A stretch of 64,000 nucleotides of DNA from Vigna angularis (lineage: Eukaryota > Streptophyta > Magnoliopsida > Fabales > Fabaceae): the NCBI RefSeq assembly GCF_016808095.1, contig NC_068971.1:17968501-18032500 (forward strand), written 5' to 3'. Positions 1 to 64,000 of the stretch are shown here, piece by piece (within the stretch, counting starts at the first letter, position 1; every line of letters begins with the position of its first letter). Position numbers and translations under genes: made by a program. A model generated the notes under the pieces. The model ran no database searches. It was not told the origin of the DNA and saw nothing but the letters and a program-made list of their open reading frames with translations.

Positions 1-706
1 GACGGTACAAAGATGGACGGACGCTGCTGCACACTCCAAACCGGGCGATCGTCCTCCTACTCCAAGCTTCAAGCTGAGCGATCGTCCTCCTCTCCTGGCG
101 CTGCTCCGCGCTCCAAGCCGGGGGATCCGGGTACCTGCTAAAGGCACTCCGACGCTCAAGTCAGTAATATGACAGAGCGTTCTATAATGCATGCATGTGT
201 TGCGTTCTAAGCAATCTGTCCTGAAATCATACCTGACACCTTTATTTATACTGATCGTAATGGGCTTTTACCTTTTGGGGGCCTGGAAACGGCCCAATAA
301 TACCTTAATCTTTATTAAGGGCTTTAATGAGTCATTAGTATTTAATCGTGTAGTCAACAAAGTGCGGGTCAGTTGGGAATGATGGTTGGTCCGGGAGTTC
401 AACCCGGGCGGGCGTTCGGTTCAGGAATGACTAGACGTTCGGTCCTAATTCTTGGGCGGACGTGCCATCTTGGGCGGACGTCCGGTTCTTGAATGGCTGG
501 ACGCTCGGTCCAGGTCCTTGGGCGGACGTCCCATCTTGAATGGGTGGACGCTCGGTCCAGATTCTCGAGCGGACGTCCCATCATGGGCGGACGTCCGACT
601 CTTGAATGACTGGACGCTCGGTCCAGATTCCTGGGCGGATTGAATGGGTGCACTGGTGTTGGATTAACCGCTCGCTCGGTCTATGCTGGGAGGACTTGTC
701 AGTACA
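1..706 (+). repeat. R0 5' LTR, truncated by window start
   Basis: The sequence from base 1 matches 4081-4786 with only about ten differences by eye, so this is the downstream part of an LTR whose first ~114 bases lie outside the window. It ends in CA at 706. It contains a GC-rich cluster (about 400-640) built on repeats of GGACGCTCGGTCC and GGGCGGACGTCC. No convincing primer binding site follows at 707. Orientation follows from the internal sequence preceding the second LTR. Confidence 0.8.
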
Positions 707-1164
707 TAAGCCCCCCAAGCCCGAGCATAAATTTATCATGCGAAGGGGTTTTGTCCACGCCTGGGTATACTCCTCTTTCCTGAGGTGGGAGACCCTTGAT
801 CTTAAGCGAAGTTCGTCTGTAAGGCGGGCGGTCGCCCTCATGGGGCTTTTCTCACGACCGGCCGGCCCTGACAGGTCCGCGGCCTGGGCAGCCAGCTTAG
901 GACGAGCCTCGATCATGGTCGCCTGGGTGTCCACCCTGTCCTGCCGGTACATGGGCGTTCGCCCTGATATACCTTCCAGACAATTCGGCAGGTGATTTTA
1001 CTAGGTCCCGCGTGGTGACATGGGCGAATGTTTAAATGCCACTCTGGCTAACGTTGGGGCCGGACGGCCGAGACTTGAGGCTTGATAACCGACAGCTGAG
1101 GCCGATTGGCCGAAAGCATGTTGACGTCGGTCGGCCAAGAGTTTAGGCCGGATGGCTGGCAGTA

Positions 1165-1795
1165 AGGCCACATGGACGAGCGCCCTTTGAAGCCGAGCGC
1201 TTTGAGGCCGGATGGACGAGCGCTCTTTGAGGACGGATGGACGAGCGCTCTTTGAAACCGAACGTACGAGCGCTATTTGAATACGGACGGACGAGCGCTT
1301 TGAGGCCGGATGGACGAGCGCTCTTTGAAACCGAACGGACGAGCGCTCTTTGAAGCCGGACGGACGAGCGCTCTGAGGACTAATGGACGAGCGCTGTTTG
1401 AGGCCGGATGGACGAGCGCTCTTTGAAACCGAACGGACGAGCGCTATTTGAATACGGACGGACGAGCGCTTTGAGGCCGGATGGACGAGCACTCTTTGAA
1501 ACCGAACGGACGAGCGCTCTTTGAAGCCGGACGGACGAGCGCTCTGAGGACGAATGGACGAGCGCTGTTTGAGGCCGGATGGACGAGCGCTCTTTGGGGC
1601 CGGAAGGACGAGCGCTCTTTGAAACCGAACGGACGAGCGCTCTTTTGAAGCCGGACGGACGAGCGCTCTGAGGACGAATGGACGAGCGCTGTTTGAGGCC
1701 GGATGGACGAGCGCTCTTTGAGGCCGGAAGGACGAGCGCTCTTTGAAACCGAACGGACGTGCGCTCTTTTGAAGCCGGACGGACGAGTGCTTTTG
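1165..1795. repeat. Tandem array 1 in R0 (~25-bp units, GGACGAGCGCTCTTTGA)
   Basis: A short unit around GGACGAGCGCTCTTTGA, alternating with GGCCGGAT, AACCGAAC and GAGGACGAAT spacers, recurs about every 25 bp. Groups of four or five units recur as higher-order blocks (compare 1290-1400, 1460-1570 and 1625-1720). Confidence 0.85.
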
Positions 1796-2034
1796 TCCGG
1801 GTGGCCGATTGTTTGAAGCCTGAATGGCTAATTGTTGAGGCCTGACGGCCGAGTCTGACGCCAGATGGCCGATTATTGAGGCCGGACGGCCAATTGTTCG
1901 AGGCCGGATGGCCAAGTGTCTTTGGGAGCTGACAGGCAGAGTCGAACGAGGGAAAGGGCGACTGTTCTTTAACTTTTGGTGCGGACGACAGTGGTTCTCG
2001 GTTGAACTCTACGTATACGGCCCGGCCAAGTTGA

Positions 2035-2605
2035 AAATTGCTCTCGGTGGAACACTCTTTTTCGCCAACTTGGTCTTTATGGGGCGGACGCCTCTTCGTT
2101 CGTAGGCCGACCAAGTTGAGAGTTGTTCTCGAGGGAACACTCTTTTTCCCCAACTTGATCTTTATGGGGCGGACGCCTCTTCGTTCGTAGGCCGACCAAG
2201 TTGAGAGTTGTTCTTGGGGGAACACTCTTTTTCTCCAACTTGGTCTTTATGGGGCGGACGCCTCTTCGTTCGTAGCCCAACCAAGTTGAGAGTTGCTCTC
2301 GATGGAACACTCTTTTTCGCCAACTTGGTCTTTATGGGGCGGACGCCTCTTCGTTCGTAGGCCGACCAAGTTGAGAGTTGTTCTCGGGGGAACACTCTTT
2401 TTCGCCAACTTGGTCTTTATGGGGCGGACGCCTCTTCGTTCGTAGGCCGACCAAGTTGAGAGTTGTTCTCGGGGGAACACTCTTTTTCTCCAACTTGGTC
2501 TTTATGGGGCGGACGCCTCTTCGTTCGTAGCCCAACCAAGTTGAGAGTTGCTCTCGGTGGAACACTCTTTTTCGCCAACTTGGTCTTTATGGGGCGGACG
2601 ACAAT
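2035..2605. repeat. Tandem array 2 in R0 (85-bp units)
   Basis: About six and a half copies of an 85-bp unit containing CAACTTGGTCTTTATGGGGC and CTCTTCGTTCG. The same reading frame restarts at exactly 85-bp steps, which explains the overlapping near-identical open frames on the minus strand. Copies differ at few positions, so the array is young. Confidence 0.9.
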
Positions 2606-3158
2606 GCTTGGCTCCTTTTTGCTTTGTTCAGTTGTGTAATTATGGCAGGTCACCTGTATTACGAGGCAAACATGATCGTATTTCCAGTTTAAAGAAAGTA
2701 TGTGTTCATACCTTGTAAGGAGGACCGGTGGGTTCAACATGCTCGGATGAGAATGGTTGTTCCCGGAGAGCACTTGTGAGGTCGAATGTCCAAATTAATG
2801 GGAGGCCGAATGGTCGAGTGCATGCTGTAGCCGGACGACCGAGAGTTAAGTCCTGATGGCCGAACGCTATGTGAGGCCGGATGGACGAGTGCATGTTGAG
2901 GTCAGTTGGACGAGCGCTCTTTGAGCCGTAAGGACGAGCGCTATTGGAAGCTGGCCCAAACGGTCGGTCGATGAGGCCGAATGGACCAGCGCTCTTTGAA
3001 GCCTAATTGACGAGCGCTCTTTGAAACCGAACGGACGAGCGCTCGCTGAGGGCGGATAGACGAGCGCTCTTTGATCCATGATGGACGAGACTTTCAGTCT
3101 TGACCTCCGGGAGTGGAGTTGGAATGGCCGGGAGTTGTGGCCGGATGACCACATGCTG

Positions 3159-3420
3159 GATGCCAAATTTGGCTAAGTACCTAAGGCCGAATGGCCGAGT
3201 GGTAGAAATATAATCGTACCTTGGAGGCCAAATGGCCGGACGGCAGTTGAGGTCGAATGACCGGGAGTGTGTTGAGGCCGGACGACCGAGAGTTGAGGCC
3301 TGATGGCCGGGAGGTGAAGCCGGACGTTCGGATGTTGGATGCCAAATTTGGCTAAGTACCTAAGGCCGAATGGCCGAGTGGTAGAAGTATAACGTACCTT
3401 GAGGCCAAATGGCCGGGTGA
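3159..3420. repeat. Tandem duplication of ~175 bp in R0
   Basis: The block starting GATGCCAAATTTGGCTAAGT at 3159 recurs at 3334 with its following GGCCGAATGGCCGAGTGGTAG segment. It is a two-copy duplication between arrays 2 and 3. Confidence 0.75.
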
Positions 3421-3591
3421 TCCCAAATTTGGTTAAGGTGATGCCAGACTGCCGAGAGCTTACTAAGGCCGAAAGGTCGAGAGCACGAGGCTGGACGACC
3501 GTTCTGAGGTTGAACGGCCAGGAAATCAGGCCGGGCGACCGAGATTTGCGTAAATGTTTATGAAGCCGAGTGCAAAAAGCTGAAGGGCCGG

Positions 3592-3895
3592 AAATAAGAT
3601 GAGGCCGAACGGCCGAGAATATGTTGAGGCCGAACGGCTGAGAATATGATGAGGCCGAACGGCCGAGACGTGTTGAGGCCGAACGGCCGAGAATATGATG
3701 AGGCCGAACGGCTGAGAATATGATGAGGCCGAACGGCCGAGAATATGATGAGGCCGAACGGCCGAGACGTGTTGAGGCCGAACGGCCGAGAATATGATGA
3801 GGCCGAACGGCCGAGAATATGATGAGGCCGAACGGCCGAGAATAGGATGATGCCGAACGGCCGAGAATATGTTGAGGCCGAACGGTCGAGAATAG
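3592..3895. repeat. Tandem array 3 in R0 (palindromic GGCCGAACGGCC units)
   Basis: About eleven units of roughly 25-27 bp, each GAGGCCGAACGGCCGAG followed by AATATGAT or ACGTGTT. The core is nearly self-complementary, so every unit could form a small hairpin. Units differ by only one or two bases. Confidence 0.9.
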
Positions 3896-3966
3896 GGGCC
3901 GGATGCTCATATCTCGTGGTCACCATTGGGTATTTGAAATCCCACGGCCCCACGGTGGGCGCCAAA

Positions 3967-4786
3967 TGTTTCGACCGAAATGTTTCGACCGGATTCGGGG
4001 GGACCCTGCTAAAACATACGAACGTCGTCTGGCGGACGGTCACGAGCGGTTAAAGGCGGGCGGACGCTGCTGAACTGGCGGACGGTACAAAGATGGACGG
4101 ACGCTGCTGCACACTCCAAACCGGGCGATCGTCCTCCTACTCCAAGCTTCAAGCTGAGCGATCGTCCTCCTCTCCTGGCGCTGCTCCGCGCTCCAAGCCG
4201 GGGGATCCGGGTACGTGCTAAAGGCACTCCGACGCTCAAGTCAGTAATATGACAGAGCGTTCTATAATGCATGCATGTGTTGCGTTCTAAGCAATCTGTC
4301 CTAAAATCATACCTGAGACCTTTATTTATACTGATCGTAATGGGCTTTTACCTTTTGGGAGCCTGGAAACGGCCCAATAATACCTTAATCTTTATTAAGG
4401 GCTTTAATGAGTCATTAGTATTTAATCGTGTAGTCAACAAAGTGCGGGTCAGTTGGGAATGATGGTTGGTCCGGGAGGTCAACCCGGGCGGGCGTTCGGT
4501 TCAGGAATGACTGGACGTTCGGTCCTGATTCTTGGGCGGACGTGCCATCTTGGGCGGACGTCCGGTTCTTGAATGGCTGGACGCTCGGTCCAGGTCCTTG
4601 GGCGGACGTCCCATCTTGAATGGGTGGACGCTCGGTCCAGATTCTCGAGCGGACGTCCCATCATGGGCGGACGTCCGGCTCTTGAATGACTGGACGCTCG
4701 GTCCAGATTCCTGGGCGGATTGAATGGGTGCACTGGTGTTGGATTAACTGCTCGCTCGGTCTATGCTGGGAGGACCTGTCAGTACA
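3967..4786 (+). repeat. R0 3' LTR (820 bp)
   Basis: Begins TGTTTCGACC (the same ten bases recur 14 bp later) and ends AGTACA, giving TG...CA ends. From 4081 onward it aligns base for base with window start 1-706. The near identity of the LTRs suggests a recent insertion. The left target duplication is outside the window, so it cannot be checked. Confidence 0.8.
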
Positions 4787-5691
4787 AAAGTTATATTAAT
4801 ATGTACAATAATATATGTGTGTTCTAAACTTTAACCTTGATTGTAAGTACTATATACAAATCTGATGATTCAAGGGTGGCATTAACAAGGATTCTACTAG
4901 AAGTTAACTGGGGGAAGGTTCAGAACATAAATTGCAGCTGTCAAATGAGATTTTGTGCCGTAACTGTTGCTTAGATCCATAGGTCATAGTTACAGAGGAT
5001 CTATTTTGTGTGGATCAAATCTCAATGTTCTAAAGTTATAAACACTTGTTTATGCCAGAACCCCAGCGCCATTGTACAATGTTTAGATCCATAGGTAATA
5101 AACCGTCGGTATTAATTGTTTTTCTTGTAGTGTGTTTGGTCTTCGTAACCAGCCCACCTAGTGGAGAAAGGCTTTGTTTGTTCTTTATTATTGTAACATG
5201 CAATAGTTTATATAGGTATAAGCTTAGTTCTGTTATATATGCTCACTTATAATCTCCAATGCAGATTAAGAAAGTCGACTTTCATGATGAGAATTTCTCA
5301 GTAAGTGTAAGCAAATCAGCGAATGAGATTGTTGCTACTTACACAAAGGATGACAAGGTACTCATGAAACTTTATTTTCTTATATATACACTTTTCTATG
5401 TATTCTGCTTGAGCAACACTTCTTTCTGCTTCTCTTATATGCATTTGGAAATTTCAGAAAATATTTGGGAAGTTAATTTTGCTGATACAAAATTCTGATT
5501 GAAAGATCACATGTCTGATTGTTGTTGAAATTGCACCAACTTCATTTCCCCACTTCTAGGTTTTTTCTTTCTAGTTTTATTTTTAACTTGGTAATCCAAG
5601 TCCTGGCATCAGTTTTTTTTTTCTGTAATTTTATTTCCTCAATTATGGGTTTTGTCCGCCATCTGTTTTCTGTGGTTCCCATATTTGGCAG
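4787..5691. other. Spacer right of R0, with one exon-like segment
   Basis: AT-rich DNA. The only coding-like piece is 5265-5357 (+): 31 in-phase codons between a good acceptor (CCAATGCAG) and a good donor (GACAAG|GTACTC), reading [20 protein letters not shown] and on. I do not recognise it. It could be an exon of a broken gene; the Derlin remnant follows 335 bp later but this segment does not resemble Derlin. Confidence 0.35.
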
Positions 5692-5965
5692 TACCACTCG
5701 GTTTTATGCTCCTTTATGTTTGGAGTATAGAATTTCCAAATGCTCAAATCAACATATATGGCCTTGTTGCTCTTAAGGTATGTTTCAATCTTCTGTAGCC
5801 TTGTTCTTATGCCTCTGCTGTATAAGCTCAACGAGGTACATCTTTTCATTTTCTGATAGGATCCATGTCTTTTGTTTTTCCAGGCCTTCTATCTTCCATG
5901 GGCAATCCTTGCTTTGGATGTCATTTTTGGCTCGCCTACTGTACTTGATAGGTGTTGTATCTAAT
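5692..5965 (+). pseudogene. Derlin (Der1-like) pseudogene fragment, two exons
   Basis: An exon at 5692-5777 reads LYVWSIEFPNAQINIYGLVALK after a TTTGGCAG acceptor and ends AAG|GTATG. A second exon from 5884, after TTTTCCAG, reads AFYLPWAILALDVIFGSP. These match the conserved middle of plant Derlins, ER membrane proteins that help export misfolded proteins for degradation (ERAD). After GSP the frame is lost and a stop follows within nine codons. No N-terminal rhomboid-like part or C-terminus is visible nearby. I conclude it is a decayed, truncated copy that kept an intron, so a DNA-level duplicate and not a retrocopy. Confidence 0.75.
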
Positions 5966-6456
5966 ATCAACTTGATGTGGCCAAACCATATAAGTGGGCT
6001 ATGGTTGGACTGGTGGCCTTAAAGCTCATGTTGAAAAATGTAAAACTTGAATAAACCCTTTTATTTCTGTCATGTCATCTAAAACTTGAATATAAAACAT
6101 AAAGTTTTCTATTTGATGGCCTATTTCATTTCTTAGTTTTTGTCATTTTGACTCCTGATTAATTGACATATTATAGTTGCTTTATAATGTATATTATTGT
6201 GTGTATGTAAAAACATTGTCATGTTAAGGTTAAATGAAAATTTAATTATTAATAATATTTTTATCATCTTAAAAAATAATTTTAATAAAATAGCTAATTA
6301 AGTTATTTATTATAAAATTAGTGAAAAATAATTAATAATTTTAGTGAAAAATAATTATACAAATCTGATAATATAATATCATACACTAGGAGGAAAATTT
6401 TAAAAAAATGTTTCACGTCCAAGTTGTTACAGCCTCCAACTATCTTTGAACCTTTA
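5966..6456. other. AT-rich spacer
   Basis: AT-rich sequence between the Derlin remnant and the first MITE. No frame, RNA gene or repeat that I can support. Confidence 0.5.
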
Positions 6457-6734
6457 GGCTTTATTCACTTGAATGTGGGAAAGTAATTAAATAGATTTGA
6501 AAGAATTTGAACGTAAACTTTTTTGTTGTTTATTTGAGTGGATTTAGTGAGGGTGAATTTGAAAGTAAAGTTTGTGAGAATTAGTGTAGGATTTGATTGA
6601 TATGATATATTAAAAAAATTTACTTCCAAATCCACTCTCACTTACCTCAAAATCCACTCAAATAAACAACAAAAAAATTTACCTTCAAATTCATTCAATC
6701 AATCTCTCCTAAATTCATTCAAGTGAACAAAGTG
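6457..6734. mobile_element. Tourist-like MITE, copy 1 (278 bp)
   Basis: Terminal inverted repeats GGCTTTATTCACTTGAATG and its near complement (CATTCAAGTGAACAAAGTG). The two arms pair along most of the length, so the element is a foldback. It is flanked by TTA at 6454-6456 and 6735-6737, the 3-bp duplication typical of PIF/Harbinger-derived Tourist MITEs. It is the same family as 12530-12830. No coding capacity. Confidence 0.85.
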
Positions 6735-6791
6735 TTACACGTCCAAGCTGCCTCCAACACCTCCAAGTTGCCAAGCTACCTCGAACAACCT

Positions 6792-7816
6792 CAATACTCA
6801 AGAAATTTTTTTGGTCTTTCACGTCGAATTTGAGGTCGACGTCATATTGGGAGACATTAAATTGACGTCGAATATAAAAAATTCGACGTTAATCAAATTG
6901 ACATCAAATTTTGTTAATATTCGACGTTAAGCAATTTTTTTGTTTTTTTAATTAATTGTGATCTTTTTTACAATTCTACGAGACCTAAAAAGCAGAAAAA
7001 CAACAAATTTCAGTTTTTGGTATTTTATAAAGCATGAACTATGAACGTGTAGTATAGTATCAACAACAAACAATAATAACAAACAAGTTCAATCAAACAA
7101 CAACAAACAAGTTCAAGCAAATAACAACAACAAACAAGTTCAACAAAAAACAACAACAAACAAGTTCAACAAATAAGTTCTTCAAAACAAAAACGAAAAC
7201 TAACCTTCAAAAGGTGGGTTCATCGAAATAAAGTGTTTCCACCAGTGAGAGAGAAAACAGAATGCGCTTATGAAAGACAAGAACACGAAAATAATCGGTC
7301 AAAACAAATGAAAATTATACATAAAGTAGTTAATTAACATGCATTTGTATCAAATGAAAGAAAGATTACATGTGATGGTCATCAAACTTCGTTCGAGAAA
7401 AGTTTGAGAAGAGAAGAGGGTCTCGCGCGCTAAGATAAAGTGAATGAATTTTCCATCTCTCACTCAAATTAAAAGGGAAAACTTTTGGCTGACAAATAAT
7501 ACGAAGCCCTTACAGAATTCCACGTATTATTTGTTGTTTAAAAGAAAAAAAAATTAAAAAGGTGACTCTTTGGCTTCTGACCGACAAATATTACGTTGAA
7601 GCCCTACCAGATTCAACGTACTATTGGTGGTTTAAAAGAAAGAAGAAAATGACACGTTGGTTTAAATAATTACTATCATAGAACGTCGAATTGAATGAGA
7701 CTTCGACGTTCTACAATTGCATTATTTACAAAAATGTCATTGGTCATTTTTAACGTTTAGTTATTCAGTGGTTAGACGTTAAACGCGTGACATTATACAC
7801 TGTTTTTACAGTAGTG
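6792..7816 (-). mobile_element. CACTA-type element remnant with intact right terminus
   Basis: On the minus strand the segment starts CACTACTGTAAAAACAGTG (7798-7816), a standard CACTA terminal inverted repeat. Subterminal repeats based on GACGTCGAAT/TTCGACGTT occur at 6825-6930 and 7680-7720, as in CACTA transposons. A ~90-bp block containing CTGACAAATAATACGAAGCCC (7485) is repeated imperfectly at 7590. The left end is decayed; CAATACTCAAGAAATTT at 6792 is my best guess. No transposase frame. Only the right end is firm. Confidence 0.6.
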
Positions 7817-10800
7817 AATCTCTCAAAAAATGGGGTGCATGTGGTGCAAACACTCAACAGAGGTTAAATGAGATGCAGATTTTTGAAACATTATATTCAA
7901 CGTTTTGAAGGTTTCATTTAGTGCACATAAAGAAATTCTCAACAAATCAATTTTAATGTATAACCACGTCTATTAATTAGAAAGTATTTATGAAAATTGA
8001 GGGTGGAGGATGAAATGGTTGGAGATGTAGATTGAAACACCCAAGAATGTCAGTAGGCGGTATCCAATATTCGATCTGATGGTCATTTAAATACAAAAAG
8101 TTTACATTGAAGGTTTTTTTTTTTATCAAAACAAGATGTTCTTTTAATAAAAAACAGCATGTCCGTTTCAATCATAACAAATTATTTTAGCCTGGAAGAT
8201 ATTCAACTGTTTTACTAAAACACAAAATTTTTAAAATAAAGAAGCTTGATTATTTTATCCAAACAAAAATTTAAAAATAAATAACTTCAATTGAAATTAA
8301 TACAACATAACTTTTTGAAAATTACAAAAAGAATTCATTCAATTACACAAATAAGGTCCCAAAATAATTTGCTTCTAGAACAGGTATTTTAACTTTCAAA
8401 ACTATGAAACAACTAAGAAATATTTGGTCATGTTCTTAGAAATGTTACAGAAAACCAGCTATCCCAACCACCTTTCTTTCCCGATCATTGTAGTAAGACA
8501 AAATTATTCTAAATGTATGTAAAAAGAGTTGTAAAATAATGAAATATTTTACATTCATTAAAGAAAGCATTTGAAAAGTTTCAGTTTCTACATCAAATAA
8601 AATATATCATAAATTATGAAAAAGAAAAAGAGATGCTCCATCTTTTCATGTTTTTGGTTAAGACTTTATCTGCAATCAATCTTAGATATTCAAAGATTAA
8701 AGCACCTACTAGTTGTTGACCATAAATCTAAATTCATAATTATCATCTTTCTTTAACTTTACTAATTAATTACTGAGTAAACCAATGTGTGACATTTGTG
8801 TTTGTCAGTTACATACCCAAACAAAAAAGATGGAAAAAGAAGCTGAAAAAGGTGTCAGAGCTTTTACTTCCCAAAACATAGATTATTGGTTTGAACAACA
8901 GTTGATGATGTTTACATTTCATACAATCTGCTTTCTGAAAGCCATTTCTCAACTACGCTCTAATTTGTGATCTAAGCATTCCCACATAAGTAACCATCTT
9001 CTAGTTCCTTCGCATTAATCATATCTTTACTCATTAATAATCACCATTTACATTTATAATAATAATAATAATAGTAAAGTTAAATTCTGATACTATACAA
9101 TATAAGATATGATAATCATTCTGTTATACTTTAAGTAAAATACATAATAATACCAAACATAATAGTTAATTGTTTCGTATTATTTTATCACTTATTATGT
9201 TTGTGCAGTGTATTTTTTTTTTTATTTAAGTAAAAACTGCATTAAAGGAACTGGATAATCGATCTTTTCTATTTACCATGTTATAACCATTGTTGATACC
9301 ACCACTGCCCTTTTTACAATTAATACCATCAAGTTTATTGTTGTCATTTTCACCTCATACATATCATTTCTACTATCATTATCATTATAACAAGGAGATA
9401 ATCACATTATTGTTACAATCGTTATCACATTCACATTTTTTTTTTGTTTATATCATTAACTTTATCATCTTTATATTTGTTATTATTATCATGATTACAC
9501 AGATATTAAAAATATATTATTAAATAAAATATGACTAGTAAAACTTAAACGCCCGCCCACACATTCTGTTTATTATTTTAAATAAATTATTCTTATATAC
9601 TTTTATTTCATTAAGTATAGCCGTATTTTAAGTAAATAAATTTGAAGCATTTTTTATTTAATTATTATTTTCCTCTATATGTTTTAAGTTATTTCAATAT
9701 ATAAAAAAACAAAAATATTTTTAAATACAAATACTAATGTTATTACTTGAAATAAAGATATAACTGAGTAATTTATTTTTCTATGTAGTGTTATTTGTTT
9801 TGTTTATTAAATATAAAATGAATTAATTTTGTTAATATTATTTTGTGTATATCTAATATCTATTTATTATAAAAAATATTATTATTATGTGTATATTTAT
9901 TACTAATCACACTTGCCCAATTTATAAAAGGATTGAGTTTGAAGTTTTTAGTAGTTTCATTTTCAGTTATAAATAACTATATTGCAATATATTACTATAC
10001 TGTAAGTTATTGATAGGTGAAGTAAATTAGTTGCTAATAGAAACAAGTCACTTAGAAGGAGAAAACACTTTCTAGAAGATAAAAGTACAGAATATTTTTA
10101 TGTTTGTTGGTGTTATGATTAGAATTCTCATGTATAAAAAGAAAGACTTACAAAACTATTACTATAAAAGTTTTAAATTGAAAATATATAGTGCCATGTT
10201 TTTCACTGATTCATAGTCCATTTGTTAAATATAAATGTAAAAAAAATATAAAAGAAAAAAAGGAGCAATTTTCGTGATAATACAATTGTACTCAAACCCA
10301 AAAAAATATAGAATACTATTGAAATCAATATATTCTAACATGGTTAATAAAAAAGGTTATAAGATCACTAATGTAACGTCTGTAAAAAAATACCAACATA
10401 AAAACTTATCGGTGATGTTTTTAAGTAAAATAACAAGTTTGATGACAGTCTCCGGTTGAAAATATAAGTGTAATTTTGTTGAGGCTATGCATAGAGATGA
10501 ATATGTTAAGTAGGAACTAGTAATGAAATATGAGATAAAGTCTTTTCAGAATAATAAATATGATATTTAACAGAAGATTTTGCAAAACAAGTTAGTTTTT
10601 GTAATCGATTCAAACGACTACAATATAGTTCATGTATCGAAAGTCTTTCTAGCAAAACTTCTAGGTAAGTGTGTCCCATTAAGATGATCGATGATATGAA
10701 GGAGTACTTGCAGTTGGAATAATGTTTTCACTAGAGGGGAAATGTATCAATGTGGAAGGAACTTACCCTTGAGGGGAAGATTATTGGGAATCCAAGTGTG

Positions 10801-10979
10801 AATATAAGCCCTACATTGGGTAGAAATGAGAAAGTGGAACACCATATTAAGGTAAATATCTTTGTGGCGAATCTTTACTTGAGTTATCAATCTGCTATAT
10901 TGTGGTGTCCTCATCTTTGTCTTATTTCGCGTTATTCTTTGATTTATTTTTATTGTGCCCCTTGAAAATTCAAATTCAG
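7817..10979. other. AT-rich intergenic spacer
   Basis: About 3.2 kb with no gene that I can support. Short frames here (for example 9290-9523) are low-complexity. Bases 10860-10979 belong to a dispersed repeat that recurs at 56335-56480 and may be an intron of the CACTA transposase that follows. Confidence 0.6.
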
Positions 10980-10984
10980 AAAAG

Positions 10985-11935
10985 ATCGTACTCTTTCTTG
11001 GACGTGATCATATTACTAACTTACACAACTGTCAACAACTTTGAAATTGTCCAGTTTAAAAGCAAGGAGTATATGGACTGATAAAAGTTTCAAAAAATTA
11101 TTGAAGTTGTTGAAGGAGATACTTCTAGAAAATAACACATTACATATTGGTAATTACGAGACGAAGAAAATTCTTTGTCTAATTGGTTTGGAATACAAAA
11201 GAGGCATGCATGCCCCCAACATGTGGTTTATCATAGTTTAAAAAGAAAATTGATAGAAATAGTGGTGATAAAGACAAAGATAATCCACCTGCTATGGTGG
11301 TGTGGTTTTTGCCTAAAATACCTTAATTGAATTGATTGTTTACCATTAACAAAGATATGAAGAACCTGAAATGGTACATTGATGGAAGAAAGTGTGACAA
11401 TTTTCTTTGACATCGAGTTGATTCTCTACAATGGAAGAAGATTGATGAAACATTTTCAGAATTTGGTGTAAAGCCAAAAATTTTAAGACCTGGACTTGCT
11501 ATAAATAGTATGAATCCTTATGCAGACTTAAATAGCAAAAATAGTTCATGGTCAGTTTTATTGATGATTTACAATCTATCTCCTTTGTTATGCTTGAAGA
11601 GAAAATATATGATATTGTCTATGATGATATTAGGTCCTAGACAACTTGGAAATGACATTGATGTGTACTTGAAATCGTTTATTGATGATTTGAAAATGTT
11701 ATGGAAAAAAAACATCGATGTGTTCGATTCATATTGTCCATAAACATTTTGTTTGCATGTAATGTTGTTTTACACCATAAATAATTTCTTGACATATTGA
11801 AACTTAAGTAGATATAATATTAATTAAAGGTCATTTTGTATGTTTTATTTGTGAAGGAAACACAAGTTATATTTAATTAAAGCATGGTAAAAAAACTGCA
11901 TATACAAGGCATAAAAAATTCTTTCCATGTTACAA
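10985..11935 (+). pseudogene. Decayed CACTA (En/Spm, tnp2-type) transposase
   Basis: Translated segments follow the order of plant CACTA TNP2 transposases. 11041-11200 gives WTDKSFKKLLKLLKEILLE. 11330-11500 gives LKWYIDGRKC and LRPGLAINSM. 11510-11743 gives NPYADLNSKNSSWSVLLMIYN, then KRKYMILSMMILGPRQLGND and IDVYLKSF. 11868-11935 gives TSYI*LKHGKKTAYTRH. Internal stops (at least four) and frame breaks mean it is dead. This family cuts and pastes CACTA elements in the nucleus. Subterminal-like GACGTC repeats lie downstream at 12985-13130, perhaps the right side of the same old element. I saw no CACTA terminus clearly paired with it. Confidence 0.8.
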
Positions 11936-12228
11936 ATGTAAGTGTTACATTTTTATTTATATAATCACTTAGTTATATTAATATTAACTTATGTTTTCAA
12001 TTTAATTAGAGTTGTGGCAGAGTAAAAAAAATTCAAGTATTATATCCAAAGGTTGGAACTCATTCATCTTAAAATTATTAATTTTCGCATGTCAATTTCT
12101 GACTTTGATACGTAATTATTTTGTCATGTTTAGTATAAGAAGCAGAAAGATTCATGAGAATAAGACTATTACGTCATGTCTTAGATAAAAACAATCATTT
12201 GAGCTATAATTAGGATGATTGGACAAAG

Positions 12229-12267
<39 letters not shown>

Positions 12268-12529
12268 CACATATTAAAAATCACATTAAACTTTAAATAT
12301 TATTATTCATACATAATGAAGTTGCGTTATTTTTTCTGCAGTTCAAGAATCTATTACCTATAATGGATGATACTATAAAGAAAATAAGACAAGAGTGAAC
12401 AACGTATCTACTATAACGATATAGTTAGGATCACAATAGCATTAGGGCTTTGCTTGAAAACTATCTAGGACAAGATTTTGATTATTAAAGTTTTAGTTTT
12501 GTCTTAATAGTTTTAGTTTCGATAACTTA
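11936..12529. other. AT-rich spacer with a (TA)n run
   Basis: AT-rich. A perfect TA dinucleotide run occupies 12231-12265. 12000-12060 may still be decayed transposase exon. Nothing else supported. Confidence 0.5.
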
Positions 12530-12830
12530 GGCCTTGTTCACTTGAGTGGATTTGAGGGAGAGTAATTGAGGGGATTTGAGAGGATTTGAAAATAAATTTT
12601 TTTATTGATTATTTGAGTGAATTTGGAGGTAAATGAGATTGAATTTTGAAGTAAATTTTTTTAATCTGTCACGTCAATCAAATCCTACACTAATTCTCAC
12701 AAACTTTACTTCCAAATCCATTCTTACTTACCTCTAAATTGACTCAAATAAACAACAAAAAAATTTATTTTCAAATCCTCTCAAATCCCCTCAATTATTC
12801 TCCCTCAAATCCACTCAAGTGAACAAGGCC
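12530..12830. mobile_element. Tourist-like MITE, copy 2 (301 bp)
   Basis: Terminal inverted repeats GGCCTTGTTCACTTGAGTGG and its complement are nearly perfect, and the arms pair through GGATTTGAGGGAG and CTCCCTCAAATCC. TTA is duplicated at 12527-12529 and 12831-12833. It is better preserved than copy 1 at 6457. Same PIF/Harbinger-type MITE family. Confidence 0.9.
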
Positions 12831-13859
12831 TTAATGTTAATGTGGTTACATTTTTGTATTAATGACTTTAGTTTTTATATATAATTTGTGCGGGTCAACT
12901 CTCTAAGTTATCCTGAAATATTTTCTACTTTTTAGGTTAGAGTAAATTATAAATATAAACAATTTTTTTTAAAAAAAATAGTATTTGACGTCTGTTAGTT
13001 AACAAACACCAAATTGTTACCCAATTTTAATTTAAAATGATGTCAATGTATTGGGGTAACCGTTGTTAAAAGAGGTCGGACTTTCAAACTGACCTTCTTG
13101 AATGTCTGTTTTTCAATTTGATGTCTCTATATGACGTCAAAGTTTCCTCTTACATAAAAAAATAACAAAAATCATTTTTTGTGGTAATGAATTAATATTG
13201 AAACTTAAATTAGGAGTGAACAGAAGCAACTAATGGTATTAATGAGTAATTGCATTGTATTAGCAAATTATATATGTCACATAAAAAAATTAGAATAAGG
13301 TATAAGAATTGAAAAGTCAAAATACAATAAACAATACAAGTTTAATCAATAATCTTAACTAAAAATATACGCATATTATTCTCAATAAATTATAAATTAT
13401 TCAAAAATTTGTATTACAATTCTAATATGACTCAATGCTAGTTATAGTTCACCAAATAAAAGAATAAAAACATTTCTGTTAAATTCTGCATAACTTCAGG
13501 ATTCAGCGTGCAGCTGCAGATATACAAGGCTTGGTATTCAGCCCAAAATGGCGAATGGTTTTGCGAGAGTAACAAGCTTTCTATATAGTAATTGGTTAAC
13601 AACTTTTTAGCTTAACATTTATTAATTAATGGGACAAAAGGAAAAAAAAATATTTGAACCTCAGAATACAACCAATCAACTAAATACCTCCAGGAGCTGT
13701 ATTTATCAGAAAAAACTTCCAGAAGAACATACAAGGATTTCCATTGCAAAACTTTATGTGACATGCAAGAAATAATGAGTTAACATGATTTTCTCCTTTC
13801 TCTTTCCCCCTGAGCCAAGCCTTAGTTTCCAAGTATATGCCTCCATCATTCACCTAAAA
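12831..13859. other. Spacer upstream of the laccase gene
   Basis: Contains GACGTC-bearing subterminal-like repeats at 12985-13130 (probable old CACTA material) and then AT-rich DNA that forms the distal promoter of the laccase. No gene seen. Confidence 0.5.
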
Positions 13860-13903
13860 ACCAAACAAGAAGAACCAGGAGGAAGCAATTTCAGCCTATA
13901 TAA
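13860..13903 (+). promoter_or_regulatory. Laccase core promoter: MYB (SMRE) site and TATA box
   Basis: TATATAA at 13897-13903 lies 113 bp before the laccase ATG, so transcription probably begins near 13930. ACCAAAC at 13860-13866 fits the secondary wall MYB-responsive element ACC(A/T)A(A/C)(C/T), bound in Arabidopsis by MYB46/MYB83; it lies 30 bp upstream of the TATA box. The TATA call is firm for a plant gene. The MYB site is a single short match and is an inference. Confidence 0.6.
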
Positions 13904-14015
13904 GGGTGCCTTAGAAAGTCATGCATGAATGCACTTAAGCACATAATAAGTTATAAGACAAATATAAGTTATTTAACGCAAGAGTCAGGAGCTAGGGCTG
14001 TGAAGACTGGACAAA

Positions 14016-16779
14016 ATGGACTCTTGGGTTAGAATTTTGATTTTCATTGCTTGCATTGTTCCTCCTTTGATTGACTGCAAAGTGAGGCACTACAAATTCA
14101 ATGTAAGTATGCCATTATAGTATTCTTTCCTTGCCTCGTAGGGGACATGCATGGTTTCATGTTTTTTTACAGTGCAGGAGCTTAATAACAATATAATATA
14201 TATGCTTTATTCAGCTATTAGATATGTGCATAAATTGATTCTGAGTAAATCTTAGCTAAAATTTTCACCTAAATTTCAGTCATGCATGTATAATACATAA
14301 TTGGAAGATATAGATCTAAATTAGTCTCTTGTTCCAACCACTGTAAAATTTTACTCAAGGCAAGTGGTGAAGGACTTAAACTTTACTTTGGTAATGGGTG
14401 CAGGTGGTGCTGAAGAATACCACTAGACTATGTTCAAGCAAACCCATTGTCACCGTTAATGGGAAGTTCCCAGGACCCACTCTTTATGCCAGGGAAGATG
14501 ATACAGTGCTGGTCAAAGTAAGAAACCTTGTCAACCACAATGTCACTATCCATTGGTGAGACTTCATTTTATTGCTTCAATTTAGACCCAAGAAGTACTG
14601 TGCAGAAAAAAAAAATAGAAAAAACCTTTATGGTAAATGTCGGCATGGGTTAGATACAATCAGAACAAAGAAAACACAATGATAAGATTGAAAAAAAGAA
14701 ACTATATTCAATTGGATGAAGATTTTATGTAGATACAATGTCATACACGTATGGTTCTTCATGTATAGAACCTAAAAAATGGAATAACAGAAAACCTTTA
14801 GATAATTAAGTCTAATCACCATTTATAACATATGATAGAGAGTCTCTCTAAACTTAACACTAATATACAGTCTTCTATACTATTCACTAAACTTATGATT
14901 TGAGAGTATCATCATAAAAAATATACAAATTAACTTTAGCCAATACTAAGCAAAATATTGAATGCTAACTGGAAGACTGTAACCATCTGGGCAGGCATGG
15001 TGTGAGACAAATAAGAACTGGTTGGGCTGATGGGCCTGCATATATCACACAATGCCCAATTCTTCCAGGACAATCATATGTGTACAACTTCACCCTTACA
15101 GGACAAAGAGGAACACTTCTTTGGCACGCTCATGTTAATTGGCTAAGGTCAACTCTCCATGGTGCCATAGTTATCTTGCCAAAGCTTGGTGTGCCATACC
15201 CTTTCCCCAAACCAGATAAAGAGTTGGTGGTAATATTAGGTGAAATCAAAATCTTTAGCCAGTGCCCTCCACTCATTTATATTTTCCTTCACTGATGTTG
15301 ATTAGTCCTCAACATAACCATTTAAAATTATAATTCATTATGGTGATAAACTGTAGGAGAATGGTGGAAATCTGATACCGAAGATGTTATCAATGAAGCT
15401 CTCAAGTCAGGATTAGCACCAAATGTCTCAGATGCTCACACCATTAATGGACTTCCAGGGACTGTGTCTGTGGCCAATTGTTCCACACAGGGTACATAAG
15501 TTGTGCTACTTTTCACTTCTATGATTTCTTAAGTGTATATATGGTTTTCATTTTTCCTCAAGTACTAACTACAGTTATGCTTGATTTCCCTTCTTGGTTG
15601 AATATAAAATATAAGCAGATGTGTACAAGCTTCCTGTGGAAAGTGGCAAGACCTACCTATTGAGAATCATCAACGCTGCACTCAATGAGGAGCTTTTTTT
15701 CAAAATTGCTGGCCATTTACTCACTGTGGTTGAAGTTGATGCCTCATATGTAAAACCTTTTAAGAGTGACACTCTTTTAGTGGCCCCTGGCCAAACCACC
15801 AATGCCCTTTTAACCACTGACCAAAATTCTGGTAAATACACAATTGTAGCCTCTACTTTCATGGATTCTCCAGTGGTAGCTGTGGATAATTTGACTGCTA
15901 CAGCCACTTTGCACTATACTGGAACTCTCGCCACCACTCCTACAGTTCTCATCACACCTCCTCCAAGAAATGCCACACAAGTTGCTAACAATTTCACCAA
16001 GGCTCTAAAAAGCCTTAATTCCAAGAAATACCCTGCAAATGTTCCATTAACAGTTGATCACTCACTTCTCTTCACTGTTGGATTGGGGATTAACCCTTGT
16101 CCATCTTGCAAAGCTGGAAATGGGAGTAGAGTGGTGGCTGCTGTCAATAATGTGACATTTGTGATGCCAACCACTGCATTGCTTCAAGCGCATTACTTCA
16201 ACACTCAGGGGGTGTTCACCACTGATTTCCCTGGAAACCCTCCTCAAGTTTACAACTACACAGCGACTCCGGCGGCTGCGAGTTCCCAGACCACAAATGG
16301 CACAAAGGTTTACAGGCTACCATTCAACTCGACAGTTCAGGTTGTTTTGCAGGATACTGGAGTCATTGCTCCCGAGAGCCACCCAATTCATCTTCATGGG
16401 TTCAATTTCTTTGTTGTTGGCTCAGGTGTAGGAAACTATGATCCCAAAACAGATGCAAGTAACTTTAACCTTGTAGATCCTGTTGAGAGGAACACAATCG
16501 GAGTGCCAACTGGAGGATGGGTTGCTTTCAGATTCAGAGCAGATAATCCAGGTAAAAAGTCTTGATGAATATTTGAGTATAATGATGTCAAAAGCATGCA
16601 GTGCTAATCTGTTCATATTAACTTGAACTAGTTTCATATATTTGACAGGAGTGTGGTTCTTGCACTGCCATTTCGAGGTGCATACAACATGGGGGTTAAA
16701 GATGGCATTCTTGGTGGACAATGGAAAAGGTCCTAATGAATCATTGATACCCCCACCAAATGATCTTCCAAAATGTTGA
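14016..16779 (+). CDS. Laccase (multicopper oxidase), six exons, 560 aa
   Basis: Exons 14016-14102, 14404-14555, 14995-15239, 15357-15491, 15619-16551 and 16649-16779 join in phase with GT-AG introns to 560 codons plus stop, the usual length and exon count for plant laccases. The protein has an N-terminal signal peptide (about residues 1-23), so it should be secreted to the cell wall. The four copper-ligand regions are present: [25 protein letters not shown] and [12 protein letters not shown]; the residue at the axial T1 position is Leu. The C-terminus is DLPKC, as in plant laccases. The family oxidises monolignols and other phenolics with O2, driving lignin polymerisation. Several N-x-S/T sites are present. 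Regulation: an upstream MYB-type site and a miR397 target in exon 5. I cannot assign an Arabidopsis-style number from memory; it resembles the lignin-type group. Confidence 0.96.
15668..15688 (+). promoter_or_regulatory. miR397 target site in laccase mRNA
   Basis: This 21-nt stretch, encoding INAALNE in exon 5, is fully complementary by eye to the canonical miR397a sequence as I recall it (5' end UCAUUGAGUG). miR397 cleaves laccase mRNAs in Arabidopsis, rice and poplar and lowers lignin. Perfect pairing predicts cleavage opposite miRNA bases 10-11, near 15678/15679. Confidence 0.88.
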
Positions 16780-17070
16780 GACTTTCGGCCATCAATAGAA
16801 TAGCACAGAAACAAGAGAAGGCCTTCCTATGCAGAAAGAAGCTTTGGAAGGATACAGAGAAGCCAGGCAAAGGAAGACAATGAAAAGGGAGGGTGGTTTT
16901 TTAATAAGATGTTGTCCCAATTGCTTTTTGAGTTAATGGGACCGTTTCTTCACACTCGTTCTGTAAATTGGAGCCAGCATTTTGGTTTTCTTTGCACATA
17001 CACTTTTTTTCTTTATTTTTTCTTAAAGCTCTGCAGATCTTATGTATTGCATACTTCGTTTACTGATTGA

Positions 17071-17076
17071 AATAAA
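17071..17076 (+). terminator. Laccase poly(A) signal
   Basis: AATAAA about 290 bp after the stop codon, following a T-rich stretch (17000-17030). It is the best-placed polyadenylation signal for the laccase transcript; plant signals are loose, so the exact site is uncertain. Confidence 0.5.
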
Positions 17077-18669
17077 AGAATTACGCATTTCATTCATTGT
17101 AGGGTTCGTTAGCATCTCTGAATTGTTACCTTTAAGTTGATATAAAAACTCAAACTGATAGATTGTGGCAGAACAAATTCAAATGTTATAGACTAACTTC
17201 ATTAATTTTATTAGTTTAGTGAGTGTAATATTGGGATGTAGCTTAGTCAATACTATACATCCCTAAAGTTCTATGATAATAAAATGGTTCAGTAAAATCT
17301 TAATTAAAGATTTCATCAGCGTTGGATTGTTAAGAATGGTTGAAAATAGTTCTAAGTGTAAAAATAAATCAGGTGAGTCATGTTAAGGAAAACAATAATA
17401 ATACTTTGACACTCAAATGACAGTTCCAATAATTTGAATATTCATTAAGGTAAATTTGAAAAAAAAAAGGAAAAGTGTTTTGAAATGTTATGAGTTGGTT
17501 TTTTTTGCATAAAAATCCCTAATCTCTGTCCAGTATACCAGTGTTCTCATGTGTGTCCAATATTTGTTTCTCTCTCGTGCTCCAATTGTAAATGTGAAAG
17601 CAGCGACTTCAGTCTCCTTTGTCATCCCTCATTGAGGCGAAAGCCATCGAAGTCAAGTTCCAGGCTTAACATTGTGAGTTGTTTTGAATCCGTTTTCTTC
17701 TCTCACAATATATTATTTATTTTCGTTTAGGGTTTTTGCAGATTGTGTTTCTTGGTTGGATTGTGGGTGTTGTGTTGGGTTGCGCATGCTGGGTTTTGGT
17801 TTTTTGATTGAGTGTGCTAGTAATTTTTTTTTTAATTGTGGGTTTTGTAATTTTTGCTAGATTGTGTCTCTCTTTTTGTGGTTTTTTCTTGTTGACTTTG
17901 TTAGGGAATTTTGCACTCCATTTTCCAATTTTGTGTCATCTGTCCTACTTCACTTCATAAAAAGTAATGAGATTGAATATAAATGTTGATGATTGTTATG
18001 AAATGAGAGTGTATAGAATGTGTTTGATGAAATGTTTAGGTGAGATAAGAATGGTTTACAAACCCATATTAAGACTTATAATCCATGAATTTTCTTCTTG
18101 TGCAGTAATGCTTTTAGCTTGTAAAAGCCGCATGCCTTCCGTAAGTATAGAGTTCTTAATGTTACTTGGTTCTACCATATAACTTTCTCTCTTGATCACG
18201 TTCCAAAGTGTCAAGCCTTGTCTTGGTCTAATTTAATTCTGAAATCTATTTTTTCAACATAGAATGAGCCATGATTAATCTATTTGTCGTTGAGTTAATG
18301 TTTAAACATGAGAAATGGAAGACACAAAGTTTTAATAAGAATAAAATAAAATAAGGCTTAGATATTAAGTAAGTAATACCTCTTTAAAATTGAAAGCATG
18401 TGGTGCATATTAAGGAGATCAGTAAATAACTTGATGTTTGAATTAAAATGATTAAATGGTTTACTAAATTGTTGGAGTAAATAGATGTTAGACAAATTTG
18501 GAATTTAAGCTATCAAATTTGGTATGAATCACATTATGTTTTTGGTATGGTTCATATGATGTGTGTACCATGACACTAAGTTTGTAAATGAATGGTGATT
18601 GGTTAATAAAACATAATGGCAATGTCTTGATTGTGTTAGAATGATGTGAGTAAAAGAGCTTTAGTAAGT
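17077..18669. other. Spacer with gene-5'-like sequence, interrupted by E1
   Basis: From about 17560 the sequence looks like a plant 5' untranslated region: pyrimidine-rich (TCTCTCTCGTGCTCC), then CATTGTGAGTTG that could be a first donor, then a T-rich intron-like stretch. No start codon with a recognisable protein follows before the LTR of E1 at 18670. It could be the first exon of a gene cut by the E1 insertion. I see no coding proof. Confidence 0.3.
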
Positions 18670-19973
18670 TGATGGACAAATTTATGAGCACCAAAATATG
18701 ATGTCACAAACTTGTTTTTCAATCGGCAAGTATGACCGAATCGTTCAAGTAATAAACTTGGTAAGACCAAGTATCGTTCTTCCCAAAGGACTCACGGCCT
18801 AGTTTAGTTATGTGATTTCTTGATTAGCTAAGACTTAAAGACGAAATATTTGAAGTTTAATATGCAAGACAGAAAATAAACATGTATGCATGAAGTTTTG
18901 ATCAATGGCTAAAACAAAAGACACACACTTTCAATGGAATATATTAATGAATATGTTGTTGGGGGTCAATTTCATCTTATCCACTCTCATATATTTTAGG
19001 AATTCAACATTCAAATCATCATTGTTAATGCCACTCTCTAAAGTACCTTTCTAGAAGGCTTCTCCCCAATCACGAGTTCATACAATTCCTAGCATTCCTA
19101 ATGATCAGTTCATAAGTGCAGGAGCTTAACGACAACCAATATCATATTGGGAGAAATTCCCCGGATCTAGACTTCCCCGTACGTTCCCGTATCGACAAAA
19201 CCAATAATCATGCATCGAATGAGTTAAACAATGCAAGCATTAAGCAAAGAGGAAAAACCCTAACTAATGATGAAAGAAAGCATAAATCTTAATTAAAAGA
19301 TGTAACAAACAGATTCCATATATGAGAGCTTCATAAGATTACATTGATTCCCCAACAAACATACAAGGTTTAGTTCACCATATTCATGGTGAACCTAGAT
19401 GAATTACAATGAAAGAATGAAAGAATAAACCCTAAAAAGGTGAAGAGGTAGCCTGAGCATCCAAGATCCTCCTTCAAAGGGGTGGAAGAGAGAGTGTTTG
19501 CCTCGTTTCTGCCAAAGATGCCTAACCCTAGGAAACCCTAAAGCTTATATATCATTCGTAAATTACAAAAAGTCAAGTCCAAGCCCATTAAAGTGCCGCT
19601 CAGCGGTAAAATACCGCTCAGCGGTGAGTGCGTGACTTTGTTTTCTCCCCTCAGCGGCCATTTCACCCCTCAGCGGAGCCAGCGTGATTGCCTGAGTGCC
19701 GCTCAACGGTAAATTGCCGCTGAGCGGCAGTTGCGGCTTCTCTTTTTGCACTTTTTGATGTCTTATCTGATTTCATCTCTCTCCTTCTTCACTTCTTTCA
19801 CCAAATTCACCTTAAAACCTGCACAAAAACACTGAAATCAAGCATAAACCTGTCCAGCTCTCTTATTTCTGAAAATATTGGTAAAAGCATGATTTCAAGC
19901 TAGTTTCTAAGTGTAAAGGTTGCTTTTAGTGTCAATTTTAAGCATGAAAATAACAATTTTTCAACTGTTATCA
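18670..19973 (-). repeat. E1 3' LTR
   Basis: On the minus strand it starts TGATAACAGTTG... (here TGATAACAATTG is the decayed form at 19973) and ends TCCATCA. A TATA box lies at 19543-19551 and a cluster of CCGCTNAGCGG palindromes at 19592-19735. The adjacent 19974-19990 (CAACCCCAAACTTAGAA on plus) is the polypurine tract read on minus. Confidence 0.9.
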
Positions 19974-21218
19974 CAACCCCAAACTTAGAACTTTGCTTGT
20001 CCTCAAGCAAACAAGATGTAACTCCATCTTCCACCAATTCATATGATGATTCACTCATTCTAAAATCTTCTTTTCAATGATAAGTAAAAACTTCAATCAA
20101 ACTTATGACCAAGAGTTCAATCAAGATGTGCACATGCTTTAGTGTTCACAAAGTCATTTAAATTCCAACAAATGCTATTTTTCATGAATGATCAATCAAT
20201 TAAGCATGGATGTTCATGTGCTAATGGAGTATTTCCTCACTAGATAAAGTGTTTCACTCAACACACAAGTGTATAAAAGGTAATCACTCATTCACTCTAC
20301 TATCACAATGTTACATGAATCAACTTTGCCTTTCATTTTACCACAATCAAAAACATTCACAAGCATGCATATCACAAGGACTTTTCAATGGCTTATAATG
20401 TGGCTTGGCTAACAAGAAAATTGGTTTTTCTGGATCACAAAATCCTTGAGTTAAGAGAGTCATAACAACACAATTATTCTTATTCTTCCCAACTTGCCTT
20501 TGCATTTGCATTGAGCTTTGCTTCTCTTTTTTTTTTCTTTTCTTTTTTCTTTTTTCTTTGCATATTCTTACTTTTTTAGCTCTTAGCTCAATGCTTTTCC
20601 TTTTTCATGTTTTCCCAACAACCCCAAACTTGAACATTTAACAATACCACACAAGATCTTCTACTTAACTCAAGGTAAAGATTTTCAATCAAGGGTTTTC
20701 AGTGTATGTTCAAGGCTAAGGGTTCAAAGGATAGAACACAAAGTGTTCTCTTTTAGTGGGCTAACTTTATGAATTTGGCCAATAAAAGGGTTCCAACAAA
20801 CCGCCTTGATCACATGAAGCAAAACAAGCAATTGATTCAATCATAGAAAACCTGAGCAAAGTCATTCATGCTTTCAAAGTAATAGCATTCAATCATACCA
20901 AAAACTCTGGAGCTCAAAACCTCACATATAAGCTCATTCACATTTGACATACACATCCTGCTTAATTTCACAATCATAATCATGATATCCTGCATTTGTT
21001 CACAAAGCTTGTGAATCACCTGTATAAGCATTTTAATGTGCACATCTATCTCAACATCAATCAATCACTAATCATCATCAAGCATTACTTATCACACAAT
21101 CACAGTTAATAGCAAACCATCATAACAAACCAGGTTTCCAATAGAGTACATCAAACCCTAATCTAAAACAAATAATAAATAAGTTTAGAAAACTTAAACC
21201 ACAAACGCATAATCATAT

Positions 21219-21244
21219 GATAGCATTCATCAGTAAATGCTATC
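21219..21244 (-). other. Solitary covarying hairpin just after the E1 ORF stop
   Basis: GATAGCATT (21219-21227), loop CATCAGTA (21228-21235), AATGCTATC (21236-21244): a perfect 9-bp stem with the same loop as the hairpin cassette, but with a different closing pair. It lies 12 bp beyond the ORF stop codon on the minus strand. Confidence 0.8.
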
Positions 21245-21255
21245 TCAGCTCATCA

Positions 21256-22515
21256 TCAGTCTGAGCTGTCCTCTGTATCTTCTTCTTCCTCCTCATCTTC
21301 ATCATCTTCAAATGCATCCTCCTCATCAGCTTCATCTTCTTCCATATCTCTAGCTGAAGCTTCAGCTGCTCCAGCTCCTCCTCCATGCACTGGTTCTTCT
21401 GGCCAAGCTACTACATTATGGAATTCATCCATAGTCCACCTGTGGGCTGGAGGTGTATCATACATCCCCACTATCATCTCAGCAGTGACCACCTGCCCTC
21501 TGTGAATGGACTGCAACTGAGCACCTATAAGAGACATATACATGTCCCTCATCTGGAATGGTTCTGCTTCATGTGTCTCAGCAGATGTCTGGCTCTGTGC
21601 TGGCCCTCTCTCTCTGCGAGCACGGCGTGGTGGAACTGGCTGAGCAGCATCCTCACCTCCACAGTACTGTCTGTAATAGGCCTCATCAATAGCTTTTCTT
21701 GGCCTCTCAAATGGTGGAACAGAAGTATCCACCCCAGCTAGCTTGCAAAGGTGAGTAATCAAAGAAGGATGTCCTAGTGGTGCTTTGTTGTTTGAGGTGT
21801 TAGCACATACACTAATTTCATCAGCTATCACCTGCCCAATATTAACATTTAAATTTCTGATAGCACAGTAGATGAATAGTGCCCTGCTGAGAGTAATATC
21901 TGACACATGTGAACATGGCTGAATGTTGGCATGAGAAAATGCCATCCAATACTTTGCAAGAGGAGTCAAATCCGTCCTCCTAATGTTAACCACTGAGCCA
22001 GATCTATTTCTTTGGAAGTGTCCTCCAGGTATACACAACACTCTCTCCACATCCTCATAATCAGCACCTTCCTCCATGCAAAGAGCAAACTGGCATTGCT
22101 CACCAGCCCACACAGTATCCAGGAAGTTGTTGATAGAATCAGGATCATACCTGATAGCATGGCCTCTGACATAGCCCAAATAATTCTCAGCTGGATAATC
22201 ACCAATCTTCTTTGCATTGGTGTAAAATTCCTTTACTACAGCTATGTTGGCAGGTGCAGGATAAGTGGCTAGCTTTCCCCAATCATTCCCTAACACTTGC
22301 TCTCCAAATTGAGGAGCAAAGTTAGGTATCATTCCAACCTTTCTCTCCATCAGAAGTCTCCTGTCCTGAACCACCCTAAAGTGCTTCTCATGTTTCCTAG
22401 AGAGGAACCTGCTAGATTGGGGTTGCTCTGGTTCCTTTTCCTTTCTCTTGGTTGCCATGGTTTTCAATCTCTTTCCTGAAGAGGATGCCATTCCTACATA
22501 TAAATACACAACCAT
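21256..22515 (-). CDS. Retroelement ORF, plant transposon protein domain (env-like position), 419 aa
   Basis: An intact frame between the hairpin cassette and the 3' LTR, the place where Athila/Calypso elements carry their third ORF. The start at 22515 is used because it is the longest; an equally good Met-Ala start lies nine codons on. Residues about 45-190 (RRLLMERKVGMIPNF, VKEFYTNAKK, YVRGHAIRYD, GEQCQFALCMEE) resemble the widespread putative plant transposon protein domain (Pfam Transposase_32-like; my recollection). No transmembrane segment or signal peptide is evident, so it does not look like an envelope protein. The last ~35 residues are almost all Asp/Glu. Function unknown. It stays open while gag in the same element is broken, which is odd. 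A related fragment lies at 26133-26434. Confidence 0.75.
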   Translation of the reverse strand: MVVYLYVGMASSSGKRLKTMATKRKEKEPEQPQSSRFLSRKHEKHFRVVQDRRLLMERKVGMIPNFAPQFGEQVLGNDWGKLATYPAPANIAVVKEFYTNAKKIGDYPAENYLGYVRGHAIRYDPDSINNFLDTVWAGEQCQFALCMEEGADYEDVERVLCIPGGHFQRNRSGSVVNIRRTDLTPLAKYWMAFSHANIQPCSHVSDITLSRALFIYCAIRNLNVNIGQVIADEISVCANTSNNKAPLGHPSLITHLCKLAGVDTSVPPFERPRKAIDEAYYRQYCGGEDAAQPVPPRRARRERGPAQSQTSAETHEAEPFQMRDMYMSLIGAQLQSIHRGQVVTAEMIVGMYDTPPAHRWTMDEFHNVVAWPEEPVHGGGAGAAEASARDMEEDEADEEDAFEDDEDEEEEEDTEDSSD

Positions 22516-23364
22516 AGAACATGATGTTAATCATTAGTAAAACATAGAACACAACTCCTTTCGATGATAAACCACCGCTGAGGGCCAGAATTTCCCCTCA
22601 GCGCCACCAGTGCCATAGTCCAAATCACAAAAAACCAAAAATACCAAATCTGGCAGAGTGCCGCTCAGCGGTAGTTTTACCCCTCAGCGGTAACTCTGCA
22701 GATTTTTGAAAATCTTGTTTTAAAACTTTCCTAACTCCACCCAAATGCAATTTTCAGTTTTCCAGTTCATAATCATGCAGTTTAATCGGTTCAAACATCA
22801 ACTATATCATCAAATCATGCATAGAAATCAAAACCCCTAAATATTCATGCTTTGACAATCATATTCAAATTCAAGAACCCTAGAATGAACAAAATGCTTT
22901 TTACTTACTTGGGTGGAGATACTAGATGCAATGAGAATGCTTCCAAGCTAGAATGCTCTCTTCCAACCCCAAACTTTGATGGCACACTAGTGAAAAAGTG
23001 AGTGGAAGAGATATTTTCTTAAGAGGAAAGAGTGAAAAGATGTGGAAAACCTAGGAGAAGGTGTGTGGAAGTGTTTGTGCAGAGAAAAGCCTGGAAAGAA
23101 ACCCTAAAATGTAGCTTGGGGTATAAAAATACCCTAATGGGCTCGGGTCCCGCTAAGGGGAACTAAAGCCCATTCTGCGCGAGTACCGCTCAGCGGTAAG
23201 TTACCGCTCAGCGGCACTTTCGTGATGTGCTCTTCTCCTTCTTTTCTTAACCTACGTGCCTCCTAACATGTTCCTCATTGGTTCCCTGCAATTCAATGTT
23301 TGAAAATGCTTATGCAAACCCTATTATGCAACTAAAACAAACAAAAAGAAACATTCAATCAACT

Positions 23365-23412
23365 GGGTTGCCTCCCAGGTAGCGCTTGTTTAACGTCACG
23401 AGCCTGACCCAA
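23365..23412 (-). other. Module B (structured element) of E1
   Basis: Read on minus: GTCA-GGCTCG-TGAC hairpin, GTTAAACAAGCGCT, then CTGGG-AGGCAA-CCCAG hairpin. Nearly the same sequence occurs at 62985-63032 in E5 and at 30647-30700 in E2. Confidence 0.8.
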
Positions 23413-23420
23413 AATCCACC

Positions 23421-23561
23421 AACACCCATCAGTAGGTGTAACAAACTTACCAACACCTATCAGTAGGTGCAAAATTTTCTTACCAACACCCATCAGTAGG
23501 TGTTACAAACTGAGTATCCTTCAGTAGATACTTAACCACCTAGCATCCTTCAGTAGATGCT
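23421..23561 (-). repeat. Hairpin array of E1 (five units)
   Basis: Five units at 23421, 23452, 23485, 23513 and 23542. Each has a 6-nt arm, an 8-nt loop CATCAGTA, TATCAGTA or CTTCAGTA (plus strand), and a complementary arm. Stem arms change together: AACACC/GGTGTT at 23485, AGTATC/GATACT at 23513, AGCATC/GATGCT at 23542. The units at 23421 and 23452 keep 5 and 4 pairs. Confidence 0.85.
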
Positions 23562-23642
23562 ATATCCAACAAAATATTTACAAAAATAATGTCCACAGAT
23601 TAAAAGTTACAAAACCAAAATCAAAATCAAAAGTTTTTAAAT

Positions 23643-23693
23643 CACTGGGTTGCCTCCCAGCAAGCGCTCTTTTAACGTCATTAGCTTGACCCA
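23643..23693 (-). other. Module A (structured element) of E1
   Basis: Read on minus: GTCAAGCTAATGACG, TTAAAAGAGCGCTTG, then CTGGG-AGGCAA-CCCAG hairpin. It lies inside and just after the end of the gag-derived frame, exactly where protease/pol would be expected to start. Confidence 0.8.
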
Positions 23694-24530
23694 GTAAAGC
23701 TCAAGTTCCTTCTTCTTTTTCTTCTTCTTTCTACTGAACTTCTTTAGAAATTTAATCAAACCAGGAACCTGTTGCAGTGTCTCAATCATAGGAACTTTAA
23801 TCTCCAATTTCTTGAAGATTTCCATAAAGCACTTAAATTTCTTTTCCTTCCTATGATTCTTCTTTAGATGAGGATGGGATTTTTCATATGATTCCTTCTT
23901 CTTTCCTCTCATCTTCTTTTTCTTACGCTTTCTCTCCCCAAATTTTCTCTTTTTCTTTTCTTTTATTTTTTTCTTCCCTTCTCTTTTTCTCCTCAACTTC
24001 TTTATTTTCACACAAATTTTATTTCTCTCTTCTCTCTCAACCACTTCTTTTTCTTTTTCTTCATCTTTATCTTTCTCACTCAACTCTTCTTTCTCTTTTC
24101 TCTCTACCCTTTCCTCATCTCCCTCTAATTTTCCCTCATCAAGAATCTTGTCACTTTCAGTGATAATGCCTTGCCCTTCCTCCTTAAGGTTAACTTCAGT
24201 ATTAACGTCATCATTCAATCTCTGATTGATGTAACGAAGTTGCATCTCCATTCTTTTACATGATTCTTCAATGCTTTTCTGAGTAGAGTCGGAATTTTTC
24301 AAAAATCGTTGAAGGGTGTCCTCCAACCTATCCAAACTTCCTGATAGAAAGGGTTGTTGCTGTCATTGTTGTTGTGGTTGGTTCTCAAATTGTCCAGCAG
24401 CTTGCCAAAATTGGCTTTGATCCATGCTTGAGTGAGGTTCCCACCAGTGGTTGAGATTACTTTGGTAGAATTGAGTGCCCATATGGTTAAATTCTTAACC
24501 AAATTGCATTCTGCAGACATTAGGCACAAA
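23694..24530 (-). pseudogene. E1 gag remnant (C-terminal half only)
   Basis: Starting near 24515 on minus the frame reads MQFG*EFNHMGTQFYQSNLN and, after a second stop, continues into DRLEDTLQRFLKNSDSTQKS, then a long Lys/Glu tract, then FKCFMEIFKKLEIKVPMIET and a Lys-rich end. This matches the part of Athila-type Gag between the zinc knuckle and protease. The Retrotrans_gag domain and zinc knuckle are missing: the leader joins directly to this part. E3 has the same truncation. Two in-frame stops make it non-functional as a full Gag; the 3' piece (from 24335) is still open for about 230 codons. Confidence 0.75.
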
Positions 24531-24562
24531 ACCCTAAAAACAATTGTTAGCACAAAAAGATA
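24525..24562 (-). promoter_or_regulatory. Candidate branch point and 3' splice site before gag (E1)
   Basis: On minus, TGCTAAC then TTGTTTTTAGGG follows a long T-rich tract (24590-24730). The same TGCTAAC...TTCTAGGG arrangement is at 37590-37620 (F1, minus), 40349-40372 (E3) and 61009-61031 (E5). It resembles a plant intron end; a donor is not obvious. Confidence 0.4.
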
Positions 24563-24589
24563 TAAAAGAAGATATAAGATCAGAGATAA

Positions 24590-24735
24590 GAAGATGAAAT
24601 AAAAACAGAAAACAGAAAAATAAAAACAGAAAAATAAAATAAAATAAAATAAAATAAAATAATAACCAAAAAAATAAAATAAAATAAAATAAAATAAAAA
24701 CTCAAAAATATAAATAGAAAATAAAAATTCGAAAT
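24590..24735 (-). repeat. A/T-rich simple leader tract (AAATA)n
   Basis: Repeats of AAATA/AAAACAGAAA on plus (T-rich in element sense). Counterparts sit between primer binding site and gag at 31020-31620, 37610-37800, 40251-40345 and 60720-61000. Confidence 0.8.
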
Positions 24736-24804
24736 TTAAATTAAAAATTCAAAAACAAGTCAAAGATAATCAATAATCACACAAATTAACCAGTTAAACC
24801 AGAG

Positions 24805-24822
24805 TCCCCGGCAACGGCGCCA
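24805..24822 (-). other. E1 primer binding site
   Basis: On minus, TGGCGCCGTTGCCGGGGA, six bases after the LTR end. Its first bases are complementary to a tRNA 3' end of the type ...GGCGCCA (tRNA-Asp-like), as in Athila-group elements. Confidence 0.85.
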
Positions 24823-24828
24823 AAAACT

Positions 24829-26132
24829 TGATGGACAATTTTATGAGCAGCAAAATATGATGTCACAAACTTGTTTTTCAATCGGCAAGTATGACCGAAT
24901 CGTTCAAGTAATAAACTTGGTAAGAGCAAGTATCGTTCTTCCCAAAGGACTCACGGCCTAGTTTAGTTATGTGATTTCTTGATTAGCTAAGACTTAAAGA
25001 CGAAATATTTGAAGTTTAATATGCAAGACAGAAAATAAACATGTATGCATGAAGTTTTGATCAATGGCTAAAACAAAAGACACACACTTTCAATGGAATA
25101 TATTAATGAATATGTTGTTGGGGGTCAATTTCATCTTATCCACTCTCATATATTTTAGGAATTCAACATTCAAATCATCATTGTTAATGCCACTCTCTAA
25201 AGTACCTTTCTAGAAGGCTTCTCCCTAATCACGAGTTCATACAATTCCTAGCATTCCTAATGATCAATTCATAAGTGCAGGAGCTTAACGACAACCAATA
25301 TCATATTGGGAGAAATTCCCCGGATCTAGACTTCCCCGTACGTTCCCGTATCGACAAAACCAATAATCATGCATCGAATGAGTTAAACAATGCAAGCATT
25401 AAGCAAAGAGGAAAAACCCTAACTAATGATGAAAGAAAGCATAAATCTTAATTAAAAGATGTAACAAACAGATTCCATATATGAGAGCTTCATAAGATTA
25501 CATTGATTCCCCAACAAACATACAAGGTTTAGTTCACCATATTCATGGTGAACCTAGATGAATTACAATGAAAGAATGAAAGAATAAACCCTAAAAAGGT
25601 GAAGAGGTAGCCTGAGCATCCAAGATCCTCCTTCAAAGGGGTGGAAGAGAGAGTGTTTGCCTCGTTTCTGCCAAAGATGCCTAACCCTAGGAAACCCTAA
25701 AGCTTATATATCATTCGTAAATTACAAAAAGTCAAGTCCAAGACCATTAAAGTGCCGCTCAGCGGTAAAATACCGCTCAGCGGTGAGTGCGTGACTTTGT
25801 TTTCTCCCCTCAGCGGCCATTTCACCCCTCAGCGGAGCCAGCGTGACTGCCTGAGTGCCGCTCAGCGGTAAACTGCCGCTGAGCGGCAGTTGCGGCTTCT
25901 CTTTTTGCACTTTTTGATGTCTTATCTGATTTCATCTCTCTCCTTCTTCACTTCTTTCACCAAATTCACCTTAAAACCTGCACAAAAACACTGAAATCAA
26001 GCATAAACCTGTCCAGCTCTCTTATTTCTGAAAATATTGGTAAAAGCATGATTTCAAGCTAGTTTCTAAGTGTAAAGGTTGCTTTTAGTGTCAATTTTAA
26101 GCATGAAAATAACAGTTTTTCAACTGTTATCA
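24829..26132 (-). repeat. E1 5' LTR
   Basis: 1304 bp, same length as the 3' copy. TATA box at 25704-25710 (minus). Palindromes CCGCTCAGCGG/CCGCTGAGCGG at 25752-25892. It starts TGATAACAGTTGAAAAACTG on minus, a 9-bp-stem hairpin, and ends TCCATCA. Confidence 0.9.
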
Positions 26133-26435
26133 TCCTCCCCCATGGCTAGAGCAAACTGACACTGCTCTCCTGACCATTCAACACCAAGAAAATTGTTAAT
26201 TGTAGCAGCATCATAAGGTATTCTTCTCCCTCTCACATAGCTTGTATAATCCTCATAACTACCACCAAAAGATCTTGCATTGGTATAAAACTCCTTCACC
26301 ATAGTTATATTAGCAGGTGATGGATAAGAAGCCAAGTTCTCCCACTGCCATCTTTCCATTTCTCTTCCAAATTCAGGTGCCATGGTGGGTATTAGTCCCA
26401 CCTTTCTCTCCATCAATAGCCTCCTATTCTGCACC
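26133..26435 (-). pseudogene. Fragment of the env-position retroelement ORF
   Basis: Reads RRLLMERKVGLIPTMAPEF, VKEFYTNARS, YVRGRRIPYDA and GEQCQFALAMGED, clearly homologous to residues ~45-150 of the E1 ORF at 21256-22515 but diverged. It is squeezed between the E1 5' LTR and the E2 3' LTR, with both its ends missing. Probably a relic of an older element (E0) into which E1 and E2 landed, or the product of an exchange between elements. Confidence 0.8.
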
Positions 26436-27848
26436 TGATAAATAAATTTTTAATCCCAAAAAACGGAGTCAAAAACTTGTTAAGACCTCGGCAAGTGTAC
26501 CGAATCGTATCAAGTAATAATAAATGGTATGACCAAGTATCGTTTCCCAAGAGAGTCACGACACGAAACAATTATGTGATTACTCAACTAATTAAGACTC
26601 TAAAGAACAAATTTTGGGGTTTTTGGATGCAAATGCAATAAAATAAACATGAAAGCAATTTGATCAATTGAGGCTAAACACAAGAATGAATGGATGAAGT
26701 TGATGATATTGTTGTTGGGTTTAGATTTCACCTAATTTACTCTCATGCATATATGAATTCATCTTCTTCATTAATGTTAATTCCACTTTCTAATTTACCT
26801 TAAACCCGATGTCTCGGTGAAGAAAGCCTACTCCTAATTACTAGTTCACAATGTCTTGTCTCCCTAGCAATTAATCATGCATTACATTCGCACAGAAGCT
26901 TAAAGGTAACCAACCCTCATATCCTAAGTCTAGGCAATACTACTTTTGGGAGAATTTCCTCAGATCTAGATTTCCCCGTATGTGTCCATATCGACAAAAT
27001 CAATGATCATGCAATTGAATGAGTTAAACAAAGCATGCATAGAGTGTAGACGAAAAACCCTAACAATTAATGAAGTAAAGCATATATAATAAAGAATCAA
27101 TTCAATACATGAGAGTTTAAGAGGTTACATCTTTCCCAAAAACAAATAAGGTTTAGTTCTCCGTCGTCATGGAAGAACTAGATGAGCAATGGAATGAAAA
27201 AATGGAAGAGATAGAAAATCGTAGAAAGAGAAGAGGAGAGCCATCACCATCTCCAAATCTACCCCCAAGGGGTGAAAAATGTGTTTCTATGCTCAAGCCA
27301 TCAAAAGATACAAAACCTAGGACGTGCAAGTCCTTAAATAGAACATAAAAATAACATAAAACAAGTCCAAGCCCATAAGAATAACAGAAAATAGGTCCAA
27401 GCCCACTTAAATTGGCGCTCAGCGGAATTTGGCGCTCAGCGGTGATTTTAGCACTTCAAAAATGCCGCTCAACAGTAATTACCGCTCAGCGCAACTTTTT
27501 CTGTACTCTGGTTGACTTTTCTGCATTTTAGTTGACTATTTGACTTTTTTGGTTGACTGGTTGACTTTTCTGGTTGACTTGTTGACTTTTCTGGTTGACT
27601 GGTCGACTGTTCTAGTTTTTGATTGACTTTTCTGCATTCCAACCATTCGGTACTTTAACTCTTCTTTCAAATCAATCCAATAACCTACAAAATCAACGGA
27701 ATCTAGCACAAAACCATTAAATTCACGTTCAACTCTCTTATTCACAAAACTAAAGCAAAAACATGAGTTAAAGCAAGTTTCTAAGTCAAAAAGGGTTGAT
27801 TGATTATCAAAATTAAGTATAAAAATAACGGTTTTTCAACCGTTATCA
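26436..27848 (-). repeat. E2 3' LTR
   Basis: 1413 bp. On minus it starts with a hairpin ATAACGGTT/AACCGTTAT and ends TTTATCA. Its last ~45 bases (minus) contain a decayed primer-binding-site copy (TTTTTGACTCCGTTTT). GGCGCTCAGCGG-type motifs at 27413-27500, next to a GGTTGACTT/GTTGACTGG repeat (27505-27630). Confidence 0.85.
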
Positions 27849-28228
27849 CAACCCCAAACTTAGAACTTTGCTTGTCCTCAAGAAAACAAGATGTAACTCA
27901 ATCTTCCACTAATCCATACAATGGTTCACCACATTCAAAAACTCTTTCTTTCAAGACAAGAAATTACTCAAATGCGCTCATAAAAAAGAATTCAGTCAAG
28001 ATGCACACATGCTTTGGTGTTCACATAATCACATATTATCCAACAAATGCTATTCTTATGAATAATCAATAACCAAGCAAGAATGTTATCATAAAGTGCA
28101 TGGAACTATTCCTCACCAAAGATAGTGTTTCACTCAAGCACTTAAAAGTGTTTCACTCAACTCAAAGGTGTATAATAAGGTGACACTCTTACACTCTACC
28201 ATCACAATGTCACATGAATCAACTTTAT

Positions 28229-29500
28229 GACTTATAAACTAGCTTGAAATCATGCTTTTGCTTATGTTTTTGGAAATAAGAGAGTTGGACAGGTTTTATG
28301 CTTGATTTCCTTGTTTTTGCAGGTCTTTTAGATGAATTGAGTGAAAGAAGTGAAGAAGCTAAGAGTTGGATTCAGAAAAGGAAGAAAAAGTGCAAAAAAA
28401 GGAAGAAGCCACAAGTACCGCTCAGCGTCATTTACCGCTGAGCGGCACTTTGAAGACCCGCAGTCACCGTTGAGGGGAAAAACTGCAGCTGAGGGGCATA
28501 ATAGATGTCACGCACTTACCGCTGAGCGGCATTCTGATGGGCTTGGGCTCACTTTTCTGTAATTTTTAGAATAGTACATAAGGTTTTACTTAACCTAGGT
28601 CAAGTATCTTTGGCTGGGACGAAGTAGAAACACACTCTTTCACCCCTTGGAGGAGGATTTTGGATGCTAAGGCTCCTTTCTAAACTTTCTAGGGTTCTAT
28701 CTTTCATTCTTTCATTGTATTTCATCTAGCTTCACCATGAATATGGTGAACTAAAACTTTATTGTTGTTGGGGAATCAATGTAATCCTTTTGAAACTCGC
28801 ATGTATGAAATTTGTTCTTCAAAATATTCTTTAAGATACATGCTTTCTTTCATTAATTGTTAGGGTTTTTCCTCTTTGCTCAAAGCATGCATTGTTTAAC
28901 TCATTCGATGTCATGATCATTGATTTTGTCGATATGGACACATACGGGGAAATCTAGATCTGGGAAATCTCTCCGAATAGTAGTATAAACTAGACATAGG
29001 AGTATGATGGTTGGTTGCCTTTAAGCTTCTGTTCACTATAATGCATGATTAATTGCTAGGGAGACAAGACATTGTAAACTAGTGATTATGATTAGGCTTT
29101 CTTCGCCGAGACATCGGGTTTAAGGTAATTTAGAAAGTGGCATTAACAATTAATGAAGAAAGATGAATTCCCGAATAAATGAGAGTAGATAATGATGAAA
29201 TTGATAAACCCCAACAACATAATCATCCATATATTTCAATTCACGTGTTTAGTTTCTTCTTACCATTGATCAATCCATGCATACATATTTACTTTTGAGT
29301 ATTTGCATTTAAATCTTAATTAATCAGTTTTACAAGTCTTAGCTAATCAACAAACCACACAACTGTCTAGGTCGTGAGTCCTTTGGGAGAACGATACTTG
29401 GTCTTACCAGGTTTATTACTTGATATGATTCGGTTACACTTGTCGAGGTCTTAACAAGTTTTTAACTCCGTTTTCGGGGATTAAAGAATTTTTCATCATT
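28229..29500 (+). repeat. S1: 5'-truncated solo LTR inside E2
   Basis: Plus-oriented LTR lacking about the first 90 bases; it begins GACTTATAAACTAGCTTGAA and ends TTTTTCATCA. E2 internal sequence on both sides is continuous when compared with E1 (E1 20310-20350). Palindromes CCGCTGAGCGGC at about 28432-28530. Confidence 0.82.
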
Positions 29501-30402
29501 TAACCATATATCAAACACATTCACAAGCAAGTTATCATCACAAGGACTTTTGAAGGCTTGTATTGAGGCTGGGCTAAGAAGAAAATTGGTTTTTCTAGAC
29601 AACAAAATCCTTGAGTTAAGAGAGTGCACAATTAATTTATTCTCATTAAATTTCAACTCTCTTTCCTCTATTATGTGAGAAACCAATATTCAACTCATTC
29701 CCAAACTTTAATTGCATTGAGCTTAACCTTTCCTTTTCTTTCTTTTCTTCTCCTTTGCTTTTTGCTTTCGCTTTTTGCTTTTGCCCAATGCTTTTTAATG
29801 AATTTCACAAAGTTCTTTCCGGTTTCTCACCACCCAAAACTTGAACCATTCTCCATTACCACAAAAACATACTCTACTTAACTCAAGGTAAGGATTTCAA
29901 AAAGGGTTTTTCCACTTTTCAAATTTAGGCTCAAGGTGCAAAGGTTAGAGAAAACATTGATCTTTATTGGGTTCACCTATAAACATTGGCTCTAAGGGAG
30001 AAGAAAAACATGGCCTTGATCATTTGTAACAAGCAAGCAAGTGGTTCAATCATAGAAAATTAGGCAAAATCAATCATGCTTCCAAAGTAGTAGCACTCAA
30101 TCAATCAAAAACTCTAGAGTCTAATCTCTCACAGGTTAACTCAAGTTCCACAATTTGATAAACATCTTGCCCAACATATTAATCATGCATCTATTTTTTA
30201 ACAAAACTATGAGCAACCACCATCTATGCTTAAAAAGCCTCAACAATCATTAACTCAACATGCATCATAGAACAATAGAGAAAACACAAGAATATTACTC
30301 ATCACAAATAATTTACCACATCATACCAACCATTGCAACACAATTCATGAAACAAAGTACATAAAAAAAATTCAAATAAACAAAAAAAAATCCTCATCCT
30401 GA

Positions 30403-30910
30403 AGCATCCATCAGTAGATGCTCTCATCTGAATCTTCCAGCATCCATCAGTAGATGCGAATCCTTATCATCAACATCCATCAGTAGATGCTAATCTTTCT
30501 CATCTTCATCGGCATCCATCAGTAGATGCCTTTAGTAGCATCCATTAGTAGACCCTATCATTCATCACTCTCATCATGGCAGCATCCATCAATAGATGTT
30601 GTCAATCCTGCAAAGTAAATTCAAATCCAAAAGAAAAAGTCAGAAATTGGGTTGCCTCCCAAAAAGCGCTTATTTAACATCACGAGCCTGACCCAAAATC
30701 CTCCAGCATCCTTCAGTGGACGCATATCTTTATCACCAACACCCATCAGTAGGTGCATACAAACATAGTATCCTTCAGTAGATACTCTTAATCACCTAGC
30801 ATCCACCAGTAGATGTTAATCCTTTTCATGAACACTCATCAGTAAGTGTCTGATAGCATAGTATCCTTCAGTAGATACTCAATCCCCTGGCATCCATCAG
30901 TAGATGTTGT
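30403..30910 (-). repeat. E2 hairpin array with module B
   Basis: Thirteen units from 30403 to 30908 plus module B at 30647-30700. Perfect stems include AGCATC/GATGCT (30403), GGCATC/GATGCC (30511), AGTATC/GATACT (30767 and 30860) and ACACT/AGTGT (30832). Module B has changed CTGGG/CCCAG to TTGGG/CCCAA, again paired. No module A is seen in E2. Confidence 0.85.
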
Positions 30911-31019
30911 GCTTCTTCTCTTGATGATCATGTGATCCTAGTACAGATTTTCGAATTTGATCCTGCAAACACTAAAGAACACTGCACTAGAGCACCCAAT
31001 TAGCACAAACAAATAAAAA

Positions 31020-31620
31020 AGTAAAAAGATAAAAAGATAGAAGGATAGAAAGATAGAAAGAAAAAAAAATCAAAAGATAAAAAGATAAAAAATAAATAAA
31101 AAATAAAAATAAAAATAAAAAGATAAACAGAAAAAAAATAAAAAGAGAAAAAAATAAAAAGAGAAAAAGATAAAAAAGATAGAAAAAAGATAGAAGGATA
31201 GAAAGAAAAAAAAAATCAAAAGATAAAAAGATAAAAAAATAAAAAAATAAATAAAAAAATAAAAATAAAAATAAAAAGATAAACAGAAAAAAAATAAAAA
31301 GATAAAAAAATAAAAAGATAAAAAAATAAAAAGAGAAAAAGATAAAAAAAATAAAAGAGAAAAAGATAAAAAAATAAAAAGATAAAAAAAGTAAAAAGAG
31401 AACAAGATAACAAGAAAAAAAGAAAAAATAGAAAGATAAAAAGATAAAAAGATAAAAGGATGAAAAGATAGAAAGATAGAAATATAAAAAGATAAAAAGA
31501 AGAAAAAAATAAAATAAAATAAAATAAATAAGAAGATAGAAAGATGAAAAGATAAAAAAAAATGAAAAAGAAGATAGAAAGATGAAAAGAAATAAAAAGA
31601 TAAAAATTAAAGATAAAGTC
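31020..31620 (-). repeat. Low-complexity A-rich tract (GATAAAAAG)n
   Basis: 600 bp of GATAAAAA/GATAGAAA repeats on plus, the E2 counterpart of the leader tract. The Phe-rich minus-strand open frames here are by-products of this composition. Confidence 0.9.
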
Positions 31621-31663
31621 TAATCGGTTAAGAATCACACAAATAGAATAGTTATACCATGAG

Positions 31664-31681
31664 TCCCCGACAACTCCGCCA
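31664..31681 (-). other. E2 primer binding site (decayed)
   Basis: On minus TGGCGGAGTTGTCGGGGA, four mismatches to the E1 site, six bases from the LTR end. Confidence 0.7.
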
Positions 31682-31687
31682 AAAACT

Positions 31688-33184
31688 TGATGAACAAATT
31701 TTCAATCCCCAAAAACGGAGTCAAAAACTTGTTAACCCTCGACAAGTGTAACCGAATCATATCAAGTAATAAACCTGGTAAGACCAAGTATCGTTCTCCC
31801 AAAGGACTCACGGCCTAGACATTTATGTGATGCAAAAGACTTGTGAACAAATTGTTGTAAGTTTCAAATGCAAAAGACTGAAAAGTAAATATGTGTGCAT
31901 ATGATGATCAATGGGAAAGAAGAAACAAAACACGTGAATTGAAATATATGGATGAATATGTTGTTGGGGTTTATCAATTTCATCCTATCCATTCTCTTGT
32001 ATTTAGGAATTCATCATTCTTTTCATTAATGTTAATGCCACTTTCTAAATTACTTTAAACCCGATGTCTCGGCGAAGAAAGCCTAATGATAATCACTAGT
32101 TTACAATGTCTTGTCTCCCTAGCAATTAATCATGCATTATAGTGAACAGAAGCTTAAAGGCAACCAACTATCATACTCCTATGTCTAGGTTTGTAATATA
32201 TTGTTGGAAGAATTCCCCAGATCGTGATTTGTAAGATATCTCTCAATAACAATCCTAGGGAGAGAAGAGGAGAGCTTTCACATCCCCAAATCGTCCAACC
32301 CTAGGAGTACAAAATCTCCTGATACTTACAAATCATAAGATTTATGCCATACATGAATAAAATATCACAAGCATTTGAGCAAAGAAGAATATCTCTAACA
32401 ATTAATGAAAGAAAGCATGTATCATAAAAATGATCTTGAAGAACAAATTCCATACAAGAGAGTTTCTAAGGATTTACATTGATTCCCCAATAACAAAATA
32501 AGTTTAGTTCTCCATCGTCATGGTAGAACTAAATGAACAATGGAATGAAAGAATGGAAAAGATAGAAAAACATAAGAAAGAGAAGAGGAGAGTCGTCACC
32601 ATCTCCAATTCTACCCCCAAGGGGTGAAAAATGTGTTTCTGCTTCGTTCCAGCCAAAGATACTAACCTTAGGAAGACTAAAGCCTTATATAGACTTCTAA
32701 ATATTACAGAAAATTAAGCCCAAGCCCATAAGAATAATAGAAAACGGGTCCAAGCCCAAAACAGATCATAAAAATTATAGAAAATTGGCCCAAAGCCCAA
32801 TAAGTGGCGCTCAGCGGTAATTACCGCTCAATGGTAAGTGTGTTTCTTCTATTTTTCCCCTCAACTGCATTTTTACCCCTCAGCAGTGCCAACGGGTCCT
32901 TGAAAGTGCCGCTTAGCGGTAATTGGCGTTGAGTGGTACTTGCGGCTTCTCTTCTTTTGCACTTTTTGTGTCCTTTTCTGATTCCATCTCTGTCCCACTT
33001 CACTTCTTTCATCAAATTCATCTTAAAAACCTACAAAAACAAGGAAATTAAGCATAAAACCTGTCCAACTCTCTTATTTCCAAAAACATAAGCAAAAGTA
33101 TGATTCCAAGCTAGTTTCTAGTCAGAAAGGTTGTTTTTGATATCAATTTTAAGTATAAAAATAACAGTTTTTCAACTGTTATCA
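31688..33184 (-). repeat. E2 5' LTR
   Basis: 1497 bp. Minus-strand start ATAACAGTT/AACTGTTAT hairpin; end TTGTTCATCA. About 130 bp at 32221-32350 (containing AACAATCCTAGGGAGAGAAG) are absent from the other LTRs and partly repeat LTR sequence, so this LTR has a small internal rearrangement. Confidence 0.85.
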
Positions 33185-34079
33185 GTAGGGGAACAAGTCT
33201 GAAGCCAAAAGAAGGATGACTCAAGTGTATCTGTATGGAGAAACTACATATTGGGTTGTAGGAGCGGCTATAGTCGGTGAGGTACGGTACAAGAGTGTGA
33301 CTAGGTCTTGTCATGATGAAGTTCATGTTTTGGTGATGCTCATGGTGTGGTTCATGATTGTGATAGTCCTGTTGGCGGTGTACCTATGATGATGATCATG
33401 GTATTGAGGATGCTCCAGATTATGCTATGTTGATAATGGTGTTACTATACTGGTTATAGTAAGTAGTTAGCATAGGTGCTAATGAGTGGATAGACCAAAG
33501 GTCTTTGTGTGAGATGTTAGTGATGACATCAAGAGTTGAGATCAAGGATCAAGAATGGAAGTTTGAGGATCGAGGATCGAGGATCGAGTAATTCATTATG
33601 ATTGAATTATTTATGTTAGAGGATTAGGAATCCTATTATTATTACTTCTATGTATGGGGTGTTTGATTATGAATGATATAATCATAAGGTATGTATCTTG
33701 TTAATTGTTTGATTATGTTGATATAATCAGTGTGTATGTATCTTGTTGTTATGATTATTTTATCGGTAGCTTACCCCACACATGTTTGTGTTTGTGTGTT
33801 TATGAATGAAATTATCGACGATGATCGTATAATGTATTATACATGAGCAGATCATATTGTAGATGTTCTAGAGACATGATAGATTCATGAGATGACAGAG
33901 GAAAGATTTGAGTTTCTTTAAAAATGTTCTTTTGGCACAGAATTTTTGATGTGATCATAGATAGGGCAAAGGATGAAGAGAATAAAGGACGATAAAAAGC
34001 CTAAAAAGAGTATAATAGGTTTCATGGGCTTGTATTTGCCTCCTTGTTTTCTTTTCGTTAGTTCTAGTTGAATAAACGC
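33185..34079. other. Spacer between E2 and the snRNA-type promoter cluster
   Basis: No recognisable gene. GAGGATCGA repeats three times at 33570-33588. Parts look like old LTR-element sequence, but I cannot place it. Confidence 0.4.
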
Positions 34080-34121
34080 TTATAAACCCTTCTTTTCCTT
34101 TTAGCACAAGCAATGTGGGAC
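34080..34121 (-). promoter_or_regulatory. USE+TATA pair, 24-nt spacing (minus strand, copy 1)
   Basis: On minus, GTCCCACATTG (34121-34111) matches the plant snRNA upstream sequence element RTCCCACATCG with one change, and TTTATAA (34086-34080) follows after 24 nt. In plants this shorter spacing directs RNA polymerase III (U6-type). Downstream T-runs lie near 34005-34015 (plus AAAAAG). Confidence 0.5.
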
Positions 34122-34231
34122 TTCCCATGGCTTGGTCTTAAAAGAAAAGAAGAGGAAGTTGGTGTTATAGCTTAAGGTGCAAGGAAGCATAGCTAGTTTT
34201 CGTTTTTTGAACCGTAGGAGAGCTAGGTAGC

Positions 34232-34273
34232 TTATAAACCCTTTTGGAATGAAAGAATTAAGCAATGTGGGAC
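34232..34273 (-). promoter_or_regulatory. USE+TATA pair, 24-nt spacing (minus strand, copy 2)
   Basis: Same arrangement: GTCCCACATTG (34273-34263), 24 nt, TTTATAA (34238-34232). The flanks are similar to copy 1, so one is probably a duplicate of the other. Confidence 0.5.
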
Positions 34274-34329
34274 TCCAAGAACCTAGGGGATGTGCTGCAG
34301 CTGCATGGATAGACCTTAGAGCCTTCCAA

Positions 34330-34380
34330 GTCCCACATCGCTTGAAACTCTTCACCAAACTCATTCCAAAAGCTATATAA
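34330..34380 (+). promoter_or_regulatory. USE+TATA pair, 33-nt spacing (plus strand)
   Basis: GTCCCACATCG (34330-34340) is a perfect USE; TATATAA (34374-34380) follows after 33 nt, the spacing of polymerase II snRNA genes (U1, U2, U4, U5) in plants. About 28 nt after the TATA start, at 34402, is GTACTTACCT, resembling the U1 snRNA 5' end, but the similarity stops there. Confidence 0.55.
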
Positions 34381-34689
34381 GAAGCCTAGGGGGTCTCCTT
34401 TGTACTTACCTTTGAAATCAATGAATTTTTGAGTTGAATTGCAAGCTTGCATTCTTCTTAGAGATAGTCTTTGTCTCTTAGTCCATTTTGGCAGACCTTA
34501 TCTTGATGCAAAGTCAAGTGGCGGTCCTTCCTCGACACTTATCTTGGAGTCCTCTCTCAAGTGGTGTGTCATCCAGTCATAAGTTTCCTTTCTCTTTCTC
34601 TTATCCACTTTTATTTTTCATTCATTCTTCAATTGTCATTAGTATACTTCTCTCTAGGCATGCACTTCTATATCACTTTTGAAACAAAG
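34381..34689. other. Possible transcript region and C1 left flank
   Basis: Sequence after the plus USE/TATA pair. No snRNA body is recognised. The CAAAG target duplication of C1 is at 34685-34689. Confidence 0.4.
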
Positions 34690-35834
34690 TGTTGAGATTG
34701 TTGATAATGGGAGCACTGGTTTATCCAAACCTTACAATCTCAAAGAACTTCTAGTTTTTGGCGATGACAACATAATTAAAAATAACATGTGTTGTTATGT
34801 GTTGTTTATGTGTTACATGTTCATAGCTTTCATGTTTATGATTATTTGAGAACATGTTTGTGTTGATTCTGTCATTGCTGCAATTTACTGTGTTTTACAT
34901 GAGATCTTATTTCTGAATGCATGACAAATGTTTTAGAAAAGGAAAACCACATGCACTTTTGTTGAACTTATAATATGTAGCAAAACAACAGTTTTAAGTC
35001 GACTTTATTATGAAGTAAGTCGATTAAAACTCGTGTCTTTGCACCAACTTTTTCAAAGTGTGCTGCGACAATTTTCAAAGACAAAGTTTTTCAAAACTAT
35101 GCTTTACACTGTACATAGTCGACTACATGCGCATTGCATTCGACTAAGTCTGTATGTTTTGAAATTTTGTTAATGATTGATATAACTGTCTAACGGTCAT
35201 GTTTTTAAATATGTTGACCAAGCATTAAATGAGATTCGACTACATTAAATGCTAAATCAATTAACTACATTGATTATTGCTAACTGTTATAATTGTTTTG
35301 TTATATTCGACTGCATTAGTAGCAAAGTCAACAAAAATGCGTCAGAGTTGCGAATTGCTATAAATTGACGTGAATTTGAATTCTGTAAGTGCTTTTGTGA
35401 TTCTATCATTTTGATATCATTTGCAGAAAGTGTGAAACTTACAGAAAGAGAGAAACGCTCCAAGAAACAAGATTGAACGTGTGATTATCAATTTGTGATT
35501 TCTTGAGAAGCAAGGTTGCTGGGTTTTCAAAGAGCTGATCCAATATGCCAAAGAGGTGCTGCTGGAAGATCAGAGTTGACAACCTACTAAAGATTGGGTT
35601 ATTTCCCTGTTGTGATTACAGGAAGAAGAGCGTGCAACGTTCTTGACTTTGAGGGCTTTCTCAAAGGTTTGAAGACGGTAGGAGAGGGGACATCTTGCTG
35701 CTGGTCTCTATAAAAGCCTTCTTGTAAAAACCATGATCATTATAGTGCATTTGCTTCCTGTGATGGAAGGACACTAGATGTAGGCTTGGCCGAACCAGTA
35801 TAAAAACTCAGTGTTTGATCTTTCTATCCCTACT
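34690..35834 (+). repeat. C1 5' LTR, truncated at its 3' end
   Basis: Aligns with 53308-54184 plus 55509-55850. At about 35834 it jumps into gag coding sequence, whereas the 3' LTR continues for another ~190 bp. The deletion removed the LTR end, primer binding site and the gag start. Confidence 0.85.
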
Positions 35835-36855
35835 AAAACTGAAGCAAAGACTTGAAAAAGAACATGAATATAAAGATGAACACCAACCCACTAAAGGACA
35901 AGATGTTGATCCATTAAGTATGGAAATGTCTACTGGAGCAACTCCCTATAGACCAAAGACTAACTTTGAAAGACATATGGTCGAGCAAATGCAAACACTG
36001 GTTAATCATCACTCCACCTACACATCTAGGCTTGACAAAATGAATCAAGAGATTGATGCACTCCAGAAGCTAATTGGGAATCAAAATCTGGGTGATGAAA
36101 GAGTAGCAACAGATTATGAGGTTGAGGAAGAAGATGATGGAGATGATGGTAGTAAAGAAAACGAAAGAGAGCAAGAGGAAACATACTTCTACTTGATGGC
36201 AAAATCTTCAATATCTGAAAGCAGCGTGAGTAGTGATGAATCTGCATGCACCGAAAATAGGTACTATCAACTACTTGATGCTTTTCAAGAATTTTATGAT
36301 GAAGCTATGAAACTACGACACTTAATCATCAAGTTTAGAAAGGAAAACAAGAGGCTGGAAAATAGATTAGAGGTTCTTGATAATGAAAATGATAGTTTGA
36401 AATCAAAGCTAGAATCTCTAGAGAATATATCTCAAAACACTATGCATGTGAACAAGAATTATGATCTAGAGTGTGAAATATGTCCAAGACAGTTGGAAAG
36501 AATTAAATATCTTATGAAAACTTTATCAAAATTCAATTTAGGCAGTTCAAATCTTGATCCTCTTCTTGGTTCACAAAGGAGTGTGTTGAATAGAGAAGGA
36601 ATAAGGTATGCCAGTAAAAGTAATAAATTTAGAACCAGAAGGTTTATTGACATAAGCAAACCCTCTTCAATTGTCTGTTTGTACTGCAACCAGTTAGGTC
36701 ATGCATCAAATTCATGTTATTACAAAAATTATGAAGTTCCTAAAGAAAAGGTTAAATGGATTCCTAAGGAACCATTAAAATCTTCTAACATGAAAGGACC
36801 CAAATTTAAATGGGTACCTAAATCAAAACCCATAAACTGTTTTGCAGGAGATTGA
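35815..36855 (+). CDS. C1 Gag, 5'-truncated (copia, SIRE-like), 346 aa frame
   Basis: The frame opens in LTR sequence; true Gag starts near residue 8 at the deletion junction. Residues ~150-210 form a Lys/Glu-rich coiled coil (KENKRLENRLEVLDNENDSL). A perfect retroviral-type zinc knuckle C-x2-C-x4-H-x4-C (CLYCNQLGHASNSC) is at residues 288-301, followed by Lys/Trp/Pro-rich repeats (VKWIPKE, FKWVPKS). It stops at 36855 before any protease. In copia elements this protein packages the element RNA. Without its N-terminus and start region it is probably non-functional, though the frame itself has no stop. Confidence 0.75.
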   Translation: MIFLSLLKLKQRLEKEHEYKDEHQPTKGQDVDPLSMEMSTGATPYRPKTNFERHMVEQMQTLVNHHSTYTSRLDKMNQEIDALQKLIGNQNLGDERVATDYEVEEEDDGDDGSKENEREQEETYFYLMAKSSISESSVSSDESACTENRYYQLLDAFQEFYDEAMKLRHLIIKFRKENKRLENRLEVLDNENDSLKSKLESLENISQNTMHVNKNYDLECEICPRQLERIKYLMKTLSKFNLGSSNLDPLLGSQRSVLNREGIRYASKSNKFRTRRFIDISKPSSIVCLYCNQLGHASNSCYYKNYEVPKEKVKWIPKEPLKSSNMKGPKFKWVPKSKPINCFAGD

Positions 36856-37350
36856 AAGGAATGGAAAAGGACTGGACTCAAGATGATGCATAAAGCTGAA
36901 GAAAATCTCACATTTAAAGTGATCATGTCATCTTGAGAGTCATCAAAAGTGGTAACACGCTGTAAATTTGATAAAATATGTATCATTTGAGTTCTACATA
37001 ACCATTTTGATGTATGTGTGATAACGGTTGAAAATACCATTATCTATGATGTAATTTTGACACTAAATGCACCCTTTTCTACTTAGAAACTTGTTTGGAA
37101 TCATGTTTTTGCTTTAGTTTTCTGAATCAGAGAGTTGAGGTTGAACTTAATGATTTTATGACTAAATTCCCTTGTTTTAGTAAGTTAATGAAGTAATTTG
37201 GAAGAGGAGTCAAAGTATGAAGGAGTCAGAACTCAAGGAGCGAGTAGAACTGTAGAAAAAGTGAAAAAAACACAGTGTTGAAAAATTACGCGAGGCTTGG
37301 GCGCCCCTCAGAGGGGGCTTGAGCGCCAGAAGGTGCCGCACACCGCCCGG

Positions 37351-37600
37351 TGTTGAGGGCCAACCACAGTGGTGTAATCTGCAAGAGTCTGTCTACCATT
37401 ATTCTCCTCTGCCATATTTTAAGTGCTATGGTAAGACCTTTGTGGTGAAGGTTGTAAGAGTGTCTCAAGAGAAGGGAATAGTTCTCTTGAAGTTCGAACT
37501 CTCCTCCTCCTTCTACTTTCGTCTAGGCCTTCAAGAAGAGGTTCATAAATCTTTTTGCTTCTAGTCCGAATATTACCTGCATACACAAGGAAACAAAACC
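37351..37600 (-). pseudogene. F1 gag N-terminal fragment
   Basis: On minus: RTRSKKIYEPLLEGLDES followed by an Arg-rich stretch, then a shift to ENNGRQTLADYTTVVGPQ. This is the start of Athila-type Gag, in two frames, cut at the F1 left end. Confidence 0.65.
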
Positions 37601-37860
37601 CTAGAAAAATTGTTAGCACAAAAAAATAGAAAAGAGAAGAAATAATCAAAAGATATAATTGAAAAGATAAGAAGATAGAAAATAAAAATAGAAAATAAAA
37701 TAAAATAAAATAATAACAATAAAAACAAAAAACAAAAACTAAAAACAGAAAACAGAAAAATAAAAACAGAAAAACAAAATTCACAACAAGTAAAAAATAA
37801 TCAAAAATCACATAAATAGACTAGTTAAACCATGAGTCCCCGGCAACGACGCTAAAAACT

Positions 37861-39169
37861 TGATGAACAAATCTTCAATCCTCGAAAACGGAGTTAAAAA
37901 CTTGTTAACCCTCGGCAAGTGTAACCGAATCGTATCAAGTAATAAACCTGGTAAGACCAAGTTTCGTTCTCCCAAAGGACACACGGCCTAGACAGTTGTG
38001 TGATTTTGTTGATTAATTAAGACTAGTGAACAAATTGTTGTAAGTTTCAAATGCAAAAGACTGAAAAGTAAATATGTATGCATGTGATGATCAATGGGCA
38101 AGAAGAAACAAAATACGTGAATTGAAATATATGGATGAATATGTTGTTGGGGTTTATCAATTTCATCCTATCCACTCTCTTGTATTTAGGAATTCATCAT
38201 TCTTTTCATTAATGTTAATGTCACTTTCTAAATTACTTTAAACCCGATGTCTTGGTGAAGAAAGTCTATCCTTAATTATGAGTTCATACAATTCCTAGCA
38301 TCCCTAATAATTAATTCTGAAGCAACCATCAAACTCCTATGTCTAGGTTTGTAGTATACTATTAGGAGAGATTCCCCAAATCTAGATTTCCCCATATGTG
38401 TCCATATCGACAAAACCAATAATCATGACATCGAATGAGTTAAACAATGCATGCTTTGAGCAAAGAGGAAAAACCCTAACTATTAATGAAAGAAAGCATG
38501 TATCATAAAAATGATCTTGAAGAACAAATTCCATACAAAAGAGTTTCTAAGGATTTACATTGATTCCCCAACAACAAAATAAGTTTAGTTCACCATATTC
38601 ATGGTGAAACTAGATGAAATACAATGGAAAAGTGAAGGATAGAACCCTAGAAAGTTGAGAAAAGAGCCTTAGCATCCAAAATCCTCCTCCAAGGGGTGAA
38701 ATAGTGCGTTTTTGCTTCATCCCAACCAAAGATACAAACCCTAGAACGTCCTAAAGCTTATATAATATTCTAAAAATTACAGAAAAGCAGGCCCTAGCCC
38801 AAAAAAGTGCCGCTCAGCGGTAATAACGCGTGACCACTTCTTCCCCTCAGCGACTTTTCTCCCCTCAGCTGTGCCAACGATTCTTTGTGAGTGCCGCTCA
38901 GCGGTAATTTGCGTTGAGCGGTACTTGCGGTTTCTCTTCTTTTGCACTTTCTGTGTCCTTTTCTGATTCCATCTCTATCCCTTTTCACTTCTTTCATCAA
39001 TTTCATCTAAAAACCTGCAAAAACAAGGAAATCAAGCATAAAACATGTCCAACTCTCTTATTTCCAACAATTCAACAAAATCATGAGTTCAAGCTAATAC
39101 CTAAGTCATAAAGGTTGTAATTGAAGTTAATTTTAAGTATAAAAATAACAGTTTTTCAACTGTTATCAC
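37861..39169 (-). repeat. F1 LTR
   Basis: 1309 bp; ends TTGTTCATCA on minus after a decayed primer-site copy (TTTTTAACTCCGTTTTCG); palindromes CCGCTCAGCGG near 38809 and 38893; TATA-like TTATATAA at about 38758-38765. Confidence 0.85.
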
Positions 39170-40189
39170 CCGGGTGCCCTTCCAGGGGCACTTGAGCACC
39201 AGAAGCCGTGCCTGGGCGCCCCTCAGAGCGCTTGAGCGCCAGAAGGTGCCGCACACTGCCTGGGCGCCCACTTAGGGCGCTAGAGCGCTAGTTCGTGGGC
39301 TTGGACCTATGTTCTGTTATTTTTATGTTCTATTTAAAGGACTCAGGCGTCCTAGTTTTTGTATCTCTGGCTGGAGAACACAACAACACACTCTTCCACT
39401 CTCTAAAGGCGGATTTGGATGCGAAAGCGTCTTTCCTCTACTTTTAGGGTTTTTCTATCTCATGCTTTTCCATTATTCATCTATTTCTCCATGTCTATGG
39501 GGAACTAAACTCTATTTGTTGTTGGGGGATGATGAAACCTTGTGAACTCTCATGTATTTGAATTGATTCTTAATTCCATATGCTTTTTCATTAATTGTTA
39601 GAGTAATTCATCTGTGCTTATTACATGCTTTGTTTAACTCATTCATCGCATGATTTATGAATTGCAAGAGTGCCGGGAGGTTCCTTACGATTCAGGTTCT
39701 TGTTGAATTCTCCCATTAGTAGTATTTCTCAGGGATGAGGGTATGAGTCTTGGTGTTCTTAAGCTCTTGATCTTCACATTTAATTACGAGGAATGCTAGG
39801 AATTGCATGAACTGGTGATTAAGGACAGGCTTCTTCGCTGAGGGATCGGGTTTAAGTGATTTAGTGAGTGACATTGACATTAATGCATAAAGAAGAATTC
39901 TTACATACATGAGAAGGAACTTGGTGAAATCTAACCCCAACAACATACTCATCTCATATTAAACAAATATCGTTATCATTGTGCTCTTTTGCTATTGATC
40001 AACTTGCATTCGTATTTAATTTTATGCCTTTGCATTTGAAACCAAATTTCTCGTTTTATTTAAGTCTTAATTAATCGAGTTATCACACAACTGTCTAGTG
40101 CCAAGAGTCTTCTGGGATACGATACTTGGTCTTACTATTTTATATTACTTGTGCGATTTGGTACACTTCCCAATCCATCAACAAGTTTT

Positions 40190-40207
40190 TGGCACCGTTG
40201 CCTGGGA
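40190..40207 (+). other. E3 primer binding site
   Basis: TGGCACCGTTGCCTGGGA, two differences from the E1/E5 site. Confidence 0.8.
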
Positions 40208-40392
40208 CTCACGGTTTAAACTATTGTATTTGTGTGATTCTTGATTAACTTTGACTTTATTTTTATTTTTATATTTTTTTTATTTTATTTTTATTGTTAA
40301 TTTTTGTGTTATTTTTAAATTGTGTTTAGTGTCGTTTATTTTTGTTTTTGTGCTAACAGTGTTTTCTAGGGTTTTGTGTCTAGTGCTTGCAC

Positions 40393-40990
40393 GATGCAAT
40401 TCGGACAAGTTAACTATATGGACACTCAATTCCACCAACGTAATTTCAACCACTGGTGGAAACCTCACTTAAACATGGGTCAAAGTCAATTTGGGCAAGC
40501 TGTCGGGCAATTTGATAGACTACCACAACAACAATGGCAGCAACAACCCTCTCTATCAGAAAGAATGGCAAAGATGAATGATACACTTCAAAAGTTAATC
40601 CAGATGTTTGACTCTCATCATAAAAACAATCAAGCAACATTCAGAAGGATAGGGAGCCAGCTTGGTCACATAATTCAGAAGCTGGATGATCTTGGGAGTA
40701 ACATGACCCTAAAGAGGAATGTCAAGCTCCTATCACTAGAAGTGACAAAGTTTTAGATGAGAGAAAAATAGAGAGAAAAGAAGAAAGGTTGAGTGAAAAA
40801 GAGAAAGATGTAAAGGAAGAGGAAGAAAAAGAAGAGAGAAAAATTGAGGTTGAGAGAAAAGAAAAGGGGAAGAATGTGGAAAAAGAGAGAAAAGAAACAG
40901 AAGAGAGTGAGAGAGAAAAGAAAAAATTTGAGAAAAATCTTTTGTACCCTAAGGAGTGTTCCAAGGAGGAAAAAGAGAGGGAAGAAAAGG
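40393..40990 (+). pseudogene. E3 gag remnant (C-terminal half)
   Basis: From 40394 the frame reads MQFGQVNYMDTQFHQRNFN, then LSERMAKMNDTLQKLIQMFD, followed after a frame break by a Lys/Glu-rich tract (40760-40990). It corresponds to the part after the zinc knuckle, joined to the leader at the same place as in E1. The Retrotrans_gag domain is missing. It ends at an illegitimate junction (40993) with E4 sequence. Confidence 0.7.
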
Positions 40991-42459
40991 AAATCTGTGA
41001 GTTTCTATTGCTTTTGATTTACCTCTCAAGCTGATTGATCATTTTGCCATGCTTGGAAGTGCTTGGAGAATTTCATGAGTATCTGCTGTCTTTGATTCTG
41101 TGTTGGATATATTGTTTACTTCTTTTCTCTGTCCAGATTTCTTAAGAACTGTGTAATTTTGTTTCTGTCCTTGTTAGTCTTTGTTTTCTGTGCGCTGATG
41201 TTTGTGTCACTTACCTGATGTCCTTTGAACTATTCCTTGATTTGCGTCTTGATTTTGCCCAGGAGTGCAAAACACTAAGTGTGGTCTATTTTGATGAGTC
41301 AATATTTTCTTGACTTCACTAGTTTAGTGTGCTAGAATTAATCAGGGAATTGTGCTTAAATGTCCGATATTTTTCCGTTTTTGCTAATTGTGCTTAATTT
41401 GACAAAAAATTCTTATTTTAATTAATTTGAATTATTTTAGCTAATTATTTGCATTATTAATTGTAGGAAAATTGTTGGATAATATTTTGGGACTTAAAGA
41501 GAAATGTGACATCAATTTTGTTTAAGCTAAAATGAGAGGAGGTGTGGATTCCATTTTTGGGGGTGCACATAGAGATGGCACACGTGAAACAAGTGCTGAA
41601 GCACATGGCCCACGACAATTGAACTTTGGAGGTCCAGCAATTTCGGAGAGAAGGGTGCTGGATGGGAAGGTGACCAGCTGCACACGGAGATGGGCTGGAC
41701 TTCACGCCCTCCATGCTGCACTCCACGCACATAATCAACTTTTGATTTGGACTTTCCAGCAGCTTGAAGAAAGAACATTGGTAGCAGGCTGAAGCATGCT
41801 GGATGGGAGGAGAAAAGTGGGTTGGTCTACGTGAAGTCCAGCAGCTTCCAACAACACGCGTGAAGCAGCGGGCCTATAAGCAAGCTTGGGAGGTGTCACG
41901 GCATAGTGTGCTGGATGAATGAAGGGGTGCAGGTCCAGCAAGCATTACCATCCAGCCCAGGGGCAGCAGCGGGTGTGCACAAGAAGCACAACAGCGTCCA
42001 GAAATCCAGCGTCCAAGCAGCTCACGGTCTTGCATGGGAGAAGAGAGCCCAATGATGATTAGAAGTGAAGGTGTTGAACGTCCATGTGCACGAGAAGCAT
42101 CCAACAACCCTGGTCCAGCACGCATCCAACGGCGTGGGTGGCAAAAGAAGAAGCTGGTCCAGCACACTCCACGCCCACGGTCCAGCAAGTAGCTCCAGCA
42201 ATTTGAATTGGGGAGCGTCCAGCCTTCACACATTTACGGCTTGGCAGCAACACTCCACATAAAGGAAGCTCACGGCCCAAAGGAAGGAACAACACACTGG
42301 GAGGTAAATGGTCACGGTCCAGCAGCGTCCAGCACACATGAAGGAGGTGCTTGGAGAAGAAAGGAGAGCCTTCATTCATTAGGAGGTACAGCAACAATAA
42401 GCAGTAGCAGATGAAGAAGCTTGGATGGGCTGCACGTCCAGGAGCATCTCGGTTCACCT

Positions 42460-43158
42460 TTAGATGTCCCTACTCTGGCGATTTAGGAGATAGATCCTGA
42501 TAAAGATTTTGAGGACCAGGTAGGAATAAGCAGTAATGGTAGACCATTTTCATCTACCACCACTCTACCAATTTTCAAGGAAGTGGAGGTAAACATACCA
42601 CAATTTGATAATGCTTTTAATGATTATGCTATTGATAGGTATGTTGATGATTATATTGTTGATGAGTCTTTTTTTAATTCTCCCTCTATGCATGATGAGA
42701 ACCACTTTTTGCTACCACGTCTAAATATTTATTCTCCATGCACTGAACATGAATTTGAGCCTGTTATTGATATTGATTGTACATTTGAAATTGATTCATG
42801 TTTTGAGGATGTATCTAAGGTTAAGCCTGTTACACTGAGATTGGGTGTTATACCCCTGCATGTTATTTCTTTGGAACCACATTGCACTAACCATTTTACA
42901 GGAGGTACAGATGAATTTAACCAACAAACGCCCACGGTGGAAGACAAAGGTGCCAGTGTACACAACAGTTTGAAGATCAATAGGCACCGGCTGAACCCGC
43001 TCATCAACAATCCTTGCTTCTTAGATCCAGCTATGGAAGACATTTCCCTGCTGGATCAAATCTGGAGGATGAAGAAATTCTTCCTCAAAACTTCCTTGCT
43101 GGATCCAATGGTGGAAGACATCTCCCTACAAGTCCAAAATTGGCAACTGCCACCATGA
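42460..43158 (+). pseudogene. E4 ORF C-terminal part, unknown function
   Basis: An open stretch, longest Met-started frame 42583-43158 (191 aa), acidic and rich in Asp/Phe (FDNAFNDYAIDRYVDDYIVD). Its end contains two similar segments (DPAMEDISLLDQ and DPMVEDISLQVQ). It lies upstream of an untranslated region and the E4 LTR, so it is the last ORF of that element. No domain recognised. The upstream part was removed by the rearrangement at 42459/42460. Confidence 0.5.
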
Positions 43159-44585
43159 CCAGGGGAGTTTTCTTTTTCCCTTCTCCCCCTTTCCCTACTT
43201 TTATTGCACTTGTCCATGATCTGTTCATTGTTCTGATTTCTGATCTTATACTTATGACACATTGAGGACATTGTGTAGTTTAAGTGTGGTCTATTAGGGG
43301 AGATTCTGATTTTTCTTTGTTAGTTTTTGTTTTCTTGGTTAATTTTTTTTTCTTTTCTAGGTAGTTTTTGTCGTGTCTTGTGTATAGTTTGCATGTTTCT
43401 CTTGATTTCTGGACTTTGTTTAGGTTGTAGACTTGACCTTGACTTCATTGATACTTGGCTTGAAATCCTTGCTTTTCTTTGCTTGGGAAGATGATTATGA
43501 TGTTTGAGAGGTTCAATTGATTGTGACATAAATACCCTGTGTGAGATTTAAGCCACTTTATGTTCTTTCTTGTGTGACATGTCTCTTGATTGCTTGCGCA
43601 TATGCCTTGACTTGACTCTTGTTGATAGTTCTTGATTGATATGCATGTTTGGAAGTGATAAAGACATTTTTGTTCTTGAGCCTCTCTAGCCAAATAAGCT
43701 TACCTTGTTCTAATCCTTTGATAACCCCTTTTGAGCCTATACTTTCCTCATTTCTTTTTTTTGAAGCTCATACACTAGCCCTAAGTGAAAAACCATGATC
43801 ACCTTAAGCTTAGGGAATTTTGGAGCTTTAGAAGTGTTTTGAGAACAAGTGTGGTCTCCTTGGGGATTCTTATGAATTGGCTAGTTGGTTCCTCTTCTTG
43901 TTTTGTGTTTGTAAATATGTTGTGTATCTTGTCTCTTATAGTTGTGTCGTAGATAGAGAGAAAAGAAAAGAGACAAGATGAGAAAAAAAAATTTACAGAA
44001 AAATGAAAAAAATAAAAAATAAGAAAAAATTGTGAATAATGGAGACAAGAAGAGGATTGAATTAGAGGTTTTGCTCCTCTATTTCTTTTGGTTTGTAGCT
44101 TCTCATCCATATTTATCCTCCCTTGTCTTTGGCCCCATTACATCCATAAAAGACCTTTTGATTTGAACATGCATATGTTTTGAGTGTTGATATTAAAGGC
44201 TTGCCAAGTCTGTTGTTGTTTGCTTTCTTGAGTGCATTGAGTTGAAATTCTTTACCTTAGACACTTGAGAGAAACACTGATAGTGCATCTGTGAGTTTCT
44301 GTTGCTTTTGATTTACCTCTCAAGCTGATTGATCATTTTGCCATGATTGGAAGTGCTTGGAGAATTTCATGAGTATCTGCTGTCTTTGATTCTGTGTTGG
44401 ATATATTGTTTACTTCTTTTCTCTGTCCAGATTTCTTAAGAACTGTGTAATTTTGTTTCTGTCCTTGTCAGTCTTTGTTTTCTGTACGCTGATGTTTGTG
44501 GCACTTACCTGATGTCCTTTGAACTATTCCTTGATTTGCGTCTTGATTTTTCCCAGGAGTGCAAAACACTAAGTGTGGTCTATTT

Positions 44586-47229
44586 TGATGAGTCAATATT
44601 TTCTTGACTTCACTTAGTTTAGTGTGCTAGAATTAATCAGAGAATTGTGCTTAAATGTCCGGTATTTTTCCGTTTTTGCTAATTGTGCTTAATTTGACAA
44701 AAAATTCTTATTTTAATTAATTTGAATTATTTTAGCTAATTATTTTGCATTATTAATTGTTGAAAAATTGTTGGATAATATTTTGGGACTTCAAGAGAAA
44801 TGTGACATCAATTTTGTTTAAGTAAAATGAGAGGAGGTGTGGATTTCATTTTTGGGGGTGCACATAGAGATGGCACACGTGAAAGAAGTGCTGAAGCACA
44901 TGGCCCACGGCAATTGAACTTTGGAGGTCCAGCAATTTCGGAGAGAAGGGTGCTGGATGGGAAGGTGACCAGCTGCACACGGAGATGGGCTGGACTTCAC
45001 GCCCTCCATGCTGCACTCCACGCACATAATCAACTTTTGATTTGGACTTTCCAACAGCTTAAAGAAAGAACACTGGTAGCAGGCTGAAGCACGCTGGATG
45101 GGAGGAGAAAAGTGGGCTGGTCTACGTGAAGTCCAGCAGCTTCCAACAACACGCGTGAAGCAGTGGGCCCATAAGAAAGCTTGGGAGGTGTCATGGCATA
45201 ATGTGCTGGATGAATGAAGGGGTGCCGGTCCAACAAGCATTACCATCTGGCCCCCAGTGGCAGCAGCGCGTGTGCACAAGAAGCACAACAGTGTCCAGAA
45301 ATCCAGCGTCCAAGCAGCTCACGGTCTTGCATGGGAGAAGAGAGCCCAATGATGATTAGAAGTGAAGGTGTTGAACGTCCATGTGCACGAGAAGCATCCA
45401 ACAACCTTGGTCTAGCAGGCATCCAGCAGCGTGGGTGGCAAAAGAAGAAGCTGGTCCAGCACACTCCACACCCACGGTCCAGCAAGTAGCTCCAGCAATT
45501 TGAATTGGGGAGCGTCCAGCCTTCACACATTCACGGCTTGGCAGTAGCACTCCACATAAAGGAAGCTCACGGCCCAAAGGAAGGAACAACACGCTGGGAG
45601 GTAAATGGTCACGGTCCAGCAGCGTCCAGCACACATGAAGGAGGTGCTTGGAGAAGAAAGGAGAGCCTTCATTCATTAGGAGGTACAACAACAATAAGCA
45701 GTAGCAGATGAAGAAGCTTGGATGGGCTGCATGTCTAGGAGCATCTCGGTCCAACAGCAGTGTCCAGGAGGTGAACTCGGTAATGAATCTGGAAGCACGG
45801 CCTGCACAGTCCAGCAGAAGCTGTTGCACGTGGACTCAAATGAATGTGGTGTGTGCTGGATGAATGAGGGGTGCACGTGAAGCAGCTCATTCGCTCTTCA
45901 ATGGACAGCAGCAGCGGAGCCCAATGACTAGGAAGTAGGGCGGCTTCACGCGGAGAATGGGAAGCACAGGGGGTGTGTCCAGCAAGCAACCCAGCAGAGC
46001 AGCACGGGAAAGCGGGGGATTCACTTCTTGATTTTAAGGGCACATGAGTGATGGGAGAAGGGGAGTGAGCAGCCACCCACGGGGGGTCTCTCTCGGTTTT
46101 TCTATTCCAGCAGCACCAGGGATTTGGTTTTTTTTCTTTCTTTAGGGAAATACGGTAATTCATTCGTTTGGAAGAGGAAAGCTGTCACGTAACTAGGGAA
46201 TAGCCAAAAGGTTTTCTTTTGATATATTGTATTCATGCTTGGATGGGTGTTGAAGTACAAAAAGTGAAAGAGCTGCTGGTTGGGAAATTAATTTCATTGA
46301 ATCATCATTCACGTTTTTCAATGTTCATAATTACTTTTCTTAGTACCTTGTTGCCGTGGTGAATGTGTGGTGATTTTAATTTTCTTTAGCTAAACATTGC
46401 ATTTTCCATTTGCTATTGAGCTTTGTCCTTGCTACACGGTGCATTTAAATTGATTCCAGCTGGGAGGTTGTTCATTTTCCACTCGCATTTTCCATTTGCT
46501 ATTGAGATTTGACGCTGATTTTATTTTAGAGGAGAATGTTCATTGTGATTTCAAGAAAGAATGAAGCACTATTACATTTGTTTATTTGGAGAAAAGGAAT
46601 TTATCTTTGCTTGAGAAGGGGTTCTCCAAGAGGTGTTTGCTTTTTACTTCTTTACGCATGAACCAAGTGTTGTCTTTATATTCTATATATATTAGAATGA
46701 ATTCAGGTAGAAGCGGCTCACTCATCTTATTTTATTTTACTATTACGAGTTATTGCATTTCATTTATTAGCTAAAGATACATCTTCTTTTCCAGGCTGCA
46801 ATGTGATTCCGTTATTAGCCAAGCGTATTTTTTATTATTACTGTTGCACTGTGTGCATTTATTGTATACATTTAATGTTTTAGCTTAAGTGTTGCATTTG
46901 AATAACACCAAATGTGTCTTTATTATCGGTTACATTTTAATTAGTTCACACATCTTGTTTTAGAACCGTTCGGCCATATGTAGGACCGTTCGGTCTTCGT
47001 ACTTTGTTCATTTATTTCAGTGTTTTCAATTATGTTTAGTTGTATTTAATTTCCAGTTTTAATTTAGTTCATTTCTAATCACAAAAACACTTTCAAACCC
47101 CGCACTACGTGTTTGTCCTAAGACCCGAACCACATTTGGTCCTTGAGAGACGACCTAGGAGTCACTTCCTAGCACTATACTACATTAATATTTGCAATCA
47201 AATTTGATGGGCCGCGACAGCCCGCATCA
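44586..47229 (+). repeat. E4 LTR (full, 2644 bp)
   Basis: TG...CA ends; preceded by AAGTGTGGTCTATTT (polypurine-like). The middle 1.1 kb is crowded with TCCAGCA/TGCTGGA words in both orientations. Near the end are ACCGTTCGGCC and ACCGTTCGGTC (46966-46997). Confidence 0.65.
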
Positions 47230-47704
47230 TCAAGCTAGTGACGTTAAAGAAGCGCTTGCTGGGATGCAACCCAATTTTTGATTTTTTATTTTGTTTTTTA
47301 TTTAGTTGTGTGGTGTGGATTTGATTTTGTTTTGCAGTACTGACAGCATCTGCTGATGGATGCTGGACAACATCTACTGAGGGATGCTAAGAGGATTCAG
47401 ATAACAACATCTACTGATGGATGCTGCTACGATGAATGATAGCAAATTTTTCTGAACTTTTCATTTTAGTTTATTTAATTGTGTGGTTTTGATTTGATTT
47501 TTTTTTTCTTTGTGTCTTTGAGTTTTTTTTTTCTTTTAGGTTAAATGCTGCTTCTGATGGTAGTAATGATAGCATCTACTGATGGATGCTTCTACAACAT
47601 CTATTGATGGATGTTACTGACAACATCTACTGATTGATGCTATGATGATGAAGATGGTGTCAAGCTAGTGGCGTTAAAGAAGCGCTTACTGTGAGGTAAC
47701 CCAG
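47230..47704 (+). other. E3 hairpin cassette (two A-type modules plus hairpins)
   Basis: A-type modules at 47230-47274 and 47659-47704. Between them hairpin units at 47345, 47369, 47406, 47571, 47596 and ~47630. Perfect stems AGCATC/GATGCT (47345, 47571) and AACATC/GATGTT (47596). The second module has lost its CTGGG/CCCAG pairing. Confidence 0.8.
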
Positions 47705-48958
47705 CTTTCTAAACCTTTCTTTTTAATCAATTGTATTGTTATTGTACTTTGCTTGAATGAACTACACTACTTTGGTTCAACTATGCTGTGTTTTGTGATA
47801 AGTATTGTTTTGTGATATTCTAGTGTATTGATTGATGTTGAGATGATGCATGATGTGTTGATATACAGGTGATGACTCACAATGTATGAAACAAGTGCTT
47901 GAGGTAAAATTTGATTTAGATACTGAGCAAGGTGTTTTTCTGAATTCTGGGACTTGAGAGTTTACATGTGTGAGTTTTGGGCTTCAGAGTTTTTGTGAAT
48001 AAGTGCTATTACATTGGAAGCATGAATGATTTTGCCCAAATTTTCTATGATTGAACTACTTGCTTTGAGGTTTTATATGATCAAGGTCATCTTTTGTTGT
48101 CCCTTATTCTTTAAGCCTTCACATGATTTTGTCCACTGAAAAGAAAACAATTTGTTTTAACCTTTGAACCTTGAGCCTTATGCATGTTTTGAAAACCCTT
48201 TGTGAAAATCTTTACCTTGAGTTAAGTTGAGAACATTTGTGAGGTATTGATAAAGGTTCAAGTTTGGGGTTGCTGGAAAGATTGAGAAAGGAAAAGAAAA
48301 AGCATTGAGCTAAGCAGTGAATACATGAAAAGAAAAAGAAAAAGAAAAAGAAAAATGAAAAGAAAAGAAAAGAAAAGCTCAATGCAAGGGAAAGTTGGGA
48401 AAAAGAAAGAGAGTTTGTGCTTGAATGATGAAATCATAAATGCCTCTCTTAACTCAAGGATTATGCTGACCAGAAAAACCAATTTCCTTCTTAGCCTAGC
48501 CAAGTTACAAGCCATGAAAAGCCCTTGTGATGACAACTTGCTTGTGAGTATGTTTGATTGTGGCTAAATGAAAGGCAAGTTAATTTGTGTGACATTGTGA
48601 TAGTAGAGTGAAAAAGACACCAACACCTCACTATACACCTGTGAGTTGAGTGATACACTTTTGAGTGCTTGAGTGAAACGCTTTCCTTGGTGAGGAGTAG
48701 TTCTTTGATTTTCTAATTACATTTTTTCTTGGTTGATTGATCATTCTTAAGGATAACATCTGCTGAGCACATTGATTTTGATTGGATTAAGGCATTTGCA
48801 CATCTTGACTGACATCTTTATGCTGAGTTGATAAAGGTGATTTCTTGTCTGGAAGAAAAAGTTTTTGAAAAATGTTGAGTCATTGTAGTGATTGTTTTGA
48901 AAAGCTGAGTTACATTCTGTTTTGCTTGAGGACAAACAAAGTTCTAAGTTTGGCGTTG
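47705..48958 (+). other. E3 3' untranslated region and polypurine tract
   Basis: Matches E1 20000-21200 in reverse order, with GAAAAAGAAAAAG runs at 48320-48375. The env-position ORF of E1 is absent. It ends AAGTTTGGCGTTG before the LTR. Confidence 0.75.
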
Positions 48959-49473
48959 TGATAACGGTTGAAAATACCGTTATCTATGATGTAATTTTGA
49001 CACTAAATGTACCCTTTTCTACTTAGCTCAATGCAGAAAAAGTGAAAAAAACGGAGTGCTGAAAAAATTCTGCGAGGCTTGGGCGCCCCTCAAGGGGGGC
49101 TTGAGTGCCAAAAGGTGCCCAATATTGTCGAGGGATCGGGTTTAAGTGATTTAGTGAGTGACGTTGACATTAATGCATAAAGAAAAATTCTTACATAGAT
49201 GAGAAGAAACTTGGTGAAATCTAACCCCAACAACATACTCATCTCATATTAAACAACTTTGGTTATCATTATGCTCTTTTGCTATTGATCAACTTGCATT
49301 CATATTTAATTTTATGCATTTGCATTTGAAACCAATAATCTCGTTTTATTTAAGTCTTACTTAATCGAGTTATCACACAACTGTCTAGTGCCAAGAGTCT
49401 TCTGGGATACGATACTTGGTCTTACCATTTTATATTACTTGTGCAATTTGGTACACATGCGAATACATCAACA
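48959..49473 (+). repeat. E3 3' LTR, internally deleted
   Basis: Only 515 bp: the first ~160 bp and last ~350 bp of the LTR, joined near 49120 (GGTGCCCAATATTGTCGAGG). Confidence 0.8.
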
Positions 49474-49780
49474 ATTTGATTTGTGCTTGTTGCTTGATAT
49501 GAAGAGATAGTGTGAAAATATGCAAAATGATAGTTTCTGCGAAATTTAATATGCTCCAAAGAGATCTTCTTTGTTGTTTCAAACAGATTTAACCTCGTAT
49601 CTTAATCAATGGTTAAAAACTATTTTGGATGATTGTGTTGACTCCGGTATGTGCATATCTAAATGCTTTGTGATTTGGATAAATGCATTGAATGACTATA
49701 TTGATCATGCTATGATTGTTAAAACTAATATTTCACTTGGTGACATAATTCAATGATCATAGTATTTCTTTGCTTATACA

Positions 49781-51076
49781 TGATAACGGTTGAAAAACTG
49801 TTATTTTTATATTTAATTTTGACATCAAAAACAACCTTTGTGACTTAGAAACTAGTTTGGAATCATGTTTTTGCTTTAGTTTTGTGAATAAGAGAGTTGA
49901 AAGTGAATTTAATGGTTTTGTGCTAGATTCCTTTGATTTTGTAGGTTATTGGAATGATTTGAAAGAAGAATTAAAGTACCGAATGGTTGGCATGCAGAAA
50001 AGTCAACCAGAAAAGTCAAACAGTCAACCATAATGCAAAAAAGTAAACCAGAGTATGGAAAAAGTTGCGCTGAGCGCCAGTTTTGAAGTGTCGAAATCAC
50101 CGCTGACGGCTTAAAATGCAGTTGAGCTTCATTTTGAAGAGCCGCACTTACCGTTGAGCGGCAAAAGTGCCGTTAGCGCAATTTTTATGGGCTTGGGCTT
50201 ATTTTGTGTAATTTTTAGAAATTATAAAAGGGGTTTAGTTGACTTAGGGTAGACATCTTTTGGCCGACAGAGGTGAAACTTTACCCCTTGGAGGAGGATT
50301 TTGGATTCTCAAGCTCCACTCTTCAAGTTCTAGGGTTCTATCTTTCATTCTTTCATTGTTTTTCATTTAGTTTCACCATGATTATGGTGAACTAAACCTT
50401 CATTGTTGTTGGGGAACCGATGTAATCCTTTGAAACTCTCATGTATTGAATTGGTTCTTTAATCTATATGCTTTCTTTCATTAATTTTTAGGGTTTTTCT
50501 TCTATACTCTATGCATGTTTTTTTTAACTCATTCAATTGCATGATCATTGATGTTATTTGTATGGACACATATAAGTAAATCTAGAACTGAAGAAATTCT
50601 CTCAATAGTAATATTGCCTACACATAGGGATAGGAGGATTGGTTGTCTTTAAGCTTCTGTGCGAATGTAATGCATGAATAATTGCTAGGGAGACAAGACA
50701 TTGTAAACTACTGATTAGGATTAGGCTTTCTTCACCAAGACATCGGGTTTAGGTAAATTAGAAAGTGGCATTAACATTAATGAAGAAGGTGAATTCTTGA
50801 ATACATGAGAGTGGATAGGAGAACTCGGTAACCCCAACAACATAATCATCCATATATTTCAATCATGTTTTGCTTCTTTTGTCCAATTGATCAATACATG
50901 CATTCATATTTACTTTTTAGTATTTGCATTTAAATCTCAAAGAATTGGTTTTTCAAGTCTTATTTAATCAAGAAACCACACAATTGTTTAGGCCGTGAGT
51001 CCTTTGGGAAATGGTACTTGGTCTTACCATTTTATTATTACTTGATACGATTCGATACATTTGCCGAGGGTTAACA
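49781..51076 (+). repeat. S2: solo LTR with target duplication
   Basis: 1296 bp, TGATAACGGTTG...GAGGGTTAACA, flanked by ATACA at 49776-49780 and 51077-51081. It defines the short LTR end (...TTAACA) of this family. Inserted in C1 internal DNA. Confidence 0.9.
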
Positions 51077-51081
51077 ATACA

Positions 51082-53307
51082 CTATAAAACGATGGGCTCA
51101 TTTCATGATTATTGGATACTAACATTGCAAAATGTTGTGAAAGATGCTTTTGCAGGTATTGATGTGAGCAAAACAGGTCTATATGCATGAACTTTGATTC
51201 TTGATCATATCTACGAATTTTAATGGATTAAAAAGTTTTCATAGTTTATTAAGTAATTTGAACTGCAGTTTTCATAATCTGGCACATAAATTGGTCATGT
51301 TATATCATTCATAAATCATACATATTAACATTCAATTACTGCAAATATCAAATTTATGATGATGCTAACATGTTGAAATGTTGAGAAAGTATTTTTATAG
51401 GTGTTGGAGCAATCAAAACAGGTTCTAAAATCTTATACTCTGTTAAAAATAAAATCTACGAATTTTAACAGATTACACTGGTTACAAAGTCGATTAAGTC
51501 TCTTAGTTTATTTTATATTTAATTTGTTAAAGTATGAAACACTTGTCTTACATGTTCTTACCTGCTTTTAACTGATTTCTATGATGCTAAACAAGTTTCA
51601 AATGTACTAATACACATGTTTAGCATAAGTTTCAAATCATAGAATGCATAGAGCTCATAATTAATTTAAAAATCATCATTCTTTTGATATGCATATTTGT
51701 GAACCATAATGCTTTGATACTACTCTGATTAAACTAGAATCATATTTTCTACTGCACTATATTTGATATATCTTTGTTCTTTGTGTATAATACTCTTTGA
51801 TACATACACATTGCACATGATACATGAGTACTGGATCTATTGTATGAATGCAAATATGTTATTTTCACTGTCATATACTTCATTGCATGTTCATACTAAT
51901 TTGATATTGCAAATTGCATCACAACCACTATATTTTACTGGACTAACACTCAATAATGTTGAGAAACGTTGTGTTATTGAGAATTATTGTTGTAATGATC
52001 TTATATGTGTTATTGAACACATTCACTCAGCAGGATTTTAAATCAGTTAGATTGTAATCAATCGATTAAAAAATGTTTCAGTGGTTTGTAAGTGTATTTC
52101 TATTGAAATAAAGTGCTTAACAGGTTCATATTGTTATTCTATACATGTTTAGCATCAAAATGATTGCATATTGCTCAAAACTGTTTTTGAAAAATATTTC
52201 ATATGCTTCATTTTTTAATATTGCATCTGATGTTGCAGAATCATTTAACTTTGATTGTAATTCATGTTTAATATCAATGAAATCAGATGTTTGCTTTAAT
52301 CAGTCAATATTGAAAATACCTTTGTTAATCTGATTGAAGTTGATTATGTTAAATATGAAGTTGATTGTTTTACTATTTATCATTGCATTCATATATTTAC
52401 ACACACAGATTATACCTGTAATAATTATTGCATTACAATGATTCTAAAATGCTTGATCAGGAAAAGATCTTGAAAGGTTGTGCAAGAACATTGCTTCTGG
52501 ATGAACTATTGGAGATACAATTCAAATTGAAAGCAATGAAATCGATTGCAACTGTGGATCAATCGATTATTGTTTAACAGGGGTTATAAATTCCATGATT
52601 TGGAATTCTGCTATGCCGTTTATTGATGTCATATTATTAATTGTTTCTTATTCAATATATCTCTGTTCTATAATTGATTGAAATTACTTGAGATAATATT
52701 GAGATTGTTGCTTGATATTGTCTTTATGCTTCATTGATGTGTTTACACAATTTCTGTCTTGATACAATATTGTCACATGTTTATACATGCTCTGAAATGT
52801 TTTGTGAATATTGCATTGTGCATTTGGGTTTTGATTATAAAACATGCATAATGGTAGGGGGAGCATTGCATAGGATCTTAGATAATTTCAAATGCCTACA
52901 CTTAAGGGAAAGATTATATCTTTATCATGTGATTATCCGTGACAAGGGGAGCATCATTGTTTGATTAATATGATTTACTGATGCATCTCTGAATAACTGT
53001 TTGTCAACATATCATTATCATAAGGCATACCTTCTGTGCTAATGCACAAAGGGGGAGAATGCTGGGAGAATGTTGGGAGATTCATTTTGAGCTCTAATAT
53101 AATTTTGTTTGCTCTGATATACTTTGATATGTTCTGATATAAATTGATATGTTTTTTTTTGTCTAAATAAAAAATGAGAATATTTCAACGTTTTCTCTGA
53201 TCATTTGCTGATCATTTGCTCTGATACATTTTTATATGATATGATTTTATTTTTACAACATGGTTGTTTATTAATCATGGTTGTGCATCATCAAAAAAGG
53301 GGGAGAT
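51082..53307 (+). other. C1 3' internal region and polypurine tract
   Basis: About 2.2 kb, AT-rich, no pol homology. GGGGGAGAATGC at 53049 and AAAAAAGGGGGAGAT at 53293-53307 are polypurine tracts, the second directly before the LTR. Confidence 0.7.
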
Positions 53308-54184
53308 TGTTGAGAGTGTTGATGAGGGGAGCACTGGTTTAGTCAAACCTTACAATCTCAAAGAACTTCTGGTTTTTTATGATGACAACATAATTAAAAA
53401 CAACATGTGTTGTTTATGTGTTACATGTTCATAGCTTTCATGTTTATGATTATTTGAGAACATGTTTGTGTTGATTTTGTCATTGCTGCAATTCACTGTG
53501 TATGTTTTACATGAGATCTTATCTGTGCATGCATGACATATGTTTTAGAAAAGGAAAAACACATGCACTTTTGTTGAACTTATAATATGTGGCAAAACAG
53601 CAGTTTTAAGTCGACTTCATTATGAACTAAGTCGATTAAAACTCGTGTCTTTCCATAGACTTTTTCAAAGTGTGCTATGAGAGTTTTCAAAGAGAAAGTT
53701 TTTCAAAACTATGCTTTACACTGTTACATAGTCGACTACATGCGCATTGCATTCGACTAAGTCTGTTATGTTTTGAAATTCTGTTAATGATTGATATAAC
53801 TGTCTAACAGTCATATTTTTAAACATGTTGACCAAGCATTAAATGAGATTCGACTGCATTCATTGCTAAATCAATTAACTGCATTGATTATTGCTAACTG
53901 TTATAACTGTTTTGCTATATTCGACTGCATTAGTAGCAAAGTCGACTAAAATGCGTCAGAGTTGCAAATTGCTATAAATTGACGTGAATTTGAATTCTGT
54001 AAGTGCTTTTGTGATTCTATCATGTTGATATCATTTGCAGAAAGTGTGAAACTTACAGAAAGAGAGAAATGCTCCAAGAAAAAAGATTGAACGTGTGATT
54101 ATCAATCTATGATTTCTTGAGAAGCAAGGTTGTTGGGTTTTCAAAGAGCTGATCCAATATGCACAAAGAGGTGTTGCTGGAAGT

Positions 54185-55508
54185 TGTTAACACTCCGGCA
54201 AGTGTACCGAATTGTATCAAGTAATAATAAATGTTAAGACCAAGTATCGTTTCCCAAGAGACTCACGGCCTAGACATTCATGTGGGTTCTTGATTAATTA
54301 AGACTTGTAAACTAGATCATAGTGTTTATAATGTAGAAAAAAATATGAATGCAAGTGTTGATCAATTGACTTGAAGAATGCAAGGTAATTAGTGTATAAA
54401 ATATGGAATGATTATGTTGTTGGGGTTTCTGACTTATCCTATCCACTCTCATGTATTTATGAACTCATCTTCTTCATTAATGTTATTGCCACTTTCTAAT
54501 TTACCTTAAACTCGATGTCTCGGTAAAGAAAGCCTACTCTTAATTACTAGATCACAATGTCTTGTATCCCCAACAATTAATATTGCTTTTGGGAGAATTT
54601 CCCCAGTTCTAGATTTTCCCATATGTGTCCATATTGACAAAATCAATAATCATGCAATTGAATGAATTAAACAAAGCATGAATAGAGCATAAAAAAAAAC
54701 CCTAACAATTAATGAAGTAAAGCATTTATAATATAAATCAATTCAATACATGAGAGTTTCAAAGGAATACATCGTTTCCCCAACAACAATGGAGATTTAG
54801 TTCACCATACACATGGTGAAACTAGATGAAAATAATGAAAAGAATGAAAGATAAAATCCTAAAAGTTGAAGACCAGGGCTTCCGCATCCAAAATCCGCCT
54901 CCAAGGGATGAAAGGAATGTGTCTGCGCCTCTTTCTGTCAAAAGATATGAACCCTAGGTTGTCCAAAACCTTAAATAGTTCACAAAAATAACATAAAACA
55001 GGTCCAAGCCCACATCGTCGGCGCTCAGTGCCCCAAAAGGCGCCCAACACTGGTTGCGGCACTAAACTGACGCTCAACGGTGGCGCTCAGGCGTGAAACA
55101 GTGGTTTCACCTATAAATTGGCGCTTAGCAGTGGCGCTCAGGCGTGAAACAGTGGTTACACCTCTAAATTGGCGCTTAGCGGTGGCGCTCAGGCGTGAAA
55201 CAGTGGTTGCACCTCTAAATTGGCGCTCAGCGCCCCAAAATGACGCTCAGCACTATCTGCGATTCTTCTATGTGCTACTTTTCCCACCTTTCCTGACTCC
55301 AACACCTTGATACTTCAACTTCTTCATCCAATTCATCTTAATTCCTGTCAAAACAAGGGAAACCAAGCATAGAACCAATAATACCACCTTCAACTCTTTT
55401 ATTCTCAAACTTAAGCAAAAGCATGATTTCAAGCTAGTTTCTAAGTCATAAAGGGTGTTTTTAATATCAAAATTAAGTATAAAAATAATGGTATTTCAAC
55501 CGTTATCA
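54185..55508 (-). repeat. S3: solo LTR inserted in the C1 LTR
   Basis: 1324 bp, minus orientation, short-end type. Left flank AAGT and right flank AAGAT fit a 5-bp duplication with one base lost; the C1 5' LTR has the empty site (GGAAGATCAGAG). Contains a 51-bp tandem repeat. Confidence 0.88.
55080..55232. repeat. 51-bp tandem repeat (three units) in S3
   Basis: Units begin TGGCGCTCAGGCGTGAAACA. Because 51 is divisible by three, an open frame with a 17-residue repeat appears; it is not a gene. Confidence 0.85.
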
Positions 55509-56046
55509 AAGATCAGAGTTGACAATCTACTGAAGATTGGTTTATTTCCCTGTTGTGATTACAGGAAGAAGAGCGTGCGACGTTCTTGACTTTGAGGGGT
55601 TTCTCAAAGGGTTGAAGACAACAGGAGAGGGGACATCTTGCTGCTGGTTTTTGTGTGTTGTATGCCTATATTTTGATTAGAGGGTTAGAGAGGTGTTTTA
55701 TACTTTTGACATGGAGGTCTCTGTAAAAGCCTTGTTGTAAAAGCCTTGATCATTATAGTGCATTTGCTTCTTATGGTGGAAGGACACTGAATGAGGCATG
55801 GTCGAACCAGTATAAAAACTCAGTGTTTGATATTTCTATCCCTACTCTGTTACATTTAGTCGACTTTGTATTTTACTCATTCGATTATATTTCGCTGCAC
55901 TACAAAGTATTTTCCTTGCGTTTCAAGAAAGTTTTTAAAGGCATCCACTTTGCGAAAAAGATTTAAAGAAAACATTGTTTTTGTATTTCACCAATTCACC
56001 CCCCCTCTTGGTGTTAAAAATTAAGCCATTTAATTTTAACACAAAG

Positions 56047-56860
56047 TAATAGTAGTTGTTTTACTTCCTTAGTCATTGAAATTACTTTTGGAACAATTGT
56101 GTTTTGAATAAATTATGCATGTTGAAACGTTAAGATTTTTGAAAAATATGTTTCTACACTATGATAAAGTTTTGAAATTTACCGATTTTTATAAACTCAT
56201 GACATCCCAAAATTTCGGGCATTACACCAAATAAATATGTAGACACTTTTAAGTCATAATATATGCATTTGCATTTTTTAGAGAGGATTTTCTTGGTTCT
56301 TGGATTAGAACTCTGATTCTTATCAAAGATTAACATCTTTATGGTAAATCTTCACTTGACCTATTAATATGCTATTGTGACGTCCTCATCTCATCTTATT
56401 TTGCGTTCTTCTCTGATTTATTTTTATTGTGCCCCTTGAGGATTCAAATTCAGAAAATATAGTACTTTTTCCTAGACAAGATGATTCCTCGACAATATTG
56501 TATCAGAAAATGATGAAAGGAAGCTCGAGCAAAAGAAAATATGAAGAAAAAGTTATCATCATATTTCGCTTTCTACTACATCTCCATACATACAACATTT
56601 GAAACTTTTTAAATGAAGAAAATAGTAGAAGCAGAAAAGAATAAACAAAAGAAGAAAGGAGCAAGCATCAGAAATATGATTGAAACAAACTCTACTACGC
56701 TTCAAGTATATATTGTCTTATGGTTTTCAACTTAAAAGAACAACCTTGTCAGTTATCAGACTGTTCTTCAATAAATTTATCATCTTTTTGTGTAAAACCT
56801 GAGGAAAAATAATAAAATAAATTATATAATTAAATAAAGTGAATTAGTTTGTGTGGAGTT

Positions 56861-56863
<3 letters not shown>
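56047..56863. other. Spacer right of C1
   Basis: Contains TGTAATGCCCGAAATTTTGG on minus (around 56200-56226), a motif typical of the start of other legume gypsy LTRs, and a repeat (56335-56480) shared with 10860-11000. No gene seen. Confidence 0.45.

Positions 56864-56950
<87 letters not shown>
56864..56950. repeat. (AT)n(GT)n microsatellite
   Basis: About 50 bp of AT followed by about 33 bp of GT. Confidence 0.95.
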
Positions 56951-57004
56951 GTGTGATTTCTAATATTTCTATATATGCATTTGTGTGTATAAATATCAAT
57001 GAAA

Positions 57005-57075
57005 AGCTTGTACCTTGGTGGTAGGGGTATGAAGTTTCATATAAGGAACTAGGTTCAAGTCCTAATAAGGACTAT
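57005..57075 (+). other. tRNA-like internal promoter, possible SINE head
   Basis: TGGTGGTAGGGG resembles a weak box A, and GGTTCAAGTCC (57052-57062) fits box B (GGTTCGANTCC with one change). No cloverleaf or tail is clear, so this is at best a decayed tRNA-derived SINE. Confidence 0.3.
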
Positions 57076-57179
57076 ATTATTTGGGCGTTCTTTTATTTTA
57101 TGTGCATGTAGGGCCCACTAATGTGGTTATCATTAGAAAGTTTGAACGAATGAGGTCCCCTGGTGTAGGTATTTTTTTT

Positions 57180-57725
57180 AAGGTTTAATACGTATTTTGG
57201 TCCCTCTTTTCGTAGGGTCTGTTCAAATTGGTCCTACTTTTTTTCAAAAGTTCACTAAGATCCCACTTTTCGCAAAATCGATGCACGTTAGTCCTTTTTT
57301 AGGTTTAATACGTGTTTTGGTCCCTCTTTTCGTAGGGTCTGTTCAAATTGGTCCTACTTTTTTTCAAAAGTTTCCTATTTTGATCCCTATTTTGATCCCT
57401 CTTAGTGAACTTTTCGTATTTTGGTGAGCTGTACATTTTGATCCCTCAAAAGTTCACCTCAACGAAAAATGTACAGCTCACCAAAATACGAAAAGTTCAC
57501 TAAGAGGGATCAAAATAGGGATCAAAATAGGGAACTTTTGAAAAAAAGTAGGACCAATTTGAACAGACCCTACGAAAAGAGAGACCAAAACACGTATTAA
57601 ACCTAAAAAAGGACTAACGTGCATCGTTTTTGTGAAAAGTGGGATCTTAGTGAACTTTTGAAAAAAAGTAGGACCAATTTGAACAGACCCTACGAAAAGA
57701 GGGACCAAAATACGTATTAAACCTT
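57180..57725. mobile_element. 545-bp foldback (hairpin) element
   Basis: The left half (57180-57440) is repeated as its reverse complement in 57463-57725 with few differences; the loop is centred near 57452. Each arm contains two direct copies of a ~72-bp unit starting GGTTTAATACGTATTTTGGT, 120 bp apart. The two mirror-image open frames are by-products. GGTTTAATACG...GGTCCCT ends are common in legume MITEs. No clean target duplication identified. Confidence 0.85.
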
Positions 57726-57892
57726 TTTTTAATAGTTAGTTGAGTAGTTGGGCCCACGGGTTAGGTTTTTTAGTGGTTGGTAGTAAGAGAATAAAAAGGG
57801 GAAAAGTCATACATACAAATTGAACTGTGTACATAAAAGGGAAATGGGAACATTATAAAAGAGGGTTCTTTTCATTGGTGCATGGTTAGGTG

Positions 57893-58472
57893 TAGTGTTG
57901 TCAAAATGGTTTGAAACCCATGAGCCAACTCGGCTCCCCATGCATTCAAATCGGGTTTGGTTGAAAAAAAAAATTAAAATTTTGATACAAGCCAATTTTG
58001 AGCTCGGCTTACCCAGGTTGAGCCCATGGTGAGTTGGGCTAGCTCACCAACCCACGTAATTTTTTTAATAAGTATTTTTTTGGGTTAGACATTTTACAAA
58101 ATATTGAAATGGAGGTCTGCTTGAAATTATTTTTGCATGGAATAACAAGGCAACATAAAAAATCCACAAATCTATACTTAGTAACTCAATTTTTATGCAT
58201 AAACAAATTTGAATCGCTACGAAGTTATTGAAAATTTTGTGATATCTTTGCGTGAATTTTGTTTTTCTTTCTTGGAATTTTAAAAAAAAAACTTGTAATT
58301 AAAATAGTCAGTGAGCCAACCCGTTTAACATCACCAACCCATGGTGGGTCGGCCTAGGATTTGAATTTTTTGGGCTTGCTAATAACTGAGCCGAGTTGGG
58401 TTGGTTTATTAAGTAGCATACTCGTGGTGGGTCGAGCTGGATCGGGTTGGGTGACTTGTTTTAACAGCACTA
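57893..58472. mobile_element. Non-autonomous hAT element (580 bp)
   Basis: Ends TAGTGTTGTCAAAATGG and, on the other strand, TAGTGCTGTTAAAACAAG. An 8-bp flank GTTAGGTG (57885-57892) versus GTTGGGTG (58473-58480) agrees at seven positions, as expected for hAT. The interior carries repeated GGGTTGG/CCAACCC words. No transposase. Confidence 0.82.
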
Positions 58473-58930
58473 GTTGGGTGGGACAGGAAGTGGAAAAAAT
58501 AAACAAAAAAGGTTCTTGGAAAGTGGTACAATATGGGTTTATTTTTAAAAACCAAGTGAAACAAAATAGGTTGTTTCCTTTCGTTATAATGTAACAGAAA
58601 GAGAGGGAAGATTTTATCTTTTAAATCTTTTAGGGTTTTAGATAAAAAAAAGGATGGGTTGGGCAAAAGAAGAGGAAAAAGATAGGAGGTATAGTTAAAG
58701 GTAGGGTTGGTTTCTTGGAGGATATAAATGTTGAGATGGTTTGGAAAGAAAACGAAGAACAACCATGAGAGTGCAGAGAGGAGAATACATTGTTGGATTT
58801 GCAAAAAAAAAATTGAGACGTAGGCAGTGTGGTGAACCAAAAGGAGAAGAAAAATGTTAGCTTGGAGGGAAGGTAAGGAGATATAACTTTTCTCTTGCAT
58901 ATGATATGTGAGTTGGTATGGTTGCTAAGA
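58473..58930. other. Spacer
   Basis: Purine-rich on plus. No gene or repeat supported. Confidence 0.4.
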
Positions 58931-59196
58931 TGTTGAGAAGTGTACCTGATCGTATCAAGTAATATAAAATGGTAAAGACCAAGTATCATATCCCAGAGGA
59001 CTCACGACACTAAACAGTTGTGTAATTGTTTAACTAACTAAGACTTTTAAGAACAATTTAGGGTTTTTGAATGCAAATGCAATTAGAATAAACATGAATG
59101 CAATTTGATCAATTGAGGTTAAACACTAGAATGAATGGATGATATTGAAAATATGAGATGAATATGTTGTTGGGGTTTATATTTCACCTAGTTTAC
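58931..59196 (-). repeat. S4: LTR fragment interrupted by E5
   Basis: TGTTGAGAAGTGTACC... is the reversed short LTR end of the same gypsy family. Only ~266 bp are present before E5 starts, so E5 landed inside S4; the rest of S4 should lie beyond E5, outside the window. Confidence 0.75.
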
Positions 59197-60645
59197 TGAT
59201 AACGGATGAAAAACCGTTATTTTTATGCTTAAAATTGATACCAAAAGCAACCTTTAAGACTTAGAAACTAGCTTGAACTCATATTTTTGCTTTAGTTTTG
59301 AGAATAAGAGAGTTGAAAATGAATTTAATGGTTTTTTCCAAGATTCCCTTGATTTTGTAGGCTAATCTAATGATTTGAAAGAAGAATGGAAGTACCGAAT
59401 GATTGGAATGCTAAAAATCAACCAGAAACTAGAAAAGTCAACCAGAAACCAGAAAAGTTAACCAGTCAACCAGAAAAGTCAACCAGTCAACCAGAATGTT
59501 GAAAAGTCAACTAGAATACAGAAAAAGTTCCACTGAGCGGTAAAATACTGCTGAGCGCCACTTTTCAGGTGCCAAAATCACCGCTGAGGGGTAAAAACAG
59601 CAGCTGGGGGCAAAATTGATCATGCGCTAGTACTGCTCAGCGGTAAAATAGCGTTGAGCGCCATTCTAAATGGGCTTGGACCGGTTTTCTATTACTTTTA
59701 TGGGCTTGGGCCTAATTTTCTGTATTTTTTAGAATAGTATATAAGCTTTAGGACGTCCTAGGGTTTGAATCTTTGGCAAGAAGGAAGCATAAACACACTT
59801 TTCACCCCTTGGGGGTAGATTGGGAGATGGTGACGGCTCTCCTCTTCTCTTTCTGGGGTTTTTCTATCTTTCACTATTTCATTATTGTTCATCTAGTTTC
59901 ACAAAGAATATGGTGAACTAAACCTTGTATTGTTGTTGGGGAATCAATGTAATCTTGTGAAACTCACATATATGGAATTTGTGTTTTAACATCTTATTTT
60001 AAGATACATGCTTTCTTTCATCATTAGTTAGGGTTTTTCCTCCTTGCTTAAAGCTTGCATTGTTTAACTCATTCAATGCCATGATTATTGATTTTGTCGA
60101 TATGGGAACATACGGGGAAATCTAGATCCGGGGAATTTCTCCCAATAGCATATTGCCTAGACATAGGAATATGAGGGTTGGTTGTCGTTAAGCTTCTGCA
60201 CTTCAGAATTAATTATTAGGGATGCTAGGAATTGTATGAACTCGTAATTAAGGATATGCCTTCTTGCAAGGTGATTTAGAGAGTGACATTAACATTGATG
60301 AAAAGAATGATGAATTCCTAAAGTATATGAGAGTGGATAAGATGAAATTGATTACCCCAACAACATTCTCATCCATCTGATTCATTAAAGTGTTTGATTT
60401 CCTCTTTTCCATTGATCAAATTCATGCATACATGTTTAATTATTGTCTTTTGCATTTAAAACCTACAATCAATTGTTCACAAGTCTTAAATAATCAACAA
60501 ATCATATAACTAACTAGGCCGTGAGTCCTTTGGGAGAACGATACTTGGTCTTACCGAGTTTATTACTTGATACGATTCGGTCACACTTGCCGAGGGTTAA
60601 ACAAGTTTGTGGCGCCGTTTTTTGGTGTTCATAAATTTGTCATCA
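59197..60645 (+). repeat. E5 5' LTR (1449 bp)
   Basis: TGATAACGGATGAAAAACCG... to TTTGTCATCA. TATATAA at 59738-59744; GCTGAGCG/GCTCAGCG motifs at 59530-59660 upstream of it. Near the end, GTTTGTGGCGCCGTTTTTT (60605-60623) is an old primer-site copy inside the LTR. Confidence 0.88.
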
Positions 60646-60651
60646 AGTTTT

Positions 60652-60669
60652 TGGCGCCGTTGCCGGGGA
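60652..60669 (+). other. E5 primer binding site
   Basis: TGGCGCCGTTGCCGGGGA, identical to E1, six bases after the LTR end. Confidence 0.88.
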
Positions 60670-61120
60670 CTCGTGGTTTAACTAGTTCATTTGTGTGATT
60701 ATTGATTATCTTTGACTTGAATTTTGAATTTTGAATTTCTGTTTTTTTTTCTGTTTATATTTTTCAATTATTATTATATTTTATTTTATTTTTCTATTTT
60801 TATTTTTATTTTATTTTATTTTTCTGTTTTTATTTTTATTTTATTTTATTTTCTGTTTTTTCGGTTTTTATTTTATTTTATTTTATTTTCTGTTTTTATT
60901 TTATTTTATTTTATTTTTTGTTTTTATTTTATTTTTTGTTTTTATTTTTCTGTTTTTTGTTTTTATTCTATCTTCTTATCTCTTATATTATTTCTTCTAT
61001 ATCTTTTTGTGCTAACAAATTTTTCTAGGGACTTGTTTTCGTGTGTATGCAAGAGGCAATCCGAACTAGAAACAAGAAAACGAAGAGGTTCCGAAGTTTT
61101 CTTACCATAGCACTGAGGAG

Positions 61121-62540
61121 ATGGAGAATAATAATGTCAAACAGACTCTTGCTGATTATACTAATGTGGTAGGACCTCGGCATTTCAATAGCATAGCAAG
61201 ACCGAGGGTCAATGCAGCTAATATGGAGGTGAAACCAGCATTAATCCAACTGGTGAAGAGTAACCAATTTAATGGGTTGTCGCATGAAAGCCCATATGAG
61301 CACCTCACAACATTTAATGAAATTTGCAATACAGTGAAGATAAATGGGGTGCCTGACGAAGCAATCAAACTTAGCCTGTTTCCATTCTCATTAGGAGGCA
61401 ACGCTAAGTTTTGGTTGAACTCTTTTCCAGAAGGGAGCTTTACAGAGTGGGAAGATGTGGTGACAAAGTTCTTGAACAAATACTTCCCATAATCCAAGGT
61501 AAACAAAGGAAAGCAAGAGATCTCATCTTTTAGGCAAGGCATGGAGGAATCGCTAGGTCATGCATGAGACAGATACAAAAGCCTATTAAGAAAGACTCCC
61601 ACACATGGATTTGACGAAGTAGAAGTAGTCCTAATCTTCCTTTGAGGTCTTGGTTCACAAACCAAGATGATGCTTGACGCCTCAGCTGGAGGCAATATCA
61701 AATGGAAGACTCCCGAGGAAGCCACGGAAATAACTGAAAACATGGCTACTAATGATAATGAGCTGAACAGTGAAAGAGGAGCTCCTATTCAACAAAAAGG
61801 AGTTCTACAGTTGTAATCCAATGATGTCTTGCTAGCTCAGAACAAGATACTAACTCAACAATTGGAGAATCTCACAAAGATACTTGCACAACTGCCAAAA
61901 GAGTTAAAGATTGTTGCACAGGTTCAACCATAGATGTGTGAATTATGTGGTGGTGACCATATCAATGGTCAATGCGCCTTTCCAGTGGAAGCTTTAGAGG
62001 ATGTTGACTTCATGGCCAATCAATTTCCATACTATCAGGGGAACCTCAATCAAGGGTGGAAACCACACCCAAGTATTGGTCAAGGACAAAGTGGGCAAGC
62101 TGGATAATAAGGGAAATTTCACAAGCAACAACAACAACCAACCTTATGGCAACAAATGTCTACACTTAATGAAAGATCAATAAGGATGGAAGGAACTCTT
62201 CAGCAATTCATACAAGCAACTGAATCCACTCAAAAGAGCACTGAAGCTGCTATTAAGAACTTAGAGATTCAAATGGGTCAAATTACTAAGCAGTTGGAAG
62301 AAAGGACTGACAAGAATTGTAGGGCTAATACTGAGGTTAACCCCAGGGAAGAGTGTAAAGTGCTAGTGAATGTAAATGTTGAAAAAGTTGAGTTGGAAAA
62401 AGAAGAGAGAAAAGAGAGAGAATAGAAAGAAGAAGAGAAAATTTGTGTGAAGATTAAGAAAGTGAGTAAGAAAAGAAAACAAAAAAAGAAAGTGAGAGAA
62501 AAGAGAAAGAGGACGAGAGGAAGAGAGAGAATCATATGAA
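61121..62540 (+). pseudogene. E5 gag pseudogene (Athila-type, Retrotrans_gag domain)
   Basis: 61121-61492 is open for 123 codons (QTLADYTNVVGPRHFNSIAR, then ALIQLVKSNQFNGLSHESPY, LSLFPFSLGGNAKFWLNSFP), the Retrotrans_gag capsid domain. A stop after KYFP (61490) is followed by readable sequence with more stops and shifts. At 61933 a knuckle-like MCELCGGDHINGQC has Athila spacing C-x2-C-x3-H-x4-C. LNERSIRMEGTLQQFIQATE and a Lys/Glu-rich tail follow. Gag would form the particle that packages element RNA; this copy is dead. E5 keeps the capsid domain that E1 and E3 have lost. Confidence 0.85.
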
Positions 62541-62728
62541 AAACCCTTTCGTCTTCCAAAGAAGTATCATAGGAAGGAAAAGAAATTTAAGTGCTTAATG
62601 GAAATCTTCAAGAAATTGGAGATTAAAGTTCCTATGATTGAGACACTGCAACAGGTTCCTGGTTTGATCAAATTTCTGAAGAAGTTTAGTAGAAAGAAGA
62701 AAAAGAAGATGGAACATGAGCTTTATTA

Positions 62729-63032
62729 GGTCAAGCTAGTGACGTTAAAAGAGCGCTTGCTGGGAGGCAACCCAGTGATTTAAGAGCTTTTAGTTTTTTT
62801 TTGGTGATGTAATTTTGAACTTTTGGGTATTTTTGTTTTTGTTATAAGTTTGTTACAGGTTTTACATCTACTGATGGATGTTAGGCAGAAGAGTATCTAC
62901 TGAAGGATACTATGTTTGTATACACCTACTGATGGGTGTTGGTAAGAAAGATTTGCATCTACTAAAGGGTGCTGGAGGATTTTGGGTCAGGCTCGTGTTG
63001 TTAAACAAGCGCTACCTGGGAGGCAACCCAGT
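62729..63032 (+). other. E5 hairpin cassette: module A, hairpins, module B
   Basis: Module A 62729-62775; hairpins ACATC/GATGT (62864), AGTATC/GATACT (62892), ACACC/GGTGT (62922) and a decayed one (~62955); module B 62985-63032. Same order as E1 in element sense. It begins immediately after the stop codon that ends the gag-derived frame. Confidence 0.85.
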
Positions 63033-64000
63033 TGATTGATTTTATCTGTATTGTTTGTTTTGATTCTGCTTTAGTTGCATGATAGGGATTGAATGTTTGA
63101 GTGATCTGAGACCTTAATTGCAGGGAGCAAATGAGGGGTATGAGTAGAAGGCACCTAGGTCAAGCTAGGAAGAAGAAAAGCACATCACGAAAGTGCCGCT
63201 GAGCGACAAACTGCCGCTCAGCGGTGGTATCGCAGGTAGGGCTTAGGATTGCCCCTTAGCGGAACCCGAGCCCATTAGGGTATTTTTATACCCTAAGTCA
63301 CGCTTTGGCCTCTATTTTCAGATTATTCTCTACACACACACACACTCCTAAACACTTTTCCAAAGGTTCTCTACATTTTTCCCTTCATTCTTCGTTAAGA
63401 AAATCTCCCTTCCACTCACTTTTTCACTAGTTTTTCATCTAAGTTTGGGGTTGGGAGAAAGCATCATTGTTGGGGCTGAGTTTTTCAAAACACTAGAGCA
63501 GAATTTGTTTTATCAATCACTTTTGTTTTTAGAATAGGGTTTGATGTACTCAATTGGAAACTTTGTCTGTTATGATGGTTTGCTTATGATTGTTGTTTAA
63601 TAAGTAATGTCTGATGATGCTTTGATATTGATTGATGTTGAGATGTGCACATTAGATGCTTATACAGGTGATTCACAAGCTTTGTGAACAAATGCATGAT
63701 GTTGTGATTGTGATTATGATACTAAGCAGGATGTGTATATGTGGAATGTGAATGAGCTTATATGTGAGGTTTTGAGCTCCAGAGTTTTTGTGATTGAATG
63801 CTATTACTTTGAAAACATGAATGATTTTGCCCAGGTTTTCTATGATTGAATCAATTGCTTGTTTGCATCGTATGATCAAGGCCATTTGTTGGTAACCCTT
63901 TTATTAGCCAAATTCATGAATTTAGCCCACTAAAAGAGAGCACTATGTGTTCTATTATTTGAACCCGTAGCCTTGAACATAATTTGAAAACCCCTTGTGA

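Follow-up and report, generated by a model that had tools for sequence, protein, structure and literature searches.

Arrays of a short hairpin with a near-fixed loop in Athila-like, apparently pol-less retrotransposons of Vigna angularis

Sireviruses, which are Ty1/copia elements, carry RM boxes, short multi-copy palindromes of family-specific sequence that are clustered upstream of an env-like gene. In 12 of the 13 elements listed, the core of the RM boxes is CGG-CCG with its halves only a few bases apart; the boxes are also found in LTRs (PMC2829016). Elements that contain LTRs, gag, and env-like ORFs, but no pol, have been described for Athila in Arabidopsis (PMC2410132) and Calypso in soybean (PMC1142308); their insertions are recent, and they are presumed to be mobilised in trans. 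Family-specific internal arrays of plant gypsy elements are exemplified by Retand, where tandem repeats are located between pol and the 3' LTR (PMC11963269). In Ty1, cis-acting stem-loops are involved in RNA packaging and dimerisation, and are needed for the helper-mediated mobilisation of mini-elements (PMC5454406).

The window analysed here, a 64,000-nt stretch of V. angularis DNA, is dense in LTR elements, four of which (E1, E2, E3, and E5) contain arrays of a short hairpin. Judged by their sequences, the array-bearing elements appear to be Athila/Calypso-like members of Ty3/gypsy: E5 gag matched a gypsy-type Gag domain, and in E1, the gag-like ORF is followed by a plant-type env-like ORF, as it is after gag(-pol) in Athila and Calypso. 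The coding features and LTRs were as follows.

24829..26132, minus strand: 5' LTR of E1 (BLAST; boundaries placed by eye)
23637..24362, minus strand: gag C-terminal-like ORF of E1 (similarity to the E5 gag region; no Pfam match)
21256..22530, minus strand: env-like ORF of E1, 424 aa, stop to stop (PF20167, E 3.4e-67)
18670..19973, minus strand: 3' LTR of E1 (BLAST; boundaries placed by eye)
61070-61492, plus strand: gag ORF of E5 (PF03732, E 7e-6)

The internal order of E1, in element sense, was the gag C-terminal-like ORF, a conserved motif designated M, five hairpins, another copy of M, and the env-like ORF. A polypurine-like tract was present, and TGGCGCCGTTGCCGGGGA, located ca. 6 nt past the LTR, is a candidate primer-binding site, putatively of the tRNA-Asp type. 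In Calypso, the primer-binding site is complementary to tRNA-Asp and lies a few bases past the 5' LTR (PMC1142308). The two LTRs of E1 were 99.16% identical over a 1308-base BLAST match, which indicates recent mobility. Only 1.1 kb separates the end of the gag-like ORF (23637) from the start of the env-like ORF (22530), too short a gap for pol, and none of the 12 longer window ORFs run against Pfam matched reverse transcriptase. E1 thus appears to be a copy that moved recently and kept the array while pol was missing. The gag core (PF03732) was not found in E1, whose ORF matched the later part of E5 gag. No target-site duplication was seen at the flanks of E1 (agtaagt vs. tcctcc, at 18670 and 26132), and E1 may therefore be a recombinant; it abuts part of a different element, an env-like fragment at 26120-26449 (PF20167). 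The E1 env-like ORF had 339 homologues; the 120 listed were all named V. angularis, and several of those were at least 96% identical to the E1 query over part or most of its length.

In E5 (plus strand), gag, M, four hairpins, and M were followed by the end of the window, with gag running directly into M. When five window proteins were used as tblastn queries, E2 produced no match to gag or env, while E3 matched gag only and not env; the arrays, to judge from these searches, occur in elements differing in coding remains. The initial annotation had placed the arrays at the pol position of a gypsy family, which holds for E1 with its 1.1-kb gap and is likely for E5, but does not extend to E2, where neither gag nor env was found, or to E3, where only gag was. 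LTR parts of E2 matched each other at ~77%; E2 looks old, and its array would be evidence of persistence rather than activity. Elsewhere in the window, positions 57180-57725 contained a large inverted repeat with 260-nt arms, 98% complementary and 26 nt apart.

Each hairpin unit comprised ~6-bp arms around a near-fixed loop, TACTGATG or TACTGAAG. A relaxed scan returned 42 rows: 28 units, a lone unit beyond env, and 13 rows that were dropped as overlapping, off-register, or decayed (one in E1, three in E2, eight in E3, including the decayed 47546, and one in E5). The 28 units, 23 of them distinct, were distributed among E1, E2, E3, and E5 as 5, 13, 6, and 4, which reproduces the numbers given in the initial annotation. 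The E1 array was likewise found where it had been reported, as five minus-strand units (23561 to 23421) with a copy of M on each side.

23645..23693, minus strand: motif M, upstream copy, E1
23542..23561, minus strand: E1 unit 1, AGCATC-TACTGAAG-GATGCT, 7-bp stem (scan)
23513..23532, minus strand: E1 unit 2, AGTATC-TACTGAAG-GATACT (scan)
23485..23504, minus strand: E1 unit 3, AACACC-TACTGATG-GGTGTT (scan)
23452..23471, minus strand: E1 unit 4, TGCACC-TACTGATA-GGTGTT, imperfect (scan)
23421..23440, minus strand: E1 unit 5, TACACC-TACTGATG-GGTGTT, open outer pair (scan)
23363..23411, minus strand: motif M, downstream copy, E1
21219..21244, minus strand: lone unit of E1 directly past the env-like stop codon, perfect 9-bp stem GATAGCATT/AATGCTATC around TACTGATG
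24189..24206, minus strand: GTTAA-TACTGAAG-TTAAC, 5-bp stem within the E1 gag-like ORF (same-loop search)
30403..30908, minus strand: E2 array, seven units, motif M (~30695-30647), six units
47345..47641, plus strand: E3 array, six units in two clusters, M on each side (~47229-47274, ~47659-47704)
62863..62973, plus strand: E5 array, four units, M on each side (~62730-62775, ~62983-63031)

The stem could be divided into a 4-bp core (pairs 3-6), in which 108/112 cells were Watson-Crick and CATC/GATG, TATC/GATA, and CACC/GGTG were the commonest forms, and two loose outer pairs (37/56). Thus, of the 6-nt arm and 8-nt loop described initially, the near-fixed loop stands, but only the 4-bp core of the arm is firm. 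Exact loop octamers were present 22 times on the two strands of the window, and 20 of them had a stem of at least four Watson-Crick pairs; all 20 were in element sense, the search being one for exact loops, which leaves inexact inverted loops out of this count. Four octamers lay outside the arrays, and two of these had a stem (0.01 in 100 dinucleotide shuffles), both in E1 and in element sense; the hairpin at 24189..24206 may be coincidental. A crude count of any inverted repeat of at least 6 bp with a loop of at most 10, over 1.2-1.5 kb, was above shuffles in E1 (9, shuffled maximum 8), and showed no excess in E2 (6, maximum 7), E3 (5, maximum 8), or E5 (5, maximum 8). No Rfam family matched anywhere in the window at the gathering score. 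An IMG/VR search with a two-unit pattern returned two stretches, one with a tandem repeat whose exact octamers had no matching arms (L003) and the other with no exact octamer (L002).

A function as a repeated peptide was rejected, since in each of the four array regions no frame was free of stops, and the units were in differing frames. An ORF across the E5 array had two relatives (P0122 and P0123), in which unit order and M were kept at the protein level, and two gene models among the 120 env homologues listed contained YLLMDT, which corresponds to the other loop combined with a T-A pair 3.

Motif M, to which each array was tied, is ~49 nt long and is made up of a GTCA-N6-TGAC stem, an AGCGCT palindrome, and a CTGGG-AGGCAA-CCCAG stem. 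In an alignment of eight copies (seven from the window and one from stretch L001), AGCGCT was invariant. RNAalifold predicted two stems with nine pairs and a compensated change in one; five of the pairs were disrupted in one copy or in two, and the contribution of covariation was slightly unfavourable (+0.22). L001 was the only stretch returned by a GTDB contig search for M, and belongs to a Burkholderia symbiont assembly; it is probably host-plant DNA, and hence M would not be limited to beans. Its 8000 bases contained no TACTGAWG octamers. After M, L001 had different palindromes, of the GATCGCCGGCGGCGATC type, and a hairpin bearing TATA (3086-3135 and 3376-3490), and its inverted repeats numbered six, compared with a shuffled mean of 1.3 and maximum of 4. 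A pattern search for M in IMG/VR returned nothing. We found no described name for M: GGGAGGCAACCCA was absent from the open-licence literature, and literature matches to four overlapping M substrings looked, among the matches listed, unrelated by title.

A different palindrome, CGCTNAGCG, was present 25 times in the window (mean 0.02 in 50 dinucleotide shuffles), 20 times in LTR-like segments and five times between motif M and env. In the E1 LTRs, these palindromes preceded TATATAAG by ~50-175 nt. They fit the architecture of Sirevirus RM boxes better than the TACTGA units do, here in gypsy elements (PMC2829016). A polypurine-tract-like sequence, AAGTTTGGGGTTG, was found six times, and multiple polypurine tracts have also been described in Sireviruses (PMC2829016). 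The sites below include some of the 25 CGCTNAGCG palindromes and all six copies of AAGTTTGGGGTTG.

19597, 19615, 19718, 25756, 25774, 25859, 25877: CGCTNAGCG in the E1 LTRs
22662, 23187, 23205: CGCTNAGCG upstream of env
63197, 63215: CGCTNAGCG in E5
19974, 27849, minus strand: AAGTTTGGGGTTG at the 3' LTRs of E1 and E2
22964, minus strand, and 63441, plus strand: AAGTTTGGGGTTG before env in E1 and E5
20619, minus strand, and 48260, plus strand: further copies of AAGTTTGGGGTTG

The segment 23238-23036 (minus strand), which is ~200 nt long and lies upstream of the env-like ORF in E1, aligned to the LTR promoter region (~325-500 of the E1 LTR, with palindromes, a TATA-like sequence, and TTTAGGGTTTC). 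The score was 68 with the E1 LTR (shuffled maximum 40), and 53 and 52 with the E5 and E2 LTRs (37 and 43, respectively), while the E5 counterpart aligned to LTRs weakly or not at all (44, 38, and 41 vs. 41, 44, and 44). This resemblance of the region upstream of env to the LTR promoter region suggests a putative internal promoter for env.

The initial annotation had presented paired changes in the arms as the main evidence for structure. The arm pairs that it listed exist, but much of their variety is in the loose outer pairs, and events in the core are few. Among the 168 pair cells of the 28 units, 145 were Watson-Crick, 7 G.U, 7 A.C, and 9 other, the expectation for independent columns being 122 Watson-Crick, 19 G.U, and 18 A.C. 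Change on both sides was seen in five of the six pairs (23 distinct units), a number reached by 0/500 shuffles and, under a tree-aware null with a mean of 1.5 such pairs, by 1/2000 runs; slid registers produced at most one. Pairs 5-16 and 3-18 were the two top-scoring column pairs of all. No per-pair E-value was below 0.05, with 0.53 for pair 5, 0.64 for pair 3, and more than 10 for the other four, and the number of further pair types was unremarkable (69/500 shuffles reached the observed value). Pair 1 showed no covariation (18/28 Watson-Crick vs. ~17 expected from column counts), and pair 2 was not significant (Fisher P 0.11). Parsimony placed a single double change in pairs 1, 3, and 6 each, while that of pair 5 was split. 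In the core, covariation comes down to some three double changes, in pairs 3, 5, and 6, which are inherited with unit types, so the support from compensatory change is thinner than had been claimed. The statement that compensatory change marks selection was also too strong, since template switching can yield such changes: in RNA genes, it is reported to make and maintain stems, with multibase compensatory changes (PMC8794818).

Divergence was compared in a unit-by-unit alignment of the E1 array, the last four units of the E2 upstream half, and the E5 array. Pairwise differences, which were counted with two mixed cells set aside and which come from three-way pairwise comparisons and so are not independent, numbered 6/96 in the core, 10/96 in the loop, 15/157 in M, 10/46 in the outer pairs, and 34/133 in the spacers. 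Compared with the spacers, Fisher P values were 3.5e-5 for core and loop together, 9e-5 for the core, 0.004 for the loop, 0.0005 for M, and 0.69 for the outer two pairs, which drift at the spacer rate. What is conserved thus appears to be a 16-nt core, and not the 20-nt hairpin. The lower divergence of core and loop than of spacers is firmer ground for selection than covariation. Because of this difference, and because hairpins with the same loop are found elsewhere in E1, selection is favoured; selected secondary structure, as proposed in the initial annotation, is the better-supported reading, though on the basis of conservation and not of covariation.

The predicted stability of the 28 hairpins averaged -6.4 kcal/mol in sense and -4.5 kcal/mol in antisense orientation. 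The sense strand folds better because a U.G pair, often joined by an A-U pair, reduces its loop to a CUGA tetraloop; the U.G closing pair was also added by RNAalifold. The 4/112 exceptions in the core pairs were three G.U and one G.G, with no A.C. Overall, G.U and A.C were equal (7 vs. 7), and RNA is therefore not separated from DNA by this count. The whole E1 region folded no better than shuffles in sense orientation (z -1.15) and better than shuffles in antisense (z -5.10). Array-only folds were mixed (z -1.7 to -5.3 in sense, -1.2 to -5.1 in antisense), with sense favoured in E5 and in each half of E2, and antisense in the other three (E1, E3a, and E3b).

We propose, tentatively and with a probability of roughly 0.4, that the units are a repeated cis-acting stem-loop, most likely acting as RNA, which serves for protein docking in packaging or nuclear export. 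The units are repeated, paired, and conserved in core and loop, and occupy a position that leaves no room for pol in an element with a recent LTR pair, E1. The stem-loop would consist of the 4-bp core stem and an 8-nt loop, UACUGAUG or UACUGAAG, U.G and A-U closure of which would leave a CUGA tetraloop in sense RNA, and its copies would have multiplied beside the two-stem M in Athila-like elements that lack pol and sometimes more. The hairpins would provide multiple docking sites for Gag or a host RNA-binding factor; the bound protein would mark the enzyme-less element for packaging or nuclear export, and the marked element would then be mobilised in trans. Action at the RNA level, binding of a protein, and a role in packaging or export are what we infer. 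A cis-acting site is the simplest reading because the core is conserved and repeated, is present singly elsewhere in E1, and is kept in a recently mobile copy that lacks pol and in an older one with no recognisable genes. Packaging or export is favoured because mobilisation in trans is assumed for the pol-less gag-env Athila elements of Arabidopsis, which have replicated for more than 2 million years (PMC2410132). In E2, the array of 13 units outlived the coding parts, and the lack of a gag or env match there favours a cis-acting site, while the age of E2 and the crude inverted-repeat control weigh against it. An open env-like ORF was retained in E1 as well, and retention in that element is thus not peculiar to the array. 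It is rather doubtful that the units go further and form a multi-copy RNA recognition code, in which hairpins with near-identical loops, repeated in the space of lost genes, would be high-avidity Gag or export sites that let pol-less elements compete for helper particles and, with M, would constitute a packaging/dimerisation region, the first to be mapped in the Athila lineage.

The strongest rival, somewhat unlikely in itself, is neutral upkeep, in which palindromes without a function multiply through tandem duplication, and mismatches are mended when the template is switched from one arm to the other during DNA replication or reverse transcription. Template switching is reported to make and maintain stems in RNA genes (PMC8794818), tandem duplication is visible as a 31-nt period in E1 and as repeated unit triplets in E2, and the independent double changes are few. 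Such upkeep accounts for pairing, but not for the quiet core and loop relative to the spacers, while 19/56 outer cells are not Watson-Crick; moreover, no inverted loop was seen, all 20 stem-bearing exact octamers being in element sense. Palindromic DNA boxes that bind a nuclear factor, a reading by analogy with Sireviruses, are improbable. There, apart from copies in the LTR, the motifs of env-bearing members lie almost only upstream of env (77/79 linker copies; PMC2829016), and the E1 array has a similar location; the G.U/A.C symmetry is also consistent with DNA. However, the Sirevirus-like distribution in the window belongs to CGCTNAGCG, the conserved 8-nt loop of the TACTGA units is unusual for a dyad DNA site, 0/20 stem-bearing exact loops fell within the listed LTR-like segments, and the arrays are kept in E2 and E3, where env is not recognisable. 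Least likely of all is control of splicing of an env subgenomic mRNA, with the loop UACUGAU as a branch-site-like sequence and U-rich AG tracts nearby. The plant branch site consensus is YUNAY. U-rich tracts ending in CAG are located between M and the hairpins in E2, E3, and E5, a predicted V. angularis gene model, P0117, spans gag-like sequence into the array translation, and a spliced env mRNA has been reported for barley Bagy2 (PMC7264820). Yet the TACTGAAG loops depart from the consensus, ~100 nt separate the last E5 unit from the U-rich AG that comes next, a branch site would be hidden in the stems, and in E1 no CAG immediately precedes the array.

The cis-acting stem-loop that we favour can be set against the systems described above. 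The bean units differ from RM boxes in their near-fixed 8-nt loop, their varying arms, and their presence in pol-less Ty3/gypsy elements; the TACTGA units have no CGG-CCG core, and none of their stem-bearing exact loops falls in the listed LTR-like segments. Palindromes are not mentioned in PMC2410132, nor hairpin arrays in the passages considered on Arabidopsis Athila and soybean Calypso, and the Retand paper makes no mention of hairpins and has palindromes only in its reference list (PMC11963269). The Ty1 hairpins are single and are located at the 5' end (PMC5454406), whereas those of the bean elements are many, lie further downstream, and have a putative function. Palindromic arrays before env in Sireviruses and tandem arrays in gypsy elements were already known; among the open-licence papers listed by literature searches, none described arrays of near-fixed-loop hairpins in an Athila-like element. 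To our knowledge, most cis-acting signals in the RNA of plant Ty3/gypsy elements have yet to be mapped. The unit, a short stem-loop that is easy to synthesise and is found in a pol-less element of recent mobility, is a candidate for the recruitment of helper proteins, and the system is suited to telling structural selection from upkeep by template switching.
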